Origin: Paraburkholderia ginsengiterrae
GTDB lineage: Bacteria > Pseudomonadota > Gammaproteobacteria > Burkholderiales > Burkholderiaceae
Direction of reading: 5' to 3'
Assembly (NCBI RefSeq): GCF_001645125.1
Contig: NZ_LXKA01000349.1
Location: 186,001-250,000, forward strand
DNA: 64,000 nucleotides
The notes beneath the pieces are model-generated. The model was not told where the DNA came from. It did not search any database and saw only the letters and a program-made list of their open reading frames with translations. The position numbers and the translations under genes were made by a program. Shown in pieces: positions 1 through 64,000 of the stretch. Positions within the stretch are counted from its first letter, which is position 1. Every line of letters starts with the position of its first letter.

Positions 1-153
1 GTGTTTCTGCTGCCTGCGCTCGCGGCATGGCTCGGTGTCGAACGCTCGGAACGGCGCAAACGGGCGAACTCGCCGGGGCACGATGCGCCGGTCCACGGGT
101 ACGCCGCGGCGGCAGCCGGAGCAGCAACAACGGAGCCGGATCAGTTGCTGTAA
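1..153 (+). CDS. C-terminal end of a probable RND/MMPL-type membrane exporter (partial)
   Basis: The reading frame is open from the first base and ends at TAA 151-153, giving the last 50 residues of a protein that begins outside the window. It starts with a hydrophobic stretch (FLLPALAAWL) followed by a basic, then Ala/Pro-rich hydrophilic tail. A final 'LLPALxxW' membrane helix followed by a charged cytoplasmic tail is the usual end of RND-superfamily exporters. Such exporters are often encoded beside hydrophobic-compound catabolic genes, which fits the island that follows. With only 50 residues the family remains tentative; another polytopic transporter is possible. Confidence 0.45.
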   Translation: MFLLPALAAWLGVERSERRKRANSPGHDAPVHGYAAAAAGAATTEPDQLL

Positions 154-154
154 T

Positions 155-192
155 AAAAAGAGCAGTGGTCGTGGTGTCTCACGGCCACTGCT
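155..192 (-). terminator. Rho-independent terminator of the dmpF-dmpG unit
   Basis: A 12-bp stem (161-172 with 181-192, one G-U pair, 8-nt loop) is followed on the minus strand by a CTTTTTATTA tract (151-160). It lies 35 bases beyond the dmpG stop codon. On the plus strand the U-tract is poor, so it serves the minus operon first and perhaps the exporter gene second. Confidence 0.7.
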
Positions 193-227
193 TCATTACG
201 ATCGGGACGTCGCGTCCCGTGTGCCGG

Positions 228-1259
228 TCAAACCGTGATCCCGCGTTCCCGGGCAAGCGTCAGCGCAGTGTCCTCGATCATGTCTTCCTGTCCGCCGACC
301 AGACGCTGCCTGCCCAGTTCGACAAGAATGTCACGCGCTGGAATCGCGTATTTGGCTTCCGCGCGCTTCGCGAACAGCAGGAAGGAAGAGTAGACGCCGG
401 CGTAGCCAAGTGTCAGTGCGTCGCGATCGATCCGGATCGGCGCGTCCATGATCGGCAGGACGAGGTCTTCCGCCACATCCGAGATGGAGAACAGGTCGAT
501 GCCGGTCTCGATGCCCATGCGATGACAGACCGCGACGAAAACCTCCAGCGGCGTGTTGCCGGCGCCCGCGCCGAGTCCGGCAGCGGCCGCGTCGATGCGG
601 TTTGCGCCTGCCGCCACGGCGGCCACCGAGTTGGCGACACCCATCGCAAGATTGTGATGACCGTGAAAGCCGACTTCCGTTTCCGGCTTGAGTTGCTGGC
701 GAACCAGCGAGATTCGTGCTGTCACGTCCTCGGGCAGCATGTAGCCGGCCGAGTCGGTGATGTAAATGCAATTGGCGCCATACGATTCCATCAGCTTCGC
801 CTGCCCGACGAGCTGCTCGGGAGACGACATGTGCGCCATCATCAGGAAGCCTACGGTATCCAGTTCAAGCTTGCGCGCGAGCCCGATATGCTGTTCGGAC
901 ACATCGGCTTCCGTGCAATGCGTGGCGACGCGGATCGTATGCACGCCGAGTTCATGCGCCATGTGAAGGTGATCGACCGTGCCGATGCCCGGCAGCAGCA
1001 GGGCGGAGACCTTCGCACGCTTGAGTTCCGGAATCACCGAGCTCAGATAGGCCTCGTCGGTGTGCGAAGGGAAGCCGTAGTTGACGGAGGCGCCGCCCAG
1101 CCCGTCGCCGTGCGTGACCTCGATCAGCGGAACGCCGGCGGCGTCGAGCCCTTGCGCGATCGAACGCATCTGGTCTAGAGAAATTTGATGCCGCTTTGGG
1201 TGCATACCGTCGCGCAGCGTCATGTCGTGCAATGTAATGGGAATCCCCGCGAGAGGCAT
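228..1259 (-). CDS. dmpG: 4-hydroxy-2-oxovalerate/oxohexanoate aldolase
   Basis: This is the class II pyruvate aldolase of meta-cleavage pathways. It splits 4-hydroxy-2-oxoacids into pyruvate and an aldehyde, which is channelled to the partner dehydrogenase. The 343 residues match the family's usual length. Visible motifs are TLRDGMH (14-20, with the metal ligand Asp17) and HGHHN (199-203, with the His metal ligands). The C-terminal part corresponds to the communication domain that contacts the dehydrogenase. It lies 11 bases downstream of dmpF, in the same operon, which ends at the hairpin 155-192. In steroid degraders the homologous pair HsaF/HsaG handles the hydroxyoxohexanoate and propanal versions, so the substrate chain length cannot be decided here. 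Confidence 0.92.
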
Positions 1260-1270
1260 GGGCTAGCTCC

Positions 1271-2173
1271 TTAGGCAGTCGCCGTCTGGGCGGCGGCGAT
1301 CATTTGTTCAGCAAAGACTTCCGCGGTGCGTGCGGCAGCGGCGGTCATGATGTCCAGGTTACCGGCGTACTTCGGCAGATAGTCGCCGAGGCCTTCCACC
1401 TCCATGAACACGGACACGCGATTGCCGTCGAACACGGGGCCGTTCTTGAGCGCATACCCCGGCACGTAGCGGCGCACCTCGTTCACCATCGCGTGCACGG
1501 ATGCCGTGATGGCGTCGACATCGGGCGGACCTTCGGTCAGGCAGTGAATCGTGTCGCGCATGATCAGCGGCGGCTCCGCTGGGTTGATGACGATGATGGC
1601 CTTGCCTTTTCGCGCACCGCCGATCTGCTCAATGGCGTTTGCAGTGGTACGCGTGAACTCGTCGATGTTGCGGCGCGTGCCGGGCCCGACCGACCGCGAA
1701 GAGACCGTCGCGACAATTTCCCCGTAGATGACCGGCTGGACGCGCGATACCGCATAGACCATCGGAATCGTTGCCTGCCCGCCGCAGGTGACCATGTTGA
1801 CGTTCATCTCGTTGTGGCCGAGGTGTTCGGCGAGGTTGACGGGCGGCACGCAGAACGGCCCGATGGCGGCCGGCGTCAGGTCGATCACGCGCACGCCGAG
1901 TGCGGTCAGCTTGTCGGAGTTCGCCTGATGCACATAGGCGGAAGTTGCATCGAACGCAATGCGGATCTGGTCCTGGGACACGAACGGCAACAGGCCGTCC
2001 ACACCCTTGTCCGTGGTCTTCAGGCCGAGTTCCCGGGCGCGGGAGAGACCCTCCGAGGCCGCGTCCACACCGACCATCCACACGGGCTCGAGCACGCTCG
2101 AGCGGCGCAATTTGTAGAGTAGATCGGTACCGATGTTACCTGGTCCGATCAGCGCGCACTTGATCTTGTTCAT
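1271..2173 (-). CDS. dmpF: Acetaldehyde/propanal dehydrogenase, CoA-acylating
   Basis: It oxidises the aldehyde released by DmpG to acetyl-CoA (or propionyl-CoA) with NAD and CoA, in a tight complex with the aldolase. The 300 residues show the Rossmann signature GPGNIGT (10-16) and the active-site cysteine in MVTCGGQAT (Cys130). The start at 2173 was chosen because AGGAAA precedes it at suitable spacing and the protein then begins [10 protein letters not shown], as in the family. An upstream in-frame ATG at 2242 would add 23 unconserved residues. It is the first gene of a two-gene operon with dmpG and is divergent from etfBA. Confidence 0.92.
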
Positions 2174-2545
2174 GACGGATGTTTCCTGTTCACCAACACC
2201 GTCTTGCCGCAGAAGTTCAGAGTTGTCATTGCCAGTCTCCATTGTTGTACCTGCCGATAGTAGACGCAGCGGGCTTTTTCATCGTAGTCCGAAAGGGTGA
2301 TGCCGCGATGTGCGAACGCGGGCGATGATGCACTCGAGCTTCATGCACGAGCGATGACGGAGGCAAGCAAGGATGATCACACCGACGGCGTTTCCGAAGG
2401 TTTTTTTCACCGACACGCCCGGCGGACTGCGGCTGCACCACTTTGAAGCGGGGAATCGACAATCGGCGAATTCACAGTAAGAAAGACGTGAGGCCGTATT
2501 GCGCCGTCGCCGGATGAATGGCGGTGCCAGACATAGGAGTTGCAA
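2174..2545. other. Intergenic region between divergent dmpFG and etfBA
   Basis: About 370 bases separate the two divergent units and should hold both promoters and any operator of the island. The ribosome binding site AGGAG of etfB is at 2535-2539. I see no convincing -10/-35 pair, hairpin or small gene; the short open frames on the minus strand here have no family features. Confidence 0.5.
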
Positions 2546-3295
2546 TTGAAGATCGTAGTGCCGGTTAAGAGAGTGGTCGACGCGAATGTGAAGGTTGGGG
2601 TAAAGGCGGACAAGACCGGCGTCGACATCGCGAACACGAAGATGTCGATGAACCCGTTCGACGAAATCGCGATGGAAGAGGCGGTGCGCCTGAAGGAAGC
2701 GGGCGTGGCGACGAAGGTGATAGCGGTGTCGGCGGGCGTCGCGCAGTGCCAGGAGACGCTACGCACGGCGCTGGCAATCGGCGCGGACCGCGCGATCCTG
2801 ATCGAGTCGAACGAAGACCTGCAGCCGCTGGCCGTGGCCAAGCTGCTGAAGGCGCTGGTCGACAAGGAACAGCCGCAACTGGTGATCCTGGGCAAGCAGG
2901 CCATCGACGACGACTCGAACCAGACCGGCCAGATGCTGGCTGCGCTGGCGAACCTGCCGCAGGCCACGTTTGCCTCGAAGGTTGTCGTTGCAGATGGCAA
3001 GGCCACCGTGTCGCGTGAAGTGGACGGCGGTGCCGAAACGCTGTCGCTGAGCTTGCCCGCTGTGATCACCACTGACCTGCGCCTGAACGAGCCGCGCTAC
3101 GTGACGTTGCCGAACATCATGAAGGCGAAGAAGAAGCCGCTGGAAGTCATCAAGCCGGTAGACCTCGGCGTTGACGTCGCACCGCGCCTGAAGACGCTGA
3201 AAGTCGCCGAGCCGCCCAAGCGCTCCGCCGGTGTGATGGTGCCGGACGTGAAGACGCTGGTCGAGAAGCTGAAGACCGAAGCCAAGGTGCTGTAA
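2546..3295 (+). CDS. etfB: Electron transfer flavoprotein, beta subunit
   Basis: It carries electrons, together with EtfA, from acyl-CoA dehydrogenase-type flavoproteins to ETF:quinone oxidoreductase. The 249 residues begin [14 protein letters not shown] and keep the family block [20 protein letters not shown], plus the AMP/FAD-contact region DDSNQTGQ. The start codon is TTG at 2546, six bases after AGGAG (2535-2539); the TTG at 2540 is too close to that site. EtfA follows after 14 bases. Burkholderiaceae usually carry another etfBA set elsewhere, so this copy may serve the local flavoprotein dehydrogenases. Confidence 0.93.
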
Positions 3296-3309
3296 GGGAG
3301 ACAGAGCAA

Positions 3310-4263
3310 ATGACGAATCTGGTTAGTCTTGTAGTAGCAGAACACGACAACGCGTCGATCAAGGCCGCGACGCTGAACACGATTGCAGCGGCGCAGAAGA
3401 TTGGTGGCGACGTGCACGTGCTGGTGGCGGGTCACAACGCGCAAGCGGCTGCGGATGCGGCAGCGAAAATTGCAGGTGTTTCGAGGGTGCTGCTCGCCGA
3501 CGCGCCGCAACTCGAAGCGGGCCTCGCTGAGAACGTCGAAGCGACGGTGCTGGCGCTGGTGCGTGACCCGGCGAAGAACTACACGCACATCCTCGCGCCG
3601 GCGACCGCTTCGGGCAAGAACGTCACGCCGCGTATCGCGGCAAAGCTCGATGTTGCACAGATCAGCGACATCACCGCGGTCGATTCGCCGGACACGTTCG
3701 AGCGCCCGATCTACGCGGGCAACGCGATCGCAACCGTTCAATCGGCTGACCCGATCAAGGTCATCACGGTGCGCACGACCGGCTTCGATGCCGTAGCGGC
3801 CGAAGGCGGCAGCGCAGTCGTCGAGAAGATCGAAGCGGCGGAGGACAGCGGCCTGTCGCAGTTCGTGAGCCGTGAAGTGACGAAGCTGGACCGTCCGGAA
3901 CTGACGTCGGCGAAGATCATCGTCTCGGGTGGCCGGGGTCTCGGCAACGGCGAGAACTACACCAAGGTGCTGGAGCCGCTGGCCGACAAGCTGAATGCGG
4001 CGCTGGGCGCATCGCGCGCGGCCGTCGATGCGGGCTTCGTGCCGAACGACTATCAGGTCGGCCAGACGGGCAAGATCGTCGCGCCGCAACTGTACGTGGC
4101 GGTCGGCATCTCGGGTGCGATCCAGCATCTGGCGGGCATGAAGGATTCGAAGGTGATCGTGGCGATCAACAAGGACCCCGAAGCACCGATCTTCAGCGTC
4201 GCGGATTATGGCCTCGTTGGCGATCTGTTTGCGCTCGTGCCCGAATTTTCGGCTGCGCTCTGA
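3310..4263 (+). CDS. etfA: Electron transfer flavoprotein, alpha subunit
   Basis: This is the FAD-binding partner of EtfB. The 317 residues have the ETF N-terminal domain and the C-terminal FAD domain with [31 protein letters not shown] and the closing [10 protein letters not shown] and ADYGLVGDL blocks. The length is normal. The start is the ATG behind the AGGGAGACAG site. It is co-transcribed with etfB. Its electron donors in this island could be dehydrogenases encoded outside the window, because the flavoprotein at 4971 belongs to the fumarate-reductase/KstD type, not the acyl-CoA dehydrogenase type. Confidence 0.95.
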
Positions 4264-4316
4264 CTTCGCATCGCGGCCCACATCCTCCGGCTTGCCAACC
4301 TTCTCCAAAGAACCTC

Positions 4317-4838
4317 ATGCCACTGTACGCGTTCAAGGGGACGCAACCGAGCGTCTCCACTTCGGCCTATGTGCATCCGACAGCCGTCGTGATCGGTGAT
4401 GTCAAGATCGGCGAGCGCTGCTATATCGGACCGCACGCGAGTCTGCGCGGCGATTTTGGCACGATTGTGATTGGCTCCGGCAGCAACGTGCAGGATGGTT
4501 GCGTGTTGCACGTCGGGGTCGGCGAGACTTGCTGGCTGGACGTCGACAGCCATGTCGGACATGGTGCGATCGTCCACGGAGCCTGGCTGGAACGCAACGT
4601 GATGATCGGTATGAATGCGGTTGTCATGGATGACGCGAGAATCGGCGAGTCGTCGATCGTCGCCGCGTGCGCTTTCGTCAAATCCGGCCTGGAGGTTCCA
4701 TCTGGCGTGCTGTTCGCCGGTGTGCCGGGCAGGATCGTGAGGCCGTTGAGCCAGACCGAGATATCCGCGAAGTCGACAGGAACACGAATCTATCAACAAC
4801 TGGCCGAGGACTGCCTGAGTTCGCTGCGGCCGGTCTGA
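4317..4838 (+). CDS. Gamma-carbonic-anhydrase-like hexapeptide-repeat protein (PaaY type)
   Basis: This is a left-handed beta-helix protein of 173 residues. Imperfect [LIV]-G-x4 hexapeptide repeats run from about residue 20 to 140. The His cluster expected of the gamma-CA fold is visible (CVLHVG, SHVGHGAIVHGA), so a metal site is likely. Family members such as PaaY hydrolyse non-productive CoA thioesters during aromatic degradation, while CaiE and YrdA are relatives of unclear role. Its position 53 bases after etfA in a catabolic island favours a CoA-thioesterase housekeeping role. No strong ribosome binding site precedes the ATG. Confidence 0.8.
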   Translation: MPLYAFKGTQPSVSTSAYVHPTAVVIGDVKIGERCYIGPHASLRGDFGTIVIGSGSNVQDGCVLHVGVGETCWLDVDSHVGHGAIVHGAWLERNVMIGMNAVVMDDARIGESSIVAACAFVKSGLEVPSGVLFAGVPGRIVRPLSQTEISAKSTGTRIYQQLAEDCLSSLRPV

Positions 4839-4970
4839 GCCTCCCGTTAAGGGTCGTTGGGTCTTTCGTGCAGTCGCGCCACTAGCGCAAGACGATGCAA
4901 ACGCCGGGCAGGCTCGAAAAGCCGGCTTTGCCGGCGCTACCGATTTCTACTTCTTTCCATTCCATCCCTT

Positions 4971-6452
4971 ATGTCAATCGAATATTCCGTGACTCGTCCT
5001 CTGCCAAGTGAAAACGTTCCCCACTGGGACGCCGAACATGATGTCGTCATCGCCGGCTTCGGTGCCGCGGGCGCGTGCGCGGCGATCGAGGCCGTGCAGG
5101 CCGGCGCCGATACACTCGTGATCGAGCGCGCGTCGGGCTACGGTGGGACGAGCGCGCTCTCGGGCGGCGAAATCTATCTGGGCGGAAGCGGGGGCACGCC
5201 AGCGCAGAGGCAGGCAGGGTTCACCGATTCGACGGCCGACCTGTATCGCTATCTGATGATGGCGGGAGGGCGCGATGCCGACGAAGCCAGGGTGAAGCTG
5301 TATGCCGAAGAGAGTCTCGCGCATCACGACTGGCTGGTCGCACAAGGGGTCACGTACAAGAACACGTTTTTGCCCGAGCGAATGGTGGAACCCGTCACCG
5401 ACGATTGCCTGATCTGGTCGGGCAGCGAAGAAGCCTGGCCGTTCAGCGCGGAGGCGAAACCTTGCCCGCGCGGCCACACGCCGCAATGGACCGGTTGGGG
5501 AGGCGGGCAACTGCTGATGAAGGTGCTCGCCGAGCGTGCGATTGCGTTGGGAGCGGCCGTGCGTTACGACACGCGCGTCCTTGCCCTGATCGTCGATGGG
5601 GAGGGGGCGGTGTGCGGCACCGTCGTAAGGTCGCTGGGGCAGACCGCTTACATTCGCGCGCGGCAAGCCGTGATTCTCTGCGCTGGCGGCTTCGCGATGA
5701 ATCGCGACATGGTTCAGCGGCACGCCCCGCAGTTGTTGCGCTCGGGTGAGCCGATAGGCAGTCCCGGGGACGACGGCTCCGGCATCCTGATGGGTATGAG
5801 CGTCGGCGGATCGGCGATCCACATGAACGAGGCTTTTGTGACCCTGCCGTTCTACGCTCCCGAGTCGCTCATCAAGGGCATTTTTGTGAATGAGCGCGGC
5901 CAGCGTTTCATCAATGAGGACTGCTACCATGGACGCGTGGGCTATCACGCTCTCCAGCAGCTCGGCGACCGGATTTTCCTGCTCGTGGATCAGGCGACGT
6001 ATCAGGAGCCGGCCGAGTTCACAAGAATCGGCATCGCCGCCGCCGGCGAGACCTGGGAAGAAGTCGAGCGCGATCTGAACTTGCCGGCCGGAACGTTGAG
6101 CGCCACGGTCCAGACCTACAACCGGCATGCGAGGGACGGCGCCGATCCGCTCTTCAACAAGGCGCCGAAGTGGCTGAAGCCGCTCGACGAGCCGCCGTTC
6201 GTCGCACTCGATTGCCGGGTCGACTACGCTTTTTATTCGCATTTCACACTGGGCGGTCTCGACACGCTGCCGACCGGCCAGGTGCTGACCGAGCAACGCG
6301 AGCCGGTCCCGCGGCTATTCGCTGCGGGACGGACCGCATGCGGGCTGCCGCGCTGGGGAGGCGGGTACAGTTCCGGCCTGTCTCTGGCCGATTCGACGTT
6401 TTTCGGGCGCCAGGCCGGGCGGCATGCGGCTGCGTCGGAAAGGCGCGGATGA
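4971..6452 (+). CDS. FAD-dependent oxidoreductase, 3-ketosteroid-dehydrogenase/fumarate-reductase-like
   Basis: This is a soluble flavoprotein of the FAD_binding_2 superfamily, 493 residues. It has the dinucleotide motif GFGAAGACAA (about 29-38), GYGGTSALSGG, a capping domain in the middle, and the C-terminal FAD-contact block ending GGGYSSGLSLAD. This architecture matches 3-ketosteroid delta-1- or delta-4-dehydrogenases more than respiratory fumarate reductase: there is no heme domain and no signal peptide. The in-frame start at 4857 was rejected because its first 38 residues are Arg/Ser-rich and unlike the family. It probably desaturates a cyclic ketone in the island's pathway; the substrate is inferred only. 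Confidence 0.78.
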   Translation: MSIEYSVTRPLPSENVPHWDAEHDVVIAGFGAAGACAAIEAVQAGADTLVIERASGYGGTSALSGGEIYLGGSGGTPAQRQAGFTDSTADLYRYLMMAGGRDADEARVKLYAEESLAHHDWLVAQGVTYKNTFLPERMVEPVTDDCLIWSGSEEAWPFSAEAKPCPRGHTPQWTGWGGGQLLMKVLAERAIALGAAVRYDTRVLALIVDGEGAVCGTVVRSLGQTAYIRARQAVILCAGGFAMNRDMVQRHAPQLLRSGEPIGSPGDDGSGILMGMSVGGSAIHMNEAFVTLPFYAPESLIKGIFVNERGQRFINEDCYHGRVGYHALQQLGDRIFLLVDQATYQEPAEFTRIGIAAAGETWEEVERDLNLPAGTLSATVQTYNRHARDGADPLFNKAPKWLKPLDEPPFVALDCRVDYAFYSHFTLGGLDTLPTGQVLTEQREPVPRLFAAGRTACGLPRWGGGYSSGLSLADSTFFGRQAGRHAAASERRG

Positions 6453-6456
6453 GGCG

Positions 6457-6482
6457 TGCATCGCTGCGGCAGCAGCGATGCA
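6457..6482. terminator. Perfect stem-loop between convergent genes
   Basis: An 11-bp perfect stem (6457-6467 with 6472-6482, loop GGCA) sits between the convergent flavoprotein gene and the minus-strand SDR. Neither side has a U-tract, so it may be a bidirectional terminator of modest strength or an mRNA 3'-end stabiliser. Confidence 0.45.
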
Positions 6483-6522
6483 GCGTTGCGCGCTCAACGA
6501 ACTGTCGAGCGCGCGCGCCGGA

Positions 6523-7326
6523 TCAGCGCTGAGAGGGAATGTTGCCGCCGTCGACGACGATCTCTGCACCCGTGATGTAGCTGGCCTCGCTCGACAGCAG
6601 GAAGCGGACTACGCGGCCGACTTCGGCGGGTTCCCCAAGACGGCCCAGCATGATTCGGCGCTCGAACGCGCCCGTGGGGAGGGCGTCGACAACCGGTTGA
6701 ATCATCGGCGTGAGGATCTGGCCCGGCGAGACTGAGTTGACCCGGATTCCATCGTTGCCCAGGCTGTCCGCGAGCGAGCGCATGAGTGAGAGGACGCCGC
6801 CTTTCGAAGCGGAATACGATGGGATGAGCCCGTTGCCGAGCGTCGCGTTGATCGAGGCGATGGCCACGACAGCCGAACCCGGGTTGGCGCGGAAATCGGG
6901 GAGCATCGCCTGAACGAGCAGCGCCAGCGCGCGCAGATTGATGTTGAGCACGGCGTCCCAGCGCTCGACGGAGAGTCCTTCGATCCCGCTTTGGTCGACT
7001 ACGCCCGCCGCGTGAACCAGGCCGCCGAGCGCGGGCAGCGCCGCACGAGTTTTCGCGAGCGCCGGCTCCAGTGCGCTCGCGTCGCGCAGGTCGACACCAT
7101 GCCCGTATGTGGCGACGCCGTAGCGTTGCGCGAGCTGAGTGGCGACCGCTTGCGCCTTATCACTCTGAATGTCCCAGATGGCTACTGGGCGACCGACGGC
7201 GGCAAGCGCCGCCGCCGACGCCTCCCCGATTCCGGACGCACCGCCGGTCACCACGACGGCTGTTGCCGGCACGTTGAGTGATACGTTGGAGGAAAGTGAC
7301 TGCGATGAGGAGAGGGGAGTTGTCAT
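6523..7326 (-). CDS. Short-chain dehydrogenase/reductase
   Basis: This is a classical NAD(P)-dependent SDR of about 267 residues. It has TGGASGIGEA for cofactor binding, the structural HAAG (NNAG-type) motif, the catalytic Ser in IASINA, YSASK and the C-terminal ITGAEIVVDGG. It probably interconverts a hydroxyl and a ketone on the island's substrate. The start is uncertain: the ATG at 7326 was chosen, yet none of the upstream candidates (GTG 7383, ATG 7365) has a good ribosome binding site and the first 20 residues are Ser-rich. It is the distal gene of the minus group with the EthD-like and NTF2-like genes. Confidence 0.85.
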   Translation of the reverse strand: MTTPLSSSQSLSSNVSLNVPATAVVVTGGASGIGEASAAALAAVGRPVAIWDIQSDKAQAVATQLAQRYGVATYGHGVDLRDASALEPALAKTRAALPALGGLVHAAGVVDQSGIEGLSVERWDAVLNINLRALALLVQAMLPDFRANPGSAVVAIASINATLGNGLIPSYSASKGGVLSLMRSLADSLGNDGIRVNSVSPGQILTPMIQPVVDALPTGAFERRIMLGRLGEPAEVGRVVRFLLSSEASYITGAEIVVDGGNIPSQR

Positions 7327-7445
7327 GGAGGGTCTCGATGGGTTGTCGAGCCGCCTCATCCGCATAGGGCAAGGCGGCTGCACTTCATTGCGCGCCAGAG
7401 CGGTCCGTCTTGCCGCGCGCGGCCGATCCCGCCTTGCCTGTCACA

Positions 7446-8162
7446 TCAGCCGTTGATCGCCCTCACCACATACTGGCTGGTCGGTACCACGTCGATCTTG
7501 TCGAAGTCGATGAAGCGCGCGCAGCTATCCATCATCTCGTTGACGTTGCGCTGGAATTTTTCTTCATCGCCTACCGCGTCGAAGAACGCATGGGGGTCCG
7601 TCATCGCCGCGGCGGGAAAGCATTCTTCGACAATCGCGTCGTACCCCGGCGCCGCGTGAGTCAGCGAGCGCACCACGACATTCTGTACATACAGAAAGTT
7701 GTCCTGTGTATCGATGGCAACACGCGTATGGTGGTTATGCCATACATCCAGCCATGCTTCGGGTGTGAGACGCGGCGGACGCTTGAGGAAGGCCAGCTGC
7801 GAAAACCCGGCAGTGCGTTCACCCGGTTGCGCCGGAAAGCGCGTATTGCGGATGGGTTGCGATTCGGTGACGAGGTAGGCCGCGCAATGCGGCACGACGG
7901 CGCGCACCGCATCGTCGTAGGGCTGGCGAAACATCGACACTGCACTGTCGATCCACACCGCCGCGATACCGTCGATGCCGGGCTTTGTGTTCTGCTGGCG
8001 CAGCGCGTCCGCTGGCTCGACATCCGCGTCGGCGACGTTGATCTGCACACCGTGCGCGCCGAGCGACTGCAACTTGTCACCGAGCTGTGCGCGCACCGTG
8101 CGGCTCCACTGCGAGGGCGGGATCTGCGGATCGCGCCACAACACGTAAATGACTTTTTCCAT
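7446..8162 (-). CDS. EthD-domain protein
   Basis: This 238-residue protein has two ferredoxin-like halves. The N-terminal MEKVIYVLWRDPQIPPSQW and the second-half block FLKRPPRLTPEAWLDVWHNHHTR are the typical EthD pattern, in which a W-x-x-x-H-x-x-H helix follows the first strand. EthD proteins are small dimeric alpha+beta-barrel proteins found in catabolic and polyketide-like clusters, with few proven activities (some are cyclases, decarboxylases or dehydratases). GGAG precedes the ATG. It lies between the SDR and NTF2-like genes in one minus-strand unit, so it probably acts on the same pathway. Confidence 0.8.
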   Translation of the reverse strand: MEKVIYVLWRDPQIPPSQWSRTVRAQLGDKLQSLGAHGVQINVADADVEPADALRQQNTKPGIDGIAAVWIDSAVSMFRQPYDDAVRAVVPHCAAYLVTESQPIRNTRFPAQPGERTAGFSQLAFLKRPPRLTPEAWLDVWHNHHTRVAIDTQDNFLYVQNVVVRSLTHAAPGYDAIVEECFPAAAMTDPHAFFDAVGDEEKFQRNVNEMMDSCARFIDFDKIDVVPTSQYVVRAING

Positions 8163-8246
8163 CGAATCGGCTCCGGGTTGAAGTGAGAGTGTGGCGAAGC
8201 CGCGAGCAACGCGGCCTTGCTTGCATTAAATCTGGTTAAGCCTGCG

Positions 8247-8756
8247 TCAGCCGGCGGCTTCCCCTGCGGCAGGTGGTGGCACGTCCGTTTGAAATCGGTT
8301 GGCGGTCAATGAGAACGATGCCGGGATCGGCGACGTCACGGATTCGAACAGCCTGTCGTGACGCGTCGAGTGGATCAGCCAGCGGCCGTCGTGCTTCACG
8401 TACTCATCCTCGTAGAAGGCCGTGCCATGCAGCAGATAACCGTCTTCGAGATTGATGGCATGGTCTTCCAGATACCAGGTGCCGTACGCGCAATCCTCAG
8501 CAACGAGCTGCAGTTCCGGATGATGACCGTGATGCATCGTGAGGAAGGTCGGCTTGCCGATGAGCGCTTTGAGGTTCGAGATGAACGCATCGACGCCGTC
8601 ATACGAATACCGGCCGCCATACAGGCGTGCGCGGCAGTCCACGCTCAGGCATTGCGCGAGCAGCGCCCAGTCGTGGCAATCGACCGCGCGGAAGTAGCGG
8701 TATTTCAGTTGCCGGATCTGCTCGAACTCGAAGAGCGTCCGGGTTGCGTCGTCCAT
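8247..8756 (-). CDS. SnoaL/NTF2-like protein, possible isomerase or dehydratase
   Basis: This 169-residue protein has the cone-shaped NTF2 fold pattern: N-terminal helices (FEFEQIRQLKYRYFRAVDCHDW), a central MHHGHHPE strand, then YGTWYLEDH and YEDEYVKHDGRWLI. The length and the 'KYRYxRAVDxxD' start match the SnoaL_4 and ring-hydroxylating-dioxygenase-beta-like group. Delta5-3-ketosteroid isomerase and limonene-epoxide hydrolase share this fold, so an isomerase, hydratase or dehydratase role is plausible but unproven. GAGGAG precedes the ATG at 8756; the longer frame to 9059 runs into the divergent neighbour and was rejected. Confidence 0.8.
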   Translation of the reverse strand: MDDATRTLFEFEQIRQLKYRYFRAVDCHDWALLAQCLSVDCRARLYGGRYSYDGVDAFISNLKALIGKPTFLTMHHGHHPELQLVAEDCAYGTWYLEDHAINLEDGYLLHGTAFYEDEYVKHDGRWLIHSTRHDRLFESVTSPIPASFSLTANRFQTDVPPPAAGEAAG

Positions 8757-8950
8757 CGCCAAGTCTCCTCGTGGTGTCCATCGATGGTAGGAACAAGCAC
8801 TGCCAGGCCGCATCGTCTGTTCGGACGAACCGCCGCAGCGGAGCAGAGTTGTCCGGTTTAGTCTGAACGGATGATTGATCCTCGCTGACACGCCAGTATC
8901 GTGACGGTCGGACACACCAATCGGCGTGTCTTCGCACTCAAGGAGACGGC
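8757..8950. promoter_or_regulatory. Divergent control region between two NTF2-like genes
   Basis: These 194 bases separate two divergent NTF2-like genes and must contain the promoters of the minus unit (8756 to 6523) and the plus unit (8951 to 11141). Good ribosome binding sites lie at both ends (GAGGAG minus, AGGAGA plus). No obvious palindromic operator was recognised by eye. Confidence 0.45.
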
Positions 8951-9475
8951 ATGACCAATATCGATCAACTCGAGACGCGCCTGCGCCGGCGCGAGGATGC
9001 CGACGCGATCCGGCGCCTGAAAGCGCGCTATCTGGCGTGCTGCGATATGAAGGATCCACAGGGCATGCGCGACTGTTTCGCGCCAGGCCAGGTGCGCATC
9101 GACTACGGCCGGATCGGCGTGTTCGACGACCGCGACCAGTTGGTGGCGATTTTCGAACAGCTTGGCTGCCATCCGCATATCGTCGAGATGCATCACGGAG
9201 TCAACCCGCAGATCGACGTGCTCGACGACACGCATGCCCGCGGCACCTGGGGACTGCACTACCAGATGACTAACACGCAGGACCAGACAATCACGCAACT
9301 CGGTGCGTACTACGAAGATGAGTACGTGAAACTCAACGGGATCTGGAAGATTGCCGGGACCCGTTGTGTTGTCACGTCAACGCTGGTCGCAAGTTATGGC
9401 GACACCGCTCCCGGCGTGCGTTTCGCCGGGCGTCAGCCCAGTACCGGTGCGGCGGTGCAGGCGCTCGACGCATAG
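8951..9475 (+). CDS. SnoaL/NTF2-like protein, second copy
   Basis: This 174-residue protein has the same plan as its divergent neighbour: DAIRRLKARYLACCDMKD, then CHPHIVEMHHGVNPQI, GTWGLHYQM and YYEDEYVKLNGIWKIAGTR. The shared MHHG, GTW and YEDEYVK blocks indicate a divergent paralogous pair, perhaps forming a hetero-oligomer or acting on successive intermediates. The fold is that of ketosteroid isomerase and SnoaL, but the exact reaction is unknown. AGGAGA stands seven bases before the ATG. It is the first gene of the plus unit, followed by two SDR genes with short spacers. Confidence 0.82.
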   Translation: MTNIDQLETRLRRREDADAIRRLKARYLACCDMKDPQGMRDCFAPGQVRIDYGRIGVFDDRDQLVAIFEQLGCHPHIVEMHHGVNPQIDVLDDTHARGTWGLHYQMTNTQDQTITQLGAYYEDEYVKLNGIWKIAGTRCVVTSTLVASYGDTAPGVRFAGRQPSTGAAVQALDA

Positions 9476-9509
9476 GCCGATTACCCCGCATGACAGGAGG
9501 CATTCGCAG

Positions 9510-10376
9510 ATGAATAACGACAACAGCAATCCGGTCGCCGTCGTGACGGGTGCGTCGCGGGGTGCCGGCAAAGGCATTGCGCTCGCGCTCGGCGCAGCAG
9601 GCGCGACCGTGTACGTGACAGGCCGCTCGCAGAACGAGGGCGATGCGCCGCTGCCCGGCACGATCCACGCGACTGCGCTAGAAATCGACGCGCTGGGCGG
9701 AAGAGGCATCGCAGTCGCGTGTGATCACGCCGATGACGAGCAGGTGCGCTCGCTCTTTGAACGAGTCGAAAGCGAAAGCGGGCGGCTCGACATTCTCGTC
9801 AATAACGCGACCTATCTGCACGATCAGCTGATTCAGCCTGGCCCGTTCTGGGAGAAGTCGCTCGATCTCGTCGGCATCCTCGACGTCGGCTTGCGCTCCG
9901 CCTATGTAGCGAGCTGGTACGCCGCTCCGCTGATGGCGAGGCGCCGCGGCGGGCTGATCGCATTCACATCGTCATTCGGCTCGAGCTGCTACATGCACGG
10001 CGCCGCTTATGGCGCGCAGAAGGCCGGTGTCGACAAGTTCGCCAAGGACATGGCCGTCGACCTTCGCCCGTACGACGTTGCCGTGGTGTCCATCTGGATG
10101 GGCCCATTGCGCACGGAGCGCACGACACGCGTGTGGGAAGCCCACCCGGATCTGTACAAGGAATTCTCGCTCGTCGCGGAAAGCCCGGAGTTCACCGGCA
10201 ACGTCATCCACGCGCTGTACCGCGACCCGAACCGGATGACGCAATCCGGACAGGTGCTGATCGGCGCGGAGGCGGCGCTGGCTTACGGCATTGCCGATCT
10301 TGACGGCAAGCAGCCGCCGTCCTATCGCGAGTTGCTGGGCGGTCCAGCGCAGGCGCATCCGGCGATCGTCGCGTAA
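9510..10376 (+). CDS. Short-chain dehydrogenase/reductase, DHRS1-like
   Basis: This SDR has 288 residues, with TGASRGAGKG (cofactor), NNATYLHDQ (the NNA motif), SSFGSSCYMHGAAYGAQKAG (catalytic Ser and the YxxxK motif) and a longer C-terminus than classical SDRs, as in the DHRS1-like group. It is probably an oxidoreductase for the island's hydroxy/keto intermediate. The start at 9510 has AGGAGG 9 bases upstream; a longer in-frame extension back to 9351 overlaps the NTF2-like gene and was rejected. The next SDR begins 9 bases after its stop codon. Confidence 0.87.
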   Translation: MNNDNSNPVAVVTGASRGAGKGIALALGAAGATVYVTGRSQNEGDAPLPGTIHATALEIDALGGRGIAVACDHADDEQVRSLFERVESESGRLDILVNNATYLHDQLIQPGPFWEKSLDLVGILDVGLRSAYVASWYAAPLMARRRGGLIAFTSSFGSSCYMHGAAYGAQKAGVDKFAKDMAVDLRPYDVAVVSIWMGPLRTERTTRVWEAHPDLYKEFSLVAESPEFTGNVIHALYRDPNRMTQSGQVLIGAEAALAYGIADLDGKQPPSYRELLGGPAQAHPAIVA

Positions 10377-10385
10377 GGAGGCCTC

Positions 10386-11141
10386 GTGGGAATACTGGAC
10401 AAGAAGGTCGCTCTCGTCACCGGTGCGGGGCAGGGCGTTGGCCAGGGCGTCGCTTTCGCGCTGGCCGCGGAGGGCGCAGTGCTCGCCGTGGTCGGCCGCA
10501 CGCTCGACAAGCTGCTCTCCACCTGCGAAACGATCCGCCTGCGCGGCGGCCGGGCCGAACCGTTCGTGTGCGACGTGATGGACGGCGAGCAGATCGGGCG
10601 CTGCGTCGAAGCGGTGGTCGAGCGGCTTGGCGGCGTGCAGATCCTCATCAACAACGCTCAGGTCGTGCCGCTCGGCCGCCTGCTCGAGGTGACTGACGCC
10701 GCCTTTATCGACGGCTTCGACTCGGGGCCGCTCGCGACGCTGCGCATGATGCGCGCTTGCTATCCGTATCTGAAGGGCGACGGTGTGGTGGTGAATTTTG
10801 CGTCGTCGGCAGCGGTGCGCTGGGATGCCTCGGGCTATGGCGCATACGCGGCGACGAAGGAAGCGATTCGCGCATTGACGCGTGCTGCCGCGTGCGAATG
10901 GGGCGCGGACGGCATCCGCGTCAATGCGGTCGCGCCGCACGCTCTGTCGCCCGGCCTGAAAGGCTGGATCGACGCGAATCCGCATGAGGCCGAGGCGTTC
11001 TTCAAGACGATTCCGCTGGGACGGGTCGGCGATTGCGAGCGCGACATTGGGCGCGCGATCGTGTTTCTCGCGAGCACGGACGCGGCCTATCTGACCGGTG
11101 CGACACTGCCGCTCGACGGCGGTCAGGCTTATTGGGGTTAG
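10386..11141 (+). CDS. Short-chain dehydrogenase/reductase
   Basis: This is a classical SDR of 251 residues: TGAGQGVGQG, NNAQ, catalytic FASSAAV, YAATK and the C-terminal YLTGATLPLDGG. It starts at GTG 10386 with AGGAGG (10376-10381) overlapping the previous stop codon, so it is translationally linked to the upstream SDR. The YAATK form and overall pattern resemble 3-oxoacyl-ACP-reductase-like and hydroxysteroid-dehydrogenase-like enzymes; substrate unknown. It closes the island, and the tRNA-Leu units follow on the other strand. Confidence 0.88.
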   Translation: MGILDKKVALVTGAGQGVGQGVAFALAAEGAVLAVVGRTLDKLLSTCETIRLRGGRAEPFVCDVMDGEQIGRCVEAVVERLGGVQILINNAQVVPLGRLLEVTDAAFIDGFDSGPLATLRMMRACYPYLKGDGVVVNFASSAAVRWDASGYGAYAATKEAIRALTRAAACEWGADGIRVNAVAPHALSPGLKGWIDANPHEAEAFFKTIPLGRVGDCERDIGRAIVFLASTDAAYLTGATLPLDGGQAYWG

Positions 11142-11300
11142 ATGCTACGTGGGGAGGGCTGTGTCAGGCGCATCCCTATGCGTGCTCTTTTGGAGAAACT
11201 TACCCGCCCATGAAAAGCGTGGCACGGTAACCGCGCTGCAGAGACACTGAAGTCGAGCTAACGCTGGGCCACGAGTCTGCGGAACGAAGGGAAGCGCGAA

Positions 11301-11339
11301 AAACAAAAAACCCCGTAAGACTTTAACCTTACGGGGTTT
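11301..11339 (-). terminator. Terminator of tRNA-Leu copy 1
   Basis: A 12-bp perfect stem (11308-11319 with 11328-11339, 8-nt loop) is followed on the minus strand by TTTTTTGTTT (11301-11313 region). It is 46 bases beyond the tRNA 3' end. The stem could also stop plus-strand transcripts leaving the SDR genes. Confidence 0.85.
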
Positions 11340-11384
11340 CTCGAACTTCTTCGGCTTATGTTGAAACTACGCCGGAACAACTGA

Positions 11385-11471
11385 TGGTGCCCAGGAGAGG
11401 ACTCGAACCTCCACGGTGTTGCCACCGCTAGGACCTGAACCTAGTGCGTCTACCAATTCCGCCACCTGGGC
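11385..11471 (-). tRNA. tRNA-Leu (anticodon CAG), copy 1
   Basis: The minus-strand transcript begins GCCCAGGTGGCGGAATTGG, has the long variable arm of class II tRNAs, anticodon CAG within the ACTAGG/CCTAGC stem, the TTCGAGTC T-loop region and an encoded CCA end. The acceptor stem is fully paired. It decodes CUG, the main Leu codon in such a GC-rich genome. Confidence 0.95.
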
Positions 11472-11492
11472 ACGTTTTCAAGCTAGACCGCT

Positions 11493-11520
11493 ATTTTAGC
11501 GGGCTGATGCAGCGTGTCAA
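11493..11520 (-). promoter_or_regulatory. Sigma-70 promoter of tRNA-Leu copy 1
   Basis: On the minus strand TTGACA (11515-11520) is followed by a 16-bp spacer and TAAAAT (11493-11498), 21 bases before the mature tRNA 5' end. Confidence 0.7.
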
Positions 11521-11670
11521 TCCCTACCTGCAAACTAACGTCGCTTCAACCAACCGCCCGGATAAGTTACGCAGTGAAGCCGAAGTGAAGCACTACCGAC
11601 TGCGCAACAACCGTTCTGCCAACTACCTGATCCAAGCCGATAGATAAATCAGAACCGGATCACGTAGCCT

Positions 11671-11710
11671 CACACAAAAAGTAAAGCCGCTCGTAAGCGG
11701 CTTTACTTTT
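11671..11710 (-). terminator. Terminator of tRNA-Leu copy 2
   Basis: A 15-bp perfect stem (11677-11691 with 11696-11710, tetraloop) ends in a T-run on the minus strand. It lies 5 bases beyond the tRNA 3' CCA. Confidence 0.85.
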
Positions 11711-11715
11711 GAATC

Positions 11716-11802
11716 TGGTGCCCAAGAGAGGACTCGAACCTCCACAGTGTTGCCACCGCTAGGACCTGAACCTAGTGCGTCTACCAATTTCGCCACCTGG
11801 GC
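11716..11802 (-). tRNA. tRNA-Leu (anticodon CAG), copy 2
   Basis: Nearly identical to copy 1, with a few substitutions: a G-U pair in the acceptor stem, C to T near the D-arm and one change in the variable arm. The anticodon is also CAG and the CCA is encoded. Separate promoters and terminators show two transcription units, not one polycistronic precursor. Confidence 0.95.
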
Positions 11803-11826
11803 AGGTGATGAACAGCAAAGAACGCC

Positions 11827-11854
11827 ATTATAGCGACAGGTTGGGGCCTGTCAA
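11827..11854 (-). promoter_or_regulatory. Sigma-70 promoter of tRNA-Leu copy 2
   Basis: On the minus strand a perfect TTGACA (11849-11854), a 16-bp spacer and a perfect TATAAT (11827-11832) end 25 bases before the tRNA. It is the strongest consensus promoter I could find in the window. Confidence 0.85.
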
Positions 11855-12118
11855 GCGTTTCTCAAAACTTGCTTAAACATTCCGGCGACACGGCCGCGAG
11901 CGTGTCGCCGCAACGACGGGAGCGGCTTCAGAGGGGCCGCTTGGCGCGCAAACCGGGTGTTAGAATGCCTCGCAGTAGTTCGTTGGCACGGTGCACACGC
12001 CCGTCGGACTCAGCTTTGAACGAGCCGGACCCGAGCAGTCTTTTCTGTGCAATTGCAGGTGCAACTCAAGCGCAACGCAAACGCTTCCCAAGCCGAGCCA
12101 CATCGCCGACCGACGTCC
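11855..12118. other. Upstream region of rnr
   Basis: About 260 bases precede rnr. A TAGAAT hexamer (11961-11966) resembles a -10 box, but no matching -35 box lies at normal spacing. No small gene is supported. Confidence 0.35.
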
Positions 12119-14623
12119 ATGCAACGAGAAAAAATCATCGACAAGCCCTTGAGCAAATTTCCGTATCCGATTCCAAGCCGCGAAGAAATCCTGGGCGTTC
12201 TGCGCACGAGTGAAGCGCCGCTTGCCGCGAACGACATCGCCGAAGCCTTGTCGATCAAGCGCCAGGAGCGCGAAGGATTTTTCAAGCGCTTAGGCGCGAT
12301 GGAGCGCGACGGCCAGATCCGGCTCGATCAACGCAATCTCTATCAGCTGACTCATCCGTCCAACTTCGTCGCGGGCCGTGTGCAAGGCCATCGCGACGGC
12401 TACGGTTTCCTGATTCGCGACGACGGTCAGGACGATCTGTTCCTGCCCACCGGCGAAATGCAGAAGGTCATGCACAACGACCGCGTGCTCGCGCGCATCG
12501 TCGGCTATGACCGGCGCGGCCGTCCGGAAGGGCATATCGTCGAGGTCACGGACCGCGCCAACAAGCGCGTGATCGGCCGCCTGCTCAACGAGAACGGCGC
12601 GCTGATCGTCGCGCCCGAAGACAAGCGCATCGGCCATGACATCCTGATCGCGCAGAACACCAAGAAGGCCAAGGTAGGCCAGGTGGTGGTGGTCGAGCTG
12701 ACCGATTTCCCGAGCCGTCATTCGCAGCCGCTCGGCCGCGTGGTGGAAGTGCTCGGCGATATCGACGACCCCGGCATGGAAATCGAAATCGCGGTGCGCA
12801 AGTACGGCGTGCCGCACGAATTCAGCGAAGCAGCGCTCGACGAAGCCGCGCGCCTGCCGGACGAAGTGCGCCCGGCCGACGCGCGTCACCGCATCGATCT
12901 GCGCGATGTGCCGCTCGTTACCATCGACGGCGAAGACGCGCGCGACTTCGACGACGCCGTGTACTGCGAGCCGGTGCAGGTCGGCCGTGGCGAAGGCTTC
13001 CGCCTGATCGTCGCGATCGCGGACGTCTCGCACTACGTGCACCCGAAGAGCGGACTCGACGCCGACGCGATCGAGCGCAGCACCTCGGTGTATTTCCCGC
13101 GCCGCGTGATTCCGATGCTGCCGGAGAAGCTGTCGAACGGCTTGTGCTCGCTCAATCCGAACGTCGACCGTTGCGTGCTGGTGTGCGACATGATCGTCAC
13201 CGCGCGCGGCGAAGTGAAGGCGTATCAGTTCTACCCCGGCGTGATGCACTCGGCCGCGCGGCTCACCTATACGGAAGTCGCCGCGGTGCTGAAGAACACC
13301 AAGGGGCCAGAGGCCGCGCGCCGCGCCGCCGTGCTGCCGCAACTGCAAAATCTGTACGGCGTGTACAAGGCGCTGTTCGCCGCGCGTCAGAAGCGCGGCG
13401 CGATCGACTTCGATACGACCGAGACTTACATCGTCTGCAACGCGCAGGGCAAGATCGAACAGATCGTGCCGCGCACCCGCAACGACGCGCACAAGCTGAT
13501 CGAGGAGTGCATGCTGGCCGCGAACGTCTGCGCGGCCGACTTCCTCAAGCGTAACAAGCATCCGGGCCTGTTCCGCGTGCACGCCGGGCCGACCCCGGAA
13601 AAGCTCGAAAATCTGCGCTCGTTCCTGCGCGGCATGGGGCTTACGCTGAGCGGCGGCGACAAACCGCACGCCAGCGACTACGCCGCGCTGATGGCGCAGA
13701 TCCGCGACCGGCCCGACGCGCAGATGCTGCAGCCCATGCTGCTGCGCTCGATGCAACAGGCCGTCTACAGCCCGGACAATATCGGCCACTTCGGTCTCGC
13801 ATACGAGGCGTACGCGCACTTCACGAGCCCGATTCGCCGCTACCCCGATCTGCTTACGCACCGCGCGATCTACGCGATCCTGCAGGGCCGCAAGTATCAG
13901 CCGGAGCCGCCGCAAGGCGTCGAACTGAATACGGCGCTCTCGCCACGCGCCCGCGCGATGCAGCAGGCCGATGAGGAAAAGCGCGGCCGCGCCCGCGCGA
14001 ACAACGTCGCGATCTGGGAAGAGCTCGGGCTGCATTGCTCGGCCAACGAACGCCGCGCCGACGAAGCCTCGCGCGACGTCGAAGCCTGGCTGAAGTGCTA
14101 CTTCATGCGCGACAAGCTCGGCGAAGAGTACGGCGGCATGGTGAACGGCGTCACGTCGTTCGGCATTTTCGTGCAGCTCGATTCGCTCTTTATCGAAGGC
14201 CTCGTGCACGTGACCGAACTCGGCTCGGACTACTTCCAGTACGACGAAATCAAGAACGAGTTGCGAGGCGAGCGCACCGGCATTCGCTACCGCCTGTCGG
14301 ATCGCGTGCGCGTGCAGGTGAGCCGCGTCGATCTGGACGCACGCAAGATCGATTTCCGCCTGGTGCGCGACACGCCGATCAAGCCGCCGGTGGTGCGTGG
14401 CGCGCTGGCCGACAAGGCATCCGGTGAAAGCGGCGGGGCGCGCGTGCGTGTGCTGCCGCCGATGGACACCGGCGCGGCCGCGCCGGGCGCGCGCCGCAAG
14501 AAGGCGGCACCCGCGCAATCCGCGGCGGTCAAGGAAGCCCGCGCGGCGCGCGGCGTGGCGAAGAAGCATGGCGCCGCGAGCAAGTCGGCGGGCGGGAAGC
14601 CGCAGGCACGCAAGAAGCGCTAA
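12119..14623 (+). CDS. rnr: Ribonuclease R
   Basis: This is a 3'-to-5' hydrolytic exoribonuclease that degrades structured RNA, including rRNA fragments, and takes part in tmRNA quality control. It has 834 residues. The domains in order are an N-terminal winged-helix HTH (about 15-80), cold-shock domains, the RNB catalytic domain with DGEDARDFDDAV (about 269-280, metal-binding Asp residues), an S1 domain (about 665-750, starting GGMVNGVTSFGIFV) and a Lys/Arg/Ala-rich tail that helps unwind duplexes. The start at 12119 gives MQREKIIDKPLSKFPYPIPS; a GTG at 12047 would add 24 unconserved residues. Neither start has a clear ribosome binding site. rlmB follows 163 bases later, as in enteric rnr-rlmB operons. 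Confidence 0.95.
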   Translation: MQREKIIDKPLSKFPYPIPSREEILGVLRTSEAPLAANDIAEALSIKRQEREGFFKRLGAMERDGQIRLDQRNLYQLTHPSNFVAGRVQGHRDGYGFLIRDDGQDDLFLPTGEMQKVMHNDRVLARIVGYDRRGRPEGHIVEVTDRANKRVIGRLLNENGALIVAPEDKRIGHDILIAQNTKKAKVGQVVVVELTDFPSRHSQPLGRVVEVLGDIDDPGMEIEIAVRKYGVPHEFSEAALDEAARLPDEVRPADARHRIDLRDVPLVTIDGEDARDFDDAVYCEPVQVGRGEGFRLIVAIADVSHYVHPKSGLDADAIERSTSVYFPRRVIPMLPEKLSNGLCSLNPNVDRCVLVCDMIVTARGEVKAYQFYPGVMHSAARLTYTEVAAVLKNTKGPEAARRAAVLPQLQNLYGVYKALFAARQKRGAIDFDTTETYIVCNAQGKIEQIVPRTRNDAHKLIEECMLAANVCAADFLKRNKHPGLFRVHAGPTPEKLENLRSFLRGMGLTLSGGDKPHASDYAALMAQIRDRPDAQMLQPMLLRSMQQAVYSPDNIGHFGLAYEAYAHFTSPIRRYPDLLTHRAIYAILQGRKYQPEPPQGVELNTALSPRARAMQQADEEKRGRARANNVAIWEELGLHCSANERRADEASRDVEAWLKCYFMRDKLGEEYGGMVNGVTSFGIFVQLDSLFIEGLVHVTELGSDYFQYDEIKNELRGERTGIRYRLSDRVRVQVSRVDLDARKIDFRLVRDTPIKPPVVRGALADKASGESGGARVRVLPPMDTGAAAPGARRKKAAPAQSAAVKEARAARGVAKKHGAASKSAGGKPQARKKR

Positions 14624-14642
14624 GGCGGCTGCACCGCATGAA

Positions 14643-14684
14643 CCGCGCGCATCGGGTACGGAGCAACGTGCCCGATGCGCGCGG
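14643..14684 (+). repeat. Long stem-loop between rnr and rlmB
   Basis: A perfect 14-bp stem (14643-14656 with 14671-14684) encloses a loop that can pair a further 3 bp (ACG/CGT). No T-run follows, so it is not a normal terminator. It may be an mRNA processing or attenuation structure separating rnr from rlmB. Confidence 0.5.
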
Positions 14685-14786
14685 TCTGCGTTTCATCGCC
14701 GCCAGGCATTTACACGAAGCACGCAGGTTCATATTCATTTCAGCAGCGCGCGTTGAGCGCGCGCTCAATCAAAGGTTGTATCAGTC

Positions 14787-15530
14787 ATGGCACGTCTCAA
14801 GGTTTTATACGGTTTCCACGCAGTGACCGCGCGTATCCGGCACGACGCTTCGACAGTCGAAGATGTCTATTACGACGCGACGCGCAAGGATCGCCGCATG
14901 ACCGAGTTTCTGCACGCGGCGAAAGAAGCCGGCGTGCGTCTGATCGCGGCCGACGAAACGCGCCTGTGGGGCCTCGCGCACACGGAGCGGCACCAGGGCG
15001 TGGTGGCGCGCGCGGGCGACCTGCCGCTCGCGCAGAACCTCGCCGAGCTGCTGGACGGCATCAACGGTTCACCGCTGATTCTGGTGCTCGACGGCGTGAC
15101 CGATCCGCACAATCTCGGCGCCTGCCTGCGGGTGGCCGATGCGGCCGGCGCGCACGCGGTGATCGCGCCGCGCGATCGCGCAGTGGGCCTGAATGCCACG
15201 GCGGCCAAGGTGGCGAGCGGCGCGGCCGACACCGTGCCCTACATCACGGTGACCAATCTGGCGCGCGCGCTGCGGGAATTGAAGGACGCGGGCGTGTGGG
15301 TCGTCGGCACGGCCGGCGAGGCCACCAAGAGCCTCTATGAGACGGAACTCGACGGTCCGGTGGCGCTCGTGATGGGCGCCGAGGGCGAGGGCATGCGGCG
15401 CCTCACGCGCGATACCTGCGACGTGGTCATGCAGATTCCGATGGCGGGCACGGTGGAAAGCCTGAACGTCTCGGTCGCAAGCGGCGTTTGCCTCTTCGAA
15501 GCAGTGCGCCAGCGCGCGGTGAAGAAGTAA
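14787..15530 (+). CDS. rlmB: 23S rRNA (guanosine-2251-2'-O)-methyltransferase
   Basis: A SpoU/TrmH-family enzyme that methylates the 2'-OH of G2251 in the peptidyl-transferase P-loop of 23S rRNA. The 247 residues have an N-terminal substrate-binding domain (about 1-80) followed by the SPOUT trefoil-knot domain. Its motifs are [12 protein letters not shown] (motif 1), [12 protein letters not shown] (motif 2) and [15 protein letters not shown] (motif 3). Length is typical of the family. It is downstream of rnr on the same strand, a conserved pairing. Confidence 0.95.
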
Positions 15531-15594
15531 TCCTGGCGGCGAGCGCGTGCGACTCCGGTAAACTAGCGGTTTTTACTGCTCGCCAGCCTTTTCC

Positions 15595-16290
15595 ATGACT
15601 CAAGACGAACTTAAGCAACTGGTCGGCCAGGCCGCCGCCGACTACGTGAACGCCAACGTGCCCGAAGGCTCGGTGATCGGCGTCGGCACCGGCTCGACCG
15701 CGAACTGTTTTATCGACGCGCTGGCCGCCAACAAGGCGCGCTATCGCGGCGCGGTGTCGAGTTCGCTCGCCACCACGGCGCGGCTGCAATCGCACGGCAT
15801 CAAGGTGCTCGATCTCAACGAAATCGAGTCACTGCCGGTCTACGTGGACGGCGCCGATGAAATCGACCACAGCGGCGCGATGATCAAAGGCGGCGGCGGC
15901 GCGCTGACGCGCGAGAAAATTGTCGCGTCGGTGTCGGACGTGTTCGTCTGCATCGCGGATGCGAGCAAGCTGGTCGAGACGCTTGGCACCTTCCCGCTGC
16001 CGATCGAAGTGGTGCCGATGGCGCGTACCGCGATCGGCCGCCGCGTCGCGGCGCTCGGCGGCGTGCCGGTGGTGCGCGTGACCAAAGAGGGCGTGCCGTT
16101 CATTACCGACAACGGCAACGAAATCATCGACGTCAAGGGCTTGCGCATCAGCGACCCGCGCGCGCTGGAAATGCAGATCAATGCATGGCCTGGCGTCGTG
16201 ACGGTGGGCCTGTTCGCGGGCCGTGGCGCGAATTTGTGCCTGCTCGGCACGGAGACGGGCGTCGAAAAGATCGGCTACGACAAGGCCTGA
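15595..16290 (+). CDS. rpiA: Ribose-5-phosphate isomerase A
   Basis: It interconverts ribose-5-phosphate and ribulose-5-phosphate in the pentose phosphate pathway. The 231 residues are the usual length and show [12 protein letters not shown] (phosphate loop), [18 protein letters not shown] (active-site acids), [12 protein letters not shown] with the catalytic Glu and Lys, and GNEIIDV. It begins 64 bases after rlmB on the same strand and may share its transcript. Confidence 0.96.
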
Positions 16291-16732
16291 TCACCGCATC
16301 GCATCGAATCGCGCTGCATCGCCGCGCAAGAACCTGCTTGAAGGACTCGCGCGGCGTCAAATACCTCTGCCACAGCGGCGCGCAATGCGCCGGTTGCATC
16401 AGCCAGCGCCGTGAGCGATCGCGCTGATGCTTGCAAATTCACCCCAATGAAATCGGCCGCGAAGCGGCTCGGCTATCTGACGGCACTCAAACGATTGCGC
16501 GTTCGACAGGCTGGCCCGAAACAAGCGTTACGCGCCAAAAGACAGGCGCTGGTCGCCAGGCGCCCCGAACAGCAAACGCATGGGACTATCGGGTTCGCAA
16601 TAGGCGAACGGCGATTGATCATTATTCGCGCGCTGTCGTACGTCGAATGTGGGCACGCGCACGCACGGCAAACGATGCGCCACATACACTCGTTGCTAAG
16701 CCAAAGAGGCGTTGACCAAGAGGCAGGGGATC
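16291..16732. other. Intergenic region between rpiA and the glycosyltransferase gene
   Basis: About 440 bases. A long frame across the region (from 16411) only continues as an out-of-register shadow of the next gene. I see no tRNA, terminator with a T-run, or family-like small protein. It probably contains the promoter of the glycosyltransferase gene; AGGCAGGGG near 16722-16730 is its ribosome binding site. Confidence 0.4.
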
Positions 16733-17905
16733 ATGAATGTGGCGATCGTGCACGACTGGCTGATCGCGCCGGGCGGGGCAGAGAAGGTGATCGAACAGAT
16801 CATCGAGTGCTTCCCGGACGCGGATCTTTTCAGTCTTGTCGATTTCCTCGAAGACCGCAGACCACTCGGCGGAAAACCGGTTACCACCTCATTCATTCAG
16901 CGCCTGCCGTTTGCGCGGCGCGGTTGCCGTGCCTATCTACCGTTAATGCCGCTTGCTTTCGGACAATTCGATCTGTCCGGTTACGACCTGATTATTACGA
17001 GCTCGCATGCGGCCGCCGCGGGTGTGCTGGCTGGTCCGGATCAGACTCATGTGAGTTACCGGCACTTGTCCACGCGCTATGCATGGGACCTGCAGCATCA
17101 GACTCTGCACGAAGCGGGGCTGACGCGCGGGCCAAAGTCGTGGGCCGCGCGCGTGTGGCTTCACTATCTGCGCGGCCGGGAATCACAGTCCATGAATGGC
17201 GTCGACCGTTTGATCGCGAGCTCGCGCTCCACGGCGCGTCATGTGATGAAGACCTGCCGGCGCGATGCCGCCGTGATTCCGCCTCCCGTGGACGTACGCG
17301 AATTCGAACTGTGCGTGCACAAGGAAGATTTTTATCTGACTGCCGCGCGGATGGTGCCCTATCAGCGCATCGATCTGATCGTCGACGCGTTCAACGCCAC
17401 GCCGCATCGCAAGCTGATCATGATCGGCGACGGGTCGCAGATGGCCGCGATTCGCGCCAAGGCCGGCCCGAACGTAACGATGCTCGGTGATCAGCCGTAC
17501 GAGGTGCTCAAGGCGCATCTGCAGCGTGCGCGTGCCTTCGTGCTCGCCGCCGACGAAGATGCCAACGCCGTCGCGCTGGCGGCGCAGGCATGCGGCACGC
17601 CGGTGATCGCACTCGGCCAGAGCAGCGCGCTCGACACGGTGGTGCCGGTCGGCGAGCCGAATCCTACCGGCGTGTACTTCGCATACCAAACGGTCGCGTC
17701 GATGCTGGACGCGATCAACCGTTTCGAGCGTCTACACGATCGGATTACGCCAATGGCTTGCCGCGCGAATGCCGAGCGTTTTTCGCCGGCGGTGTTCCGG
17801 CGCGCCTTCATGGCGGAGGTCACGCGGACGATCGCGGCGGCCGGTCGCAGAAATGACAGATTGTCTGACTATTCGCCTATTGCGAATGTCGAGATATGCA
17901 GGTGA
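16733..17905 (+). CDS. Glycosyltransferase family 4
   Basis: This GT-B fold enzyme has 390 residues. The N-terminal domain has HDWLIAPGGAEKVIEQI (acceptor-side Gly-rich loop) and the middle has IASSRSTARHV. The C-terminal donor domain has AARMVPYQRIDLIVDAF, IGDGSQ and AQACGTPVIAL. It probably transfers a sugar to a lipid-linked exopolysaccharide intermediate, with the WcaJ-type initiator encoded nearby. The conserved EX7E pair is altered: the first acidic residue is kept (ADEDANA, about 274-280) but the second Glu, expected just before AQACGTPV, is Ala. The start at 16733 follows AGGCAGGGG. Confidence 0.85.
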   Translation: MNVAIVHDWLIAPGGAEKVIEQIIECFPDADLFSLVDFLEDRRPLGGKPVTTSFIQRLPFARRGCRAYLPLMPLAFGQFDLSGYDLIITSSHAAAAGVLAGPDQTHVSYRHLSTRYAWDLQHQTLHEAGLTRGPKSWAARVWLHYLRGRESQSMNGVDRLIASSRSTARHVMKTCRRDAAVIPPPVDVREFELCVHKEDFYLTAARMVPYQRIDLIVDAFNATPHRKLIMIGDGSQMAAIRAKAGPNVTMLGDQPYEVLKAHLQRARAFVLAADEDANAVALAAQACGTPVIALGQSSALDTVVPVGEPNPTGVYFAYQTVASMLDAINRFERLHDRITPMACRANAERFSPAVFRRAFMAEVTRTIAAAGRRNDRLSDYSPIANVEICR

Positions 17906-18048
17906 AGTGGGCTTTGCTGTACCGCAGTAAGTCGTAACCAGCCGCTCGGACTTTGGCGTCCGGATGGCTGTCGCTGTCGATTCGCTTCACTTAGCCGACA
18001 CGGGCAGAGCGTGCAGGATCACTGCTCGAATCCGTGCGGGGAAATACG

Positions 18049-18353
18049 GTGCGGGTAGCCTGGAAGCAAGCGTGGCCAGGCTTCATAAAGTGACATTCGG
18101 GGGCGCGCAATGCGCTATTGGCGTGGGAATCACTGGCGCAGGCGTGCCTCGCGCATGCCCATAACGACCTGAAACAGACGTTCGCCGACGTGGACTATGC
18201 GCCGCCTTCATGCACCGGTTTCGTATCGATGTGGGCGGCAACCGGTTCCGGATCGTCGCAGCGATTCACTACAACAGGCAGTCGTCATTCGTGCGTCATG
18301 ATTTGACGCGAGCGGAATACGACCTTTGTACGAGGAAGAATTTAAACCCATGA
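18049..18353 (+). pseudogene. higB: Decayed HigB-family toxin gene
   Basis: Read in pieces, this stretch gives a HigB-type mRNA interferase. From GTG 18049 the frame reads VRVAWKQAWPGFIK, then an in-frame TGA (18091-18093), then HSGARNALLAWESLAQA and HNDLKQTFADVDYAP. Near 18200-18212 the reading shifts frame and continues as RFRIDVGGNRFRIVAAIHY, then FVRHDLTRAEYD, the family's C-terminal core, stopping at TGA 18351-18353. The total of 305 bases equals a normal HigB of about 100 residues minus one base. The stop codon and the frameshift together indicate inactivation. The end overlaps the higA start by three bases, as in intact higBA operons. Confidence 0.82.
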
Positions 18354-18772
18354 ATGCCGATCGCCTTCCGGGAGCCTTTCCCGATATCGCTCAAACCTGG
18401 GCCGCGCTGCAAGCCCAGTTGCCGATCACGCCTATTCGCAACGAGCAGGACTACCAGACGATGGTGCGGCTCGCCAACTCGCTCGCCGAGCATCTGAACG
18501 GCAGCGTGGAGGATCCATTATCGGATCTGTTCGCGATCGTTACCGGGCTGGTCGAAAGCTGGGAAGAGCACAACGTGACGATTCCAAAAGCGGAGCCACG
18601 CGAGGTATTGCGGCATCTGCTGGAAACGCATGGGCTCAGGCAGAAGGATCTGATCGGTATCGCGTCACCCACGGTGGTGAGCGACATTCTCGCGGGCCGG
18701 CGCGCCATCAGCAAGAAGGTCGCCAAGGCACTGGCGGTGCGTTTTCATACCGACGTCAGCGCGTTTTTGTAA
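18350..18772 (+). CDS. higA: HigA-family antitoxin / XRE-type regulator
   Basis: This 140-residue protein has a helical N-terminal half (RNEQDYQTMVRLANSLAEHL is the typical HigA segment) and a C-terminal helix-turn-helix, about residues 88-130 (LRQKDLIGIASPTVVSDIL, then RRAISKKVAKALA). In the family it neutralises HigB and represses the operon. Here the gene is intact while the toxin gene before it is broken, leaving an orphan antitoxin. It may persist as an autonomous regulator or as protection against HigB toxins from elsewhere. GAGGAAG precedes the ATG at 18350. Confidence 0.88.
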   Translation: MNADRLPGAFPDIAQTWAALQAQLPITPIRNEQDYQTMVRLANSLAEHLNGSVEDPLSDLFAIVTGLVESWEEHNVTIPKAEPREVLRHLLETHGLRQKDLIGIASPTVVSDILAGRRAISKKVAKALAVRFHTDVSAFL

Positions 18773-18780
18773 TGGCAGGC

Positions 18781-18815
18781 AGCGCCCGGCCCGGTGCCAG
18801 GCGCTTTCCTCTTTC
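18781..18815 (+). terminator. Weak terminator after higA
   Basis: A 6-bp GC-rich stem (18781-18786 with 18800-18805), with two further pairs possible inside, is followed by a pyrimidine-rich TTCCTCTTTCC tract, 8 bases after the higA stop codon. Confidence 0.4.
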
Positions 18816-18936
18816 CTGATAGATGACGGGAGGCCTGGGCCATCGCGCGGCGCGCAACCGGGGCGGCATTGTGGCGCTCGGTCAGGCACGGACAGGGAAG
18901 CGAAGACGTGGGCTTACCGTCTCCGTGCGGGCATGA

Positions 18937-20322
18937 TCAGAACGCGTTGCGTCCGACAAATCCCTTGAAGATCGTGATGAACACAATTTTCATGTCGAAC
19001 CAGAACGACCAGTTGTGGATGTAAAAGAGGTCGAACTTGACGCGCGCTTCCATCTTCTCCACCTTCGTGGTGGCACCGCGATAGCCGTTGACCTGGGCCC
19101 AGCCGGTAATGCCCGGCTTGATCCGGTAGCGGTCCATATAGCCGTACACCTGATCCTTGTAGAGATCGTCGTGTTCGACCGCATGCGGACGGGGACCTAC
19201 CACCGACATCTGACCCAGCAGCACGTTGAGGAACTGCGGCAGCTCGTCAAGGCTGGTGCGGCGCATGAAGCCGCCCAGCTTCGTCACGCGTGTGTCGTTG
19301 CGGGTGGCCTGCGTGACCTGGCCGTGCGCTTCGTGGTGCACGGTCATGGAGCGGAATTTGTAGATCGCGAATGGCCGGCCGTCCACGCCCTTGCGGGTCT
19401 GGCGAAAGAACACCGGACCGGGCGAGCCGAGCTTGATGCCGATCGCCAGCACGACGAAGACCGGCGCGAGCGCCAGCAGCGCGGCCGCCGCGAACAGGCG
19501 GTCGAAGATCAGCTTGGGCCACATCTGCGGCGGCGAGCAGGGCGTCGCGCTCAGATTGAGCGTCGGTAAACCGACGACATCGACCAGCGCGTGATTGAAC
19601 AGCGAGAGGCTGCGCACATCGGGAATGAAACGCAGATTCACGAAGTCATGCCGGAACATGCGCGTGAACCGGTAGATCGTATGTTCTTCTGAAAGCGGCA
19701 ACGCGAGCCAGACTTCGTTCACCCGTTCCTGACGCACCTTGGCGGCGAAGGCGTCGAGATTGGTCAGGACCGGCAGACGGTTAAGCCGCGCGCCGAATGT
19801 GCCGGCGGCTTCAATGGTGGTGTCGAATACGCAGACCGGCTTGAAGCCGGCTTGCGGCGCATGCTCGAGGTGGGCGAGCAGCGAGCGCGAAAAGCCCGGT
19901 GCGCCGACGATCGCGACGGTGCGGCTATTCATCCCGCGGCGGCGCACGCTGCGCAGCGCCACATGCACGAAGCACTTGGTGACGATGATCAGCGTGCCGG
20001 AGATCAGCGTCGAATAACCGAGCCACAGGCGCGACACCGCATCCATGCGATGCAGCGTGAACGCCAGCACGAGCGCGGTGGCGACCACGACGGTCCACGC
20101 GGCGGCCACTCGCGCCAGCATGGCAGGCAAGGGTTTGCCGCGCCAGGTGTCATACACGCCGAAGCCGGGAAACAGCAGCAATACGAGCACGCAGTTGAAC
20201 GCGATCAGAAGGCGTTCCGTATCCGACAGCGACATCGGCGTCGAAAACCGCATCCAGTGAGCGAGCAGGCCACCCGCAATCACGAAGAGTGCATCAAGAC
20301 ATCGCGCAGTATTCCTGAACAT
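18937..20322 (-). CDS. Undecaprenyl-phosphate glucose phosphotransferase, WcaJ type
   Basis: It starts an exopolysaccharide repeat unit by moving glucose-1-phosphate from UDP-glucose onto undecaprenyl phosphate at the inner membrane. The 461 residues have four N-terminal membrane segments (about 8-110), a CoA-binding-like Rossmann region (VAIVGAPGFSRSLL), a fifth membrane segment (about 270-295) and the polyprenyl-phosphate hexose-1-P transferase domain. That domain shows FRSMTVHHEAHGQ, RTSLDELPQFLNVL, MSVVGPRPHA and KPGITGWAQVNGYRG. Length and order match PssY/WcaJ/BceB-type enzymes. It lies 36 bases downstream of a Crp-like regulator gene, suggesting co-expression. Confidence 0.92.
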   Translation of the reverse strand: MFRNTARCLDALFVIAGGLLAHWMRFSTPMSLSDTERLLIAFNCVLVLLLFPGFGVYDTWRGKPLPAMLARVAAAWTVVVATALVLAFTLHRMDAVSRLWLGYSTLISGTLIIVTKCFVHVALRSVRRRGMNSRTVAIVGAPGFSRSLLAHLEHAPQAGFKPVCVFDTTIEAAGTFGARLNRLPVLTNLDAFAAKVRQERVNEVWLALPLSEEHTIYRFTRMFRHDFVNLRFIPDVRSLSLFNHALVDVVGLPTLNLSATPCSPPQMWPKLIFDRLFAAAALLALAPVFVVLAIGIKLGSPGPVFFRQTRKGVDGRPFAIYKFRSMTVHHEAHGQVTQATRNDTRVTKLGGFMRRTSLDELPQFLNVLLGQMSVVGPRPHAVEHDDLYKDQVYGYMDRYRIKPGITGWAQVNGYRGATTKVEKMEARVKFDLFYIHNWSFWFDMKIVFITIFKGFVGRNAF

Positions 20323-20358
20323 AAGTGACTTTATCCGGTAGTCGGCCGAGCCCGTGTT

Positions 20359-21093
20359 TTACTCGACGGTTTCCGCCTGGCGCAGACGCGGCAGAAGGCG
20401 GTCGAATTCGCGCTTGACGAGGCCATAGCATTCGCAGGCACGTGCTTCCAGACCCTTGCGATCGAGCACCTTGATGTGGCCGCGGCTATGATGGATCAGA
20501 CCTTCGTCGTGCAGCTTGCCGGCGGCTTCGGTAATGCCCTCGCGGCGCACCCCGAGCATGTCGGCGATCAGTTGCTGGGTCACGGTCAGATCGTTCGAGG
20601 CGACACGATCCACTTCGATCAGCAGCCAACGGCACAGCTGCTTGCTCAGCGCATGGTGGCGGTTGCAGGCCGCGGTTTGCGCGACTTGCGTCAGCAGGGC
20701 GTGCATGTACAGCAGCATCAGGCGGCGCAGGAAATCGGAGCGGGCGAACTGTTGCTTGAGTGCCTGTGCGCTCATCCGGTAAGCGAAGCCGGCGCACTGC
20801 ACCTGCACGCGATTCGGCATGGTTTCGCCGCCGGTGAGCACCGGCACGCCGGTCATGCCTTCGCGACCGACCGCGGCGATTTCGACGGAGCTGCCGTCTT
20901 CCATCGTCGAGAGCATCGAGATGATCGCGGTGGTCGGGAAGTAGACATGGTGAATGCGCTGGCCGGAGTCGCACAGCAACTGCTCGGTGCGCAGATGAAC
21001 CAGTTCGAGATGGGGAGCCAGTGCCTGCCATTCGTGGGACGGCAATGCGCCGAGCAAATGGTTACCGTGCAGATCGGATTGAAGCGTCAACAT
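20359..21093 (-). CDS. Crp/Fnr-family transcriptional regulator
   Basis: This 244-residue regulator has an N-terminal cyclic-nucleotide-type beta-roll (about 15-130) and a C-terminal winged HTH, with LTVTQQLIADMLGVRREGITE as the recognition region (about 170-190). No cysteine cluster for an Fe-S centre is present, so it is not a classical Fnr. The start at 21093 is preceded by GAGG; the longer frame from 21156 adds a Lys/Gln-rich stretch without a ribosome binding site. Its place just before the WcaJ-type gene suggests that it controls polysaccharide initiation, which is an inference from context. Confidence 0.87.
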   Translation of the reverse strand: MLTLQSDLHGNHLLGALPSHEWQALAPHLELVHLRTEQLLCDSGQRIHHVYFPTTAIISMLSTMEDGSSVEIAAVGREGMTGVPVLTGGETMPNRVQVQCAGFAYRMSAQALKQQFARSDFLRRLMLLYMHALLTQVAQTAACNRHHALSKQLCRWLLIEVDRVASNDLTVTQQLIADMLGVRREGITEAAGKLHDEGLIHHSRGHIKVLDRKGLEARACECYGLVKREFDRLLPRLRQAETVE

Positions 21094-21726
21094 GATCGGT
21101 CCTCGCATGAAAGCCGCGCTTTGCGAAACTTTCTGTTTTTGATCCGATGCCTGCATCCCTTGGTGAACGTAGTGCTGCGTGGCGAGCAGCGAAGGATGAA
21201 CAGGACCGGCCCCGTAATGGCCTGATGCGCCGCCGCCGGTCTTGTCGATCTCGTTTGCGGTGACGCGGTGTTGCCCTCACCACATAGCGAGGAGCGTGCC
21301 AACGGTAGGGAAAACGAGCAACGAAGGGGCACAAGGCGGCAGACGGTACCGCCGCGCGAAGCCGGATGTGGCTTTTTGTTTCAATTCTGTACAACACCCG
21401 CTTAACCGGCGGGAGCGTCGCTGCGTCGTCATATTCGGCTCAAAGCCTTGGTGGGATTGGCCTAGCGGTTGGCGGACGGAGTATGGGGACAAGTCCCCAG
21501 GCGCTCAACCTGCCGCTGCATGCACGTTTTAACGCGCGGTCCGGGATGTGCCGGAAATGATTCAGATGTGTTCAATGCACTTGGTACGGTGCCGTGCGGA
21601 TCGCCTTCCAGGTGACGCAAAAGTCTGAGAAAACCCAACACCGATTCCCCAGACCAGACAGGTGGAAGCCCGCAAAACGAGGATTGGCGCGGCTTACGAA
21701 GGGCGTGCTTAGATCAGTGACGACAG
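21094..21726. other. Intergenic region between crp-like gene and the GH2 gene
   Basis: About 630 bases without a supported gene. Several short frames exist on both strands, but none has a ribosome binding site with a recognisable or compositionally typical product. The region must hold the promoter of the crp-wcaJ unit (minus) and the 3' end of the minus operon ending at 21727. No strong hairpin with a T-run was seen. Confidence 0.35.
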
Positions 21727-24396
21727 TTAACCGTAGAACGTGGCGGATAACGCATTGGTCGCGCGCACTTCGCCGGCGGGTGCCGCGCTTGTTGCATCTG
21801 CTTTAAACACCGCATTAGATGCGCACGCAACGAATCTTTCCGGCGGCGTGCGCGCAATGAGCGGCACGAGGGGTACGATAAGCTGGCGGCCCGGCGGAAG
21901 ATGAAAGCCGTCGTGCGCGGCACGATAGTTTGTGTCGACGATATGAACGGAACGCGCAAAGCGCTGTGCAACGATAACGAGCTGCCAGCCGTCGCCGTCG
22001 CGTTCGACCGCGACCGTCAGGCCGAGGTCGTGACGCTCGCCCGCACTGCGCTCCGGAAAATGAAACGCTTCCGAAACGATCCGGCCACTGGCCGCGTCGC
22101 GCAGTGTCGCGATCGTCACGTCATGCGCGCGCGGGCCGAAGCGGTAGGCGTGGGTGAAATCGAAGAACTGGCCAAGGCATTCGGCGGCGCTCAGCCGCTG
22201 CGCGCTGCGCGGCGGCAGTTCGAGTTCGCGGATTGCGGAGACCACCTTGACGTTGCCGTCTCGCAGGCAGATCAGTTCCAGCTGTGCATTGAAGGGCTGC
22301 GCTCGTTCGTTGAGCAGATGAATATCGAGGCCGTTGAGGCCCTCGTCGGTCATGAGCACCTGGACGGGTTGCAGTGTTCTCGCGAGGCCGTGCAGGGCGC
22401 TCTTAGGCCGTCCTGTGGCATCGATCAAGCCCCAGCCGGCGCCGGGACGCAGGTCCTGCAGTTGCCAGACCAGCGCGCCGCCGCAGGTCGAGCCGGCGCG
22501 GCGCCATTCGGCGAACGTCTCGCTCATCACTTCGGCGGCCACCGCGCGAGACAGATCCAGATACCGTTGCGGATCTTCATAGCGCAGGCGCGCGGGCTCG
22601 ACGTCTGATAAGGCCTGCAGATAGTGGTCGCGCACGTCGTCGAAATCCCAGCCGACGCCGGGGTCGCGCGGTACGGCGGCCTTCCAGCGCGGATCATGCG
22701 GATAAATCGTGCCGAGCGCATCCTGCAGCGTGGCGTCGTCGGGCACGTTGGCGAACGCGAGGCATTCGGCCGCGAAGCGCACCTGCGCGCGGCGCACGTC
22801 GTCGAGCGGCCGCTGATAGGCGCCGACGCCGTAATAATGCGTGATGCCCTCATTAGTCGAAAACGGCCATATTCCACCTGAAGGCGAATTGCTGACGTAC
22901 GGCACGTCCGGGCGCTCGCGCGCGACGATGGCGGGCAGCCGCTCGGTAAACAGTGGTTGCACGCGCATCGAAACCGGCAGGCCGAACATGGCCGCCTGCT
23001 GGTCCACCTCGCTGCCGCCGCACAGCACCGCGAGCGAAGCAAAGTGCCGGGTGCGCGTTAGAAACTGGGTGGCCTCGCGCTCGATCGACGCGTTGAATGC
23101 GGCATCGGTCGGGTAGTCGAAATTCGCCAGCGCGAAATCTTGCCAGACGAGCATGCCGTATTCATCGGCGAGCGCGTAGAAGGTGTCGGACTCATACACC
23201 ATCGTGCCGCCCACGCGCAGCATGTTCATGCCTGCATCGCGGGCCAGCGGGAAGGTATCGCGCAATTGCGCTTCGCTGCCTGTGAGCGTGACGAGGTCCG
23301 CGCTGGTCCAGCAGGCGCCGCGGCAGAACACCGGCTGTCCATTGACGCGCAACGCGAAGCCCGCGCCGTCCTCGCCGTAATCCGTTTCGATGCTGCGAAA
23401 GCCGATCGGACCCAGGTCGTGCGATGTGACGTGTCCGTCATCAAGCTGCAACGTCAATGGATATAAAGTGGGCTCGCCATGCGTGTGCGGCCACCAGCGT
23501 TCGGCAAGCGGCACGCGTACCGTGCCCACCAATGTATGGGCATCGCTCCATTGCATAGACGAAACAGCAGCCCCGCATTTGAGCGAGACGCGGCAAGCGC
23601 CGGCCTCGTGCGAATGAACAAAACGTAGCGTCAGCGAAACAACGCCGTCGTCGCCGTCGAGGCGGCTCGATATATCGACGGTGTCGATGGCGTGGGGCGC
23701 GTCGCTGAGCAGTTCGATCGGCCGCCAGGGTCCCACCGCCTGCACCGGCGGACACCAGCCCGGCATGTGGCCGAGCAGGGTGGTGCGCACGTTGCGCAAG
23801 GTCGGCGGTGTGACGAGCCGCGGCCGCCAGCGCGCGCGCGAACGTTTGGCCGCAAGCGCCGGTGTGAGCGAGCGAAAGCACAGCGCGAGCGTCGCGTTGC
23901 CGCGCAGGTCGATGTCGAGGTCGTGAGCCACGAACATCGAATCGGAATCGAGCAGTTTGATGCCGTCGAACCATACTTCGGCAATGGTGGCGAGACCGTG
24001 CAGGCGCAAGCGACGTTTGGCGGCGCTGCTGTCGCCGAGCGCGAGGCGATACCAGTGATCGTCGAAGGCGAGCGGCGGGGGATTGGCGATATCGAATAGA
24101 CCCGCGGCACGGCGCGCGCCGGCGACCGTGCCGGGCACTTGCGCGGCGAGCCAGCCGTGCGTGGGCCAGTCGGCAGGCGATTCGCACGCGCCCGCCGGCG
24201 TGCTCACGCACTGCCAGCCCGTGTCCAGGCGCTGGGGCCAGAGCGTGCGGGAGGTTTGCGCAGGATCAGCGGCGGCGACAGCATCAGCACCGGCATCGGC
24301 ATCGGCGGGCGCGCTGCCGTTGGCTTCATCGAGCGCAGCCGTGGACAGGCCGCTCTCATCATCGGCATCAGGCGTCATGGTCGATCGGCCGTGCAT
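21727..24396 (-). CDS. Glycoside hydrolase family 2, beta-mannosidase-like
   Basis: This large cytoplasmic enzyme has about 889 residues and no signal peptide. An Ala/Asp-rich N-terminal linker precedes the jelly-roll sugar-binding domain (WYRLALG, AEVWFDGIKLL), immunoglobulin-like domains and the TIM barrel (GFALRVNGQPVFCRGACWTS, LRVGGTMVYE, MLVWQDFALANFDYP). The acid/base region reads LCGGSEVDQQ, so the Glu (about 463) is kept but the Asn usual in the GH2 'NE' pair is Ser. RFAAECLAFANVP is the likely nucleophile strand. Starts at 24414 (TTG), 24396 or 24378 are all possible; 24396 has GAGGA 11 bases upstream. It is the last gene of the aminoacyl-carrier operon, 67 bases after the DUF1839 gene. 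Confidence 0.82.
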   Translation of the reverse strand: MHGRSTMTPDADDESGLSTAALDEANGSAPADADAGADAVAAADPAQTSRTLWPQRLDTGWQCVSTPAGACESPADWPTHGWLAAQVPGTVAGARRAAGLFDIANPPPLAFDDHWYRLALGDSSAAKRRLRLHGLATIAEVWFDGIKLLDSDSMFVAHDLDIDLRGNATLALCFRSLTPALAAKRSRARWRPRLVTPPTLRNVRTTLLGHMPGWCPPVQAVGPWRPIELLSDAPHAIDTVDISSRLDGDDGVVSLTLRFVHSHEAGACRVSLKCGAAVSSMQWSDAHTLVGTVRVPLAERWWPHTHGEPTLYPLTLQLDDGHVTSHDLGPIGFRSIETDYGEDGAGFALRVNGQPVFCRGACWTSADLVTLTGSEAQLRDTFPLARDAGMNMLRVGGTMVYESDTFYALADEYGMLVWQDFALANFDYPTDAAFNASIEREATQFLTRTRHFASLAVLCGGSEVDQQAAMFGLPVSMRVQPLFTERLPAIVARERPDVPYVSNSPSGGIWPFSTNEGITHYYGVGAYQRPLDDVRRAQVRFAAECLAFANVPDDATLQDALGTIYPHDPRWKAAVPRDPGVGWDFDDVRDHYLQALSDVEPARLRYEDPQRYLDLSRAVAAEVMSETFAEWRRAGSTCGGALVWQLQDLRPGAGWGLIDATGRPKSALHGLARTLQPVQVLMTDEGLNGLDIHLLNERAQPFNAQLELICLRDGNVKVVSAIRELELPPRSAQRLSAAECLGQFFDFTHAYRFGPRAHDVTIATLRDAASGRIVSEAFHFPERSAGERHDLGLTVAVERDGDGWQLVIVAQRFARSVHIVDTNYRAAHDGFHLPPGRQLIVPLVPLIARTPPERFVACASNAVFKADATSAAPAGEVRATNALSATFYG

Positions 24397-24463
24397 CCAC
24401 GGCGAGTTCCTCAACAGTCGGACAAAACGCGCGGCAACTGTTCGCGCGCTCGCGATGGGCGCG

Positions 24464-25525
24464 TTACAGCGCCAGCGCGGCTAGCGGCGGCAGGGTCTTT
24501 TCGTAAGCGCTTTCGAGCACGTCGAAGCAGTCCTCGCACAGATCGCGGCGCCCGCGGGTGATGGCCCGCACGAGCCGGAACTGCATTACCATGGACTCCG
24601 AAGCGATGCTCTGCGCGGCGTCCGGAATGGCCGGCGGCATGTCGAAACCTTGCGCGCCAAGCCACTGCAAGTACTTCGAGAGAAACTCGAAATTCGCGCC
24701 GAGCTGCCGCATCAGGTTGAACGAGTACGGGTGGAAGAACTTCTCGCCGCGTTCGAGCAGCGTTTCGAGGTGCTCGGGAAACGCGGCTCGCCAGTGCGAA
24801 ATCGGATTGCTGAGCGGCCGCCGGCTCAAATGCGCGCACAGGAGTTCCGCCGAGGCTTCCACGAGCGCGGTGCCTTCGAGCGCGGGCCGCGCCTGCTTGG
24901 CGAATTCCACGTAGGGGAACAGCAGATCGGGCTGGTCCGCGAATTGCGGCAGCTTGCGGAACACGCCGTCGTAGTCTTCGCCGTCGAGCAGGTGATAGCC
25001 GGTGTTGTGGAAATAGCCGAGGCGGCGCGCGGGCGGGTCGATGAAGTCGATGCCCACCGTGGTCTTCGGATGCTCGCGCCGGTACGACGTGGCGCGCGTG
25101 TTCGGCAGGTAATAGCCGTCCACTTCCACCAGCACGGTATGGCCGCGCGTGGTCTGGGCGAGCACGCGGGCTTCGAGCGAATCGTAGATCGCCAGTTCCT
25201 GCACCTGCGTGCCGTAGAGCCGGTCGAGGTCCTCGAGCGGAAACTTGAAGAACGTGAACTGGTCGCCTTCGAAATCCTGCGTGACGGTAAAACCGAACGC
25301 CGCGCGCGGGTCGAGTCCGAAGCCGTGCAGCAACTCGATCCACAGATCCACGTAGCAGTTGGTCTCCTGCCACACGCGATCGCCCTGATGCAGCGCATGC
25401 GACGCGTGCTCGCGCAGGCGCACGGCGGGCATGGCGGTGCTGCCGGAAGCGGGCGGATCGACGCGCCGGTTCAACGGAAAAACGGCGGGCGTGCCATGCG
25501 GCAGAGGTCTCGGCGATGGATTCAT
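24464..25525 (-). CDS. DUF1839 family protein
   Basis: This 353-residue soluble protein is of unknown function. Recognisable blocks are RVWQETNCYVDLWIELLHG, EGDQFTFFKFPLEDL, VLVEVDGYYLPNT and VGIDFIDPPARRLGYFHN. The family is known from Burkholderia, Bradyrhizobium and relatives beside amino acid:[carrier protein] ligase genes. The invariant Cys near residue 56 (ETNCYVD) and the fixed neighbourhood suggest an acyl or aminoacyl transfer role on the carrier-bound intermediate, but this is a guess. Its ATG overlaps the ligase stop codon (ATGA) and follows GGGGAG; the frame extending to 25795 is a shadow of the ligase gene. Confidence 0.82.
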   Translation of the reverse strand: MNPSPRPLPHGTPAVFPLNRRVDPPASGSTAMPAVRLREHASHALHQGDRVWQETNCYVDLWIELLHGFGLDPRAAFGFTVTQDFEGDQFTFFKFPLEDLDRLYGTQVQELAIYDSLEARVLAQTTRGHTVLVEVDGYYLPNTRATSYRREHPKTTVGIDFIDPPARRLGYFHNTGYHLLDGEDYDGVFRKLPQFADQPDLLFPYVEFAKQARPALEGTALVEASAELLCAHLSRRPLSNPISHWRAAFPEHLETLLERGEKFFHPYSFNLMRQLGANFEFLSKYLQWLGAQGFDMPPAIPDAAQSIASESMVMQFRLVRAITRGRRDLCEDCFDVLESAYEKTLPPLAALAL

Positions 25526-26583
25526 GCGTGCTCCCCGGCGCCTTGCTGCGCCGCATCGGGTGCCGTCGGCAGAGCCACGAGGCCGTCGGCGACGCGCGTC
25601 CCGGTGTCGCCCCAGAGCAGTTCGCGCACGTCGTCTGGCCAGGCGTTCACGTCGAGCCCGTGATGACGGAACAGCGCGAGCGTGATGCGTTCCATGCCAA
25701 AACCGACACAACCCGTATGCGCCACGCTGCCGTCGTCGCACGTGATCTTCCAGATCGCGCCGAAGTGTTCCATGTGATAGTTGAACGACAGGCAAGCCGT
25801 CTTGCCGCGCGGATCGGCCAGCGGAATCAGCAGTTCGAACTTGAGCGCGAGCGCTCGCTGGCTATCGGCGACGATCTTGCCGCCGCGGCCAAAGAACGGG
25901 TCGTTCGCCAGATCCACTTCGAGCGGCAGTTGCAGCAGCTCGACGAGCAGCGAGCCGCGCTCGATCCACATCTGCCGGAACGCCATGACCTGCGCGGCGT
26001 TGCCGAGCCGCACGTACTCGCGCTGGCGGAACATCTGCATGCGGCCGGGGTCGAGCGACGGTTCGTGGCGGAAGCAATAGGACAGCACGTCGATGGTGCG
26101 GCCGTCGGCCGGCAGCGGGCCGCGCCGCGCCATCACCGGATAGATCGGATAGCAGGCGGCCGGCGTGAGCACCACGCGAGTCGGCTTTTGCTGCGCCATC
26201 CAGTCGTCGGCGCGGTCGTCCTCACGCTCGATCATGGCGTCGTCGAGCGCGCGCAGCAGACGCCGGTGATCCATGTCGTTACCGCAGAACGAGTGGATCG
26301 TGCCGGCCAGATTCGGAAAGCTTTTCAGATATTCGCTGTCTTCGAAGTCGGTGCGGCGCATGGCGGGTGGAAAGCGCAGCACTTCGGGCTGCTGGTCCGC
26401 GCCCAGATGCGTGATCGCCACGTTCAGGCGGTCCACCACGTCTTCGAAGATCTGGCTGCGGCCGTACAGGCCGTCTTCGCCGGTATCGATCAGCAGGCCC
26501 GCGGCCAGCAGTTCATCGCGAAAGCCCGGCGAGCCGGTTTCCTGAGCGGCGGCAAGCGCGGCGGTAGCAGGCATCGTAGTCAC
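25522..26583 (-). CDS. Amino acid:[carrier protein] ligase (seryl-tRNA-synthetase-like)
   Basis: This class II aminoacyl-tRNA-synthetase homologue lacks the tRNA-binding arm. In the characterised family (Bll0957 of Bradyrhizobium and relatives) it activates glycine or alanine with ATP and loads it onto the phosphopantetheine of a small carrier protein. The 353 residues show motif 2 (FRHEPSLDPGRMQMFRQRE, about 171-189) and motif 3 (GFGMER, 295-300). Cys144, Glu189 and Cys292 have the spacing I recall for the zinc ligands of atypical SerRS enzymes. The GTG start abuts the upstream TGA, with GGGAGAG before it. The cognate carrier is encoded two genes upstream. Confidence 0.92.
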   Translation of the reverse strand: MTTMPATAALAAAQETGSPGFRDELLAAGLLIDTGEDGLYGRSQIFEDVVDRLNVAITHLGADQQPEVLRFPPAMRRTDFEDSEYLKSFPNLAGTIHSFCGNDMDHRRLLRALDDAMIEREDDRADDWMAQQKPTRVVLTPAACYPIYPVMARRGPLPADGRTIDVLSYCFRHEPSLDPGRMQMFRQREYVRLGNAAQVMAFRQMWIERGSLLVELLQLPLEVDLANDPFFGRGGKIVADSQRALALKFELLIPLADPRGKTACLSFNYHMEHFGAIWKITCDDGSVAHTGCVGFGMERITLALFRHHGLDVNAWPDDVRELLWGDTGTRVADGLVALPTAPDAAQQGAGEHA

Positions 26584-27855
26584 TCAGGCTCTCCCGGGGG
26601 CGGCAGGACGCTGCGCGAGCAGCAGGCTCGCGGTGTTCTGCGCGATGCGATCGTTGTTGATCATCAGCGGCGCGGAGTACAGGTCTCGCAGATGGCGTCC
26701 GACGCTGTACGGCGTGCCGTTCTTGTAGCCCGCCATGCCGCAGATCATCAGCACTTCCTGCACGACCTGCAGCGCGGTGGTGGAGATACTGGTCTTCAAC
26801 GTGTTCATGTCGGAGGCGAAGCCGAGCATGGCCGAGAGCGGCGCATCGGCCTGCGAGCCGCCGTGGCGAACCTGGTGCGCGGCGCGGGCCGCCTCGAGTG
26901 CGACCGCGAGGCGCGCCTGCATCATCTGCAGGAGGCCGACCGCTTCGGCGAGGCGCAGGCCGGCCGGCGGAATCGAGCCGGGCGTCGAGCGCGCCTGGGC
27001 GCGAAAGAAAGTCTTGGCGCGATTCACCGCGTCGGCGGCCACGCCCGTCCAGACCGAAGCCCAAAGCGTGTGCGAAACCGGCAACATGGTTTGATCGGCG
27101 ATCTCGGCAAACGGCGCGGGCAGGATCTGTTCGGCCTGACCCGTGGCGACGAGCCGGAAGCCTTCGCTGCAGGTGCCGCGCATGCCCATCGCGTCCCAGC
27201 TGCCGCGTTTTTCGAGCTGTGTTTCCGCGTTCAGCGCGACGATCAGCACCTGGTCGGCAGCCGGGGATTCGGCGGTGCGGCGTGCGGTCACGAGAATGCC
27301 GTCGGCGTGCGCGCCGTACGAAATTGTGGGTGCGAGCTTTTCAATGCGAAAGCGCGCGCCGTCGAGTTCGACCGAGCAGGCGCTCGTGCGCAGATTGCCG
27401 CCAATGTTTTCTTCGGAAGTCGCCGAAGCCAGCAGCCATCGATGCTCGACCAGCTGCGCGAGCAACTGCCGATGCCACGCCGAGTCGCTGCCATGGGCCT
27501 CGATGCACGCCACCTGGATCTGGTGCATCGCATACACCATGGCGGTGGAGGCGCAGCCTTGCGCGAGCGTTTCGCAGATCGCGCCGATGTCCGCAAGCGA
27601 CAGTCCCGCGCCGCCGAACGCGGCCGGCACCATGGCCGACAGCAAGCGTTCGCGTTTGAGCGCGTCGAACGCTTCCGTTGGAAAACGCGCATCGCGGTCC
27701 ACTGCGTCGGCGAACTGCGCGGCCACCGCCGCGCAGCGTTGCGCCGCCGCACGCCAGCCGGGTTCGGTTTCGACCGCGCTCAGCACGACAGCGACATCGT
27801 CGTGTGCCGGCGCCTGGGCGAGTGGGGCGGCTGCATCCGGTAGCGGGGAGTTCAT
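26584..27855 (-). CDS. Acyl-CoA-dehydrogenase-like flavoprotein
   Basis: The protein has 423 residues with the acyl-CoA dehydrogenase layout: an N-terminal helical domain (VPAAFGGAGLSLADIGAICE), a middle beta domain (SATSEENIGGN, KLAPTISYGAHADGILVTAR) and a C-terminal helical bundle (VVQEVLMICGMAGYKNGTPYSVGRHLRDLYSAPLM). Such flavoproteins can also oxidise carrier-protein thioesters, as prolyl-carrier dehydrogenases do. Encoded between a carrier protein and its aminoacyl ligase, it most likely acts on the carrier-bound amino acid, not on fatty acyl-CoA (inference). It overlaps the carrier gene by 4 bases. Confidence 0.85.
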   Translation of the reverse strand: MNSPLPDAAAPLAQAPAHDDVAVVLSAVETEPGWRAAAQRCAAVAAQFADAVDRDARFPTEAFDALKRERLLSAMVPAAFGGAGLSLADIGAICETLAQGCASTAMVYAMHQIQVACIEAHGSDSAWHRQLLAQLVEHRWLLASATSEENIGGNLRTSACSVELDGARFRIEKLAPTISYGAHADGILVTARRTAESPAADQVLIVALNAETQLEKRGSWDAMGMRGTCSEGFRLVATGQAEQILPAPFAEIADQTMLPVSHTLWASVWTGVAADAVNRAKTFFRAQARSTPGSIPPAGLRLAEAVGLLQMMQARLAVALEAARAAHQVRHGGSQADAPLSAMLGFASDMNTLKTSISTTALQVVQEVLMICGMAGYKNGTPYSVGRHLRDLYSAPLMINNDRIAQNTASLLLAQRPAAPGRA

Positions 27856-28103
27856 GCTGCCGCCTGTGCCTGCTGCAATTCGGTGACCGCGGCGGCCATC
27901 GAATTGATGCTGGAGAAGAGCCGGCGCGTCAGCAGGCGGTCCGGAATTTCAATGTTGAATTCGTCTTCGATGGCCAGCATCAGGTGCACGGTCGCTAGCG
28001 AGGACAGACCCGCGGCGTACAAATCGGCGTCGTCCGCGAGGGAGTCCGGATGGACATCCAGGCGGGCCGATTCGGAAAGGATGCGTCGCAGTGCGGTTTT
28101 CAT
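27852..28103 (-). CDS. Phosphopantetheine carrier protein
   Basis: This acidic protein of 83 residues has the four-helix carrier pattern: DLYAAGLSSLATVHLMLAIEDEF holds the attachment site. The usual DSL triplet reads SSL; Ser35 would carry the phosphopantetheine arm. It is the first gene of the five-gene minus operon and the probable acceptor of the amino acid loaded by the ligase two genes downstream. No dedicated phosphopantetheinyl transferase is nearby. A GGAC-type weak ribosome binding site precedes the ATG at 28103. Confidence 0.88.
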   Translation of the reverse strand: MKTALRRILSESARLDVHPDSLADDADLYAAGLSSLATVHLMLAIEDEFNIEIPDRLLTRRLFSSINSMAAAVTELQQAQAAA

Positions 28104-28445
28104 GGCGGGGAGTCCTCAATGGTCCAGCAGTTTCTTGAATGTTGTCGACGTCAAGCGAACGCACGTCATGGTCTTGCGTGGCTCGTGCCGCGGATCGGGC
28201 TGGCGGGGTCCATCTGCCGGACGCGGCGCTTTCACGTGGATTACGGGATCTTTCCTGCCGTGCGATGTCCCGATGTCCGGTATTTAAGAATCAGCAAAGC
28301 CCAGCGTCAGTGCGATGCCGCACGGAAACACGCGTTTCGCGGACGTACCGTGTAGCCATGAAAACGGACCGGTGCGCGGAGCCGGGCCGTCGAGGGCGGC
28401 GCTCGCGCCCGGACTCGTCGAACTCATTGACCGCTGAGGAAAGTG
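28104..28445. other. Divergent intergenic region, carrier-protein operon and GNAT gene
   Basis: About 340 bases separate two divergent transcription units and should contain both promoters. GAGGAAAG just before 28446 is the ribosome binding site of the acetyltransferase gene. No clear -35/-10 pair or operator palindrome was seen. Confidence 0.4.
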
Positions 28446-28979
28446 ATGAACTGGAAAACGCTGGAATTCGATCAGCTTTCGGCACGCGAGTTGTATCTGC
28501 TCTTGCGGGCGCGCAGCGCGGTGTTTGTGGTCGAGCAGTCGCACGTTTGCCTCGACGCCGACGGCCGTGACGAAGGCTCATTGCATGTGTTCGCAGTGGA
28601 GGACATCACCCGGCCGATGCCGATCCTCGCCTACGCACGTGTGCAGCCCGGCGATGCGGAAGATCCGGAAATCACCATCGACAAGGTGCTCACCAGCCCG
28701 CTGCGGCGCGGTGACGGCACCGCCGAAATGCTGCTCGAGCGCGTGCTGCAGGCCATCGCCGAGCGCTGGCCGGGACATGCCGCGCGGGTGAGCGCGCCGC
28801 TCGGCTTGCGCGGCTTCTACGAGCAATTTGGCTTTCGCAAGACGGAAGGTCCGTACCTCGAACATGGCGTGCCGTTCATCGGCCTCACGCGCCAGGTGCG
28901 CGGCGCCCAGCCGCTCTTCGGCACGCGCCGCCGTGAGCGCGACGGCGCGGCGCTCATCAATACCTTCGAGATGCTGTGA
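28446..28979 (+). CDS. GNAT-family N-acyltransferase, ElaA-like
   Basis: This 177-residue GNAT protein is of the ElaA subgroup, with MNWKTLEFDQLSARELYLLLRARSAVFVVEQ-type opening blocks (residues 1-31), a core around DKVLTSPLRRGDGTAEMLLERVL, where the acetyl-CoA pyrophosphate loop is RRGDGTA, and the terminal strand GFYEQFGFRKTEGPYLEHGVPFI-type region (about 121-143). ElaA-like proteins are predicted acetyltransferases with no firmly known substrate. ATG 28446 is preferred over GTG 28443 because of its spacing from GAGG. It is transcribed divergently from the carrier-protein operon. Confidence 0.85.
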   Translation: MNWKTLEFDQLSARELYLLLRARSAVFVVEQSHVCLDADGRDEGSLHVFAVEDITRPMPILAYARVQPGDAEDPEITIDKVLTSPLRRGDGTAEMLLERVLQAIAERWPGHAARVSAPLGLRGFYEQFGFRKTEGPYLEHGVPFIGLTRQVRGAQPLFGTRRRERDGAALINTFEML

Positions 28980-29304
28980 TGGTGGGGGCGCCGGGTCTCG
29001 CCTTTTCCGGTTACCGCAACCTGGTCAGACAATTCGTCTCACTACGTGCGTCTTCGCACTATGCAAAGTTCGCAGTGCAGGCAAGCTTGAGACGCAAGCT
29101 CATGGCCCGTCGAAGTATGCGGCGTTACATGGACGAAACAATTCTTCAGAGGGATAACCCTGTCAGGACGTTTCCCAACTGGCGCAACGGTTTCGAAGCT
29201 AGCAACGTATCGTAAAAAAATGAAGTCACTGTAAAAAAACGGCAGGCGGGGACCGCTTGATCAACAGGCTACGCGGGGACCAACACCGCTTCGGGGAGAG
29301 TGTC
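28980..29304. other. Upstream region of the FadR-type regulator
   Basis: About 325 bases with no supported gene. It carries a candidate FadR-family site (29022-29032), two GTAAAAAAA runs around 29211-29238, and GGGGAGAG just before the regulator start. Confidence 0.4.
29022..29032 (+). promoter_or_regulatory. Candidate FadR-subfamily operator
   Basis: TGGTCAGACAA fits the FadR-subfamily pattern TNGTNNNACNA completely. It lies about 270 bases before the regulator gene at 29305, so autoregulation is possible; a single match of this short pattern can occur by chance. Confidence 0.35.
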
Positions 29305-30024
29305 ATGGAACAGGCAAACAAGGATCGATCGCTCGTGAGCAAAGTGATGGATGGGCTCGTCACGGGCATCGTCGAAGAGAAGTACGGCGCCATCCTGCCG
29401 CCGCAGGATGTGCTGTCGAAGGAGTTCGACGTCAGCCGCACCGTCATGCGCGAGGCGCTGTCGATGCTGCTCGCGCGCGACATGCTGGACGTGCGGCCGA
29501 AGATCGGCACGCGCATCCGGCCGATGAGCGATTGGCGCATGATCGACGAGGACGTCGTGAACTGGCGCTTTCGCGCGAAGCCTGATCCGCTGTTTCTACG
29601 CGACGTGATCGAGTTTCGCATTCTGATCGAACCGCGCGCCTCGGCGCAGGCGGCCACGCGCGGCAGCGCCGCGGAAGTCGCCGCGATTCGCGAAGCGTTT
29701 GAAGCGTTTCGCGCGATCCGGCCGGGCGAGGCCGCTTATCAGGAAGCGGACGAGCTGTTTCATACCCGCATCGTGGTGGCGAGCGGCAATCAGTTCTTCA
29801 AGCAGATGGCGGCGATTATTCGCGGCGCGCTGTCGACCGTCAATCCCATCGTCAGCGACCGGGACGGGTTGTGGGAGACGGCGGTGAGCACGCATCAGCG
29901 CGTGGTCGAAGCGATCGAACGGCGCGATCCGAAGGAAGCGGAAATCGCTTCGCTCGCGATGATCGACTTCAGCGCCGAAGAAATCGGCAGCCGCTTTTCG
30001 GCGGAACCTCCGGCACGCGTTTGA
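29305..30024 (+). CDS. GntR-family regulator, FadR/FCD type
   Basis: This 239-residue regulator has an N-terminal winged HTH (about 8-75; LPPQDVLSKEFDVSRTVMREALSMLL is split over the recognition helix) and a C-terminal all-helical FCD domain. The domain contains the metal-binding Asp/His set within ADELFHTRIVVASGN and THQRVVEAIERRD. FCD regulators bind organic or sugar acids, typically controlling their catabolism. The neighbouring Gfo/Idh/MocA gene may be a target. The start at 29305 follows GGGGAGAG; the in-frame start at 29257 lacks a site. Confidence 0.9.
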   Translation: MEQANKDRSLVSKVMDGLVTGIVEEKYGAILPPQDVLSKEFDVSRTVMREALSMLLARDMLDVRPKIGTRIRPMSDWRMIDEDVVNWRFRAKPDPLFLRDVIEFRILIEPRASAQAATRGSAAEVAAIREAFEAFRAIRPGEAAYQEADELFHTRIVVASGNQFFKQMAAIIRGALSTVNPIVSDRDGLWETAVSTHQRVVEAIERRDPKEAEIASLAMIDFSAEEIGSRFSAEPPARV

Positions 30025-30061
30025 GCACCGCCGCCCTGGCGGTGCATTGACCCTTCTGTTT
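30025..30061 (+). terminator. Possible terminator of the FadR-type gene
   Basis: An 8-bp GC-rich stem (30025-30032 with 30038-30045, 5-nt loop) starts right after the stop codon and is followed by a mixed pyrimidine tract with TTCTGTTTTCC. Moderate match to an intrinsic terminator. Confidence 0.45.
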
Positions 30062-30179
30062 TCCTTGCGAGACGGCGCAGGCCGGACGGCGCGCGATCGT
30101 GTGCACGCGTGCGCACGCGTGAGCGTGCGGCATGCGCGACAATAGCGTCTGTTCTGAACTGCATGGACTCGAAGGAACG

Positions 30180-31178
30180 ATGACAATCGCAACACAGGGA
30201 GTGCCGGCCGGCGGCACGATTCGCTGGGGTATCGTTGGGACGGGGCGCATCGCCCGCCGTTTTGCGCAAAGCCTCGCACATGTGCCGCAGGCGCAACTGA
30301 GCGCGCTGTGGTCGCGCCGCGCCGGGCCGGCAGCGGCTTTTGCCGAAGAGTTCGGCGGCCAGGCGTGCGCGAGTTTCGAGGCGCTGCTCGCGAGCGGCAT
30401 CGACGCGCTTTATATCGCCACTGTCCAGGACAGTCACGCCGGTTACGCGATCGCCGCATTGCAAGCCGGTCTGCACGTGCTGTGCGAAAAACCGGCCACC
30501 ATCAACCAGCCGCAACTCGAGCGCGTGCTCGAGGCCGCGCGTGCGTCGCAACGGCTCTTCATGGAAGCCATGAAGCCGCCGTTTTATCCGCTCTACAGAA
30601 AGTTGCGCGCGCATCTAGCCGCCGAACCGATCGGGCAAGTGGGACTCGTGCGCGCCGGCTGTTCGGTGCCGGGCGTGCCGCACGATCACCCGTCGCTGTC
30701 GTTCGAGCATGCGGGTGGCGCGCTGCTCGACATCGGCATCTATGAGATGTTTCTCGCGGTCGACTGGCTGGGCGCGCCGCGCGAGGTGCAGACCCTCGGC
30801 CGGCTCGGGCCGACCGGTGTCGATACGTTCGCGAGCCTGAACAGCGAGCACGAGCACGGCATTGCCCAGTTGTTTTGCGGACTCGATCTGCACGGCAAGG
30901 GCGATGCGCTGCTGATGGCCCCGGGCGGCCACGTCACGATTCACGAACCGTGGTGGAACCCGTCGCGCGCGACGATTCGTTATGCCGACGGACGCGTGGT
31001 CGAACTCGACGAGCCGTTCGAAGGCGGCGGCCTGAACTACGAGACCGCGCATTTCTGCGAGCTGATACGGGCAGGGCAGGTGGAAAGCCCGGTGATGACG
31101 CATGGCAAGTCGGTGCAGATGATCGCCATGACGGACGCGGCGCGTGCCGCGCTCGGGCTGAAATTCGCGGGAGAGTGA
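30180..31178 (+). CDS. Gfo/Idh/MocA-family oxidoreductase
   Basis: This 332-residue NAD(P)-dependent dehydrogenase has an N-terminal Rossmann domain (IRWGIVGTGRIARRFA, about 14-29), the EKP motif (HVLCEKPATI, catalytic Lys) and the C-terminal alpha/beta domain with GGALLDIGIYEM, whose D-x-G-x-Y residues line the active site. Members oxidise or reduce sugars, inositols and trans-dihydrodiols; the LCEKP and GGALLDIG form resembles the dihydrodiol/xylose dehydrogenase group. AAGGAACG precedes ATG 30180. It lies 155 bases after the FadR-type regulator gene on the same strand. Confidence 0.87.
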   Translation: MTIATQGVPAGGTIRWGIVGTGRIARRFAQSLAHVPQAQLSALWSRRAGPAAAFAEEFGGQACASFEALLASGIDALYIATVQDSHAGYAIAALQAGLHVLCEKPATINQPQLERVLEAARASQRLFMEAMKPPFYPLYRKLRAHLAAEPIGQVGLVRAGCSVPGVPHDHPSLSFEHAGGALLDIGIYEMFLAVDWLGAPREVQTLGRLGPTGVDTFASLNSEHEHGIAQLFCGLDLHGKGDALLMAPGGHVTIHEPWWNPSRATIRYADGRVVELDEPFEGGGLNYETAHFCELIRAGQVESPVMTHGKSVQMIAMTDAARAALGLKFAGE

Positions 31179-31318
31179 GGGCGGGCTGAGCGAGCGTCGC
31201 GGCGCGCGTTCAGGCGCGTCTAGGCGCGGCAGTGGTACGATTTGCGCCAGGTCGCGGCGCGGCAACAACGCTCCGCAAGCCGCCGCTTTCGAACCCCTTG
31301 CAATGGAGCCGCCTGTTC

Positions 31319-32017
31319 ATGCGCACGCTCGGAAACCTGTGGCGCGACAACAAGAGCGTCGTCGCGTTTCTCTTTTTGATGGTGCTGTTTCGCAGCGCCG
31401 TGGCCGACTGGAACGTCGTGCCGAGCGGCTCGATGCTGCCGACGATCCGCGAAGGCGACCGGATTTTCGTCGACAAGATGGCCTACGATCTGCGCGTGCC
31501 GCTCACGCACATTGCGATTGCTCATCTGCACGATCCGCAGCGCGGCGATATCGTCACGATCGACTCTTCAGCGGCTCATGAGCTGCTCGTCAAGCGTCTG
31601 ATCGGTTTGCCCGGCGACCGGGTCGCGCTGCGCGACAACGTGCTGTACGTGAACGGTGTGCGCGCCCATTACCAGCCGCTCCGGATCAAACCGCTGCCCG
31701 GCGACGCCGCATCGCCCGGCGACTATCTGACCGAACGCTTCGACGGTGTCGCGCATACGGTGCGGCTCACGCCGTATGCGCCGAGTCCGCGCAATTCGTT
31801 CGGGCCGGTGGTCGTGCCGCAAGGCGAGTATCTGATGCTCGGCGACAATCGCGACAACAGCGCCGACTCGCGTTACTTCGGCTTTTTTCCGCGCAAGGAG
31901 TTGATGGGCCGCGCGCGTCATGTGGCGTTTTCGCTCGACCCCGATCATTACTACAAGCCGCGCTTCGAGCGTTTCGGCGCGCGGCTGGATGCGGCGCCGC
32001 AGGTCGCGAGCCGCTAG
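31319..32017 (+). CDS. lepB: Signal peptidase I
   Basis: It cleaves signal peptides from exported preproteins at the outer face of the inner membrane. The 232 residues have one N-terminal membrane anchor (about 13-30), the catalytic Ser38 in VPSGSMLPT, the general-base Lys in LVKRLIGLPGDR, and the box-D and box-E region MLGDNRDNSADSRYFG. It is shorter at the N-terminus than E. coli LepB, which has two anchors. Its gene context is not the conserved lepA-lepB pair, so this may be a second, specialised enzyme. An upstream in-frame start at 31232 was rejected for lack of conservation. Confidence 0.9.
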   Translation: MRTLGNLWRDNKSVVAFLFLMVLFRSAVADWNVVPSGSMLPTIREGDRIFVDKMAYDLRVPLTHIAIAHLHDPQRGDIVTIDSSAAHELLVKRLIGLPGDRVALRDNVLYVNGVRAHYQPLRIKPLPGDAASPGDYLTERFDGVAHTVRLTPYAPSPRNSFGPVVVPQGEYLMLGDNRDNSADSRYFGFFPRKELMGRARHVAFSLDPDHYYKPRFERFGARLDAAPQVASR

Positions 32018-32040
32018 GCCTGGCGCGCCTCGCTCCCGGC

Positions 32041-32070
32041 GGCGTTCAGCGACGTTCAGTGACGTTCAGC
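32041..32070. repeat. Tandem 10-bp repeat, three copies
   Basis: Three near-identical 10-mers (GGCGTTCAGC, GACGTTCAGT, GACGTTCAGC) lie back to back in the short gap between convergent lepB and the ABC permease gene. Origin probably replication slippage; no terminator hairpin is seen there. Confidence 0.7.
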
Positions 32071-32076
32071 CAGTGC

Positions 32077-32736
32077 TCAGTGACGTGACGGCAGCGCGAG
32101 CCGCCGTTCATACCAGCGCTGCACCCATTCGAGCACCTGGCACAGCACCCAGTACACCGCGGCCGCCGCAAGATACAGCGGCAGCGGCTGATACGTCGAC
32201 GCGATGATTTCCTGCGCGCTGCGCAACAGTTCGGTCACCGTAATGACCGACACCAGCGAGGTGTCCTTGATCAGGCTGATCAGGCTGTTCGACAGACTCG
32301 GCACGGCAATGCGCAGCGCCTGCGGCGCGATCACATAGCGCAGTGTCTGGCGGCGCGAGAGTCCGAGACTGTACGCGGCCAGCCATTGGCCCTTGTGAAT
32401 CCCGAGAATCGCGCCGCGCATGCTCTCCGACAGATAGGCGGCGACATTCGCCGACAGCGCGATCACGCCGGCGGGCGTGGGGTCGAGGGAGATGCCGAAA
32501 CTCGGCAAGCCGTAGTAGATCACGAAGATCTGCACCAGCAGCGGCGTGCCGCGCATCACGCTCACGTAGAGGCGCGCGATCCAGTTCAGCACGCGGTTGT
32601 GGCTCACGCCCATCAACGCGAGCACGGCGCCGGCGAGCAGGCCGAAGATCATCGACAGAACCGCGAACTTGACCGTCAGGACGGCGCCCTGCGCGAGCAC
32701 AGGAAGCGATTGGACGAGCAGGGAGGTGGTGGACAT
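32077..32736 (-). CDS. Polar amino acid (cystine-type) ABC transporter permease
   Basis: This inner-membrane permease of the HisM/GlnP family has 219 residues and about five membrane segments. The ATPase-contact EAA loop reads SLGLSRRQTLRYVIAPQALR, and VSVMRGTPLLVQIFVIYYGLP is split over the family's N-terminal signature. It resembles TcyL/YecS of cystine uptake. It is 107 bases downstream of the binding-protein gene, with a strong hairpin between them. No ATP-binding gene is next to it, so the ATPase must be encoded elsewhere or shared. Confidence 0.88.
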   Translation of the reverse strand: MSTTSLLVQSLPVLAQGAVLTVKFAVLSMIFGLLAGAVLALMGVSHNRVLNWIARLYVSVMRGTPLLVQIFVIYYGLPSFGISLDPTPAGVIALSANVAAYLSESMRGAILGIHKGQWLAAYSLGLSRRQTLRYVIAPQALRIAVPSLSNSLISLIKDTSLVSVITVTELLRSAQEIIASTYQPLPLYLAAAAVYWVLCQVLEWVQRWYERRLALPSRH

Positions 32737-32792
32737 GAGCGAGGGGCGGGTTGGCGCGCGGAGCGCACATCATAAACGTTGCTGCATAAGCG

Positions 32793-32826
32793 CGAAGGGC
32801 GGCATCGCCGACGATGCCGCCCTTCG
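32793..32826 (-). repeat. Intercistronic stem-loop between binding-protein and permease genes
   Basis: A perfect 15-bp stem with tetraloop (32793-32807 with 32812-32826). On the minus strand no T-run follows, so read-through to the permease is expected. Such hairpins stabilise the 3' end of the abundant binding-protein message and lower expression of the permease. On the plus strand TTTT follows, but no plus-strand gene precedes it. Confidence 0.7.
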
Positions 32827-32843
32827 TTTTGCTTCAGCGCGTA

Positions 32844-33638
32844 TTACTGGATCGGCTTGCTGACGTCGATGCCGAACCACTTGTCCGAGATCTTCGTGAA
32901 CGTGCCGTCTGCTTCGAGCTGGGTCATCGCGTCGTCGATCGCCTTGGCGAACTTCGGATTGCCCTTTTTGAACGGAATGCCCGACGGGTTGCCCGCGCCG
33001 ACATTCGCGCCGGTGCGCAGCGGCAGCTGCGAGTTCTTCATCAGATACGCGAGCATCAGGCGGTCGTTGAGGGCAGCGTCCAGACGTCCGGCGGCCAGAT
33101 CGCGCAGGTATTCCGGTGCGCCCGGATAGGTCTTCACGTCGATGCCCGGCACCGACTTCGCCATGTCCATGTAGTTCGTGCCCAGACCGACGCCGAGCTT
33201 CTTGCCTTTCAGGTCGTCGAGCGACTTGAACTGGCGCGTGTCGTCCTTACGCTGGATCAGTTGCGCGGCCGAATACGTGTAGGCCGGCGAGAAGTCGAGC
33301 GCCTGCTTGCGCGCGTCGGTAATGCCGACCTGGTTGACGATCACGTCGAACTTGCCCGCCTGCAGACCGGCGATGATGCCGCTCCATTCGGTCGTGACGA
33401 ATTCCGGCTTCACGCCGAGTTTGGCCGCCACCGCGCGGGCGATGTCGACGTCATAGCCGACCAGCTCGCCCGACGGCGCTTTCGAGTTGAACGGCGGGAA
33501 AGTGCCTTCCAGACCAATGCGCAGCGTGCCGCGCTGCTTGACCTGATCGAGCAGGTCGTCCGCATGCGCGGTGACGGCGGTGAACGACGCGCCGATCAGA
33601 CCGGCGACCAGCAACTTCTTCAGCAAGCCAAATTTCAT
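32844..33638 (-). CDS. Periplasmic amino-acid-binding protein of a cystine-type ABC transporter
   Basis: This family-3 solute-binding protein has 264 residues. A signal peptide (about 1-26, cleaved after AHA) is followed by the conserved opening GTLRIGLEGTFPPF, the hinge region GYDVDIARAVAAKLG and the second-lobe LKGKKLGVGLGTNYMD. It resembles the cystine-binding FliY/TcyJ group. AAAGGAA precedes the ATG. It is expressed from its own promoter in the 118-base gap after pyrD and forms an operon with the permease gene, separated by a 15-bp hairpin. Confidence 0.9.
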   Translation of the reverse strand: MKFGLLKKLLVAGLIGASFTAVTAHADDLLDQVKQRGTLRIGLEGTFPPFNSKAPSGELVGYDVDIARAVAAKLGVKPEFVTTEWSGIIAGLQAGKFDVIVNQVGITDARKQALDFSPAYTYSAAQLIQRKDDTRQFKSLDDLKGKKLGVGLGTNYMDMAKSVPGIDVKTYPGAPEYLRDLAAGRLDAALNDRLMLAYLMKNSQLPLRTGANVGAGNPSGIPFKKGNPKFAKAIDDAMTQLEADGTFTKISDKWFGIDVSKPIQ

Positions 33639-33756
33639 CGTGTTCCTTTTTGTTCGTCCGGCGGTTTAACAGACGAAAGCTTAACAAAGCAGACTATCGA
33701 AACCTAAATACCGTTTGTCTATGTCTATATAACCGGCGCGCTCCGGGACCGCGCGC

Positions 33757-34779
33757 CTAGCGCAGCGCCTGTACGCATTCGCCCACCAGCGCAGGGCCGC
33801 GATAGATGAAGCCGGTATAGAGCTGCACCAGCGACGCGCCGGCCGCCAGTTTCGCGCGCGCGTCCTCGCCGGAAAAAATCCCGCCGACGCCGATGATCGG
33901 CACCGTTTCGCCGACTTCGGCGCGCAGCTTGCGGATCACTTCGTTCGACGCGTCGAACACCGGCTTGCCCGACAGGCCACCGGCTTCGTCGCCGTATTGC
34001 ATGCCGGCCACGGCGGTGCGCGAGAGCGTGGTGTTGGTGGCGATCACGCCTTCGAAGCGGTGGCGCAGCAGCGTGTCGGCGATCGACTTGATCTGTTCGT
34101 CGTCGAGGTCCGGCGCGATCTTCAGCGCGAGCGGCACCAGCTTGCCGTGCATGTCGGCCAGACGCTGCTGCTTGTCCTTGAGCGCCGCGAGCAGTGCGTC
34201 GAGTTCGCCCGCGCCTTGCAACTGGCGCAGATTCTTCGTGTTCGGCGACGAGATATTGACCGTCACGTAGCTGGCGAACGGATACACGCGTTCGAGGCAG
34301 TACAGGTAGTCTTCGGCGGCGCGTTCGATCGGCGTGTCGGCGTTCTTGCCGATGTTCAGGCCGAGAATGCCGCGATAGCGCGCGGCCTGCACGTTCTTCA
34401 CGAACTGGTCGACGCCCGCGTTGTTGAAGCCCATCCGGTTGATCACGGCGTTCGCCTGCGGCAGGCGGAAAATGCGCGGCCGCGGATTGCCGGGTTGCGC
34501 GCGCGGGGTCACCGTGCCCACCTCGATGAAGCCGAAGCCGAGCGCGGCCAGACCGTCGACGCAGGCGCCGTCCTTGTCCAGACCCGCGGCGAGCCCGACC
34601 GGGTTGCGAAAGGTCAGCCCCATCACGGTGCGCGGCGCATCCGGCACGCGCGGCGCGAGCACGCCGGCAAGGCCGGTGCGGCCGGCAGCGCCGAGCATGC
34701 GCAAGGTCAGGTGGTGAGCGTCTTCCGCGTCCATGCGAAAGAGTTGGGCGCGCATAAGCGGGTAAAGGGAACTGAACAC
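33757..34779 (-). CDS. pyrD: Dihydroorotate dehydrogenase (quinone), class 2
   Basis: The fourth step of pyrimidine synthesis, oxidising dihydroorotate and passing electrons to ubiquinone at the inner membrane. The 340 residues start [20 protein letters not shown], the amphipathic membrane-association helices of class 2, followed by FMN contacts ([33 protein letters not shown]) and the closing [20 protein letters not shown]. The start codon is GTG 34779, which gives the family N-terminus; the ATG at 34818 would add 13 unrelated residues. It is last in the group Nudix-aat-bpt-pyrD. Confidence 0.95.
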
Positions 34780-34897
34780 GGGACGAAGCCGGGCGGCCGA
34801 AAAATGGGAACCCGCCATTTTACCGGCTTTGGGACGTTAATGAGACTGATGGGCGGGATTGGGGCCGCGGCCGGCCGCGGCGGTGGCTCCGGCGACG

Positions 34898-35719
34898 TTA
34901 AGGCTTGAACGGTGCGCGCTTGCCGTGAATCGCCTGATCGACCGGCGGCAGGTCGATGCCGGCGGGGTCGAGCACGCGCCAGACGCCGTCAATCAATCCT
35001 TCGAGTGGCCGGAAGTTCGCCTTGTACGCCATCTTCGGGCTCTCGCGAATCCAGTAGCCGAGGTACACGTACGGCAGTTTCAGGCTGCGCGCCTGCTCGA
35101 TTTGCCAATAGATGTTGTAGGTGCCGTAGCTGGTGTTCGGCAGTCCCGGCTCGAAAAACGTGTACACGGACGAAAGCCCGTCGCCGAGGATGTCGATCAT
35201 GCTGATCATGCGCAGGATGCCCGGCGCGTTGGGCCGGTCCGGCAGCGGCTCGCGAAATTCGACCAGCCGCGAGTTGATCCGGCTTTGCAGCAGGAACTGT
35301 TCGTACTGGTCGCGGCTGTCGCGGTCCATGCCGCCGCCCGCATGCCGTGCCGACTGATAGCGCATGTACAGCGCATAGTGCTCTTCGTCGTAATGGAGCG
35401 GCGCGACCGTGGCGATGAGTTCGCCGTGTTTTTTCCAGACGCGGCGTTGTGTGCGGTTCGGCTCGAACTGGTCGACCGGCACGCGCACCGGCACGCACGC
35501 GCGACAGCCGTCGCAGTACGGGCGGTAGGTGAATACGCCCGAGCGCCGGAAGCCCGCCTTGACGAGATCGGTGTAGACGTCGGAGTTGATCAGATGGCTG
35601 GGCGTGGCGACCTGCGAGCGCGCGATGCGTCCCGCCAGATAACTGCAGGGATAGGGCGCCGTTGCATAAAATTGCAGCGCGGAAAGCGGCGAAAGAGGCA
35701 GCTCGTTGGGATGAGTCAC
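34898..35719 (-). CDS. bpt: Aspartate/glutamate leucyltransferase (arginyltransferase family)
   Basis: It attaches leucine from Leu-tRNA to proteins with N-terminal Asp or Glu, marking them for ClpS/ClpAP degradation. The 273 residues have the ATE N-terminal domain with the cysteine set CSYL and [14 protein letters not shown], and the C-terminal GNAT-like domain ([20 protein letters not shown]-type region, then [20 protein letters not shown]). The start is GTG 35719, giving the family opening (M)[17 protein letters not shown]; the frame further upstream overlaps aat. It lies just downstream of aat, so both bacterial N-degron transferases are encoded together. Confidence 0.93.
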
Positions 35720-35820
35720 GGTGGCAGCTCTCGAAGCGTCTCTCTGGTAATGCAAACCCGGCGCCTTGTGGTCGACAACCCGCGGCTCGGTGGGCGGCGG
35801 ATCCGGATTCGGCCTGATTT

Positions 35821-36561
35821 TTACTGCGCCGCTGGCGCGACGACCTCGAGCAACACGGCCTTGTCGAAGCGCCACGAAATGGGCGGGGCATCGACCGACG
35901 CGCGAACATGCGCGATGAACGCCTTGCGCGCTATCTCGCGACCGCCCAGCGACGCCAGATGCGACGTGTTCTGCTGGCAGTCTATCATTTCTATTTCGTG
36001 ACGGCGCAAGTGTCCGACCAGCGCGGCGAGCGCCATTTTCGACGCATCCGTGACCTCCGCGAACATGGATTCGCCGAAGAACATTTTGCCGAACGACACG
36101 CCGTACAAGCCGCCCACGCGCTTGCCTTCGAACCAGGTTTCGATGCTGTGCGCATCGCCCACGCGATGCAGCGACGAGTACGCTTCAACCACGTCCGCGG
36201 TGATCCAGGTGCCTCGCTGTCCGCGTCGCGGCGCCTCGGCGCAGGCCCGCATCACGGCGGCGAAATCATGATCGACGCGGATTTCCCACGCGTCGTCGCG
36301 CAGCACGCGCTTGAGTGTCTTGCGCAGCGACGGCGACAGTTTGAATTCGGCGGGGCGCAGGATCATGCGCGGATCGGGGCTCCACCACAACACGGGCTGG
36401 CCGTCCGAATACCAGGGGAAAATGCCGCGCCGGTAGGCGTCGATCAGACGCGACGGCAGCAGGTCGCCGCTCGCGGCGAGCAGACCCGGTGCGCCGCTCG
36501 TCGCGCCGAGTGCGCGCTCGACGGGCGGAAACGGATCGTCAGGTCCGAGCCAGGGCACCAT
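35821..36561 (-). CDS. aat: Leucyl/phenylalanyl-tRNA-protein transferase
   Basis: It adds Leu or Phe from aminoacyl-tRNA to proteins with N-terminal Lys or Arg, creating N-degrons for ClpS. The 246 residues show the family blocks [27 protein letters not shown], split here as opening (about 40-66), [19 protein letters not shown] and [18 protein letters not shown], and the C-terminal [18 protein letters not shown]. It starts 9 bases after the Nudix gene and is followed by bpt. Confidence 0.95.
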
Positions 36562-36570
36562 GCGCGCCGC

Positions 36571-37116
36571 TCAACCTTCGCGCAGCGAGCGGAAGATGTC
36601 GCCAGTGTGCAGGCCAAAGCTGCCGGCGGAGCGGTCGGCAAAAAAGAAGCGCAGGGTCTGGCCGACCGTGGGGAAGGCGATCTCGTCCCAGGGAATGTCG
36701 CGTTCCTCGAAGAGTTTCACTTCGAGACTTTCTTCGCCGGCGGCAATGTCGAGATCGAGCAGGCGCGCCATATAGAACAGATGCACCTGATGCACGTGCG
36801 GCACGTTCAGGAGCGAGAACAGGTTTTGCACCTCGACGCGCGCGCCGGCTTCCTCCAGCGTTTCGCGCGCGGCCGCCTCGGCGGTCGTCTCACCCATTTC
36901 CATGAAGCCCGCTGGCAGCGTCCAGTAGCCGTAGCGCGGTTCGATCGCGCGGCGGCACAGCAGCACCTTGTCGTCCCACACCGGGACGGTGCCGACCACG
37001 TTGCGCGGATTCTGGTAGTGCACCGTGCCGCAACTGCCGCATACGAAACGCTCGCGGTTGTCGCCCGGAGGAATGCTCAGGCTGACGCCGTGGCCGCAGA
37101 CAGAACAGAATTTCAT
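36571..37116 (-). CDS. Zinc-ribbon Nudix hydrolase (NudC-like)
   Basis: The 181-residue protein starts with a four-cysteine zinc ribbon (Cys4, Cys7, Cys26, Cys29) and continues into a Nudix domain with a complete GX5EX7REUXEEXGU box (about 70-92). Nudix enzymes hydrolyse nucleoside-diphosphate derivatives; the ribbon plus Nudix layout recalls NudC, which acts on NADH and NAD-capped RNA, but this protein is shorter. It heads the group leading to aat, bpt and pyrD. Confidence 0.9.
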   Translation of the reverse strand: MKFCSVCGHGVSLSIPPGDNRERFVCGSCGTVHYQNPRNVVGTVPVWDDKVLLCRRAIEPRYGYWTLPAGFMEMGETTAEAAARETLEEAGARVEVQNLFSLLNVPHVHQVHLFYMARLLDLDIAAGEESLEVKLFEERDIPWDEIAFPTVGQTLRFFFADRSAGSFGLHTGDIFRSLREG

Positions 37117-37463
37117 AGGAAGGGGACGAGAAAGGGTGATAGGAGTTTATCACTGGGGCGAAGGTTTACTGACGTCGGGCGACGGCGGCAAACGAGATTT
37201 CGCGGTGCACGCCTTTGGTGCCGGCGCTGGTGGTGAGACCTGCCGGGAGGGGAGGCATATCTGTTCGGAGTGCAAATTGAATGATCGCGTGGAAGTCGTA
37301 TTTGAACCGCGGGGGCGGAAACGCTCGACGTATATCGCCGCGCGAGGCATGACGGCAAGCCTCGGCGCTGAATCTTCTGTCGGAAACTGCTATCAAAGCG
37401 TCGGCGCGCTAAGAATTTTCTGTGATTCTCTGTTTGGTGAGAGATTTCAATAATTTTTTACAT
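37117..37463. other. Intergenic region upstream of the Fur-box-like site
   Basis: About 350 bases between the divergent Nudix gene and the cysteine-rich unknown. A frame on the plus strand covers part of it but is antisense to the Nudix gene for a third of its length, so it was not accepted. The 3' part turns AT-rich (37440-37490), consistent with a regulated promoter. Confidence 0.4.
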
Positions 37464-37482
37464 GCTATTGAGAATCATCTTA
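37464..37482 (+). promoter_or_regulatory. Fur-box-like site
   Basis: GCTATTGAGAATCATCTTA matches 13 of 19 positions of the classical Fur box GATAATGATAATCATTATC, with the core GA-AATCAT intact. It overlaps a possible promoter with TTTACA at 37457-37462. It lies 88 bases before the start of the 37570 gene in an otherwise GC-rich region. Confidence 0.55.
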
Positions 37483-37569
37483 CTTAAAGCGCAGGTGGCA
37501 TCAGTGATACTCATAGCCGATTGAACAAAAAGGCGCGGACATCTCCGCGCGCCAGGAATCAGGTAAGCA

Positions 37570-38058
37570 ATGAAAATCTTTCTGCTGAGCGACCTTGTCG
37601 TTCACGAACTGAAGGCGATGCAGGTCGACGAAAAGTGGCTTTCGTTTACACAGTTCAGGGAGTCGGCGCTCCTTTGGTATGCCCGTTATTCGCCGCACAG
37701 CAACGTATCGGAAACGCTCTTGCAGGAAACCGAGCGTGTCGTGCTGCGGATCGCGCAGCGGCTTCTCGACGAAGGCAGGGACATGAAGGATGGTTCGCCA
37801 CTGTGGCTGCTTGCCGAATTTCCGACGGCAAATTACGCGCATCCGCTGAGTGCGCGCGCATTGTCCGCCACGATCGCTGAGTGCTGCGAGAGAAATTGCC
37901 GGCGAGGAGAGGGGGCCGCGGCATGTGACGCGACAGACTCGCCATGCACGGGCGCGTGCTCGAACACCGCGGGAGGGGAATTGGCGTGTCATCCGGCGCT
38001 GTGCAAACTGATTGACCGTATTGCCGGGATGCCGGACGAGACGGCGGACCACACCTAA
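37570..38058 (+). CDS. Unknown protein with cysteine-rich C-terminus, possibly iron-regulated
   Basis: I do not recognise this 162-residue protein. The first 105 residues look helical and ordinary (MKIFLLSDLVVHELKAMQVD, FRESALLWYARYSPHSNV). The last 55 contain eight cysteines, in pairs and singles (ECCERNC, AAAC, SPCTGAC, LACHPALC), a pattern suited to binding a metal or Fe-S centre. There is no signal peptide or membrane segment. A Fur-box-like site sits upstream and AGGTAAGC precedes the ATG. Function unknown; a role in iron or metal homeostasis is an inference from the operator and the cysteines. Confidence 0.75.
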   Translation: MKIFLLSDLVVHELKAMQVDEKWLSFTQFRESALLWYARYSPHSNVSETLLQETERVVLRIAQRLLDEGRDMKDGSPLWLLAEFPTANYAHPLSARALSATIAECCERNCRRGEGAAACDATDSPCTGACSNTAGGELACHPALCKLIDRIAGMPDETADHT

Positions 38059-38123
38059 GGAAGTCTCGGGCTGAATTGTCGCGAACCTTGAGTGGAAGGC
38101 GAATGTACGTGCGTACGGCCGAA

Positions 38124-38148
38124 AAACAAAAAACCCGCCGAAGCGGGT
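38124..38148 (-). terminator. Terminator of tRNA-fMet
   Basis: A 6-bp GC stem with tetraloop (38133-38138 with 38143-38148) is followed on the minus strand by TTTTTTGTTTTT. It is 45 bases beyond the tRNA. Confidence 0.8.
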
Positions 38149-38192
38149 CTGTTGGTGGGCGCTGTACGAATTCATGCGCCATGTTCGACTAT

Positions 38193-38269
38193 TGGTTGCG
38201 GGGGAAGGATTTGAACCTTCGACCTTCGGGTTATGAGCCCGACGAGCTGCCAGACTGCTCCACCCCGCG
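38193..38269 (-). tRNA. Initiator tRNA-fMet (anticodon CAT)
   Basis: The minus-strand sequence starts CGCGGGGTGGAGCAG, has anticodon CAT flanked by the three G-C pairs (GGG/CCC) diagnostic of initiators, and ends with an encoded CCA. The first base C cannot pair with A72, another initiator hallmark. Confidence 0.96.
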
Positions 38270-38284
38270 TCCGTCGAAGAAAAG

Positions 38285-38313
38285 ATTATAGAACAAAGCA
38301 TTTGGCGGCGCAA
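38285..38313 (-). promoter_or_regulatory. Promoter of tRNA-fMet
   Basis: On the minus strand TTGCGC (38308-38313), a 17-bp spacer and a perfect TATAAT (38285-38290) end 16 bases before the tRNA gene. Confidence 0.65.
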
Positions 38314-38516
38314 TAGCTATTTAAGAATCGACTTCAAATCAGGTCAGCCGCGGATCACGGCGCGCCGCGGTGCGCTTGCCAGGTCGCGGCGCGCTTGAAG
38401 GGTGTCGCGTGCCGGAAGGCCTTCGTAAGGCGCTGCGCTAGAATTCGGGTTCTCTTCACGGCGCCGCCATGCAGCCATACGGCGAGCGTCTCAACTCTTA
38501 CGTTGCACGGAACTCC

Positions 38517-39014
38517 ATGGATATCGCTCACGATCTGCAGGTGATTACCGCTCAGGAACAGGCGCTGGTGTTTCCACGATTCGATGCCGACCGCGCATGG
38601 CAGGTCGGCGCGTTGTTGCGCGAGACGGCCAGCGCACGTGGCATTGCCGCGGCCATCGACGTACGCACGTTCGGCAAGCCGCTGTTCTTCTCTCTGCTCG
38701 ACGGCGCGACGCCGGACAACGTGGACTGGGCGCGCCGCAAGGGCAATACGGTCGCGCATTTCCGGCGCAGCTCGTACGCGATCGGCCTGAAGATGCAGCA
38801 GGCGGGCAGCACGCTCGCCGACAAGCATGGCTTGCCGGCCACCGAATATGCATCGCATGGCGGGGCGTTCCCGCTGACGGTGGCAGGCGCCGGCGTGATC
38901 GGTTCAATCACGGTATCGGGCCTGCCGCAGCGCGCCGATCACGAATTCGTGGTGGAAGTACTGTGCGCGCACCTGGGCCACGACTACAGCAAGCTCGCGC
39001 TTGCAAAGGCCTGA
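38517..39014 (+). CDS. UPF0303 / HbpS-like heme-degrading-domain protein
   Basis: The 165-residue protein starts [20 protein letters not shown] and contains [32 protein letters not shown] and the Gly-rich [21 protein letters not shown], which is the PduO-C/HbpS-like core. Relatives bind heme or cobalamin-like molecules or are of unknown function. The start at 38517 gives the family N-terminus; the in-frame ATG at 38469 adds 16 residues with no conservation. An SMR transporter gene follows after four bases. Confidence 0.85.
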
Positions 39015-39018
39015 AGCG

Positions 39019-39357
39019 ATGCGGCTGCCTCCTTATGCCTTGCTCGCCATCGCCATCGTGGCCGAAGTGATTGCGACCTCCGCGATGCGGGCGTCGGAGG
39101 GATTCTCGCGCCTGCTGCCTTCGGTGGTGGTCGTGCTCGGCTACGGCATTGCGTTCTATTGCCTGTCGCTGACGCTCAAGAGCATCCCGGTCGGCATCGT
39201 CTACGCCGTGTGGTCGGGCGCGGGCATCGTGCTGATTACGCTGGTGGCCGTGGCGCTGTACCGGCAGGTGCCCGATGTGCCGGCCGTCATCGGGCTCGGG
39301 CTGATCATTGCCGGCGTTGCGGTTCTGAATATGTTTTCAAAAATGCAGGCGCACTGA
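39019..39357 (+). CDS. Small multidrug resistance (SMR) transporter
   Basis: This 112-residue inner-membrane protein has four membrane helices. The membrane-embedded Glu expected in helix 1 is present ([14 protein letters not shown]), as are the helix-3 [16 protein letters not shown] region and the helix-4 [13 protein letters not shown]. EmrE/SugE-type dimers exchange protons for cations such as quaternary amines or guanidinium; the exact subtype is uncertain. The ATG at 39019 has GAAGCG upstream and is nearly coupled to the UPF0303 gene. Confidence 0.9.
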
Positions 39358-39383
39358 CTCGCGATTAGGCGCGGCGCGCTCGC

Positions 39384-39764
39384 TTACTTGCAGCGCACGA
39401 TCATCGAACGGTTTTTCACGTTGGCCGACACGACGTTCGTGATGCTGCCTCCCGCCGCGCCGCCTTCGTCGTTGTCTTTCGAGATGATGTCGTAGCCCGT
39501 CGCGCCGCATGCCTTGCCGGCCTGCACGTAGCAGGAGGCCCAACTGGATCCGGCGTCGGCGCCGCTGCAATTGACCGCGAAGCCGGTCTGGCCGTTCGGC
39601 AGGTTGATCAGCGAGGTCGTATTCGACGATGCGCAGCCGGCGAGGCCCGCCACTAGCAGCACGGCTGCCGGAAGCGCAGCCCATTGCGATGTCCGGCGGA
39701 CCAGAGCGGAGGCGGCGGTGATTCGGAAGCGGCCGGCGCGGCGCAATGGCGTCATGAAATGCAT
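39384..39764 (-). CDS. Small outer-membrane lipoprotein, unknown function
   Basis: The 126-residue protein has an unusually long n-region rich in Arg, a hydrophobic segment (AALPAAVLLVAGLAG) and a lipobox LAGC, giving a mature lipoprotein of about 79 residues. The mature part has several cysteines (NCSG, ASCYV, KACGAT, VRCK) that may form disulfides, and ends SMIVRCK. AAAGGAAAC precedes the ATG at 39764. Similar small lipoproteins occur in Burkholderiaceae; the role is not known to me. Confidence 0.75.
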   Translation of the reverse strand: MHFMTPLRRAGRFRITAASALVRRTSQWAALPAAVLLVAGLAGCASSNTTSLINLPNGQTGFAVNCSGADAGSSWASCYVQAGKACGATGYDIISKDNDEGGAAGGSITNVVSANVKNRSMIVRCK

Positions 39765-39827
39765 CGTGATGTTTCCTTTCAAATTGATAATCGGGCGTGC
39801 CACGGCGGCCGGGGCACCTGTCGCAGG

Positions 39828-40019
39828 CTAGGGCGTTTCGATGATGATGCCCGCCGCACTAACCAGCCGGCGGCTTTCCGTGCCGCTTTCGGTGGCCGCG
39901 TCTTCCCAGATGCTGATGGCTTTCGGAATGTCGATGCCGTGCTCTTCGGCGTAAGCAAACCAGGCGTTTGCCGCGTCAGGCTCGGGCAGTTCGTGGTTCT
40001 GCAGAAAATATTTTCCCAT
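39828..40019 (-). CDS. Small unknown protein
   Basis: This 63-residue acidic protein (starts MGKYFLQNHELPEPDAANAW) has no signal peptide. The composition and codon use look real and the protein is divergent from the DUF1488 gene. The same frame can be extended to 40280, but the extra N-terminus is Arg/Pro-rich and overlaps the neighbour, so the short version was chosen. The ribosome binding site is weak. I do not recognise a family. Confidence 0.55.
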   Translation of the reverse strand: MGKYFLQNHELPEPDAANAWFAYAEEHGIDIPKAISIWEDAATESGTESRRLVSAAGIIIETP

Positions 40020-40234
40020 ATTGCGCTCGCTGAACTCGAAAAGGCGCTGATTCGGCAGCACGGACCGTGCCGGTGATCCGGTTCGACCGGCGCGAGCCGA
40101 ACAAGTGCGATCGACTCTGCCGATCGGGTGGCTGGACCGCCGTCCGGCCCCGCGAGTACCATAGCGACGTTGTCTGGAGCCGGCCGGTTCTGGCCGGTGT
40201 CCGTCTTCTGCCGGATATCTCTGATGAGGCGACC

Positions 40235-40519
40235 ATGGAAATTCGCTTTCCCGCAGACGCGCCCGCTTACCGCGATTCAAATCTGACTGTTGTGTTTCCC
40301 GCGCTGGTGGATGGCGAGCCGGTGCCGTGCGCGATCTCGGTCGAAGCGCTCGAAGACCACTTCGGGGCTTACTCCGAGGATCTGGAAGGCTGCATGCGAG
40401 CGTTCGACGCCGGGCGTTCGCATATCGAAGCGGTGGCGCGCGAGCACTTGCAGATCAGCAACGGCACGCCCGTGCTGCTCAGAAGCGGCCACTTTCCGCC
40501 GGGCAATGTGGCGGCCTGA
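40235..40519 (+). CDS. DUF1488 family protein
   Basis: The 94-residue protein (MEIRFPADAPAYRDSNLTVV start) has the DUF1488 blocks VPCAISVEALEDHFG and HLQISNGTPVLLRSGHF. Function unknown; the family is small, soluble and common in Burkholderia and Pseudomonas. GAGGCGACC precedes the ATG. The in-frame extension upstream to 40067 has no conserved residues. Confidence 0.8.
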   Translation: MEIRFPADAPAYRDSNLTVVFPALVDGEPVPCAISVEALEDHFGAYSEDLEGCMRAFDAGRSHIEAVAREHLQISNGTPVLLRSGHFPPGNVAA

Positions 40520-40605
40520 TCGGGCGAGGGCGCAAACAGTGGCACCCGCGAACGCCGCCGGCACGGAGTCAGCCGCGTTCGGATTCCCGTTCAGTCCCGG
40601 TTTGC

Positions 40606-41604
40606 TCAGGCCGCCCTGGCGGCGCTCCCGTGCGCCACAGCCCGCGCCGCTGCCGCTGCGCGCGCCGCATCGAAGGAGCGCCGGATACCTTCCTCATACG
40701 GCGTTCTGGCGATCGGACCAATCAGCTTCGTCAACGCTGAATCGTCGAGCACAACCGGCTCCGTCATCAGATAGTTCATCTCCACCAGTTCCCGCATCAT
40801 CGGATTGAACAGGCCCAAGAGGCGCAGCAAGGTTTTGCCGGCCACCATCAGGCTGGGTTCGCGTCCCGCGAGGGCGTAGGCCTGGCGCGCCACTTCGCGT
40901 TGTGTGATCGTGCCAGCGCCGGCGAGGTGCCACCAGCGCCCATAGGCTTCGGGCGTGCGCGTGAGCTTCTCGACCACCGGCCCGGCATCGGGCAGGTAGA
41001 TGAATTCATGCGGCACGTCCACGGGGCCGATCACTTGCGCGCGCTTCGCATTGGCGGCGCCCTCGAACACGCCATTGAGCAGACTGCGCTCGATACCTGG
41101 GCCGTAGAAGTCCGGCAGGCGCAGCACCAGCGTCGACAGGCCGTTGCTGCCGTGCGCGGCCAGCACCAGATTTTCCTGGGCGAGCCGCATCCGGCCCTTG
41201 AACGTGTGCGGCTCGCGCGGCTGGGTTTCGTCGATTGGATTGCCGCGTGCGCGGCCGTACGGGTACACCGTGCCGATCAGAATGAAGCGTTCGACGCCGG
41301 CCGCCGTCACGCCCGCGAGGGTGCGCTCCATGAGCGGCGGGTGCTCGGCGAACCGGTCGTAGGGCACGCCGACCAGATAGATCACGGTTTGCAAGCCGTC
41401 AGCCGCGACGCGGATCGAGGCGGGATCGTCCGGATTCCACGTGACGATTTCCGCCAGCGGATCGTGGCCGAAGGCCGCCTCAAGCGGCGCGCGCGAGCCG
41501 CCGACCACCCGGTAAGCGCGGCCCACCGCGCTGAGCGCCGCGGCGATGCTTTGACCCGCGGCGCCCGCGGCGCCGAATAAACCTACTTTCCCTGTGGCTT
41601 GCAT
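40606..41604 (-). CDS. NAD-dependent epimerase/dehydratase-like protein
   Basis: An atypical extended SDR of 332 residues. The N-terminal GLFGAAGAAGQSIAAAL is the cofactor loop; IYLVGVPYDRF and IGTVYPYGRARGNPI follow, with the catalytic-region Tyr in YPYGR, and LRLPDFYGPGIE matches the family. It lacks a clear YxxxK, so it may be a binding protein or use a variant mechanism. GAGGAG precedes ATG 41604. It is divergent from a TetR gene that carries two palindromes in the shared promoter, so it is probably repressed by that TetR. Confidence 0.82.
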   Translation of the reverse strand: MQATGKVGLFGAAGAAGQSIAAALSAVGRAYRVVGGSRAPLEAAFGHDPLAEIVTWNPDDPASIRVAADGLQTVIYLVGVPYDRFAEHPPLMERTLAGVTAAGVERFILIGTVYPYGRARGNPIDETQPREPHTFKGRMRLAQENLVLAAHGSNGLSTLVLRLPDFYGPGIERSLLNGVFEGAANAKRAQVIGPVDVPHEFIYLPDAGPVVEKLTRTPEAYGRWWHLAGAGTITQREVARQAYALAGREPSLMVAGKTLLRLLGLFNPMMRELVEMNYLMTEPVVLDDSALTKLIGPIARTPYEEGIRRSFDAARAAAAARAVAHGSAARAA

Positions 41605-41667
41605 GACGACTCCTCGACGTGGGGCCCGAGCGCGCCCGGACAAATAAAATGATTGACTGAAATTTAA

Positions 41668-41694
41668 TGAACGCCGTTCAGTGAACAGTGTTCA
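41668..41694. promoter_or_regulatory. Double palindromic operator for the adjacent TetR
   Basis: Two adjacent 13-bp palindromes, TGAACGCCGTTCA (41668-41680) and TGAACAGTGTTCA (41682-41694), lie in the divergent promoter region of the epimerase-like and TetR genes, with a 14-bp period. This is the expected layout for a TetR dimer pair repressing both genes. Confidence 0.75.
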
Positions 41695-41737
41695 GTTTAA
41701 TTTGACTTTTCAGTTTGTCAACCCGAAAATGAAGGAC

Positions 41738-42661
41738 ATGGGAATCGCTGAACGAAAGAACCGCCAGAAGCAGGCACTGCGCGAACGCATCCTCGATGCC
41801 GCGCGGCGCATCGTCATGCGCGAAGGCTTCGCCGCGCTGTCCATGCGCAAGATCGCCGACGCCATCGAATATTCACCGGCCACGCTGTACCTTCACTTCG
41901 CAAGCCGCGACGAGATCGCGCGGGCGCTGTGCGCGGAAGGCTATGCGCAATTGCTGGAGTCGTTCGTGCCGCTTGTGGCCGTTGCCGATCCGGCCGAGCG
42001 GCTCAAGGCACTTGGGCGCGCTTATGTCGCGTTTGGCGTCGCGCATCCGGAAACCTACCGGCTGATCTTCATGGAGGATGCGAGCTATACCGGTGCGGCG
42101 TTAGCCGGCGCGGCCTCGGTGCCGGGGGACGAGAGCGGCGCAGCGCCCGCGCAAGGGCAGGCCGCGCAGGGCGAAGCAGCAGCTGATAACGCGAACGGCG
42201 CGCCAGCCGGGAATGGCGACGAATCCAGCGCGGCCGCGCTGGACATGATTCTTGCCGCGCTGGAGGCGCTCAAGGCAGTAGGGCGCCTGCCTGCGTCGAC
42301 GGATTCGGCGGTGTGGGCCGAGGCGTTCTGGGCGAACCTGCACGGCATCGTCGCGCTTCATCTCACGTGTCCGGTGTTCCCGGCCGCACCGCTCGACACG
42401 GTGGTCGGCGTTGCGCTCGACGCGTGGCTCGGCACGTCGCCCGCCGCGCAGCCGCAAGATGCCTCCGCCGTGGCGCACAAGAACCGATCGGCCGGTGCGA
42501 GCGCCGGATCGCCGGCCGGGTCCGGCGCCGAGCCGGCGGACCCGCCGTCGAACCGGAAAGCCACGAAAACGGCTGCAAAGCGTCACGCTGAGCCAGTCGC
42601 TGAAACGGTTGCTGACGCTGTGAGCGAGCCGGCTGCCGCGCCCAAGGCCGCGAGCGCGTGA
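41738..42661 (+). CDS. TetR-family repressor with Ala-rich insertion and long C-terminal tail
   Basis: The N-terminal HTH is typical (MREGFAALSMRKIADAIEYSPATLYLHF is spread over residues 28-55). The C-terminal ligand domain includes VGRLPASTDSAVWAEAFWANLHG. Two unusual parts stand out: an Ala/Gly/Gln-rich low-complexity insert of about 45 residues (about 125-170), and a tail of about 75 residues rich in Ala, Pro and Lys. The total of 307 residues is about 100 longer than usual. The start could be ATG 41738 or 41729; neither has a good ribosome binding site. Confidence 0.85.
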   Translation: MGIAERKNRQKQALRERILDAARRIVMREGFAALSMRKIADAIEYSPATLYLHFASRDEIARALCAEGYAQLLESFVPLVAVADPAERLKALGRAYVAFGVAHPETYRLIFMEDASYTGAALAGAASVPGDESGAAPAQGQAAQGEAAADNANGAPAGNGDESSAAALDMILAALEALKAVGRLPASTDSAVWAEAFWANLHGIVALHLTCPVFPAAPLDTVVGVALDAWLGTSPAAQPQDASAVAHKNRSAGASAGSPAGSGAEPADPPSNRKATKTAAKRHAEPVAETVADAVSEPAAAPKAASA

Positions 42662-42707
42662 TAACGTTCAACTCCAACTAACCCGGCGCGGTTGCGCCTA
42701 GCTCCTC

Positions 42708-43838
42708 ATGTCCATCTCCGCCTCGCCCGCCGTCAGCGACGAAGTCGCGACTTACGTAGCCAACCGCATCGGCTTTATCGAACTGGAGCGGCCCAAGGCG
42801 CTCAACGCGCTGTCGACCGGCATGATTCGCGCGATGCATACCGCGCTCGGCCAGTGGCGCGACAATCCCGAAGTGCTCGCCGTCGTCGTGCGCAGCCAGC
42901 ACCCGCGGGCGTTCTGCGCGGGCGGCGACATCCGCTTTCTGTACGAGTCGGCGCAGCGCGGCGAGCTCGGCGCGCGCGACACCTTCTTTACCGAGGAGTA
43001 CCGCCTCAACCACGCGATCTTCACTTATCCGAAGCCCTATATCGCGTTGATGAACGTCGTCGTGATGGGCGGCGGCATGGGTATTTCGCAGGGCGCGCAT
43101 CGCACCGGCGGCCTGCGTGTCGTCACCGGCTCGACCAGGATGGCGATGCCGGAAACGCGCATCGGACTCTTTCCCGATGTCGGCGCGAGTTGGTTTCTGG
43201 CCCGCACGCCAGGCGCGCTCGGCCGCTATCTGGCGGTGACCGGCGAGACGATGGGCGCGGCGGACGCGCTCTATGCGGGTCTCGCCGACGTGTATATCGA
43301 CGACGCGGCATTGCCCGCGCTGGTCGACACTTTGCGCGGCGAGCGGTTCGAACGGGGCGCGGATGTCGTGGCGTGCATCGAGCGCGCGGCGCTTGCGCAT
43401 CAGGTCGTGCCGCAGCCCGAGGCTTCGCCGCTTGCGAATGCGCGGGCTTTGATCGACCGCCATTTCGCGTTGCCCGGCGTCGCGCAGATTCTAGCCTCGC
43501 TCCAAAGCGAAAGCGACGGCGAGGCGGCCGATTGGGCGGAGCAGATTATTGCGGTGTTGCGCGAACGGTCGCCGTTGTCGATGGCGGTGTCGCTGGAAGT
43601 GGTGACGCGTGCCGAAGGAGCGATGGCGGACGTGCTGCGCAGCGACCTCGATCTGACGCGCTCGAGTTTTCTGCTGGGCGACACGATTGAAGGCATTCGT
43701 GCGCGGATCATCGACAAGGACAACGCGCCGCGCTGGCGCTTCGCGCGCATTGAAGACGTGAGCGCCGCCGAGGTCGAGAAGATGTTCGTGAGCCCATGGC
43801 CGGCCAGCGAACACCCGTTGCGCGAACTGCGCGGCTAA
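42708..43838 (+). CDS. Enoyl-CoA hydratase/isomerase family, 3-hydroxyisobutyryl-CoA hydrolase type
   Basis: The 376-residue crotonase-fold protein has IELERPKALNALSTGMI, the oxyanion-hole segment RAFCAGGDIRFLYE, VMGGGMGISQGAHR and MPETRIGLFPDVGASWFLAR. The catalytic Glu and Asp of HIBYL-CoA hydrolase fit the last block (PETRIGLFPDVG), and the C-terminal extension beyond the crotonase core is typical of that subgroup. It would release 3-hydroxyisobutyrate in valine breakdown. No other valine-pathway genes are adjacent. Confidence 0.87.
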   Translation: MSISASPAVSDEVATYVANRIGFIELERPKALNALSTGMIRAMHTALGQWRDNPEVLAVVVRSQHPRAFCAGGDIRFLYESAQRGELGARDTFFTEEYRLNHAIFTYPKPYIALMNVVVMGGGMGISQGAHRTGGLRVVTGSTRMAMPETRIGLFPDVGASWFLARTPGALGRYLAVTGETMGAADALYAGLADVYIDDAALPALVDTLRGERFERGADVVACIERAALAHQVVPQPEASPLANARALIDRHFALPGVAQILASLQSESDGEAADWAEQIIAVLRERSPLSMAVSLEVVTRAEGAMADVLRSDLDLTRSSFLLGDTIEGIRARIIDKDNAPRWRFARIEDVSAAEVEKMFVSPWPASEHPLRELRG

Positions 43839-43858
43839 CTCATACGCGGCTAACTCAT
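43831..43858. repeat. 13-bp direct repeat at a convergent gene junction
   Basis: GCGGCTAACTCAT occurs twice, at 43831-43843 and 43846-43858. The first copy contains the stop codon of the hydrolase gene; the second reaches the stop codon of the convergent membrane-protein gene. It is a short tandem duplication. Confidence 0.75.
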
Positions 43859-44280
43859 TCCTCGTCTTCGCTCGCCATGAAGGCGCGCATGAACACCAGT
43901 GCGCCCCAGCCCCACATGGCGTTCGCCGCGAAGCCCTGAGCGAGGCGCGGCAGCATGTTGCCGCTCGGCCAGATGCCGCGCAGCGGATCGACCACGAACA
44001 CGCCCGCCGCCGTCAATGCAATGCCGCCGAACACGAAGGCCGGCACCCAAGGCGCTTGCCGATGCGGCGCCACCCGCAACAGCCACGCCATCAGCACCGC
44101 CCAGAATGCACTCCAGATTGCGTTCGCGATGAACTCGGGCAAGCCGAACGGTAAAAACGGTGCGGTCGAAAAACCCATGAGATCGATCAGGCCGGCTGCA
44201 TGCAGCAGCGCAAGCGTCGATTCATGAAAAAACAGGGAAGCCAGAAAACCGGCGACGAACGGCAGGATGAGTTTTTGCAT
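43855..44280 (-). CDS. Integral membrane protein, unknown function
   Basis: The 141-residue protein has about four membrane helices (about 5-25, 48-68, 78-97 and 113-132), with an acidic C-terminus (SEDEE). It begins MQKLILPFVAGFLASLFFHE, a pattern I associate only with uncharacterised proteobacterial membrane proteins. No catalytic motif is visible. Its gene is convergent with the hydrolase gene, and about 380 bases separate it from the divergent ssu operon. Confidence 0.75.
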   Translation of the reverse strand: MQKLILPFVAGFLASLFFHESTLALLHAAGLIDLMGFSTAPFLPFGLPEFIANAIWSAFWAVLMAWLLRVAPHRQAPWVPAFVFGGIALTAAGVFVVDPLRGIWPSGNMLPRLAQGFAANAMWGWGALVFMRAFMASEDEE

Positions 44281-44659
44281 GCAGTGAACCGCCAGGGTAC
44301 AGCCGGCGTGCTTCGCGTGGCCGGTACCGGATGATTGGAAACGTGCGCCATTATATATAGGGGCTCCCGCTTTCTAGCGTGCACAAAGCGCAACATCCGT
44401 ATGCTTTAACGTCAGGCTAATCACGAAAGTGGAAAACCTAAGCTAAAAAAAATCGTTCAAAAGCCGCTGCCCGATCCATAGACTGCTTCTCCATGCAGAC
44501 GGTATTCGCCGCCGTCGCCGCTATCCGCACTGTTTTTTCCGTCCCTTTCGCGCTGCATTGTCCGGCTGCGTGCCGGATGGATGCGCGCGGCCGGCGTGTA
44601 CGCGGGCACGTCTCGCACGGCCGTCATTCAATCCCGTTTCGAACATGCAGGAGCAGTAT
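44281..44659. promoter_or_regulatory. Divergent region upstream of ssuD
   Basis: About 380 bases between the membrane-protein gene and ssuD. An AT-rich segment (44390-44455) with a poly-A run is the likely promoter zone. Sulfonate genes are normally under CysB- or SsuR-type LysR control, but I could not identify a site with confidence. AGGAGCAG at 44649-44656 is the ssuD ribosome binding site. Confidence 0.4.
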
Positions 44660-45820
44660 ATGAATGTGTTCTGGTTCATTCCGACTCACGGCGACAGCCG
44701 CTATCTCGGTACGTCCCAAGGCGCACGCGCAGCCGATTACGACTACTTCCAGCAGATCGCCGTGGCCGCCGATACGCTCGGCTACGAGGGCGTGCTGCTG
44801 CCGACGGGCCGCTCGTGCGAGGACGCATGGGTCGTCGCGTCGAGCCTGATCGCCGCGACCCGGCGTCTGAAGTTTCTGGTGGCGATTCGCCCGGGCATCT
44901 CGTCGCCGGGTCTGGCCGCGCGCATGGCGGCGACGTTCGACCGTCTGTCGAACGGACGTCTGCTGATTAATGTCGTGACGGGCGGCGACGCGGCGGAGCT
45001 GGAAGGCGACGGCGTCTTCGTCGATCACGACACCCGTTATGAAATCACCGACGATTTCCTGCACATCTGGCGCAAGCTGCTCACTGCGTCGCACACCAAC
45101 GACGCGATCGAATTCAATGGCAAGCATCTGAGCTCGAAGGGCGGCAAGGCGCTATATCCGCCCGTGCAGAACCCGCATCCGCCGCTGTGGTTCGGCGGCT
45201 CGTCGCCGGCCGCGCACGAGATGGCGGGCGAACATATCGACACCTATCTGACGTGGGGCGAGCCGCCCGCCGCGGTGGCGAAGAAGATCGCCGACATTCG
45301 CGCGCGTGCCGCCGCGCATGGCCGCGAAATCAAATTCGGCATTCGTCTGCACGTGATCGTGCGCGAGACGGAAGAAGAAGCGTGGGCCGCCGCCGACAAG
45401 CTGATCAGCAAGCTCGACGACGAAACCATCGCACGCGCGCAGGCCTCGTTCTCGAAGATGGACTCCGAAGGGCAGCGCCGCATGGCCGCGCTGCACGGTG
45501 GCAAGCGCGGCGGCCGTGCCGAGCTCGAGGTCTATCCGAATCTGTGGGCAGGCGTGGGGCTCGTGCGCGGCGGCGCGGGCACGGCGCTGGTCGGCAATCC
45601 GGAGCAAGTGGCCGCGCTCATGAAGGAGTATGCCGCGCTCGGCATCGACACCTTCATTCTGTCGGGCTATCCGCATCTGGAAGAGTCGTATCGCTTCGCC
45701 GAACTCGTGTTTCCGCTGCTGCCGGACCGTCAGAACAAGACCTCGAACGGACCGCTGTCGGGGCCGTTCGGCGAGATCGTCGGCAACAGCTATTTACCGA
45801 AAGCGGCCAGCGCGAGCTGA
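44660..45820 (+). CDS. ssuD: FMNH2-dependent alkanesulfonate monooxygenase
   Basis: It splits alkanesulfonates into aldehyde and sulfite, allowing sulfur scavenging. The 386 residues begin [20 protein letters not shown] and keep the family blocks [53 protein letters not shown] and [19 protein letters not shown] of the luciferase-like fold. The start at 44660 follows AGGAG; an upstream extension to 44558 is not conserved. The partner flavin reductase gene (ssuE) is not in the window. It is followed by ssuC after 56 bases. Confidence 0.95.
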
Positions 45821-45876
45821 ACGTGCGTGCTGTCAGCCGCACGCGCGTCCATCGACAAGCAATGAGGAAAGCAAGC

Positions 45877-46719
45877 ATGGCTCAATCCACTGTGAGTGCG
45901 CAACGGCACAGGAGCGCCGATATGAGCGCGTTGTCGGCTGCGCTGCGTCGCATCGGCGTGCAACTCGCGCCCTGGCTCGCGCCGCTCGCGATCCTGCTGG
46001 CGTGGGAATTTGCCGCGCGCAGCGGGGTGTTGTCGACGCGCGTGCTGCCCGAGCCGCTCGCGGTCGTGAAGGCCGCGTGGTCGCTGATCCAGTCCGGCGA
46101 AATGTGGGCGGACGTGAAGGTCAGTACGTGGCGGGCGGTGTCGGGTTTTGCGATCGGCGGCGGCATCGGCCTCGGGCTCGGACTCGCGACGGGGTTGTTC
46201 AAGCCCGTTGAGATCGCGCTCGATTCGACTGTGCAGATGATCCGCAACATTCCGGCGCTGGCGATGATCCCGCTCGTGATCCTGTGGTTCGGCATCGAGG
46301 AACAGGCGAAGGTGTTTCTCGTCGCGCTGGGCGTGTTTTTCCCGATCTACGTGAACACCTTCCACGGCATCCGTTCGGTCGATGCCAACCTGATCGAGAT
46401 GGCGCGCAGCTACGGCGTGAAGGGATTTGCGCTGTACCGGCATGTGATTTTGCCGGGGGCGTTGCCGTCGATTCTGGTTGGCGTGCGCTTCGCGTTCGGC
46501 TTGATGTGGGTCACGCTGATCGTTGCGGAGACGATTTCCGCGCAATCGGGCATCGGCTATATGACGATGAACGCCCGCGAATTCCTGCAAACCGATGTCG
46601 TGGTGGTCGGCATTCTGCTGTACGCGGCGCTCGGCAAGCTCGCCGACGTGCTGGCGAGGGCCCTCGAGCGTGTCTCGCTGCGCTGGCACCCGGCCTATCA
46701 ACGAGGAGGGAAAGCATGA
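45877..46719 (+). CDS. ssuC: Sulfonate ABC transporter permease
   Basis: This inner-membrane permease has 280 residues and about six membrane segments. It resembles the taurine/sulfonate/nitrate type: the EAA loop reads [23 protein letters not shown] (about 178-200), and the protein has [19 protein letters not shown] and [23 protein letters not shown] precedes ATG 45877. Its TGA overlaps the ssuB ATG, so the two are translationally coupled. The periplasmic binding protein gene (ssuA) is absent from this operon. Confidence 0.93.
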
Positions 46720-47750
46720 GCGCAACGGTATTGTCGACGTCGTTTGGCGGTATCGCGGGCAGCGATCTTGAGGCCGAACTGACGCAGGCTCATGGCGTCG
46801 ATCATGACGTGCGCGAAACGGCGGGCTTCGAACAGGGTGAGGCATCGCGAGCTCAGGTGCGAGTCGATGCGCAAGCTGATTCACGCGCTGATGCACGCGT
46901 TGCAGCAGGATTCCCTGCGGGCGCTCTCGCGCGCAACGACGCGCGCCGTGCCGCGGACTATTCGGTGCAATTGCGCGGCGTGAGCAAGCAGTACGGCGAA
47001 CGCAAGGTGTTGTCCGGGTTCGATCTGTCGATCGAGCGGGGCAGTTTCGTGGCGATCGTCGGGCGCAGCGGCTGCGGGAAATCGACCTTGCTGCGGCTCG
47101 TTGCCGGCTTGGAAAAGACCACTTCGGGCGTGCTCGAAAAGCGTGCCGAAAACGGCGAGCCTCTCGAAACCCGCATCATGTTTCAGGACGCGCGTCTGCT
47201 GCCGTGGAAGAGCGTGCTGCAGAACGTGATGCTCGGCCTCGGCCGCGGTGCCCGTGAAGACGCCCGCGCGGTGCTCGCCGAAGTCGGCCTGCTCGAACGC
47301 GCCAACGATTGGCCCGCGCAGCTGTCCGGCGGCCAGCGTCAGCGTGTGGCGCTGGCGCGGGCGCTGGTGCATCGGCCGCAATTGCTGCTGCTCGATGAAC
47401 CGCTCGGCGCGCTCGACGCGTTGACGCGGATCGAAATGCACGCGCTGATAGAACGCCTGTGGCGCGAGCATCAATTCACCGCGCTGCTGGTCACGCACGA
47501 CGTGCACGAAGCCGTGGCGCTCGGCGACCGGATTCTGCTGATCGAGGATGGCCGCATCGCGCTCGATCAGCCGGTGCCGCTGACGCGTCCGCGCGCGCGT
47601 GCGTCGGCGGGGTTTGCCGCGCTCGAAGACCATGTGTTGCAACGCGTGCTGAAGACCGCGCCGAATGACGACGCGCTGTCTCATCGCCCGTACGACGCAC
47701 GTGACAAGGGCCACCTGACGCGGCCGACCGACGTCCGCTGGGCCGTTTGA
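46716..47750 (+). CDS. ssuB: Sulfonate ABC transporter ATP-binding protein with N-terminal extension
   Basis: The ABC ATPase part starts near residue 82 ([18 protein letters not shown]), with Walker [13 protein letters not shown]-loop FQDARLLPW, signature [15 protein letters not shown], Walker [13 protein letters not shown] and switch His in THDVHEA. The first 80 residues are a low-complexity Ala/Asp/Arg-rich extension, also seen in other Burkholderia SsuB proteins, and unlikely to be needed for ATP hydrolysis. The total of 344 residues is about 90 longer than E. coli SsuB. The ATG overlaps the ssuC stop codon and follows GAGGAGGG. Confidence 0.93.
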
Positions 47751-47803
47751 TTTTGACCTCGCTGGATTAACCGCTTTTAAACGCTTCTCTGGAGTTATTC
47801 GAT

Positions 47804-48019
47804 ATGAGCATTTCCGCAATCAACGTACGCAATCAGTTCAAAGGCAAGGTCAAGGAAATCATCCGCGGTTCGGTGGTGTCCGAAGTCGACGTCGATACGC
47901 CGTTCGGCGTCGTGACCTCGGTGATCACCACGCGCTCCGTCGACGAACTCGACCTGAAGGTCGGCTCGGAGGTGGTCGCGCTGGTGAAATCGACGGAGGT
48001 GTCGATCGCGCGCCTGTGA
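47804..48019 (+). CDS. Molbindin-like (Mop/TOBE domain) protein
   Basis: The 71-residue single-domain protein (starts MSISAINVRNQFKGKVKEII) has the Mop pattern NQFKGKVxxI, then VVSEVDVDT, VTSVITTRSVDELDLKVG and VALVKSTEVSIA. Mop proteins form hexamers that bind molybdate or other oxyanions. It sits 53 bases after ssuB and is probably co-transcribed, so it may buffer an oxyanion linked to sulfonate use, or act as a detached TOBE regulatory domain for the ABC transporter. GGAG precedes the ATG. Confidence 0.88.
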   Translation: MSISAINVRNQFKGKVKEIIRGSVVSEVDVDTPFGVVTSVITTRSVDELDLKVGSEVVALVKSTEVSIARL

Positions 48020-48101
48020 GGTGCGCCGCCTGCTTCGACACTCCCCAGCATACGTCCGCGAAACTTGCTAGGATAAATCAGGCATCCAGACGGAGACGGC
48101 C

Positions 48102-48299
48102 ATGTCGAAGTCATTGAGTCCCGAGGCGGTTGAGGCCCTGCGACGTCTGAACGACGTCGGTGTCGGACAGCAGGCGCCGCAACTGGCGCAGTCCGTGACC
48201 GCCGAATTGCTGGCGGGCGGGTTGATAGCCGAGGCAAGCGGCGGCGACGTCGAGATCACCTGCAACGGGCGGCAGTATCTGTCGGGCGATTGCGATTGA
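48102..48299 (+). CDS. Small unknown protein
   Basis: The 65-residue acidic protein (MSKSLSPEAVEALRRLNDVG start) has helices followed by a C-terminal strand pair (EITCNGRQYLSG). A good GGAGACGGCC site precedes the ATG, and a TAGGATAAAT segment about 30 bases upstream may be its -10 region. No family recognised. The C-terminal 'ITxxGxxYL' pattern recalls the end of winged-helix-like small proteins, but this is weak. Confidence 0.65.
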   Translation: MSKSLSPEAVEALRRLNDVGVGQQAPQLAQSVTAELLAGGLIAEASGGDVEITCNGRQYLSGDCD

Positions 48300-48426
48300 T
48301 CGTCAGGGCAGGGGCCGCCGGGCTGCACCATTGCGCGAGCCCTGTAGCTCGCGCCTGGCTCGCATTTCCTCCGGCGGCAGCGCGTTATTCGCGAGCCATC
48401 AAACACGCTCGCCGGATACGTTTGGC

Positions 48427-48474
48427 CGTCAACATGACCGTCAACATGACCGGCGACATGGCCGGCGACACGAC
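48427..48474. repeat. Degenerate 12-bp tandem repeat, four copies
   Basis: Two identical units (CGTCAACATGAC) and two diverged units (CGGCGACATGGC, CGGCGACACGAC) follow each other directly upstream of the next small gene. Each unit carries an in-frame ATG or ACG, offering several alternative starts for that gene. Confidence 0.7.
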
Positions 48475-48484
48475 GGAGGCGGAC

Positions 48485-48730
48485 ATGGAACCGACAGGCC
48501 TCGACATGGGGGACTACCGGGAGCGCTATCAGGACTACGACATCGAGGTCGCGGTCGAACAGGTGCTCACGGGCGTCAAGGCGCATTTCCGCGTGCTGCG
48601 CGGCGACGCGGTGGTGGTGGACTGGCGGCTCGTGCATATCGACAGCTTGTGGTCCACCGAGCATGCCGCGGCTGAAGCTGGCTTCCAGGCGGCGCGTGAA
48701 GTGATCGACGCGAGCGAGCCGCCGGGTTGA
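48485..48730 (+). CDS. Small unknown protein
   Basis: The 81-residue protein begins MEPTGLDMGDYRERYQDYDI and continues with VAVEQVLTGVKAHFRVLRGD and WRLVHIDSLWSTEHAAAEAG. The ATG at 48485 has GGAGGCGG upstream, so it is preferred over the ATGs inside the 12-bp repeat (for example 48452) and over the open frame reaching back to 48290. Composition looks genuine, with mixed alpha/beta potential. No family recognised; similar small proteins seem widespread in Burkholderia. Confidence 0.65.
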   Translation: MEPTGLDMGDYRERYQDYDIEVAVEQVLTGVKAHFRVLRGDAVVVDWRLVHIDSLWSTEHAAAEAGFQAAREVIDASEPPG

Positions 48731-48763
48731 TCGCATTGGTGTCGCATTGGCGTCGCATTGGCA
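48731..48763. repeat. Tandem 11-bp repeat, three copies
   Basis: TCGCATTGG followed by TG, CG or CA repeats three times at an 11-bp period, starting at the end of the small gene. It is probably a slippage product with no hairpin potential. Confidence 0.7.
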
Positions 48764-48868
48764 TGGAAGACGCCGCGTAAACGCAACCGGGCGCCGGCAT
48801 CGAGACTGCATGCGCGGCGCCCGGATTACCCGCTGTCCCTGACGGACAGCAGGCTCAACGGCGAGTGA

Positions 48869-49135
48869 TTACTGGCCGAAGAAAACCGATTGCGGGCCCG
48901 AAACAGTTTCACGCTTGCCCGATTGGGACGCCGTGTTCTTCACGCCACCGTAGTTGTTCGAGTCAGCATTGGCGCGCTCAGCTGCGACGGTTTGTGCGCT
49001 CTGGCCTTGTTGCGAAGCCGGTGCGCCGGTCGCCGGACGGTAGAACGGTGCCGGGCCGTAGCCGCTTGCGAAGGCGGGGGCGGCGATCGAGGCAGAAACT
49101 GCAACCAGCAAGGCGGCGATGAGCTTGGTCTTCAT
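48869..49135 (-). CDS. DUF4148-type small secreted protein
   Basis: The 88-residue precursor has a clear signal peptide (MKTKLIAALLVAVSASIAAP, then AFA-SGYG as the probable cleavage site). The mature part is about 60 residues, polar and Gln/Ala/Ser-rich, with a C-terminal GPQSVFFGQ. Proteins of this sort occur in many copies in Burkholderia, where they are periplasmic and of unknown role. GGAG precedes ATG 49135; an in-frame start at 49165 adds only ten basic residues. Confidence 0.8.
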   Translation of the reverse strand: MKTKLIAALLVAVSASIAAPAFASGYGPAPFYRPATGAPASQQGQSAQTVAAERANADSNNYGGVKNTASQSGKRETVSGPQSVFFGQ

Positions 49136-49559
49136 GGTGTGACTCCGATAACGTTTCGACTGCATTTCAGGAAAGCGTCGCAGGGGCCGGTGAGGTGTGT
49201 CTGCAACGTCGACGGAATGCAGTGTATACCCCTACTATCGAAAATTTGTACTGATAATCTGAAATTACTGTTCCTGATCCTGAAATAATCGGGCAGAGGC
49301 AGGCGGGGCAAGCGTCAGCGGTGGTCCGACCCCGTCGGTCAAGGGTTTTTTGTGCCATGAAACCCCGTCCGGAGCGTGGGTTTGCGGTATGGGCGGGTTC
49401 AATGCCGATAGAGAAGCCGATGGAAATGCGGTGCGGTCCCATTGGTCTCGAAACGGCGATGGGTCTCGGGACGGATTCGGGATTGTGCCCGTGGTCAGAG
49501 GAGCCGCGTCTCACGTTGCGGTAAAATCGGCGTTTCGAATCACGCCGCCTGGCCGCACC
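49136..49559. other. Intergenic region upstream of dusA
   Basis: About 420 bases between divergent genes. The AT-rich part around 49220-49290 is the probable promoter zone. No small gene or RNA was recognised. dusA itself has no evident ribosome binding site, so a longer frame starting at 49350 exists but lacks conserved residues. Confidence 0.35.
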
Positions 49560-50561
49560 ATGTCTTCACCTCACACTCCCAGTCCGCGCCGCGTATCGGT
49601 CGCGCCGATGATGGACTGGACCGATCGTCATTGCCGTTCGCTGCATCGGATGATTTCTCGCCATACGTGGCTTTACACGGAAATGGTGACGACCGGCGCG
49701 TTGCTGCATGGCGACGTGCCGCGCCATCTGGCGTTTACGCCCGACGAAGCGCCGGTCGCGCTGCAGCTCGGCGGCAGCGAACCCGATGATCTCGCCCGTT
49801 CGGCCAAGCTGGGCGAGCAGTGGGGTTACGACGAAATCAATCTGAACTGCGGCTGCCCGTCCGAGCGCGTGCAACGCGGCGCGTTCGGCGCGTGCCTGAT
49901 GAACGAGCCGCAACTGGTCGCAGACTGCGTGAAGGCGATGCGCGATGTCGTGTCGGTGCCGGTCACGGTCAAGCACCGGATTGGCGTCGATGCGGTCGAG
50001 GAATACGGTTTCGTGCGCGATTTCGTCGGCACGATTGCGGACGCCGGCTGCAACGTGTTTATCGTGCACGCGCGCAACGCGATTCTCAAAGGCCTGAGCC
50101 CGAAGGAGAACCGTGAGATTCCGCCGCTCAAGTACGACTACGCGTACCAGCTGAAGCGTGACTTTCCGCAGCTGGAGATCATCATCAACGGCGGCATCAA
50201 GACGCTTGATGAAGTGGAGACGCATCTCCAGCATGTCGACGGTGTCATGCTCGGGCGCGAGGCCTATCACAACCCCTATGTGCTGGCCGATGTCGACGCG
50301 CGTTTCTATGGTTCGACGCAAACGCCGCTCACACGCGACCAGGTCGAGGCGCAGCTGATCGAATATTGCGCCGCTGAAATGGCGCGCGGCACCTATCTCG
50401 GCGCGATTACTCGTCACGCACTCGGTCTTTATCGCGGTGAGGCGGGCGCCCGTGGATGGCGTCGCGTTCTGTCCGACAGCAAGCGTCTGGCCGCGCGCGA
50501 TCTGACCATTTTCGATGAAGCGAGACAGCATCTGCGCGAGCCCGTCGAAATTTTTGAATAA
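49560..50561 (+). CDS. dusA: tRNA-dihydrouridine(20/20a) synthase
   Basis: It reduces U20 and U20a in the tRNA D-loop, using FMN and NADPH. The 333 residues form an FMN-binding TIM barrel with RVSVAPMMDWTDRHCR (phosphate-contact start), LQLGGSEPDDLA, INLNCGCPSERVQ (catalytic Cys in NCGCPS), TVKHRIGVD and INGGIKTLDEVETHLQHVDG, then a C-terminal helical domain. The family opening is kept from the ATG at 49560. tRNA-His follows about 90 bases downstream on the same strand. Confidence 0.95.
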   Translation: MSSPHTPSPRRVSVAPMMDWTDRHCRSLHRMISRHTWLYTEMVTTGALLHGDVPRHLAFTPDEAPVALQLGGSEPDDLARSAKLGEQWGYDEINLNCGCPSERVQRGAFGACLMNEPQLVADCVKAMRDVVSVPVTVKHRIGVDAVEEYGFVRDFVGTIADAGCNVFIVHARNAILKGLSPKENREIPPLKYDYAYQLKRDFPQLEIIINGGIKTLDEVETHLQHVDGVMLGREAYHNPYVLADVDARFYGSTQTPLTRDQVEAQLIEYCAAEMARGTYLGAITRHALGLYRGEAGARGWRRVLSDSKRLAARDLTIFDEARQHLREPVEIFE

Positions 50562-50649
50562 AGGACTAGGCAAGCGCGGTTCTAGTTCGTATAATCTCGT
50601 TTCTTCGTTGGTGAGCCAGTTTTTAGCGGCAAATCAAGCAGATATCAGT

Positions 50650-50726
50650 GGTGGCTGTAGCTCAGTTGGTAGAGTCCAGGATTGTGATTCCTGTCGTCGT
50701 GGGTTCGAGTCCCATCAGCCACCCCA
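50650..50726 (+). tRNA. tRNA-His (anticodon GTG)
   Basis: GGTGGCTGTAGCTCAG begins with the genomically encoded G-1 opposite the discriminator C, the His-tRNA identity pair. The anticodon loop is TTGTGAT, the T-arm holds GTTCGAGTC, and CCA is encoded. A TATAAT at 50590-50595 may be its -10 box, about 55 bases upstream. Confidence 0.95.
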
Positions 50727-50772
50727 AAGAATTACGCAGTATCGAGCACGCAGTTTCAAGCAGTTAAGCGCC

Positions 50773-50817
50773 AAAAGCCGTTCCCGAATATGAATTTCGG
50801 AACGGCTTTTTTGTTTT
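50773..50817 (+). terminator. Terminator of tRNA-His
   Basis: A 12-bp stem (50773-50784 with 50799-50810), extended inside by three pairs beyond one bulge, is followed by TTTTTTGTTTT. The minus side also has a short T-run, so it may serve the convergent small gene too. Confidence 0.85.
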
Positions 50818-50840
50818 CGGAAAATGCTTCGTCGAAGCAA

Positions 50841-51095
50841 TCAGCCAGTCGCACTGGCGCCAGAACCAGAAAGGTTTGCGTCGTCGTCCATCGTGGCTGC
50901 GAGATAACCCTTCTTTCGCAAGACCGAAAGGATGTCGGCAACTTGTGCGTCTTCAAGCAGGCTGCGACCCGCACGCATGCGGCGGGCGTTCGTCGCGTCA
51001 ATGGCGCGCTGCAAGTCAGAGGTCTCGGCGGCGATGAATACGGCCATGCCGTAGCCGTATCGCTCGGCGAGAGCGTAGTCGAAGAAGTATTTCAT
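50841..51095 (-). CDS. Small unknown protein
   Basis: The 84-residue protein (MKYFFDYALAERYGYGMAVF start) is soluble and mostly helical: ETSDLQRAIDATNARRMRAG, then LEDAQVADILSVLRKKGYLA, with an acidic, Ser/Gly-rich end. It is convergent with tRNA-His and shares the terminator zone. GAGGG sits very close to the ATG. No family recognised. Confidence 0.65.
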   Translation of the reverse strand: MKYFFDYALAERYGYGMAVFIAAETSDLQRAIDATNARRMRAGRSLLEDAQVADILSVLRKKGYLAATMDDDANLSGSGASATG

Positions 51096-51271
51096 GCCCT
51101 CGTTTTCGGCAGGCGGCTCAAAAACTTTAAGGGGCGGGCCATTTCTGCCGCACGAATTAATCCGTGGCGCCGGCCGGTTCTCTCCCGACTCTCACTACTC
51201 ACTATCGCGCTGCGGGGATATGCATCCGCACGGCGAATCAGCGCGTCACGGTTGACGCGCCGCGCGCCACC

Positions 51272-51667
51272 TCAATGACTACGCCCGCCACCGTGCATGC
51301 CGCCGCTGCTCCACGCGTTATTACCGCCGCCGCTGGCGCCGCTGCCGTCGTGAGACCCGCCGTATCCGCCGCCGTGCCAGCCGCCACTTCCGCCGTTACC
51401 GTGCCAGCCACCGTCGCCATGCCATCCATTGCCGCCATGCCACCCGTCGCCACCATGCCAGTGTCCGCCGTGGTAGCAGCAGCCACCGCCCCAGCCGCCG
51501 TAGATGCCGACGCTGCCGTACACCGGCGCATAGGGTGGCCCGTAGGCATAGCCGTAGTCAGGGTAGTAGGGCTGTGCGTAGCCGTAGTCATATCCCGGCG
51601 CGACCACGCATCCGGTAAGGCCGGCTACCACCGTCAACAGCGTCAAGGATGCAATGAGCCTGTTCAC
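51272..51667 (-). CDS. His/Gly-rich surface lipoprotein
   Basis: The 131-residue precursor has a lipobox signal (MNRLIASLTLLTVVAGLTGC, Cys20 lipidated). The mature protein is a Tyr/Pro-rich segment (YDYGYAQPYYPDYGYAYGPP) followed by a glycine-rich region with many His: GGCCYHGGHWHGG and several WHGG(D/N)G-like repeats, ending HGGGRSH. About a dozen His plus two adjacent Cys suggest metal binding (Ni, Zn, Cu or Fe) at the outer membrane. No enzymatic domain. The long frame on the opposite strand is a shadow of this repetitive composition. Confidence 0.8.
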   Translation of the reverse strand: MNRLIASLTLLTVVAGLTGCVVAPGYDYGYAQPYYPDYGYAYGPPYAPVYGSVGIYGGWGGGCCYHGGHWHGGDGWHGGNGWHGDGGWHGNGGSGGWHGGGYGGSHDGSGASGGGNNAWSSGGMHGGGRSH

Positions 51668-52030
51668 GATCGTCTCCTTCGCATAAGAGTGAGATAAATT
51701 CGCGAGCCCCGGAGTTCAGCCGCATTTGTGTCCGCAAATTACCGCTTGCAGGCGACATGCCGCGCCGACGCATCATGGCCGCTAAACGAACCCCTGACGG
51801 TGAAGCACTACAACAACCATTCCATCCCTTACCGGCTCACCGTGCTGTAACAGTTGGTTAAAGTTTCGAAACGCAACTGTAGGGTGGGCCTGTTAATTTG
51901 CCTTCAGACAAATACCCTTGAATTCAGGCCGCCGGCTGCGCCTCGCGCCCGTGCCCGGTCTGGACGCCAAGGCCGCACCCGCTCACTGTCAGGACCGCTT
52001 GATGCGAAGCCTGCAACATTCCAGCCGTCC
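51668..52030. other. Intergenic region upstream of the TPR-sulfotransferase gene
   Basis: About 360 bases with no recognised gene. The sulfotransferase gene has no ribosome binding site at its ATG, and an open frame extends upstream to 51854 without conserved content, so the start of that gene remains uncertain. Confidence 0.35.
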
Positions 52031-53644
52031 ATGAAGCACGATCCACAGCCGGCTACCGCAGCAGAATGGCGCGCGCAGGGCGAGGCCTGCGCCGCGCGCG
52101 GCGACCTCGAAACCGCGCTGCGGCATTTCGAAACCGCTCTCGCACTCGATCCCGCCGAGGCGCTCATTCACGAGCGCCTCGGCGCGACGCTCGCCGCGCT
52201 GAACCGTTTTCCCGAGGCCGTCGCCCGGTATCGGGAAGCGATCACGCTTAATCCGCTCAACACCGACTCGCATCACGGCCTCGGCTGGGCGCTCGAGCAG
52301 ATGTACCGGCTCGAGCAGGCGGTCGAAGCGTATCGCGAGGCGACCCGCCTGAATCCGCAGGCCGACGGCTCGCACAACAACATGGGCAACTGCCTGCAGG
52401 CGCTCGGCCGCTTCGACGAATCGCACGACGCGTATCGCCGTGCCATCGAAGCCGCGCCGCAGGTGCCGGTGTACTACCGCAATTTCGTGCAATCCAAGCG
52501 CCTTACCGCCGACGACCCGGTGTTCCTCGCCGTGGAGCTCCTCGCCGGTAACGCCGCCGCGATGTCGCCGGCCAATCAGGCGGAGATCCACTTCGCGTAT
52601 GGCCAGGCCTTATCCGATGTGGGCCGCAACGACGCGTCGTTCGATCACTTTCTGAAGGGCAACGCGTTGCACCGCGCCGGCGTGCGTTATAACGAAACGG
52701 AGTCGCTCGGCCTGTTCGCGCATCTGCCGGAACTGATGACGCCGGACATGCTGGCGGCGAAGCGCGGTCTGGGCGATCCGTCAGCGGCGCCGATTTTTAT
52801 CGTCGGCATGCCGCGCTCGGGTTCGACCTTGATCGAACAGATACTGGCGAGTCATCCGCGGGTTTTTGGAGCGGGTGAACGCACGGAATTCAGCGAGGCG
52901 CTGGTGAGCTGCATCGGCCGTGATTTCGACGATCCGCTTCGAATCGATATCGAAGCATTGCCCGGCGTCGGCGCAGCGCAACTGCGCGCGCTCGGCGCCG
53001 ACTATCTGCGTCGCATGCAGCTCGCGCTGCCGGACGCGCAATGCAAGGACGAGAACGAAGAACCCAATCCGGCGGCGCGCTTGACGCACTTCACCGACAA
53101 ATATCCGTTCAACTTCATCAACGTCGGTCTGATTCATCTGGCACTGCCGAACGCTCGCTTCATTCATAGCAGGCGCTCGCCGTTGCAGACGTGCCTGTCG
53201 ATTTTCTCGCGGATTTTCCACGACGTGCCGTTTGGCTACGACCTCGGCGAACTGGGCCGTTACTACCGGGCGTACGACGCGTTGATGGCGCACTGGCAGC
53301 GCGTGTTGCCGGAAGGCGTGATGATCGAGGTCAAGTATGAAGAGCTGGTCGGCGATTTCGAAAGCAACGTGCGGCGCCTCCTTGCGCATTGCGGGCTCGA
53401 CTGGGACGAACGCTGCCTGTCGTTCCATCAGACCACGCGGCAGGTGAAAACGGCCAGTTCCGCCCAGGTGCGCCGTCCGCTTTACAAGACCTCGCTGCAA
53501 CGCTGGCAGCCGCGGCAGGCATTGCTTCAGCCGTTGCTGGACGCGCTAGGGCCGGAACTGGTTTCGACGGATCGCGCGGATGCTCACAACCAGGGCGGCG
53601 CCGTTGACGAAGCCACCGCAAGCCGCGCGGAGCGTCAATCATGA
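52031..53644 (+). CDS. TPR-domain PAPS-dependent sulfotransferase
   Basis: The N-terminal ~240 residues contain three or four TPR units ([80 protein letters not shown]). The sulfotransferase domain follows: the 5'-phosphosulfate loop [12 protein letters not shown] (about 259-270), the 3'-phosphate site region [15 protein letters not shown] (about 377-391) and [15 protein letters not shown]. It probably transfers sulfate from PAPS to a protein tyrosine, glycan or lipid; the TPR part would choose the acceptor. 537 residues, no signal peptide. The APS kinase gene overlaps its end by 4 bases (ATGA). Confidence 0.88.
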
Positions 53645-54180
53645 GCGCGTCCCGCGGCGCCGTGATCTGGATGACGGGACTTTCCGGCGCGGGTAAATCG
53701 ACCGTGGCCAACGCGTTGCATCGGCGCCTGACGGAAGCGGGGCATGCCGCGGTCGTGCTCGACGGCGACGTGCTGCGGCGCGGACTGAACGCGGACCTCG
53801 GCTTCACGTGCGAGGATCGCACTGAAAACCTGCGGCGGATCGCACACGTCGCGGCGCTCTTCATGCAACAAGGCTTCATTGCGATTGCGGCGGTGATTTC
53901 GCCGGAGCATCGGCATCGGCGCGCCGCGCGCGAAATCGTCGGCGAAGGATTCGTCGAGGTATTCGTGGATGCTCCTTTGGAGATCTGCGACGCGCGTGAC
54001 GCCAAAGGGCTCTACGTGCGTGCGCGTCGCGGTGAGATCCCGGATTTCACGGGCATTTCCGGACCGTACGAAACACCGCTCGCGCCCGATGTCGTGGTCC
54101 AAACCGCACGCACGTCCGTTGACGAAGCGGTGGATAGCCTGCTCGCGCATCTGGCCGCGATGGGGCGCCTCGGAGAATAG
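53641..54180 (+). CDS. cysC: Adenylylsulfate (APS) kinase
   Basis: It phosphorylates APS to PAPS, the sulfate donor. The 179 residues have the P-loop GLSGAGKST (13-21), [17 protein letters not shown] (APS-binding), [13 protein letters not shown], the ISPEH segment with the Ser expected for the phospho-enzyme region, and [20 protein letters not shown] (the lid). It stands alone, not fused to CysN, so it is linked to secondary sulfation more than to assimilatory reduction. Overlapping translation with the sulfotransferase gene suggests that PAPS is supplied locally. Confidence 0.94.
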
Positions 54181-54241
54181 CTGGGCTTGGCTCGGCACGC
54201 TCCGAGCGCGCAGCTTGCCGGCTCGTCAATTCTGCGTTGCG

Positions 54242-54487
54242 TCAGTGCAGCAAACTCGCCGAATGGTGCAACACCGGGTACACGCCGATGATGAACGCCG
54301 CGTAAATCGCGGCCATCGTCACGCCGGCGGCCGTGCCCCAGATGTCGCGCGATGCCGCGCCTTGGCGGAAATAGACAGGCAGGCCGACGGCCAGGTAGCC
54401 GATCAGGAAGAACGCGATGACCGCACGCACCGGCGACAGATCGTGGCCGATAAATTCGAATAGCGCGGACCAGCTGAATTCAGGCAT
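54242..54487 (-). CDS. Small membrane protein, unknown function
   Basis: The 81-residue protein has two membrane helices (about 20-38 and 50-72; VRAVIAFFLIGYLAVGLPVY and TAAGVTMAAIYAAFIIGVYP). It starts MPEFSWSALFEFIGHDLSPV. The C-terminus has two histidines. Convergent with cysC. Function unknown. Confidence 0.7.
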   Translation of the reverse strand: MPEFSWSALFEFIGHDLSPVRAVIAFFLIGYLAVGLPVYFRQGAASRDIWGTAAGVTMAAIYAAFIIGVYPVLHHSASLLH

Positions 54488-54692
54488 GGAAGGGCGGGCA
54501 ACAGGAAATGCGGACGTGTGCGCGGGCTATGAACATGGCGCGCAAACTGACGGGAATTCAAGGTCTTCAGGACTGCAAGGGGCAAGCACAACACCGTGTG
54601 AAATTGTACTGCCCCGGACTGCGTCTGCGCTGCCTGAACGGTAATTTTTAACCGGCTTTGCAACACGTCATTCCGCTTTCATCACGCGGCGA

Positions 54693-54905
54693 TCAACGCT
54701 TTCGCAAAGGCTCGAGCAGCGACTTCAAACCGTTGTGATCGATCTCGTGCATCAAGGCGAGCAGCCGGCCGATTTCACCCGGCGGAAAGCCTTCGCGAGC
54801 AAACCAGTTTAGATAATTGCCGGGCAGGTCAGCAATCAGGCGGCCTTTATATTTTCCGTAAGGCATGACCTGCGTGACCAGCATCTGGAGGTGTTCGGGA
54901 TTCAT
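54693..54905 (-). CDS. DUF3820 family protein
   Basis: The 70-residue protein begins MNPEHLQMLVTQVMPYGKYK and continues GRLIADLPGNYLNWFAREGF, the DUF3820 signature (MPxGKYKGxxIxDLPxxYLxWF). It is a small soluble protein, possibly a nucleic-acid-associated or exonuclease-related factor by similarity of the motif; the role is unknown. The start at 54905 was chosen over 55031 because the extension is Arg/Pro-rich and unconserved. Confidence 0.82.
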   Translation of the reverse strand: MNPEHLQMLVTQVMPYGKYKGRLIADLPGNYLNWFAREGFPPGEIGRLLALMHEIDHNGLKSLLEPLRKR

Positions 54906-55048
54906 CGCAAGGAAGGCGGCGCGGGGAAACGTTGCACGCGAAATGATGATCGTGCTCGCTGGATTTGCATTGTAGCCTGCACTGCAGGCATCGCGCGGGC
55001 GTGGTAACGTCGCCGCTTTCCGGTCACACAATCAACAGGACAAAGTAA

Positions 55049-56101
55049 ATGGAATACCGCAGGCTCGGCGACTCCAACGTGCAGGTCAGCCTGATTGGTC
55101 TCGGCACCATGACGTGGGGTGAGCAGAACACGGAGCAGGAAGCGCACGCGCAGATCGATTACGCACTCGATCACGGCGTCAACCTGATCGATGCCGCCGA
55201 AATGTACCCGGTGCCGCCGCGTCCCGAGACGCAAGGTTCGACCGAGCGCTTCATCGGCACGTGGCTCGCGCGGCACCGCGGCGCGCGCGAGAAAATCGTG
55301 CTGGCTACCAAGATCGCCGGCCCGGCACGTCAACCGCATAACCCGCGCCATATTCGTGGCGCAGAAAATCAGTTCGACCGCAAGAATCTCACCGAAGCGC
55401 TTAACGACAGTCTGACGCGCTTGCAAACCGAGTACGTCGATCTGTATCAGTTGCACTGGCCGGATCGCAGCACGATGACGTTCGGCCGTCCCGCGTACCC
55501 GTGGGTCGATGATGATTACACGGTGCCGATCGAAGAGACGCTGTCGGTGCTCGCCGAATTCGTCAAGGCAGGCAAGGTGCGTCATATCGGCGTGTCGAAC
55601 GAAACGCCGTGGGGTGTCGCGCAGTTTTTGCGTGCCGCCGAAAAGCTCGGCTTGCCGCGCATCGTCAGTATCCAGAACCCGTACAGCCTGCTGAATCGTA
55701 CGTATGAAGCGGGTCTGTCCGAGTACGCGCATCGCGACAATATCGGCTTGCTGGCGTATTCGCCGCTGGCCTTCGGCTGGCTCTCGGGCAAGTACGAAGG
55801 CGGCGCGCGTCCGGCCGGCGCCCGCATTTCGCTGTTCGAGCGGTTTCAGCGCTACAGCAAGCCGCAAGCGGTCCAGTCGACCACGCGATACGTGGAACTG
55901 GCCCGGCGCCATGGTTTGTCGCCCGCGCAATTCGCGCTGGCTTTCGTGAACAGCCGGCCGTTTGTGACCAGCAATCTGATCGGCGCGACGTCGCTCGATC
56001 AGTTGAAGGAAAACATCGCCAGCGCAGAGGTGAAACTCTCGCCCGAGATGCTCGCGGAAATCGATGCACTGCATGAACTGCAGCCGAATCCGGCGCCTTG
56101 A
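55049..56101 (+). CDS. NADP(H)-dependent aldo/keto reductase, Tas-like
   Basis: The 350-residue TIM-barrel protein begins MEYRRLGDSNVQVSLIGLGT. It has the catalytic Asp-Tyr-Lys-His set in NLIDAAEMYP (Asp, Tyr), VLATKIAG (Lys) and YQLHWPDR (His), plus QNPYSLLNR and the C-terminal SNLIGATSLDQLKEN, which is the NADPH-binding end. The length and the extra loop between strand 4 and helix 4 match E. coli Tas. AGGACAAAG precedes the ATG. Role probably detoxification of aldehydes or ketones. Confidence 0.92.
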   Translation: MEYRRLGDSNVQVSLIGLGTMTWGEQNTEQEAHAQIDYALDHGVNLIDAAEMYPVPPRPETQGSTERFIGTWLARHRGAREKIVLATKIAGPARQPHNPRHIRGAENQFDRKNLTEALNDSLTRLQTEYVDLYQLHWPDRSTMTFGRPAYPWVDDDYTVPIEETLSVLAEFVKAGKVRHIGVSNETPWGVAQFLRAAEKLGLPRIVSIQNPYSLLNRTYEAGLSEYAHRDNIGLLAYSPLAFGWLSGKYEGGARPAGARISLFERFQRYSKPQAVQSTTRYVELARRHGLSPAQFALAFVNSRPFVTSNLIGATSLDQLKENIASAEVKLSPEMLAEIDALHELQPNPAP

Positions 56102-56246
56102 TGCGTGAGCGTCGGGCGCGGGGTTCGACGCTGGATCGAATCAGACTTCAGATTGCCCCGGCTTGGTGGCCGGGGCGGCTGCATGGTGGCGGAGTTTGCC
56201 TTGGCCGTTGCGCGGCCATCGACCCCGCCAGACCTGTCACGCACGC

Positions 56247-57530
56247 TCAGCGAATCTTCAATTTCCCACGCACGGCGTACAGCGCCAGCAGGCTCGCCAC
56301 GGCGCAGAGCATCAGATAGAAGCCGGGCGCGAGCTTGTTGCCGCTGGCATCGATCAGCCAGGTGATCACGAACGGCGCAAAGCCGCCGAACACCGTGACG
56401 CCAACGTTGTAGCTCACCGACAGACCGGTTGCCCGCGTCTGCGTCGGGAAAATCTCCGACATCAGGGCGGGCAGCGCGCCGAAATACGCCGCCTTCAATA
56501 CGCCGATCCAGATCAGTGCGAGCAGCATGGTCGCGAACGACGGATGCGCGTTCATGTACATGAACGCCGGATACACCGTCACCAGCATCAGGCCGGCGGC
56601 CGTCGCCATGATGCGGATGCGTCCGAGGCTGTCGGAGAGGTGGCCTGCGAACGGCGTCAGCACGGTCAGCACGACGCCCGTGGCGAGGGTGGCCGCGAAG
56701 CCGGTCGAGGCGGGCAGGTGCAGCTGCTTTATCGCGTAGGTCGGCATGTACAGGATCATGTAGTTGGCCGCCGTCGAAATGATCAGCGAGCCGACCGCGA
56801 GCAGCATGCGGACTTTCTGCGTGCCGAACAGATCGCGCAGGGGCGTGCGGGCTTTTGGCTCCGTTTTGAACTCGGCTCCTTCGTCCACGTAGCGGCGAAT
56901 ATAGAAACCGACCGGACCGATGGCGAGGCCGAAGAAAAACGGCACGCGCCATCCCCATGATTCGAGTTGCGCGGCCGTGAGCTGGCTCGTCAGCAGTGCG
57001 CCGAAACCGGAAGCGAGCAGCGTGGCGAGGCCCTGGCTTGCGAATTGCCAGCTGCCCATGAAGCCGCGCCGCTCAGGCGCATGTTCGACCAGAAACGCCG
57101 TGGATGCGCCGAACTCCCCGCCCGCCGAAAAGCCTTGCACGAGCCGCGAGAGCAGGATGCCCGCGGGCGCCCACAGGCCGATCGCCGCATAAGGCGGCAT
57201 TACGGCGATCGTCAGCGTGCCGACCATCATCAGCGCGATCGACAGCAGCAGCGACGCCTTGCGTCCGGCGCGATCCGCGAGCGATCCCAGCATGAGTCCG
57301 CCGAGCGGGCGGATCAGGTATGAGATGCCGAAGGTGCCCAGCGTGAGCATCAGCGAAATCGCTTCCGTGCTCGCCGGAAAGAACAGTTTCGCGATCGTCA
57401 CGGCGAAGAATCCGTAGACGACGAGGTCGAACCATTCGAGCGCATTGCCGATCGACGCCGCGAGAATGATGCGATGAACCTTCGCGGCGGACGGCCGCGC
57501 GGCGCTGGCTTGCAGTGTTGACGTGCTCAT
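56247..57530 (-). CDS. Metabolite:H+ symporter, MHS family (MFS)
   Basis: The 427-residue permease has twelve membrane helices. The MHS hallmarks are SIGNALEWFDLVVYGFFAV in helix 1, the loop-2 motif GGLMLGSLADRAGRKASLL, LVQGFSAGGEFGASTAFLVE in helix 4-5 and GHLSDSLGRIR in the second half. The family imports carboxylates and related metabolites (citrate, proline betaine, ketoglutarate, shikimate). Adjacent to an M20 peptidase gene on the same strand (100 bases), it probably imports a peptide-like or amidated substrate that the peptidase hydrolyses (inference). Confidence 0.9.
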   Translation of the reverse strand: MSTSTLQASAARPSAAKVHRIILAASIGNALEWFDLVVYGFFAVTIAKLFFPASTEAISLMLTLGTFGISYLIRPLGGLMLGSLADRAGRKASLLLSIALMMVGTLTIAVMPPYAAIGLWAPAGILLSRLVQGFSAGGEFGASTAFLVEHAPERRGFMGSWQFASQGLATLLASGFGALLTSQLTAAQLESWGWRVPFFFGLAIGPVGFYIRRYVDEGAEFKTEPKARTPLRDLFGTQKVRMLLAVGSLIISTAANYMILYMPTYAIKQLHLPASTGFAATLATGVVLTVLTPFAGHLSDSLGRIRIMATAAGLMLVTVYPAFMYMNAHPSFATMLLALIWIGVLKAAYFGALPALMSEIFPTQTRATGLSVSYNVGVTVFGGFAPFVITWLIDASGNKLAPGFYLMLCAVASLLALYAVRGKLKIR

Positions 57531-57630
57531 CGTGGGCGTGCCTTGTGACGGATAGGGGCGCGCCGGGCCCGATCGCTTGAATGGGTCCGGGTTACGCTCG
57601 GGTTGCGCTGAGGTTGCGGGCGGGTTCGGC

Positions 57631-59049
57631 TCAGACTACGGCGGTGCGTGCTGCGGTGCGTCCGGTCGCGCGTGGCGAGTTCTCGGCGAGATCCCAGAAG
57701 AGCCCCGCCATGATCTGCAGACCCTCGCGCACGACCGGTCCGAGCAGGTGTTCGTTCGGCGCGTGCTGCGAACAGGCCGGGTATGAGTGCGGCACCCAGA
57801 TGGTCGGCAGGCCGAGCGTGTCGGCGAATACTTCGTTGGGCAGCGTGCCGCCCAGGTTCGGCAGCACGGCGGTTTTCTTGCCGGTGGTATGTTCGAGCGA
57901 GGCAATGGCCCACGTGACCCACGGATCGTCCGGGTTCAGACGGGTGGCGGGCGCACCGCGCTCAACGTCGATCTGCACGAGCGAAAAACCGTGCGTGTCA
58001 AGATGCGTGCGCAGATGCTTTTCAACGTTGTCCCAATCGGTCCCGACCACGAAGCGCAACTGGCAATGCGCGAACGCCGTCGACGGAATCGCATTGACCG
58101 GGTTCTCCGGATTGCCGGCCTTGAAGGCCAGAATTTCGAAGCTGTTCCAGCCGAACACGCGTTCGGGTGCGCTCAGGCCAGGTTCGCCCCAGTTCTCGTC
58201 CACTTCCGGATCGCCGGGGCCGCCACCCACCGTGATATCCGCCAGAGCACGACGCACCGCCTCGGGAATCGACGGCGGGCGCAAGCCGTCGACGGCGATC
58301 ACGCCGCGCGCATCGACGAGGCTCGCCAGCGCGTTCGCCAGCACCGTGGCCGGATTGCGCAGCAGACCACCCCAATTGCCCGAATGATGCGCGCCGTCGC
58401 GCAGATTCAGCGAAAGCTTGAAGTTCACCGAGCCGCGCGAGCCGAGAAACACCGTGGGACGGCGCGCGGCGAGGCGCGGGCCGTCGGAGGCGATCAGCAC
58501 GTCGGCGGCCAGCTCTTCCCGGTGCACGCGGCAGATCGCGTCGAGCCCGGGCGAGCCGGTTTCCTCGCCCATCTCGATCAGCAGTTTCGCGTTGAAGCCG
58601 AGCTTGCCGCCGCGCGCGGCCAGCACGCTCGCCAGCGCGGCCAGATTGATGGTGTGCTGGCCTTTGTTGTCGGCGGTGCCGCGGCCGAACCAGCGCTCGC
58701 CCTCAATCGTCACGGCCCACGGCGTGAGCGGCGCGCGCCACTGGCTGTCATAACCGCGCACGACGTCGCCGTGACCATAGATCAGCACGGTGGGCAGATC
58801 GTCGCCCTCGTGACGGTGCGCGATCAGGAAGGGGCCCAAGCCGTCCACCGGGTTATCGACGATACGCGTGCTGAAACCGAGGCCAGTGACCTCCGGCGTG
58901 ATTTCGTCGGTCAGATACGACAGCAGCGTGGCGGCGCGGTCGCTCTCCTGGCTTTCCGTGCGAAACCCGACGCGGCGGTTGAGGGTCTCGAGAAAGGCGC
59001 CGGATTCGAAATGGTGGGTCGCGTGCTCGATGGCCTGGGTACGGCTCAT
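57631..59049 (-). CDS. M20-family metallopeptidase
   Basis: The 472-residue dizinc hydrolase has VLIYGHGDVV (His/Asp zinc ligands), GRGTADNKGQHTIN (bridging Asp), EMGEETGSPGLD (general base and zinc Glu), the lid domain with AHHSGNWGGLLRNP, and the C-terminal PNLGGTLPNEVF. The group includes dipeptidases, carboxypeptidases and N-acyl amino acid or carbamoyl hydrolases; the exact substrate is unknown. The start at 59049 follows GGAG; the TTG at 59061 lacks one. It heads a minus unit with the MHS transporter gene and is divergent from a LysR gene. Confidence 0.9.
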   Translation of the reverse strand: MSRTQAIEHATHHFESGAFLETLNRRVGFRTESQESDRAATLLSYLTDEITPEVTGLGFSTRIVDNPVDGLGPFLIAHRHEGDDLPTVLIYGHGDVVRGYDSQWRAPLTPWAVTIEGERWFGRGTADNKGQHTINLAALASVLAARGGKLGFNAKLLIEMGEETGSPGLDAICRVHREELAADVLIASDGPRLAARRPTVFLGSRGSVNFKLSLNLRDGAHHSGNWGGLLRNPATVLANALASLVDARGVIAVDGLRPPSIPEAVRRALADITVGGGPGDPEVDENWGEPGLSAPERVFGWNSFEILAFKAGNPENPVNAIPSTAFAHCQLRFVVGTDWDNVEKHLRTHLDTHGFSLVQIDVERGAPATRLNPDDPWVTWAIASLEHTTGKKTAVLPNLGGTLPNEVFADTLGLPTIWVPHSYPACSQHAPNEHLLGPVVREGLQIMAGLFWDLAENSPRATGRTAARTAVV

Positions 59050-59269
59050 GTGTGTCTCCAATGCGGGGCGGAATGCGGGGTGCGTGGTCCGGTATTCGAC
59101 TTCGACCGGTCACGGCCTCATGCTTTGAACCGATTCTAGGAGGCCGTTTTTTTTGTCACAATGATCGTCTTTCGAAGCTTGCGTTGCCGAAAAGGCAAAG
59201 CTCGCCGCGCGCGTCCAAGTGGCGGGAGCGGCTTGCCTGCCGTCGGGCATCGTTCAGACAGGACCCCCC

Positions 59270-60244
59270 ATGGCACTTTCGCTGCATGGCATCGCTTTGC
59301 GCTATTTCGTCGAAGTCGCGCGCACCGGCTCGATCAGCGACGCGTCCGCGCGGCTGCACGTCGCCGTGTCGGCTATCAGCCGGCAGGTTGCGCGGCTCGA
59401 AAGCGAGCTCGGCGTGGCGCTGTTCGAACGGCGCCCGCGCGGCATGGCGCTTTCAGAGGCCGGCGAACGGCTGCTTGCCTACGCGCAGCGCAGCCTGCTC
59501 GAGGCGGAGCATGTGATGAAAGAGATCGGCGGCCTCGAGACCTTGCATGGCAGCATGATCAAGGTCGTGAGTTCCGAAGGCTTCGCCGCCGACTTTCTGC
59601 CTGCCGCAATGGCGGCGTTCCGCATCCTGTATCCGGGCATCGACTTCACGCTCTCCGTGATGTCGCCAGGCGCGGCGACCCGCCAGGTGCGCGACGGCGA
59701 CGCCGATCTCGCGTTGACGTTCAGCCTCGCGCCGGAGAAGGGCGTCAAGGTCGAGCATACCGAGCGCGCGCCGGTGCTGGCGCTGCTGCGCGCGGATCAC
59801 CCGCTGGCGGCGCGCGCAAAGGTGTCGCTGGCGGACTTGCAGCGCTATCCGCTGGTGCTGCCCGAGCCCGGCACCACGATTCGCCAGTTGATCGACATTA
59901 CCTGCGTGCTCGAGGGCATCCTGCTCGAACCCGAGCTGACCTGCAACAACAGCGGCGCGATGTACCGTTACGCGCAGAAGTCCGGTGCCATCATGTTCAC
60001 CGGCCTGCTGTCGGTGCGTGACCGTTACGCCGGCGACGGCTTTGTCGTCGTGCCGCTGACTCATCCGCAGATGCGCCAGCGCAGCATTCAGGTGCAGACC
60101 ATGGCGGGACGCGAACTGCCGCCCTCCGTGCGAGCGTTCCGGGACTTTCTGATCGCGGAGATGGCGGGGACGAAGCCGGCGGGTGGCGGCGCTCCGGCGA
60201 CGGCGCGAAAGCGAGTCAGCCGCAATCCGGGCGCGGCCGGCTGA
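59270..60244 (+). CDS. LysR-family transcriptional regulator
   Basis: The 324-residue LTTR has the N-terminal HTH (LRYFVEVARTGSISDASARL, then VAVSAISRQVARLESELGV, about 10-55) and the two-lobed effector domain (about 95-300) with VVSSEGFAADFLP and DADLALTF. It is divergent from the M20 peptidase-MHS transporter unit (221-base gap), so it is the likely activator of both. The C-terminus is extended by about 20 Ala/Arg-rich residues. ATG 59270 follows AGGA; the in-frame start at 59219 adds unconserved residues. Confidence 0.92.
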   Translation: MALSLHGIALRYFVEVARTGSISDASARLHVAVSAISRQVARLESELGVALFERRPRGMALSEAGERLLAYAQRSLLEAEHVMKEIGGLETLHGSMIKVVSSEGFAADFLPAAMAAFRILYPGIDFTLSVMSPGAATRQVRDGDADLALTFSLAPEKGVKVEHTERAPVLALLRADHPLAARAKVSLADLQRYPLVLPEPGTTIRQLIDITCVLEGILLEPELTCNNSGAMYRYAQKSGAIMFTGLLSVRDRYAGDGFVVVPLTHPQMRQRSIQVQTMAGRELPPSVRAFRDFLIAEMAGTKPAGGGAPATARKRVSRNPGAAG

Positions 60245-60442
60245 AAGGCAAATGTCTCTGCTGGAACACGAATCACGACCTAAACTGTGGTGGACGGGGT
60301 GGGGCATGGGAAGTCGCCGAACGGGAGGCAAGGAAGTCCCGTTCGAGGACAGCGGTGGTACGATTCAGCCCCAAAAAACGGAGCGTGGCGCGCCCGATAC
60401 GGCGTGCCGTCTACAACAGAGCGATAGGACTCAGGACATCGA

Positions 60443-60865
60443 ATGGCGCAACAAAAAACCAACCCAAAACTCGAGCAGGCGCTGACGCGCGGGGATCTGG
60501 CAATCCGTCAGGCCAATTCGGCGCGGGCGACAGCGTTGCTGCGCGCGTTGGCCAAGATGATCGTGGAGGCATCGGCCACGATCGGCGTGGAAGCCTTCAC
60601 GCTGATTCCTGACGGCGACAAGATCTACGATCCGGCCGATGGGTTGTGGCCGCAGGAATTGCAGATCTCGCTCGACGGTCCCGTCGAAGAAGCCGATCCG
60701 GATGAAGTTCGCACGGTGCGCCTGCTCGCCGACGATCCGGGCACGGTGTTCCGGGTTCAATGGCAGCGCGCCGATGGAAAGATCGGCCGTCAGGATGGCG
60801 GGCCGTTCGCGACGGTGGCGTTCATTTCCGACGTCGACATTCCCTGGACGGATGACGAAGACTAA
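60443..60865 (+). CDS. Unknown cytoplasmic protein
   Basis: This is a 140-residue acidic protein. An N-terminal helix (LEQALTRGDLAIRQANSARA) is followed by a beta-rich part (FTLIPDGDKIYDPADGLWPQ, VFRVQWQRADGKIGR, ATVAFISDVDIPWTDDED). It has no membrane segment. AGGACATC precedes ATG 60443. I do not recognise a family. It lies alone between the LysR gene and the convergent ABC-2 permease gene. Confidence 0.7.
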   Translation: MAQQKTNPKLEQALTRGDLAIRQANSARATALLRALAKMIVEASATIGVEAFTLIPDGDKIYDPADGLWPQELQISLDGPVEEADPDEVRTVRLLADDPGTVFRVQWQRADGKIGRQDGGPFATVAFISDVDIPWTDDED

Positions 60866-60945
60866 GCCGTTTGACGCGAGCGAGGCGCCGATCTCGCCCA
60901 TGCGCTGACCGGCGCCTGCAGCGGCCGGCGGCCGGCGGCCGCGTT

Positions 60946-61773
60946 CTATTTCATCATCCGGCGGCGGAACAGAATGGCCGACACGATAAACCCGCCCACC
61001 GCATAAGCCGCCAGTACGGCCACGTGCACGGATGCATTGTCGAGCGGCCGCCCCAGCATGGCCGGGCGCATCAGATCGACGGCATGCGCGAGAGGCAGCA
61101 CATCGGCCGCGCCCCGCGCGGCAGCGGGCAGCTGTGAAACCGGGAAGAACACGCCGGAGAGCAGCAGCATCGGCGTCAATACCAGCGTCTGGTAGAACAT
61201 GAAGAAGTCGTACGAAGGCGCGAGCGCCGTGACCACCATGGCGATACTCGCGAACGCGAGCCCGGCCAGGATGATGGCGGGTAAGGCCAGCAGCATCGAC
61301 GGGAAATTCGCATAACCCATGGCGCCGGCCACGAGCATGATCGCGGCCCCGGAGAGCATCGCCTTGCTGGCCGCCCAGATTACCTCGCCAAGCACAATGT
61401 CGCCGAGCGTCAGCGGCGTGTGCATGATCGCTTCCCAGGTGCGCTGCACATGCATGCGCGAGAAGCCTGAATACATCGACTCGAAGCTCGCCGACATCAT
61501 CACGCTGGAAGCCACGGTGCCGGCCGCGAGAAACGCGATATACGAAACGCCGTCGACATACCCGACCATCAGCCCGAGACCGAAGCCAAGGCCAAACAGG
61601 TAGATCATCGGGTCCGCAAGATTGCCGAACATCGACGCGACCGCGAGTTTTTTCCACACCAGATAGTTGCGGCGCCACACGGCGATCCAGTTGGTCGCGT
61701 TCGCGGGAAAGGCGCCGAAGGGCTCCTGTTTCGATGGCGTGTCGCCAGGCGTTTCGTAAGTACGTGCGTCCAT
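60946..61773 (-). CDS. ABC-2 type permease, NodJ-like
   Basis: The 275-residue inner-membrane protein has six membrane helices. Typical NodJ-like blocks are [23 protein letters not shown] (spanning residues 35-57), [18 protein letters not shown] and [23 protein letters not shown]. In rhizobia NodIJ exports Nod factors, while betaproteobacterial homologues from non-nodulating strains (the DRI group) are believed to be the ancestors. The natural cargo is probably a polysaccharide-like or lipid-linked molecule. The gene follows the nodI-like gene after 89 bases, with a small hairpin (61810-61828) in between. Confidence 0.9.
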
Positions 61774-61862
61774 TGCGTGTCTCGTGTGGTGTGCCCTATG
61801 ACACATCCTCTTGGGGCGTCTCCCCAAGGGGCGGCGCTCTCGTTGTCGCGGTGTAGCGTGCT

Positions 61863-62777
61863 TTAGTCCTGCATCTCGCGGCCGGTGAGTCGCAGGAACA
61901 CATCTTCCAGATTCGCCGGCCGGTGCAGATAGCGCAGGTCAGAGCGCTGTTTGAGCCGTGCATGCACCGGTTGCGCGTCGTTCACGTAGCAGAACAGCGT
62001 CTCGCCGCTGATCTCGGAGCGCTCGACCAGCGGCGCGAGTTCATCGCGCAGCGCGACCGGATCGGGGCCAAAGATCTCGATTACGTCGCAGCCGATCTCG
62101 GAGGCGATCAACGCGCTCGGTGCGCCTTCGGCGATTTTGCGCCCTTCCTCGATCACGCACAGCCGGTGACACAAGCGCTCGGCTTCTTCCATGAAGTGGG
62201 TGGTGAGCAGAATGGTTTTGCCGCGTGCCAGCAGCGAGCGCAGCCGCTCCCAGATCAGATGCCGCGCCTGCGGATCGAGGCCGGTCGTCGGCTCGTCCAT
62301 GATCAGCACGTCAGGATCGTTGACGAGCGCGCGGGCCAGGGTGAGGCGCCGCTTCATGCCGCCGGACAGTTCGCTCACGCGCGCATCCGCCTTGCTTTCG
62401 AGACGCGCGAATTCGAGCAGCGATGGCACCATCGCGCGGCATTGCGCGGCACTCAAACCGAAGTAGCGGCCGAACACCAGCAGGTTTTCGCGCACCGTGA
62501 AGTCGGGATCGAGATTGTCGAACTGAGGGACCACGCCGACGCGCGCCCGCGCCACCCGCGCGCGGCCGGGAATCGGCTCGCCGCACAGGCGGATCGAGCC
62601 GGCATCCGGCGCGGCGATGCCGAGCAGCATGCGCAGCGTGGTGGTCTTGCCGGCGCCGTTCGGGCCGAGCAGGCCAAAGCATTCACCGGTGTTGACGTGA
62701 AACGACAGTCCGTCGACGACCGCTCTATCGCCGTAGTTCTTTCTGACCTGGTGAAATTCGATGGCGGCTTCAGACAT
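61863..62777 (-). CDS. ABC transporter ATP-binding protein, NodI-like
   Basis: The 304-residue ATPase has Walker [20 protein letters not shown], the Q-loop [20 protein letters not shown], signature [20 protein letters not shown], Walker [21 protein letters not shown] and switch His in [12 protein letters not shown]. The C-terminal domain of about 80 residues, ending [19 protein letters not shown], is that of NodI/drug-resistance-type exporters. The start at 62777 has GGAG far upstream; a longer form from 62807 is possible. It forms an exporter with the downstream permease. Confidence 0.92.
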
Positions 62778-63040
62778 GGTTCGATCGAGACTCCGGAAAA
62801 GACGCAAATGACGCTAACGGCCGGGAAGGCCGCTTATTTTATGGCATCGGCGGGCGCGGCGTTGGGCCGTGACCCACGGTCGGGAGGCCCTTTCTTGCAC
62901 TGCCGCATTGGTTCGTGAACCACCCGAACCTCGCATGCATCGGTTTGGGGCGCACTTAGCGTTTTCCATCCCTTGCAAGCTGAATTGCGGCGCACCATGA
63001 TTCATTCAGAGCGCGCGTTCCGCGCGAAGGGAGAAAAATC

Positions 63041-63508
63041 ATGGCGAGCTACCAAAAAATCCTCTTGTGCTACGACGGCTCGCGCGAAGGCCGCAAAGCG
63101 TTACGTTGCGGCGCCGACCTGGCGTTGGACCTGAAGGCCGAAACGCATCTTCTGTCGGTGGTCGATATGCGTTCGAGCATTGCTCAAAGCGCGGGCCTGC
63201 TCACCGACGTGGCTTGCGGCAGTTTCGAGAAGACCGCCCGCGACATCCTGCAGGAAGGCGTGGACTGGCTCACCGAACGAGGCGTCAACGCGCAAGGGCA
63301 TTTCGCGTTCGGCCATCCGATCGACGAGATCGCCAACCTCGCCAATCAGCTGAATGTGGACCTCGTCGTGGTCGGCCACCGCTGCCGCACCGGTTTGTCG
63401 CGCTGGTGGATGGGCGCGGGCAATACGCCATTGCTGGACCGGGTGTCGTGCAGCATTCTGGTGGCCTGTTCTTCCGCGCAGGAACAGCAGCAAGCGGCAG
63501 CGGCTTGA
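63041..63508 (+). CDS. Universal stress protein, UspA family
   Basis: The 155-residue Usp fold starts SYQKILLCYDGSREGRKALR with Asp in the first strand, and has HLLSVVDM and LVVVGHRCRTGLSRWWMGAG. The canonical ATP-binding Gly-x2-Gly-x9-Gly-Ser/Thr is altered: the loop reads VGHRCRTG and is followed by SRWWMGAGNTPLL, so nucleotide binding is uncertain. It ends in a Gln/Ala tail. A strong AAGGGAG site precedes ATG 63041. It is divergent from the nodIJ-like genes by 263 bases. Confidence 0.9.
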   Translation: MASYQKILLCYDGSREGRKALRCGADLALDLKAETHLLSVVDMRSSIAQSAGLLTDVACGSFEKTARDILQEGVDWLTERGVNAQGHFAFGHPIDEIANLANQLNVDLVVVGHRCRTGLSRWWMGAGNTPLLDRVSCSILVACSSAQEQQQAAAA

Positions 63509-63569
63509 TGCAGCGCTGCGGGACGCGCATTGATCCCGCCGGCCGTTGCTAACTGAAAATCGCAGGCAA

Positions 63570-64000
63570 TTACTCGTTCAGATTGATGGCGGCCAGCTTC
63601 CACGTGAACAAGCCTTCACGCTGGAAAATCGCCGAGTAACGTGCGTCGCCGGCGCCATGCTGGTACGTGACGGCGAACTCGTTGAGGCCGCGATAGCCGG
63701 CCGTGGTTTGCGGCGGTTGCGGCGGCGCGGTGTTGGTGGCCGGCTGGGTGGCCGACTCCGCAGCGGCGCCCGGCGCGGGTGCAGCGGGGGCCGCGGCGGC
63801 GTCAGGCGGATTGTTCACGGCAGGCGGGGCCGGCGGCCGTTCACCTGGGTCGCCACGCGGCGGCATGCCATTCAGCAAGGCCGCGACGCCGTCCGGCGTT
63901 GCGTAAGCGTCCACGAGCGGGCCGATCAACGCCACACCGATCATCGCGCCGAGCGCGGCCAATGGATTGCCATTGCTGTGCTCGCCGAGCCGGCGTTCCA
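63570..64000 (-). CDS. DUF2939-type protein, N-terminus cut by the window edge
   Basis: The reading frame is open from the right edge, so the protein begins outside the window. The visible 142 residues include IGPLVDAYATPDGVAALLNG, typical of DUF2939, then a Pro/Ala-rich linker (about 55 residues), then YRGLNEFAVTYQHG and FTWKLAAINLNE at the C-terminus. DUF2939 proteins are usually membrane-anchored (helix at the N-terminus, not visible here) and of unknown function. A TTG at 63962 is not the real start, since the frame continues upstream of it. Confidence 0.75.
   Translation of the reverse strand, partial: ERRLGEHSNGNPLAALGAMIGVALIGPLVDAYATPDGVAALLNGMPPRGDPGERPPAPPAVNNPPDAAAAPAAPAPGAAAESATQPATNTAPPQPPQTTAGYRGLNEFAVTYQHGAGDARYSAIFQREGLFTWKLAAINLNE

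What the first reader, a model, noticed from the sequence alone, without database searches (positions are those of the whole stretch)
21727..28103. Five-gene aminoacyl-carrier operon ending in a GH2 enzyme
A carrier protein, an acyl-CoA-dehydrogenase-like flavoprotein, a tRNA-independent amino acid ligase, a DUF1839 protein and a beta-mannosidase-like hydrolase are tightly linked on the minus strand (overlaps of 4, 0 and 4 bases, then 67 bases). Amino acid:[carrier protein] ligases are known biochemically (Gly or Ala onto a carrier), but to my knowledge their pathway products are not. The order suggests activation, oxidation of the carrier-bound amino acid, then transfer by DUF1839. A glycosidase in the set hints that a sugar conjugate is made or trimmed.
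Basis: partly seen in the sequence, partly recalled or inferred. Interest (0 to 1): 0.75.

Follow-up and report, generated by a model that had tools for sequence, protein, structure and literature searches.

The report
Aminoacyl-carrier operon tied to exopolysaccharide
A conserved set of bacterial genes appears to load a small amino acid onto a carrier protein, modify it and attach it to a sugar, probably of the cell's outer polysaccharide; the product is still unknown, but the genes are strictly inherited together and have a sixth partner.

Summary
The five genes are real, at the stated coordinates and spacings. They form a strictly conserved unit: all 16 DUF1839-bearing genomes in a 398-genome phylum sample carry ACP–ACAD–ligase–DUF1839–GH2 in this order. 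DUF1839 and this GH2 clade occur in exactly the same genomes (16 of 398; 14 of 130 in a second draw, 4 of them shared), so GH2 belongs. A sixth component was missed: a fused double alpha/beta-hydrolase with a Cys in GxCxG, present in every operon genome of both draws and in one genome without the operon (G322). The 'dehydrogenase' lacks Glu at both known base positions (oxygenase more likely than –2 Da). The 'mannosidase' has the SE motif and opened pocket described for CAZy GH2_14, whose two assayed members are slow beta-galactosidases. DUF1839 is a papain-like Cys enzyme; in 11 of 12 two-copy genomes the operon copy lost the Cys while a second copy kept it. Best reading: decoration of a polysaccharide sugar with an oxidised aminoacyl group. 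The polysaccharide link is contextual and partial (5 of 11 distant loci show such genes beside the operon). A 2010 note predicted much of this; I found no test. No biochemistry or structure model was possible.

The parts
27852..28103 (-). dedicated acyl/aminoacyl carrier protein, 83 aa; phosphopantetheine Ser35 (GLSSL)
   Evidence: PF00550, NF005480; Ser35 in 88 of 88 aligned rows
26584..27855 (-). acyl-CoA-dehydrogenase-fold flavoprotein without the canonical Glu base; probable oxygenase or oxidase of the carrier-bound aminoacyl group
   Evidence: PDB relatives include nitrososynthases and DszC as well as dehydrogenases; Ile399 and His262 in 85 of 85 rows
25522..26583 (-). amino acid:[carrier protein] ligase, class II SerRS-like core, GTG start, 'type 1' clade
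   Evidence: NF005479 528.5 bits; Bll0957 structures 4h2w E 1.9e-85 and 3mey E 1.2e-83; C144/E189/C292 in 85 of 85 rows; tree
24464..25525 (-). DUF1839, papain-like Cys enzyme (C57, T155, H173), predicted aminoacyl transferase
   Evidence: PF08893 441 bits; alignments; PMC10318531 passages
21727..24396 (-). GH2-family glycosidase, probably cytoplasmic, SE acid/base motif (S464-E465), nucleophile E546, resembling CAZy GH2_14
   Evidence: same genomes as DUF1839; subfamily features from PMC12243196
20359..21156 (-). CRP/FNR-type regulator; a homologue lies in 64 of 80 named loci
   Evidence: association only
18937..20322 (-). undecaprenyl-phosphate glucose phosphotransferase (TIGR03023), exopolysaccharide priming enzyme; a homologue lies in 57 of 80 named loci
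   Evidence: 506 bits against cut-off 411
28443..28979 (+). GNAT acetyltransferase flanking the operon in 45 of 80 named loci; a syntenic boundary gene, probably not part of the pathway

Best explanation
The operon is the core of a tRNA-independent aminoacylation pathway that decorates a sugar of a cell-surface polysaccharide. Step 1 (strongly inferred): the ligase adenylates a small amino acid (glycine or alanine by analogy, recalled) and loads it on Ser35-phosphopantetheine of the dedicated ACP. Step 2 (inferred): the flavoprotein oxidises the carrier-bound aminoacyl group, more likely by oxygenation than by alpha,beta-dehydrogenation. Step 3 (inferred): DUF1839, a papain-fold Cys enzyme analogous to BtrH of butirosin synthesis, takes the acyl group on Cys57 and passes it to an amino or hydroxyl group of a sugar or lipid-linked precursor. 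Step 4 (inferred, weakest): the GH2 enzyme, with a pocket opened around C2, cleaves a substituted beta-galactoside-like intermediate in the cytoplasm (editing or trimming). A fused double alpha/beta-hydrolase (Cys in GxCxG; in this genome on another contig, G000:C89:33025-34806, in a polysaccharide locus) is a sixth component, perhaps a second acyl transferase or thioesterase linked to export of the modified unit.
For: Order ACP-ACAD-LIG-DUF1839-GH2 in all 16 DUF1839 genomes of 398 and in 68 of 80 named loci, one of which repeats a genome of the sample. DUF1839 and the GH2 clade occur in the identical 16 of 398 genomes and the identical 14 of 130 (4 shared with the first draw). The double hydrolase is in the same 16 plus one of 398 and the same 14 of 130, although on another contig of the assembly in G000, G107, G191, G255, G406 and G420. 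The 12 over-cut-off ligase genomes without DUF1839 lack this GH2 and the hydrolase, and their ligases fall outside the type-1 group (96/100). Catalytic residues conserved: ligase, ACP, GH2 E465 and E546 84/84, DUF1839 Cys57 95/108 with 11 of the 13 losses in genomes that hold a second, Cys-bearing copy. Polysaccharide context: priming transferase in 57 of 80 named loci; Wzx, Wzz/Wzc, Wza, ManC or GT genes near several operons and near 7 of 8 hydrolase loci examined apart; hydrolase fused behind a flippase domain in L052 and L054. GH2 SE motif and opened pocket as in GH2_14.
Against: No product, substrate or activity is shown. The acceptor is inferred from neighbourhood only, and the neighbourhood is mixed: of 11 loci outside the window's family, polysaccharide-type genes were recognised beside the operon in 5 (L052, L053, L054, L059, L061); L058 showed a GH5 only, and none was recognised among the few neighbours scanned in L055, L056, L062, L063 and L064. 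L200 shows none. In this genome the hydrolase and its polysaccharide genes sit on another contig. G322 keeps the hydrolase without the operon. No promoter site was found and terminators did not exceed chance, so one transcript is inferred from spacing. The oxygenase reading of the ACAD rests on missing residues: the best PDB match is a short-chain acyl-CoA dehydrogenase (7p98), which itself has Thr at the aligned position. No structure model could be made. Co-occurrence p-values ignore shared ancestry, and the profiles A3 and A5 were built from operon-bearing genomes.
Confidence: 0.5

Rival explanations
1. The operon makes a small diffusible aminoacyl glycoside (antibiotic, signal or siderophore-like): same steps 1 to 3, but onto a free sugar or aminoglycoside, with the GH2 and hydrolase processing the conjugate before export.
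For: The closest mechanistic model, BtrH of butirosin, acts on a small aminoglycoside (PMC10318531 passage). In five of 11 distant loci no polysaccharide gene was recognised among the neighbours scanned. Transporter genes occur near L055, L062 and L064.
Against: Wzx, Wzc/Wzz, Wza, ManC, GT and priming-transferase genes near many copies in four families, and fusion of the hydrolase behind a flippase domain in L052 and L054. No single exporter recurred among the neighbours I annotated.
Confidence: 0.25
2. One reading: the flavoprotein is a true dehydrogenase (-2 Da) giving an imino- or dehydro-aminoacyl carrier, as RedW/AnaB do with prolyl carriers; the GH2 trims a sugar conjugate.
For: Pfam acyl-CoA dehydrogenase N-domain; best PDB hits include dehydrogenases, and the prolyl-ACP dehydrogenase 4irn is among the matches.
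Against: The position of the Glu in the usual YEGT motif is Ile399 in 85 of 85 rows; the isovaleryl-CoA-dehydrogenase-type position is Ser261 in 83 of 85 rows beside invariant His262 (base positions recalled). Nitrososynthases and DszC are also among the matches.
Confidence: 0.15
3. The unit feeds a non-ribosomal peptide or protein modification: the aminoacyl-ACP donates to a peptide, lipid or protein, and the glycosidase is incidental.
For: The 2010 PNAS work proposed a link to non-ribosomal peptide synthesis (as cited in PMC2922099). EF-P lysylation-type genes lie near the operon in L052, L054, L056 and L058.
Against: No NRPS gene among the neighbours annotated (a part of all neighbours). 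The GH2 clade was not found without DUF1839 in either draw, so it is not incidental.
Confidence: 0.06

Closest known systems
Amino acid:[carrier protein] ligase Bll0957 of Bradyrhizobium with its carrier protein (PDB 3mey, 4h2s and others listed)
   Same: Homologous ligase (47% identity over 298 residues), same Zn-ligand residues, an acyl-CoA-dehydrogenase-like gene next to it by number (bll0958 'acd' follows bll0957 in a table of PMC10888616)
   Different: Bll0957 belongs to the other set (94-96% identical to ligases of L065-L070) whose loci have no DUF1839 and no GH2
   Same: Apparently the same gene set; that note predicts amide ligation of an amino acid to a cell-surface sugar and probable monooxygenation of the aminoacyl group
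BtrH, papain-like ACP:aminoglycoside acyltransferase of butirosin synthesis
   Same: Papain-like Cys enzyme working with an ACP, proposed acyl transfer from carrier to sugar
   Different: Different Pfam family; DUF1839 has a C(T/S)H triad (PMC10318531); no activity known
CAZy GH2_14 (BmGH2_14, SdGH2_14)
   Same: SE motif, small residue in place of the loop-2 His/Trp, no signal peptide in the tested members
   Different: Sequence membership not tested; both genome draws show this clade only with DUF1839, while the words 'acyl carrier' and 'exopolysaccharide' do not occur in that paper
Exosortase-A-associated hydrolases 1 and 2 (TIGR03100, TIGR03101)
   Same: The sixth component is a fusion resembling hydrolase 2 followed by hydrolase 1
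   Different: Both matches are below the curated cut-offs; exosortase was not looked for

Membership tests
Amino acid:[carrier protein] ligase | SerRS-like class II core matching NF005479 above cut-off | tested here: met
   528.5 bits against 357
Amino acid:[carrier protein] ligase | No N-terminal tRNA-binding domain; aligns along its length with Bll0957 | tested here: met
   353 aa; residues 26-323 align with 43-330 of 346
Amino acid:[carrier protein] ligase | Zn ligands Cys, Glu, Cys (positions recalled) | tested here: met
   C144, E189, C292 in 85 of 85 rows
Amino acid:[carrier protein] ligase | Loads Gly, Ala or another amino acid on the carrier | not testable with these tools
   needs biochemistry
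Acyl-CoA dehydrogenase (dehydrogenating) | ACAD fold or domain | tested here: met
   PF02771 E 9.7e-14; PF00441 just below its cut-off
Acyl-CoA dehydrogenase (dehydrogenating) | Catalytic Glu at the MCAD-type or IVD-type position (recalled) | tested here: not met
   Ile399 85/85; Ser261 83/85, Cys 1, Ala 1, positions from the alignments
ACAD-fold oxygenase (group D) | Oxygenation with reduced flavin from a reductase | not testable with these tools
   only indirect: relatives DnmZ, 3m9v, 3mxl, DszC
Papain-like ACP acyltransferase (BtrH-like) | Papain-like fold | not tested
   stated for DUF1839 in PMC10318531; structure prediction unavailable here
Papain-like ACP acyltransferase (BtrH-like) | Conserved Cys, Thr/Ser and His | tested here: met
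   Cys57 95 of 108; residue 155 Thr 96, Ser 8, Ala 4; His173 108 of 108; 11 of 13 Cys losses are operon copies in genomes with a second Cys-bearing copy
GH2 family, retaining glycosidase | Acid/base Glu and nucleophile Glu | tested here: met
   E465 and E546 84/84, aligned with beta-mannosidase chains
GH2_13 beta-mannosidase | NE motif and loop-2 Trp | tested here: not met
   S464 in 83 of 84; Trp position is G53, S26, P3, N1, A1
CAZy GH2_14 | SE motif | tested here: met
   83 of 84
CAZy GH2_14 | His/Trp replaced by Gly | tested here: inconclusive
   Gly in 53 of 84, otherwise Ser, Pro, Asn or Ala
CAZy GH2_14 | Membership in the CAZy sequence cluster | not testable with these tools
   CAZy models not available
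Exosortase-A-associated hydrolases | TIGR03100/TIGR03101 above cut-off | tested here: not met
   112.6 against 168.45 and 70.9 against 202.75 for L064

The most novel reading that the evidence does not exclude
It uses a papain-fold Cys transferase (in Cupriavidus and relatives possibly an active/inactive DUF1839 pair), a Cys-type double alpha/beta-hydrolase, and a dedicated glycosidase whose C2-opened pocket recognises the substituted sugar. This would give GH2_14-like enzymes a natural role and the type-1 aa:CP ligases their product class.
Probability: 0.33. Interest if true: 0.8.

Novelty: new variant of a known kind. Interest (0 to 1): 0.6.

Why it matters
Amino acid:carrier protein ligases have had structures for over a decade without a known product (a 2022 review, PMC9437257, still calls the role unknown). 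The strict co-inheritance defines the whole enzyme set, including a sixth gene that is not always linked, and points to surface polysaccharides as the first place to look. This turns an open biochemical question into a gene-deletion and NMR experiment in environmental strains. It also separates two ligase lineages: the structurally characterised one is not the one with the sugar genes.

Tried and rejected
Rejected: 'GH2 is an incidental neighbour' (identical phyletic set). 'The hydrolase is a general esterase': at E 1e-50 it occurs in 17 of 398 and 14 of 130 genomes, all but one with the operon. 'The DUF1839 hit to PDB 5hu4 shows homology': E 0.17 only, not used. 'A lone promoter for GH2': no sigma-70-like site found in 20300–28500; such scans miss other promoter types. 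Nine eroded loci (L095, L105, L108, L110, L111, L125, L126, L146, L150) lack the ligase and most other operon genes but keep an open DUF1839; this is partly ascertainment, since loci were fetched by DUF1839. dN/dS there is 0.04–0.47 against a median of 0.099 (range 0.053–0.203) for 57 intact pairs; left unexplained. Literature: searches were judged by their listings; passages or sections were read in seven papers (PMC10318531, PMC9437257, PMC2922099, PMC12243196, PMC6566704, PMC10888616, PMC11941606). They showed no experiment on DUF1839 or on the pathway product; Bll0957 and Atu2573 appear only as list entries in two expression studies. The Mocibob 2010 paper is not held and the 2013 one was not looked up, so their content is recalled or second-hand.

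Mended on checking: an earlier count gave 33 loci with the hydrolase in the fetched flank; the count is 32 of 97. The polysaccharide context of the distant loci was rechecked and is thinner than first written (5 of 11), so confidence was lowered from 0.55 to 0.5, the small-molecule rival raised from 0.22 to 0.25, the novel case lowered from 0.35 to 0.33 and interest from 0.62 to 0.6. The claim of a flippase fusion was tested and holds for L052 and L054; the 1119-residue protein of L204 shows no flippase match in its first half.
Full report
1. Observation. The five genes exist as described, on the minus strand, with overlaps of 4, 0 and 4 bases and then a 67-base gap. Family searches give PF00550/NF005480 (ACP), Acyl-CoA_dh_N (flavoprotein), NF005479 (ligase, 528.5 bits against a cut-off of 357), PF08893 (DUF1839) and GH2 domains. 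The genome (8.5 Mb, one DUF1839 copy) resembles Paraburkholderia: its ligase is 95% identical to that of P. xenovorans LB400 over 289 columns.

2. Conservation. In an even draw of 398 genomes of the phylum, DUF1839 occurs in 16. All 16 also hold the ligase, and in all 16 the order is ACP–ACAD–LIG–DUF1839–GH2. Counting the window and L049–L064 as well, it is 84 of 97. One contig is counted twice (L057 = L120, identical DUF1839). The 13 without the full set are: two extra DUF1839 copies (L049, L132), one locus at a contig edge (L130), one operon without DUF1839 (L159) and nine eroded loci. In the 11 loci outside the window's family (L052–L056, L058, L059, L061–L064) the longest GH2 frame starts between 4 bases inside and 16 bases after the DUF1839 stop.

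3. Phyletic test. A profile of the GH2 clade (A3) finds 16 genomes above 1200 bits, exactly the 16 with DUF1839. The only other hit at E 1e-60 (G373, 222 bits) is an ordinary beta-mannosidase with NE and Trp. A second draw of 130 genomes (order of G143) gives DUF1839 in 14 and the GH2 in the same 14; four of these (G143, G028, G043, G262) were in the first draw. Naive chance is 7e-29 and 5e-19, but shared ancestry makes these figures too small. The 12 genomes of the first draw with an over-cut-off ligase but no DUF1839 also lack this GH2.

4. A sixth component. Clustering of neighbouring genes showed a roughly 600-residue protein with two alpha/beta-hydrolase domains, resembling exosortase-A-associated hydrolases 2 and 1 fused, below both cut-offs. 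It lies in the fetched flank in 32 of 97 loci and directly follows GH2 with an 11-base overlap in L063 and L064. As a profile (A5, nine rows) it occurs in 17 of 398 genomes, namely the 16 operon genomes plus G322, and in the same 14 of 130. In the window's own genome it is on another contig (C89), beside two GT2 genes, a Wzy_C match below its cut-off, a WecA-like transferase (PF00953) and a Polysacc_synt_2 enzyme. Eight hydrolase loci were examined apart from the operon: seven show Wzx, Wzz, Wzc, Wza, ManC or GT genes, and L200 shows none. In L052 and L054 the hydrolase is the second half of a protein whose first half is a flippase (PF13440 in L052; 46–47% identical to the separate flippase of L053). 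The second hydrolase domain has an invariant Cys in GxCxG and an invariant His; the first lacks a nucleophile in the nine rows.

5. How firm is the polysaccharide link? A homologue of the window's priming glycosyltransferase lies in 57 of 80 named loci and a homologue of the CRP-like gene in 64, but this synteny may be inherited from one ancestor. Outside the family, polysaccharide-type genes were recognised beside the operon in 5 of 11 loci (L052 and L054: GT4 and flippase; L053: flippase, GT2, Wzz; L059: Polysacc_synt and a sugar-transfer ATP-grasp; L061: Wzz and Acyl_transf_3). L058 has a GH5 only. Among the few neighbours scanned in L055, L056, L062, L063 and L064 none was recognised. Not every neighbour was annotated.

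6. Active sites. Ligase: C144, E189 and C292 are conserved in 85 of 85 rows; ACP Ser35 in 88 of 88. Flavoprotein: counted from the RD pair, the place of the YEGT Glu is Ile399 (85/85), and the isovaleryl-CoA-dehydrogenase-type place is Ser261 (83/85) beside invariant His262 (the base positions are recalled). PDB relatives include dehydrogenases, nitrososynthases, DszC and prolyl-ACP dehydrogenase. I read this as oxygenase or oxidase chemistry more likely than dehydrogenation, but the test is indirect. DUF1839: a published survey places it among papain-like enzymes with a C(T/S)H triad (PMC10318531, passages). In 108 copies Cys57 is present in 95 and His173 in all. Eleven of the 13 losses (R or Q) are the operon copies of genomes that carry a second, Cys-bearing DUF1839; 12 such two-copy genomes were seen, and the operon copy of L154 keeps Cys. 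L159 has no operon copy and only a separate Cys-bearing one. The other two losses are L108 (eroded) and L132, an extra copy in Caballeronia sp. dw_19, whose operon copy (L123) keeps Cys. Every two-copy genome seen thus keeps at least one Cys-bearing copy, which argues that the Cys matters.

7. The glycosidase. Both catalytic Glu residues are invariant (84/84). The usual NE motif is SE in 83 of 84, and the Trp of beta-mannosidases is Gly, Ser, Pro, Asn or Ala. A 2025 study of GH2 subfamilies describes the SE motif and a Gly in place of the His/Trp for GH2_14. Its two assayed members, one of them from a Burkholderia, were slow beta-galactosidases inactive on mannobiose and mannotriose, and the authors suggest that the larger pocket may accept substituted substrates (PMC12243196, section 23 part 1 and passages). 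The related GH2_16 uses SD to accept a C2 amino group (same section; Ser468–Asp469 of CsxA also in PMC6566704, passage). No signal-peptide-like stretch is seen in the window protein, so it is probably cytoplasmic. Whether this clade is inside GH2_14 could not be tested.

8. Two ligase lineages. A maximum-likelihood tree of 39 ligases puts all 22 rows with DUF1839/GH2 on one side of a branch (96/100). The structurally characterised Bll0957 groups with the others, 94–96% identical to ligases of L065–L070, whose loci carry ACAD and ligase but no DUF1839 or GH2. Findings on Bll0957 therefore transfer to the chemistry of loading, not automatically to the pathway.

9. What it is. Best reading (0.5): carrier-bound aminoacylation followed by oxidation and transfer to a sugar of a surface polysaccharide, with GH2 and the double hydrolase acting on intermediates. 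Loading is strongly inferred from homology. Oxidation, transfer, acceptor and the glycosidase's role are inferred. Main rival: a small secreted aminoacyl glycoside (0.25).

10. Prior knowledge. A note added in proof in 2010 (PMC2922099, section 17 read whole) already reported a SerRS paralogue linked with ACP, a redox enzyme, a conserved uncharacterised ORF, a glycosidase and liposaccharide genes. It predicted amide ligation of an amino acid to a cell-surface sugar and, for the redox enzyme, probable monooxygenation of the aminoacyl group. A 2022 review still calls the role unknown (PMC9437257, passages). Searches showed me no experimental test in the held library; most subscription papers are missing from it. 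New here, as far as I can see: the phyletic identity of the set, the sixth component, the missing Glu base, the SE-type pocket, the split of DUF1839 into Cys-less and Cys-bearing copies, and the separation of the two ligase lineages.

Noticed in passing
L148, L149, L151, L152, L154-L158, L160, L051, L049/L050: Two DUF1839 copies per genome; the operon copy has R or Q in place of the catalytic Cys in 11 of 12 genomes while the separate copy keeps it: a possible pseudoenzyme-enzyme pair.
   Followed up: partly
L095, L105, L108, L110, L111, L125, L126, L146, L150: Eroded operons lacking the ligase and (except L150) an intact ACAD, with GH2 reduced to fragments or not found, but an open DUF1839; dN/dS above the intact range in L108, L110 and L111 only.
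   Followed up: partly
L074, L075, L076: DUF1839-free ligase loci share two gene families, a Cys/Met-metabolism PLP enzyme (scanned in L076) and an HTS (homoserine O-succinyltransferase) family protein (scanned in L075): perhaps another pathway from aminoacyl carriers.
   Followed up: no
L072, L073: DUF1839-free ligase loci with Abhydrolase_3, AMP-binding and SDR genes downstream of the ligase.
   Followed up: no
L052, L054, L056, L058: A pair of genes like EpmA and EpmB (EF-P lysylation; scanned in L058 only, the others by clustering) lies upstream of the operon; probably chance neighbours within one family.
   Followed up: no
L201 (G322): Same genus as the window genome; keeps the double hydrolase in a Wzc-bearing locus but has no DUF1839, ligase or GH2 match.
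   Followed up: no
L052:14387-17698, L054:1956-5267: Flippase (PF13440) and double hydrolase fused in one 1103-residue protein; a 1119-residue protein in L204 has the hydrolase but no flippase match in its first half.
   Followed up: yes
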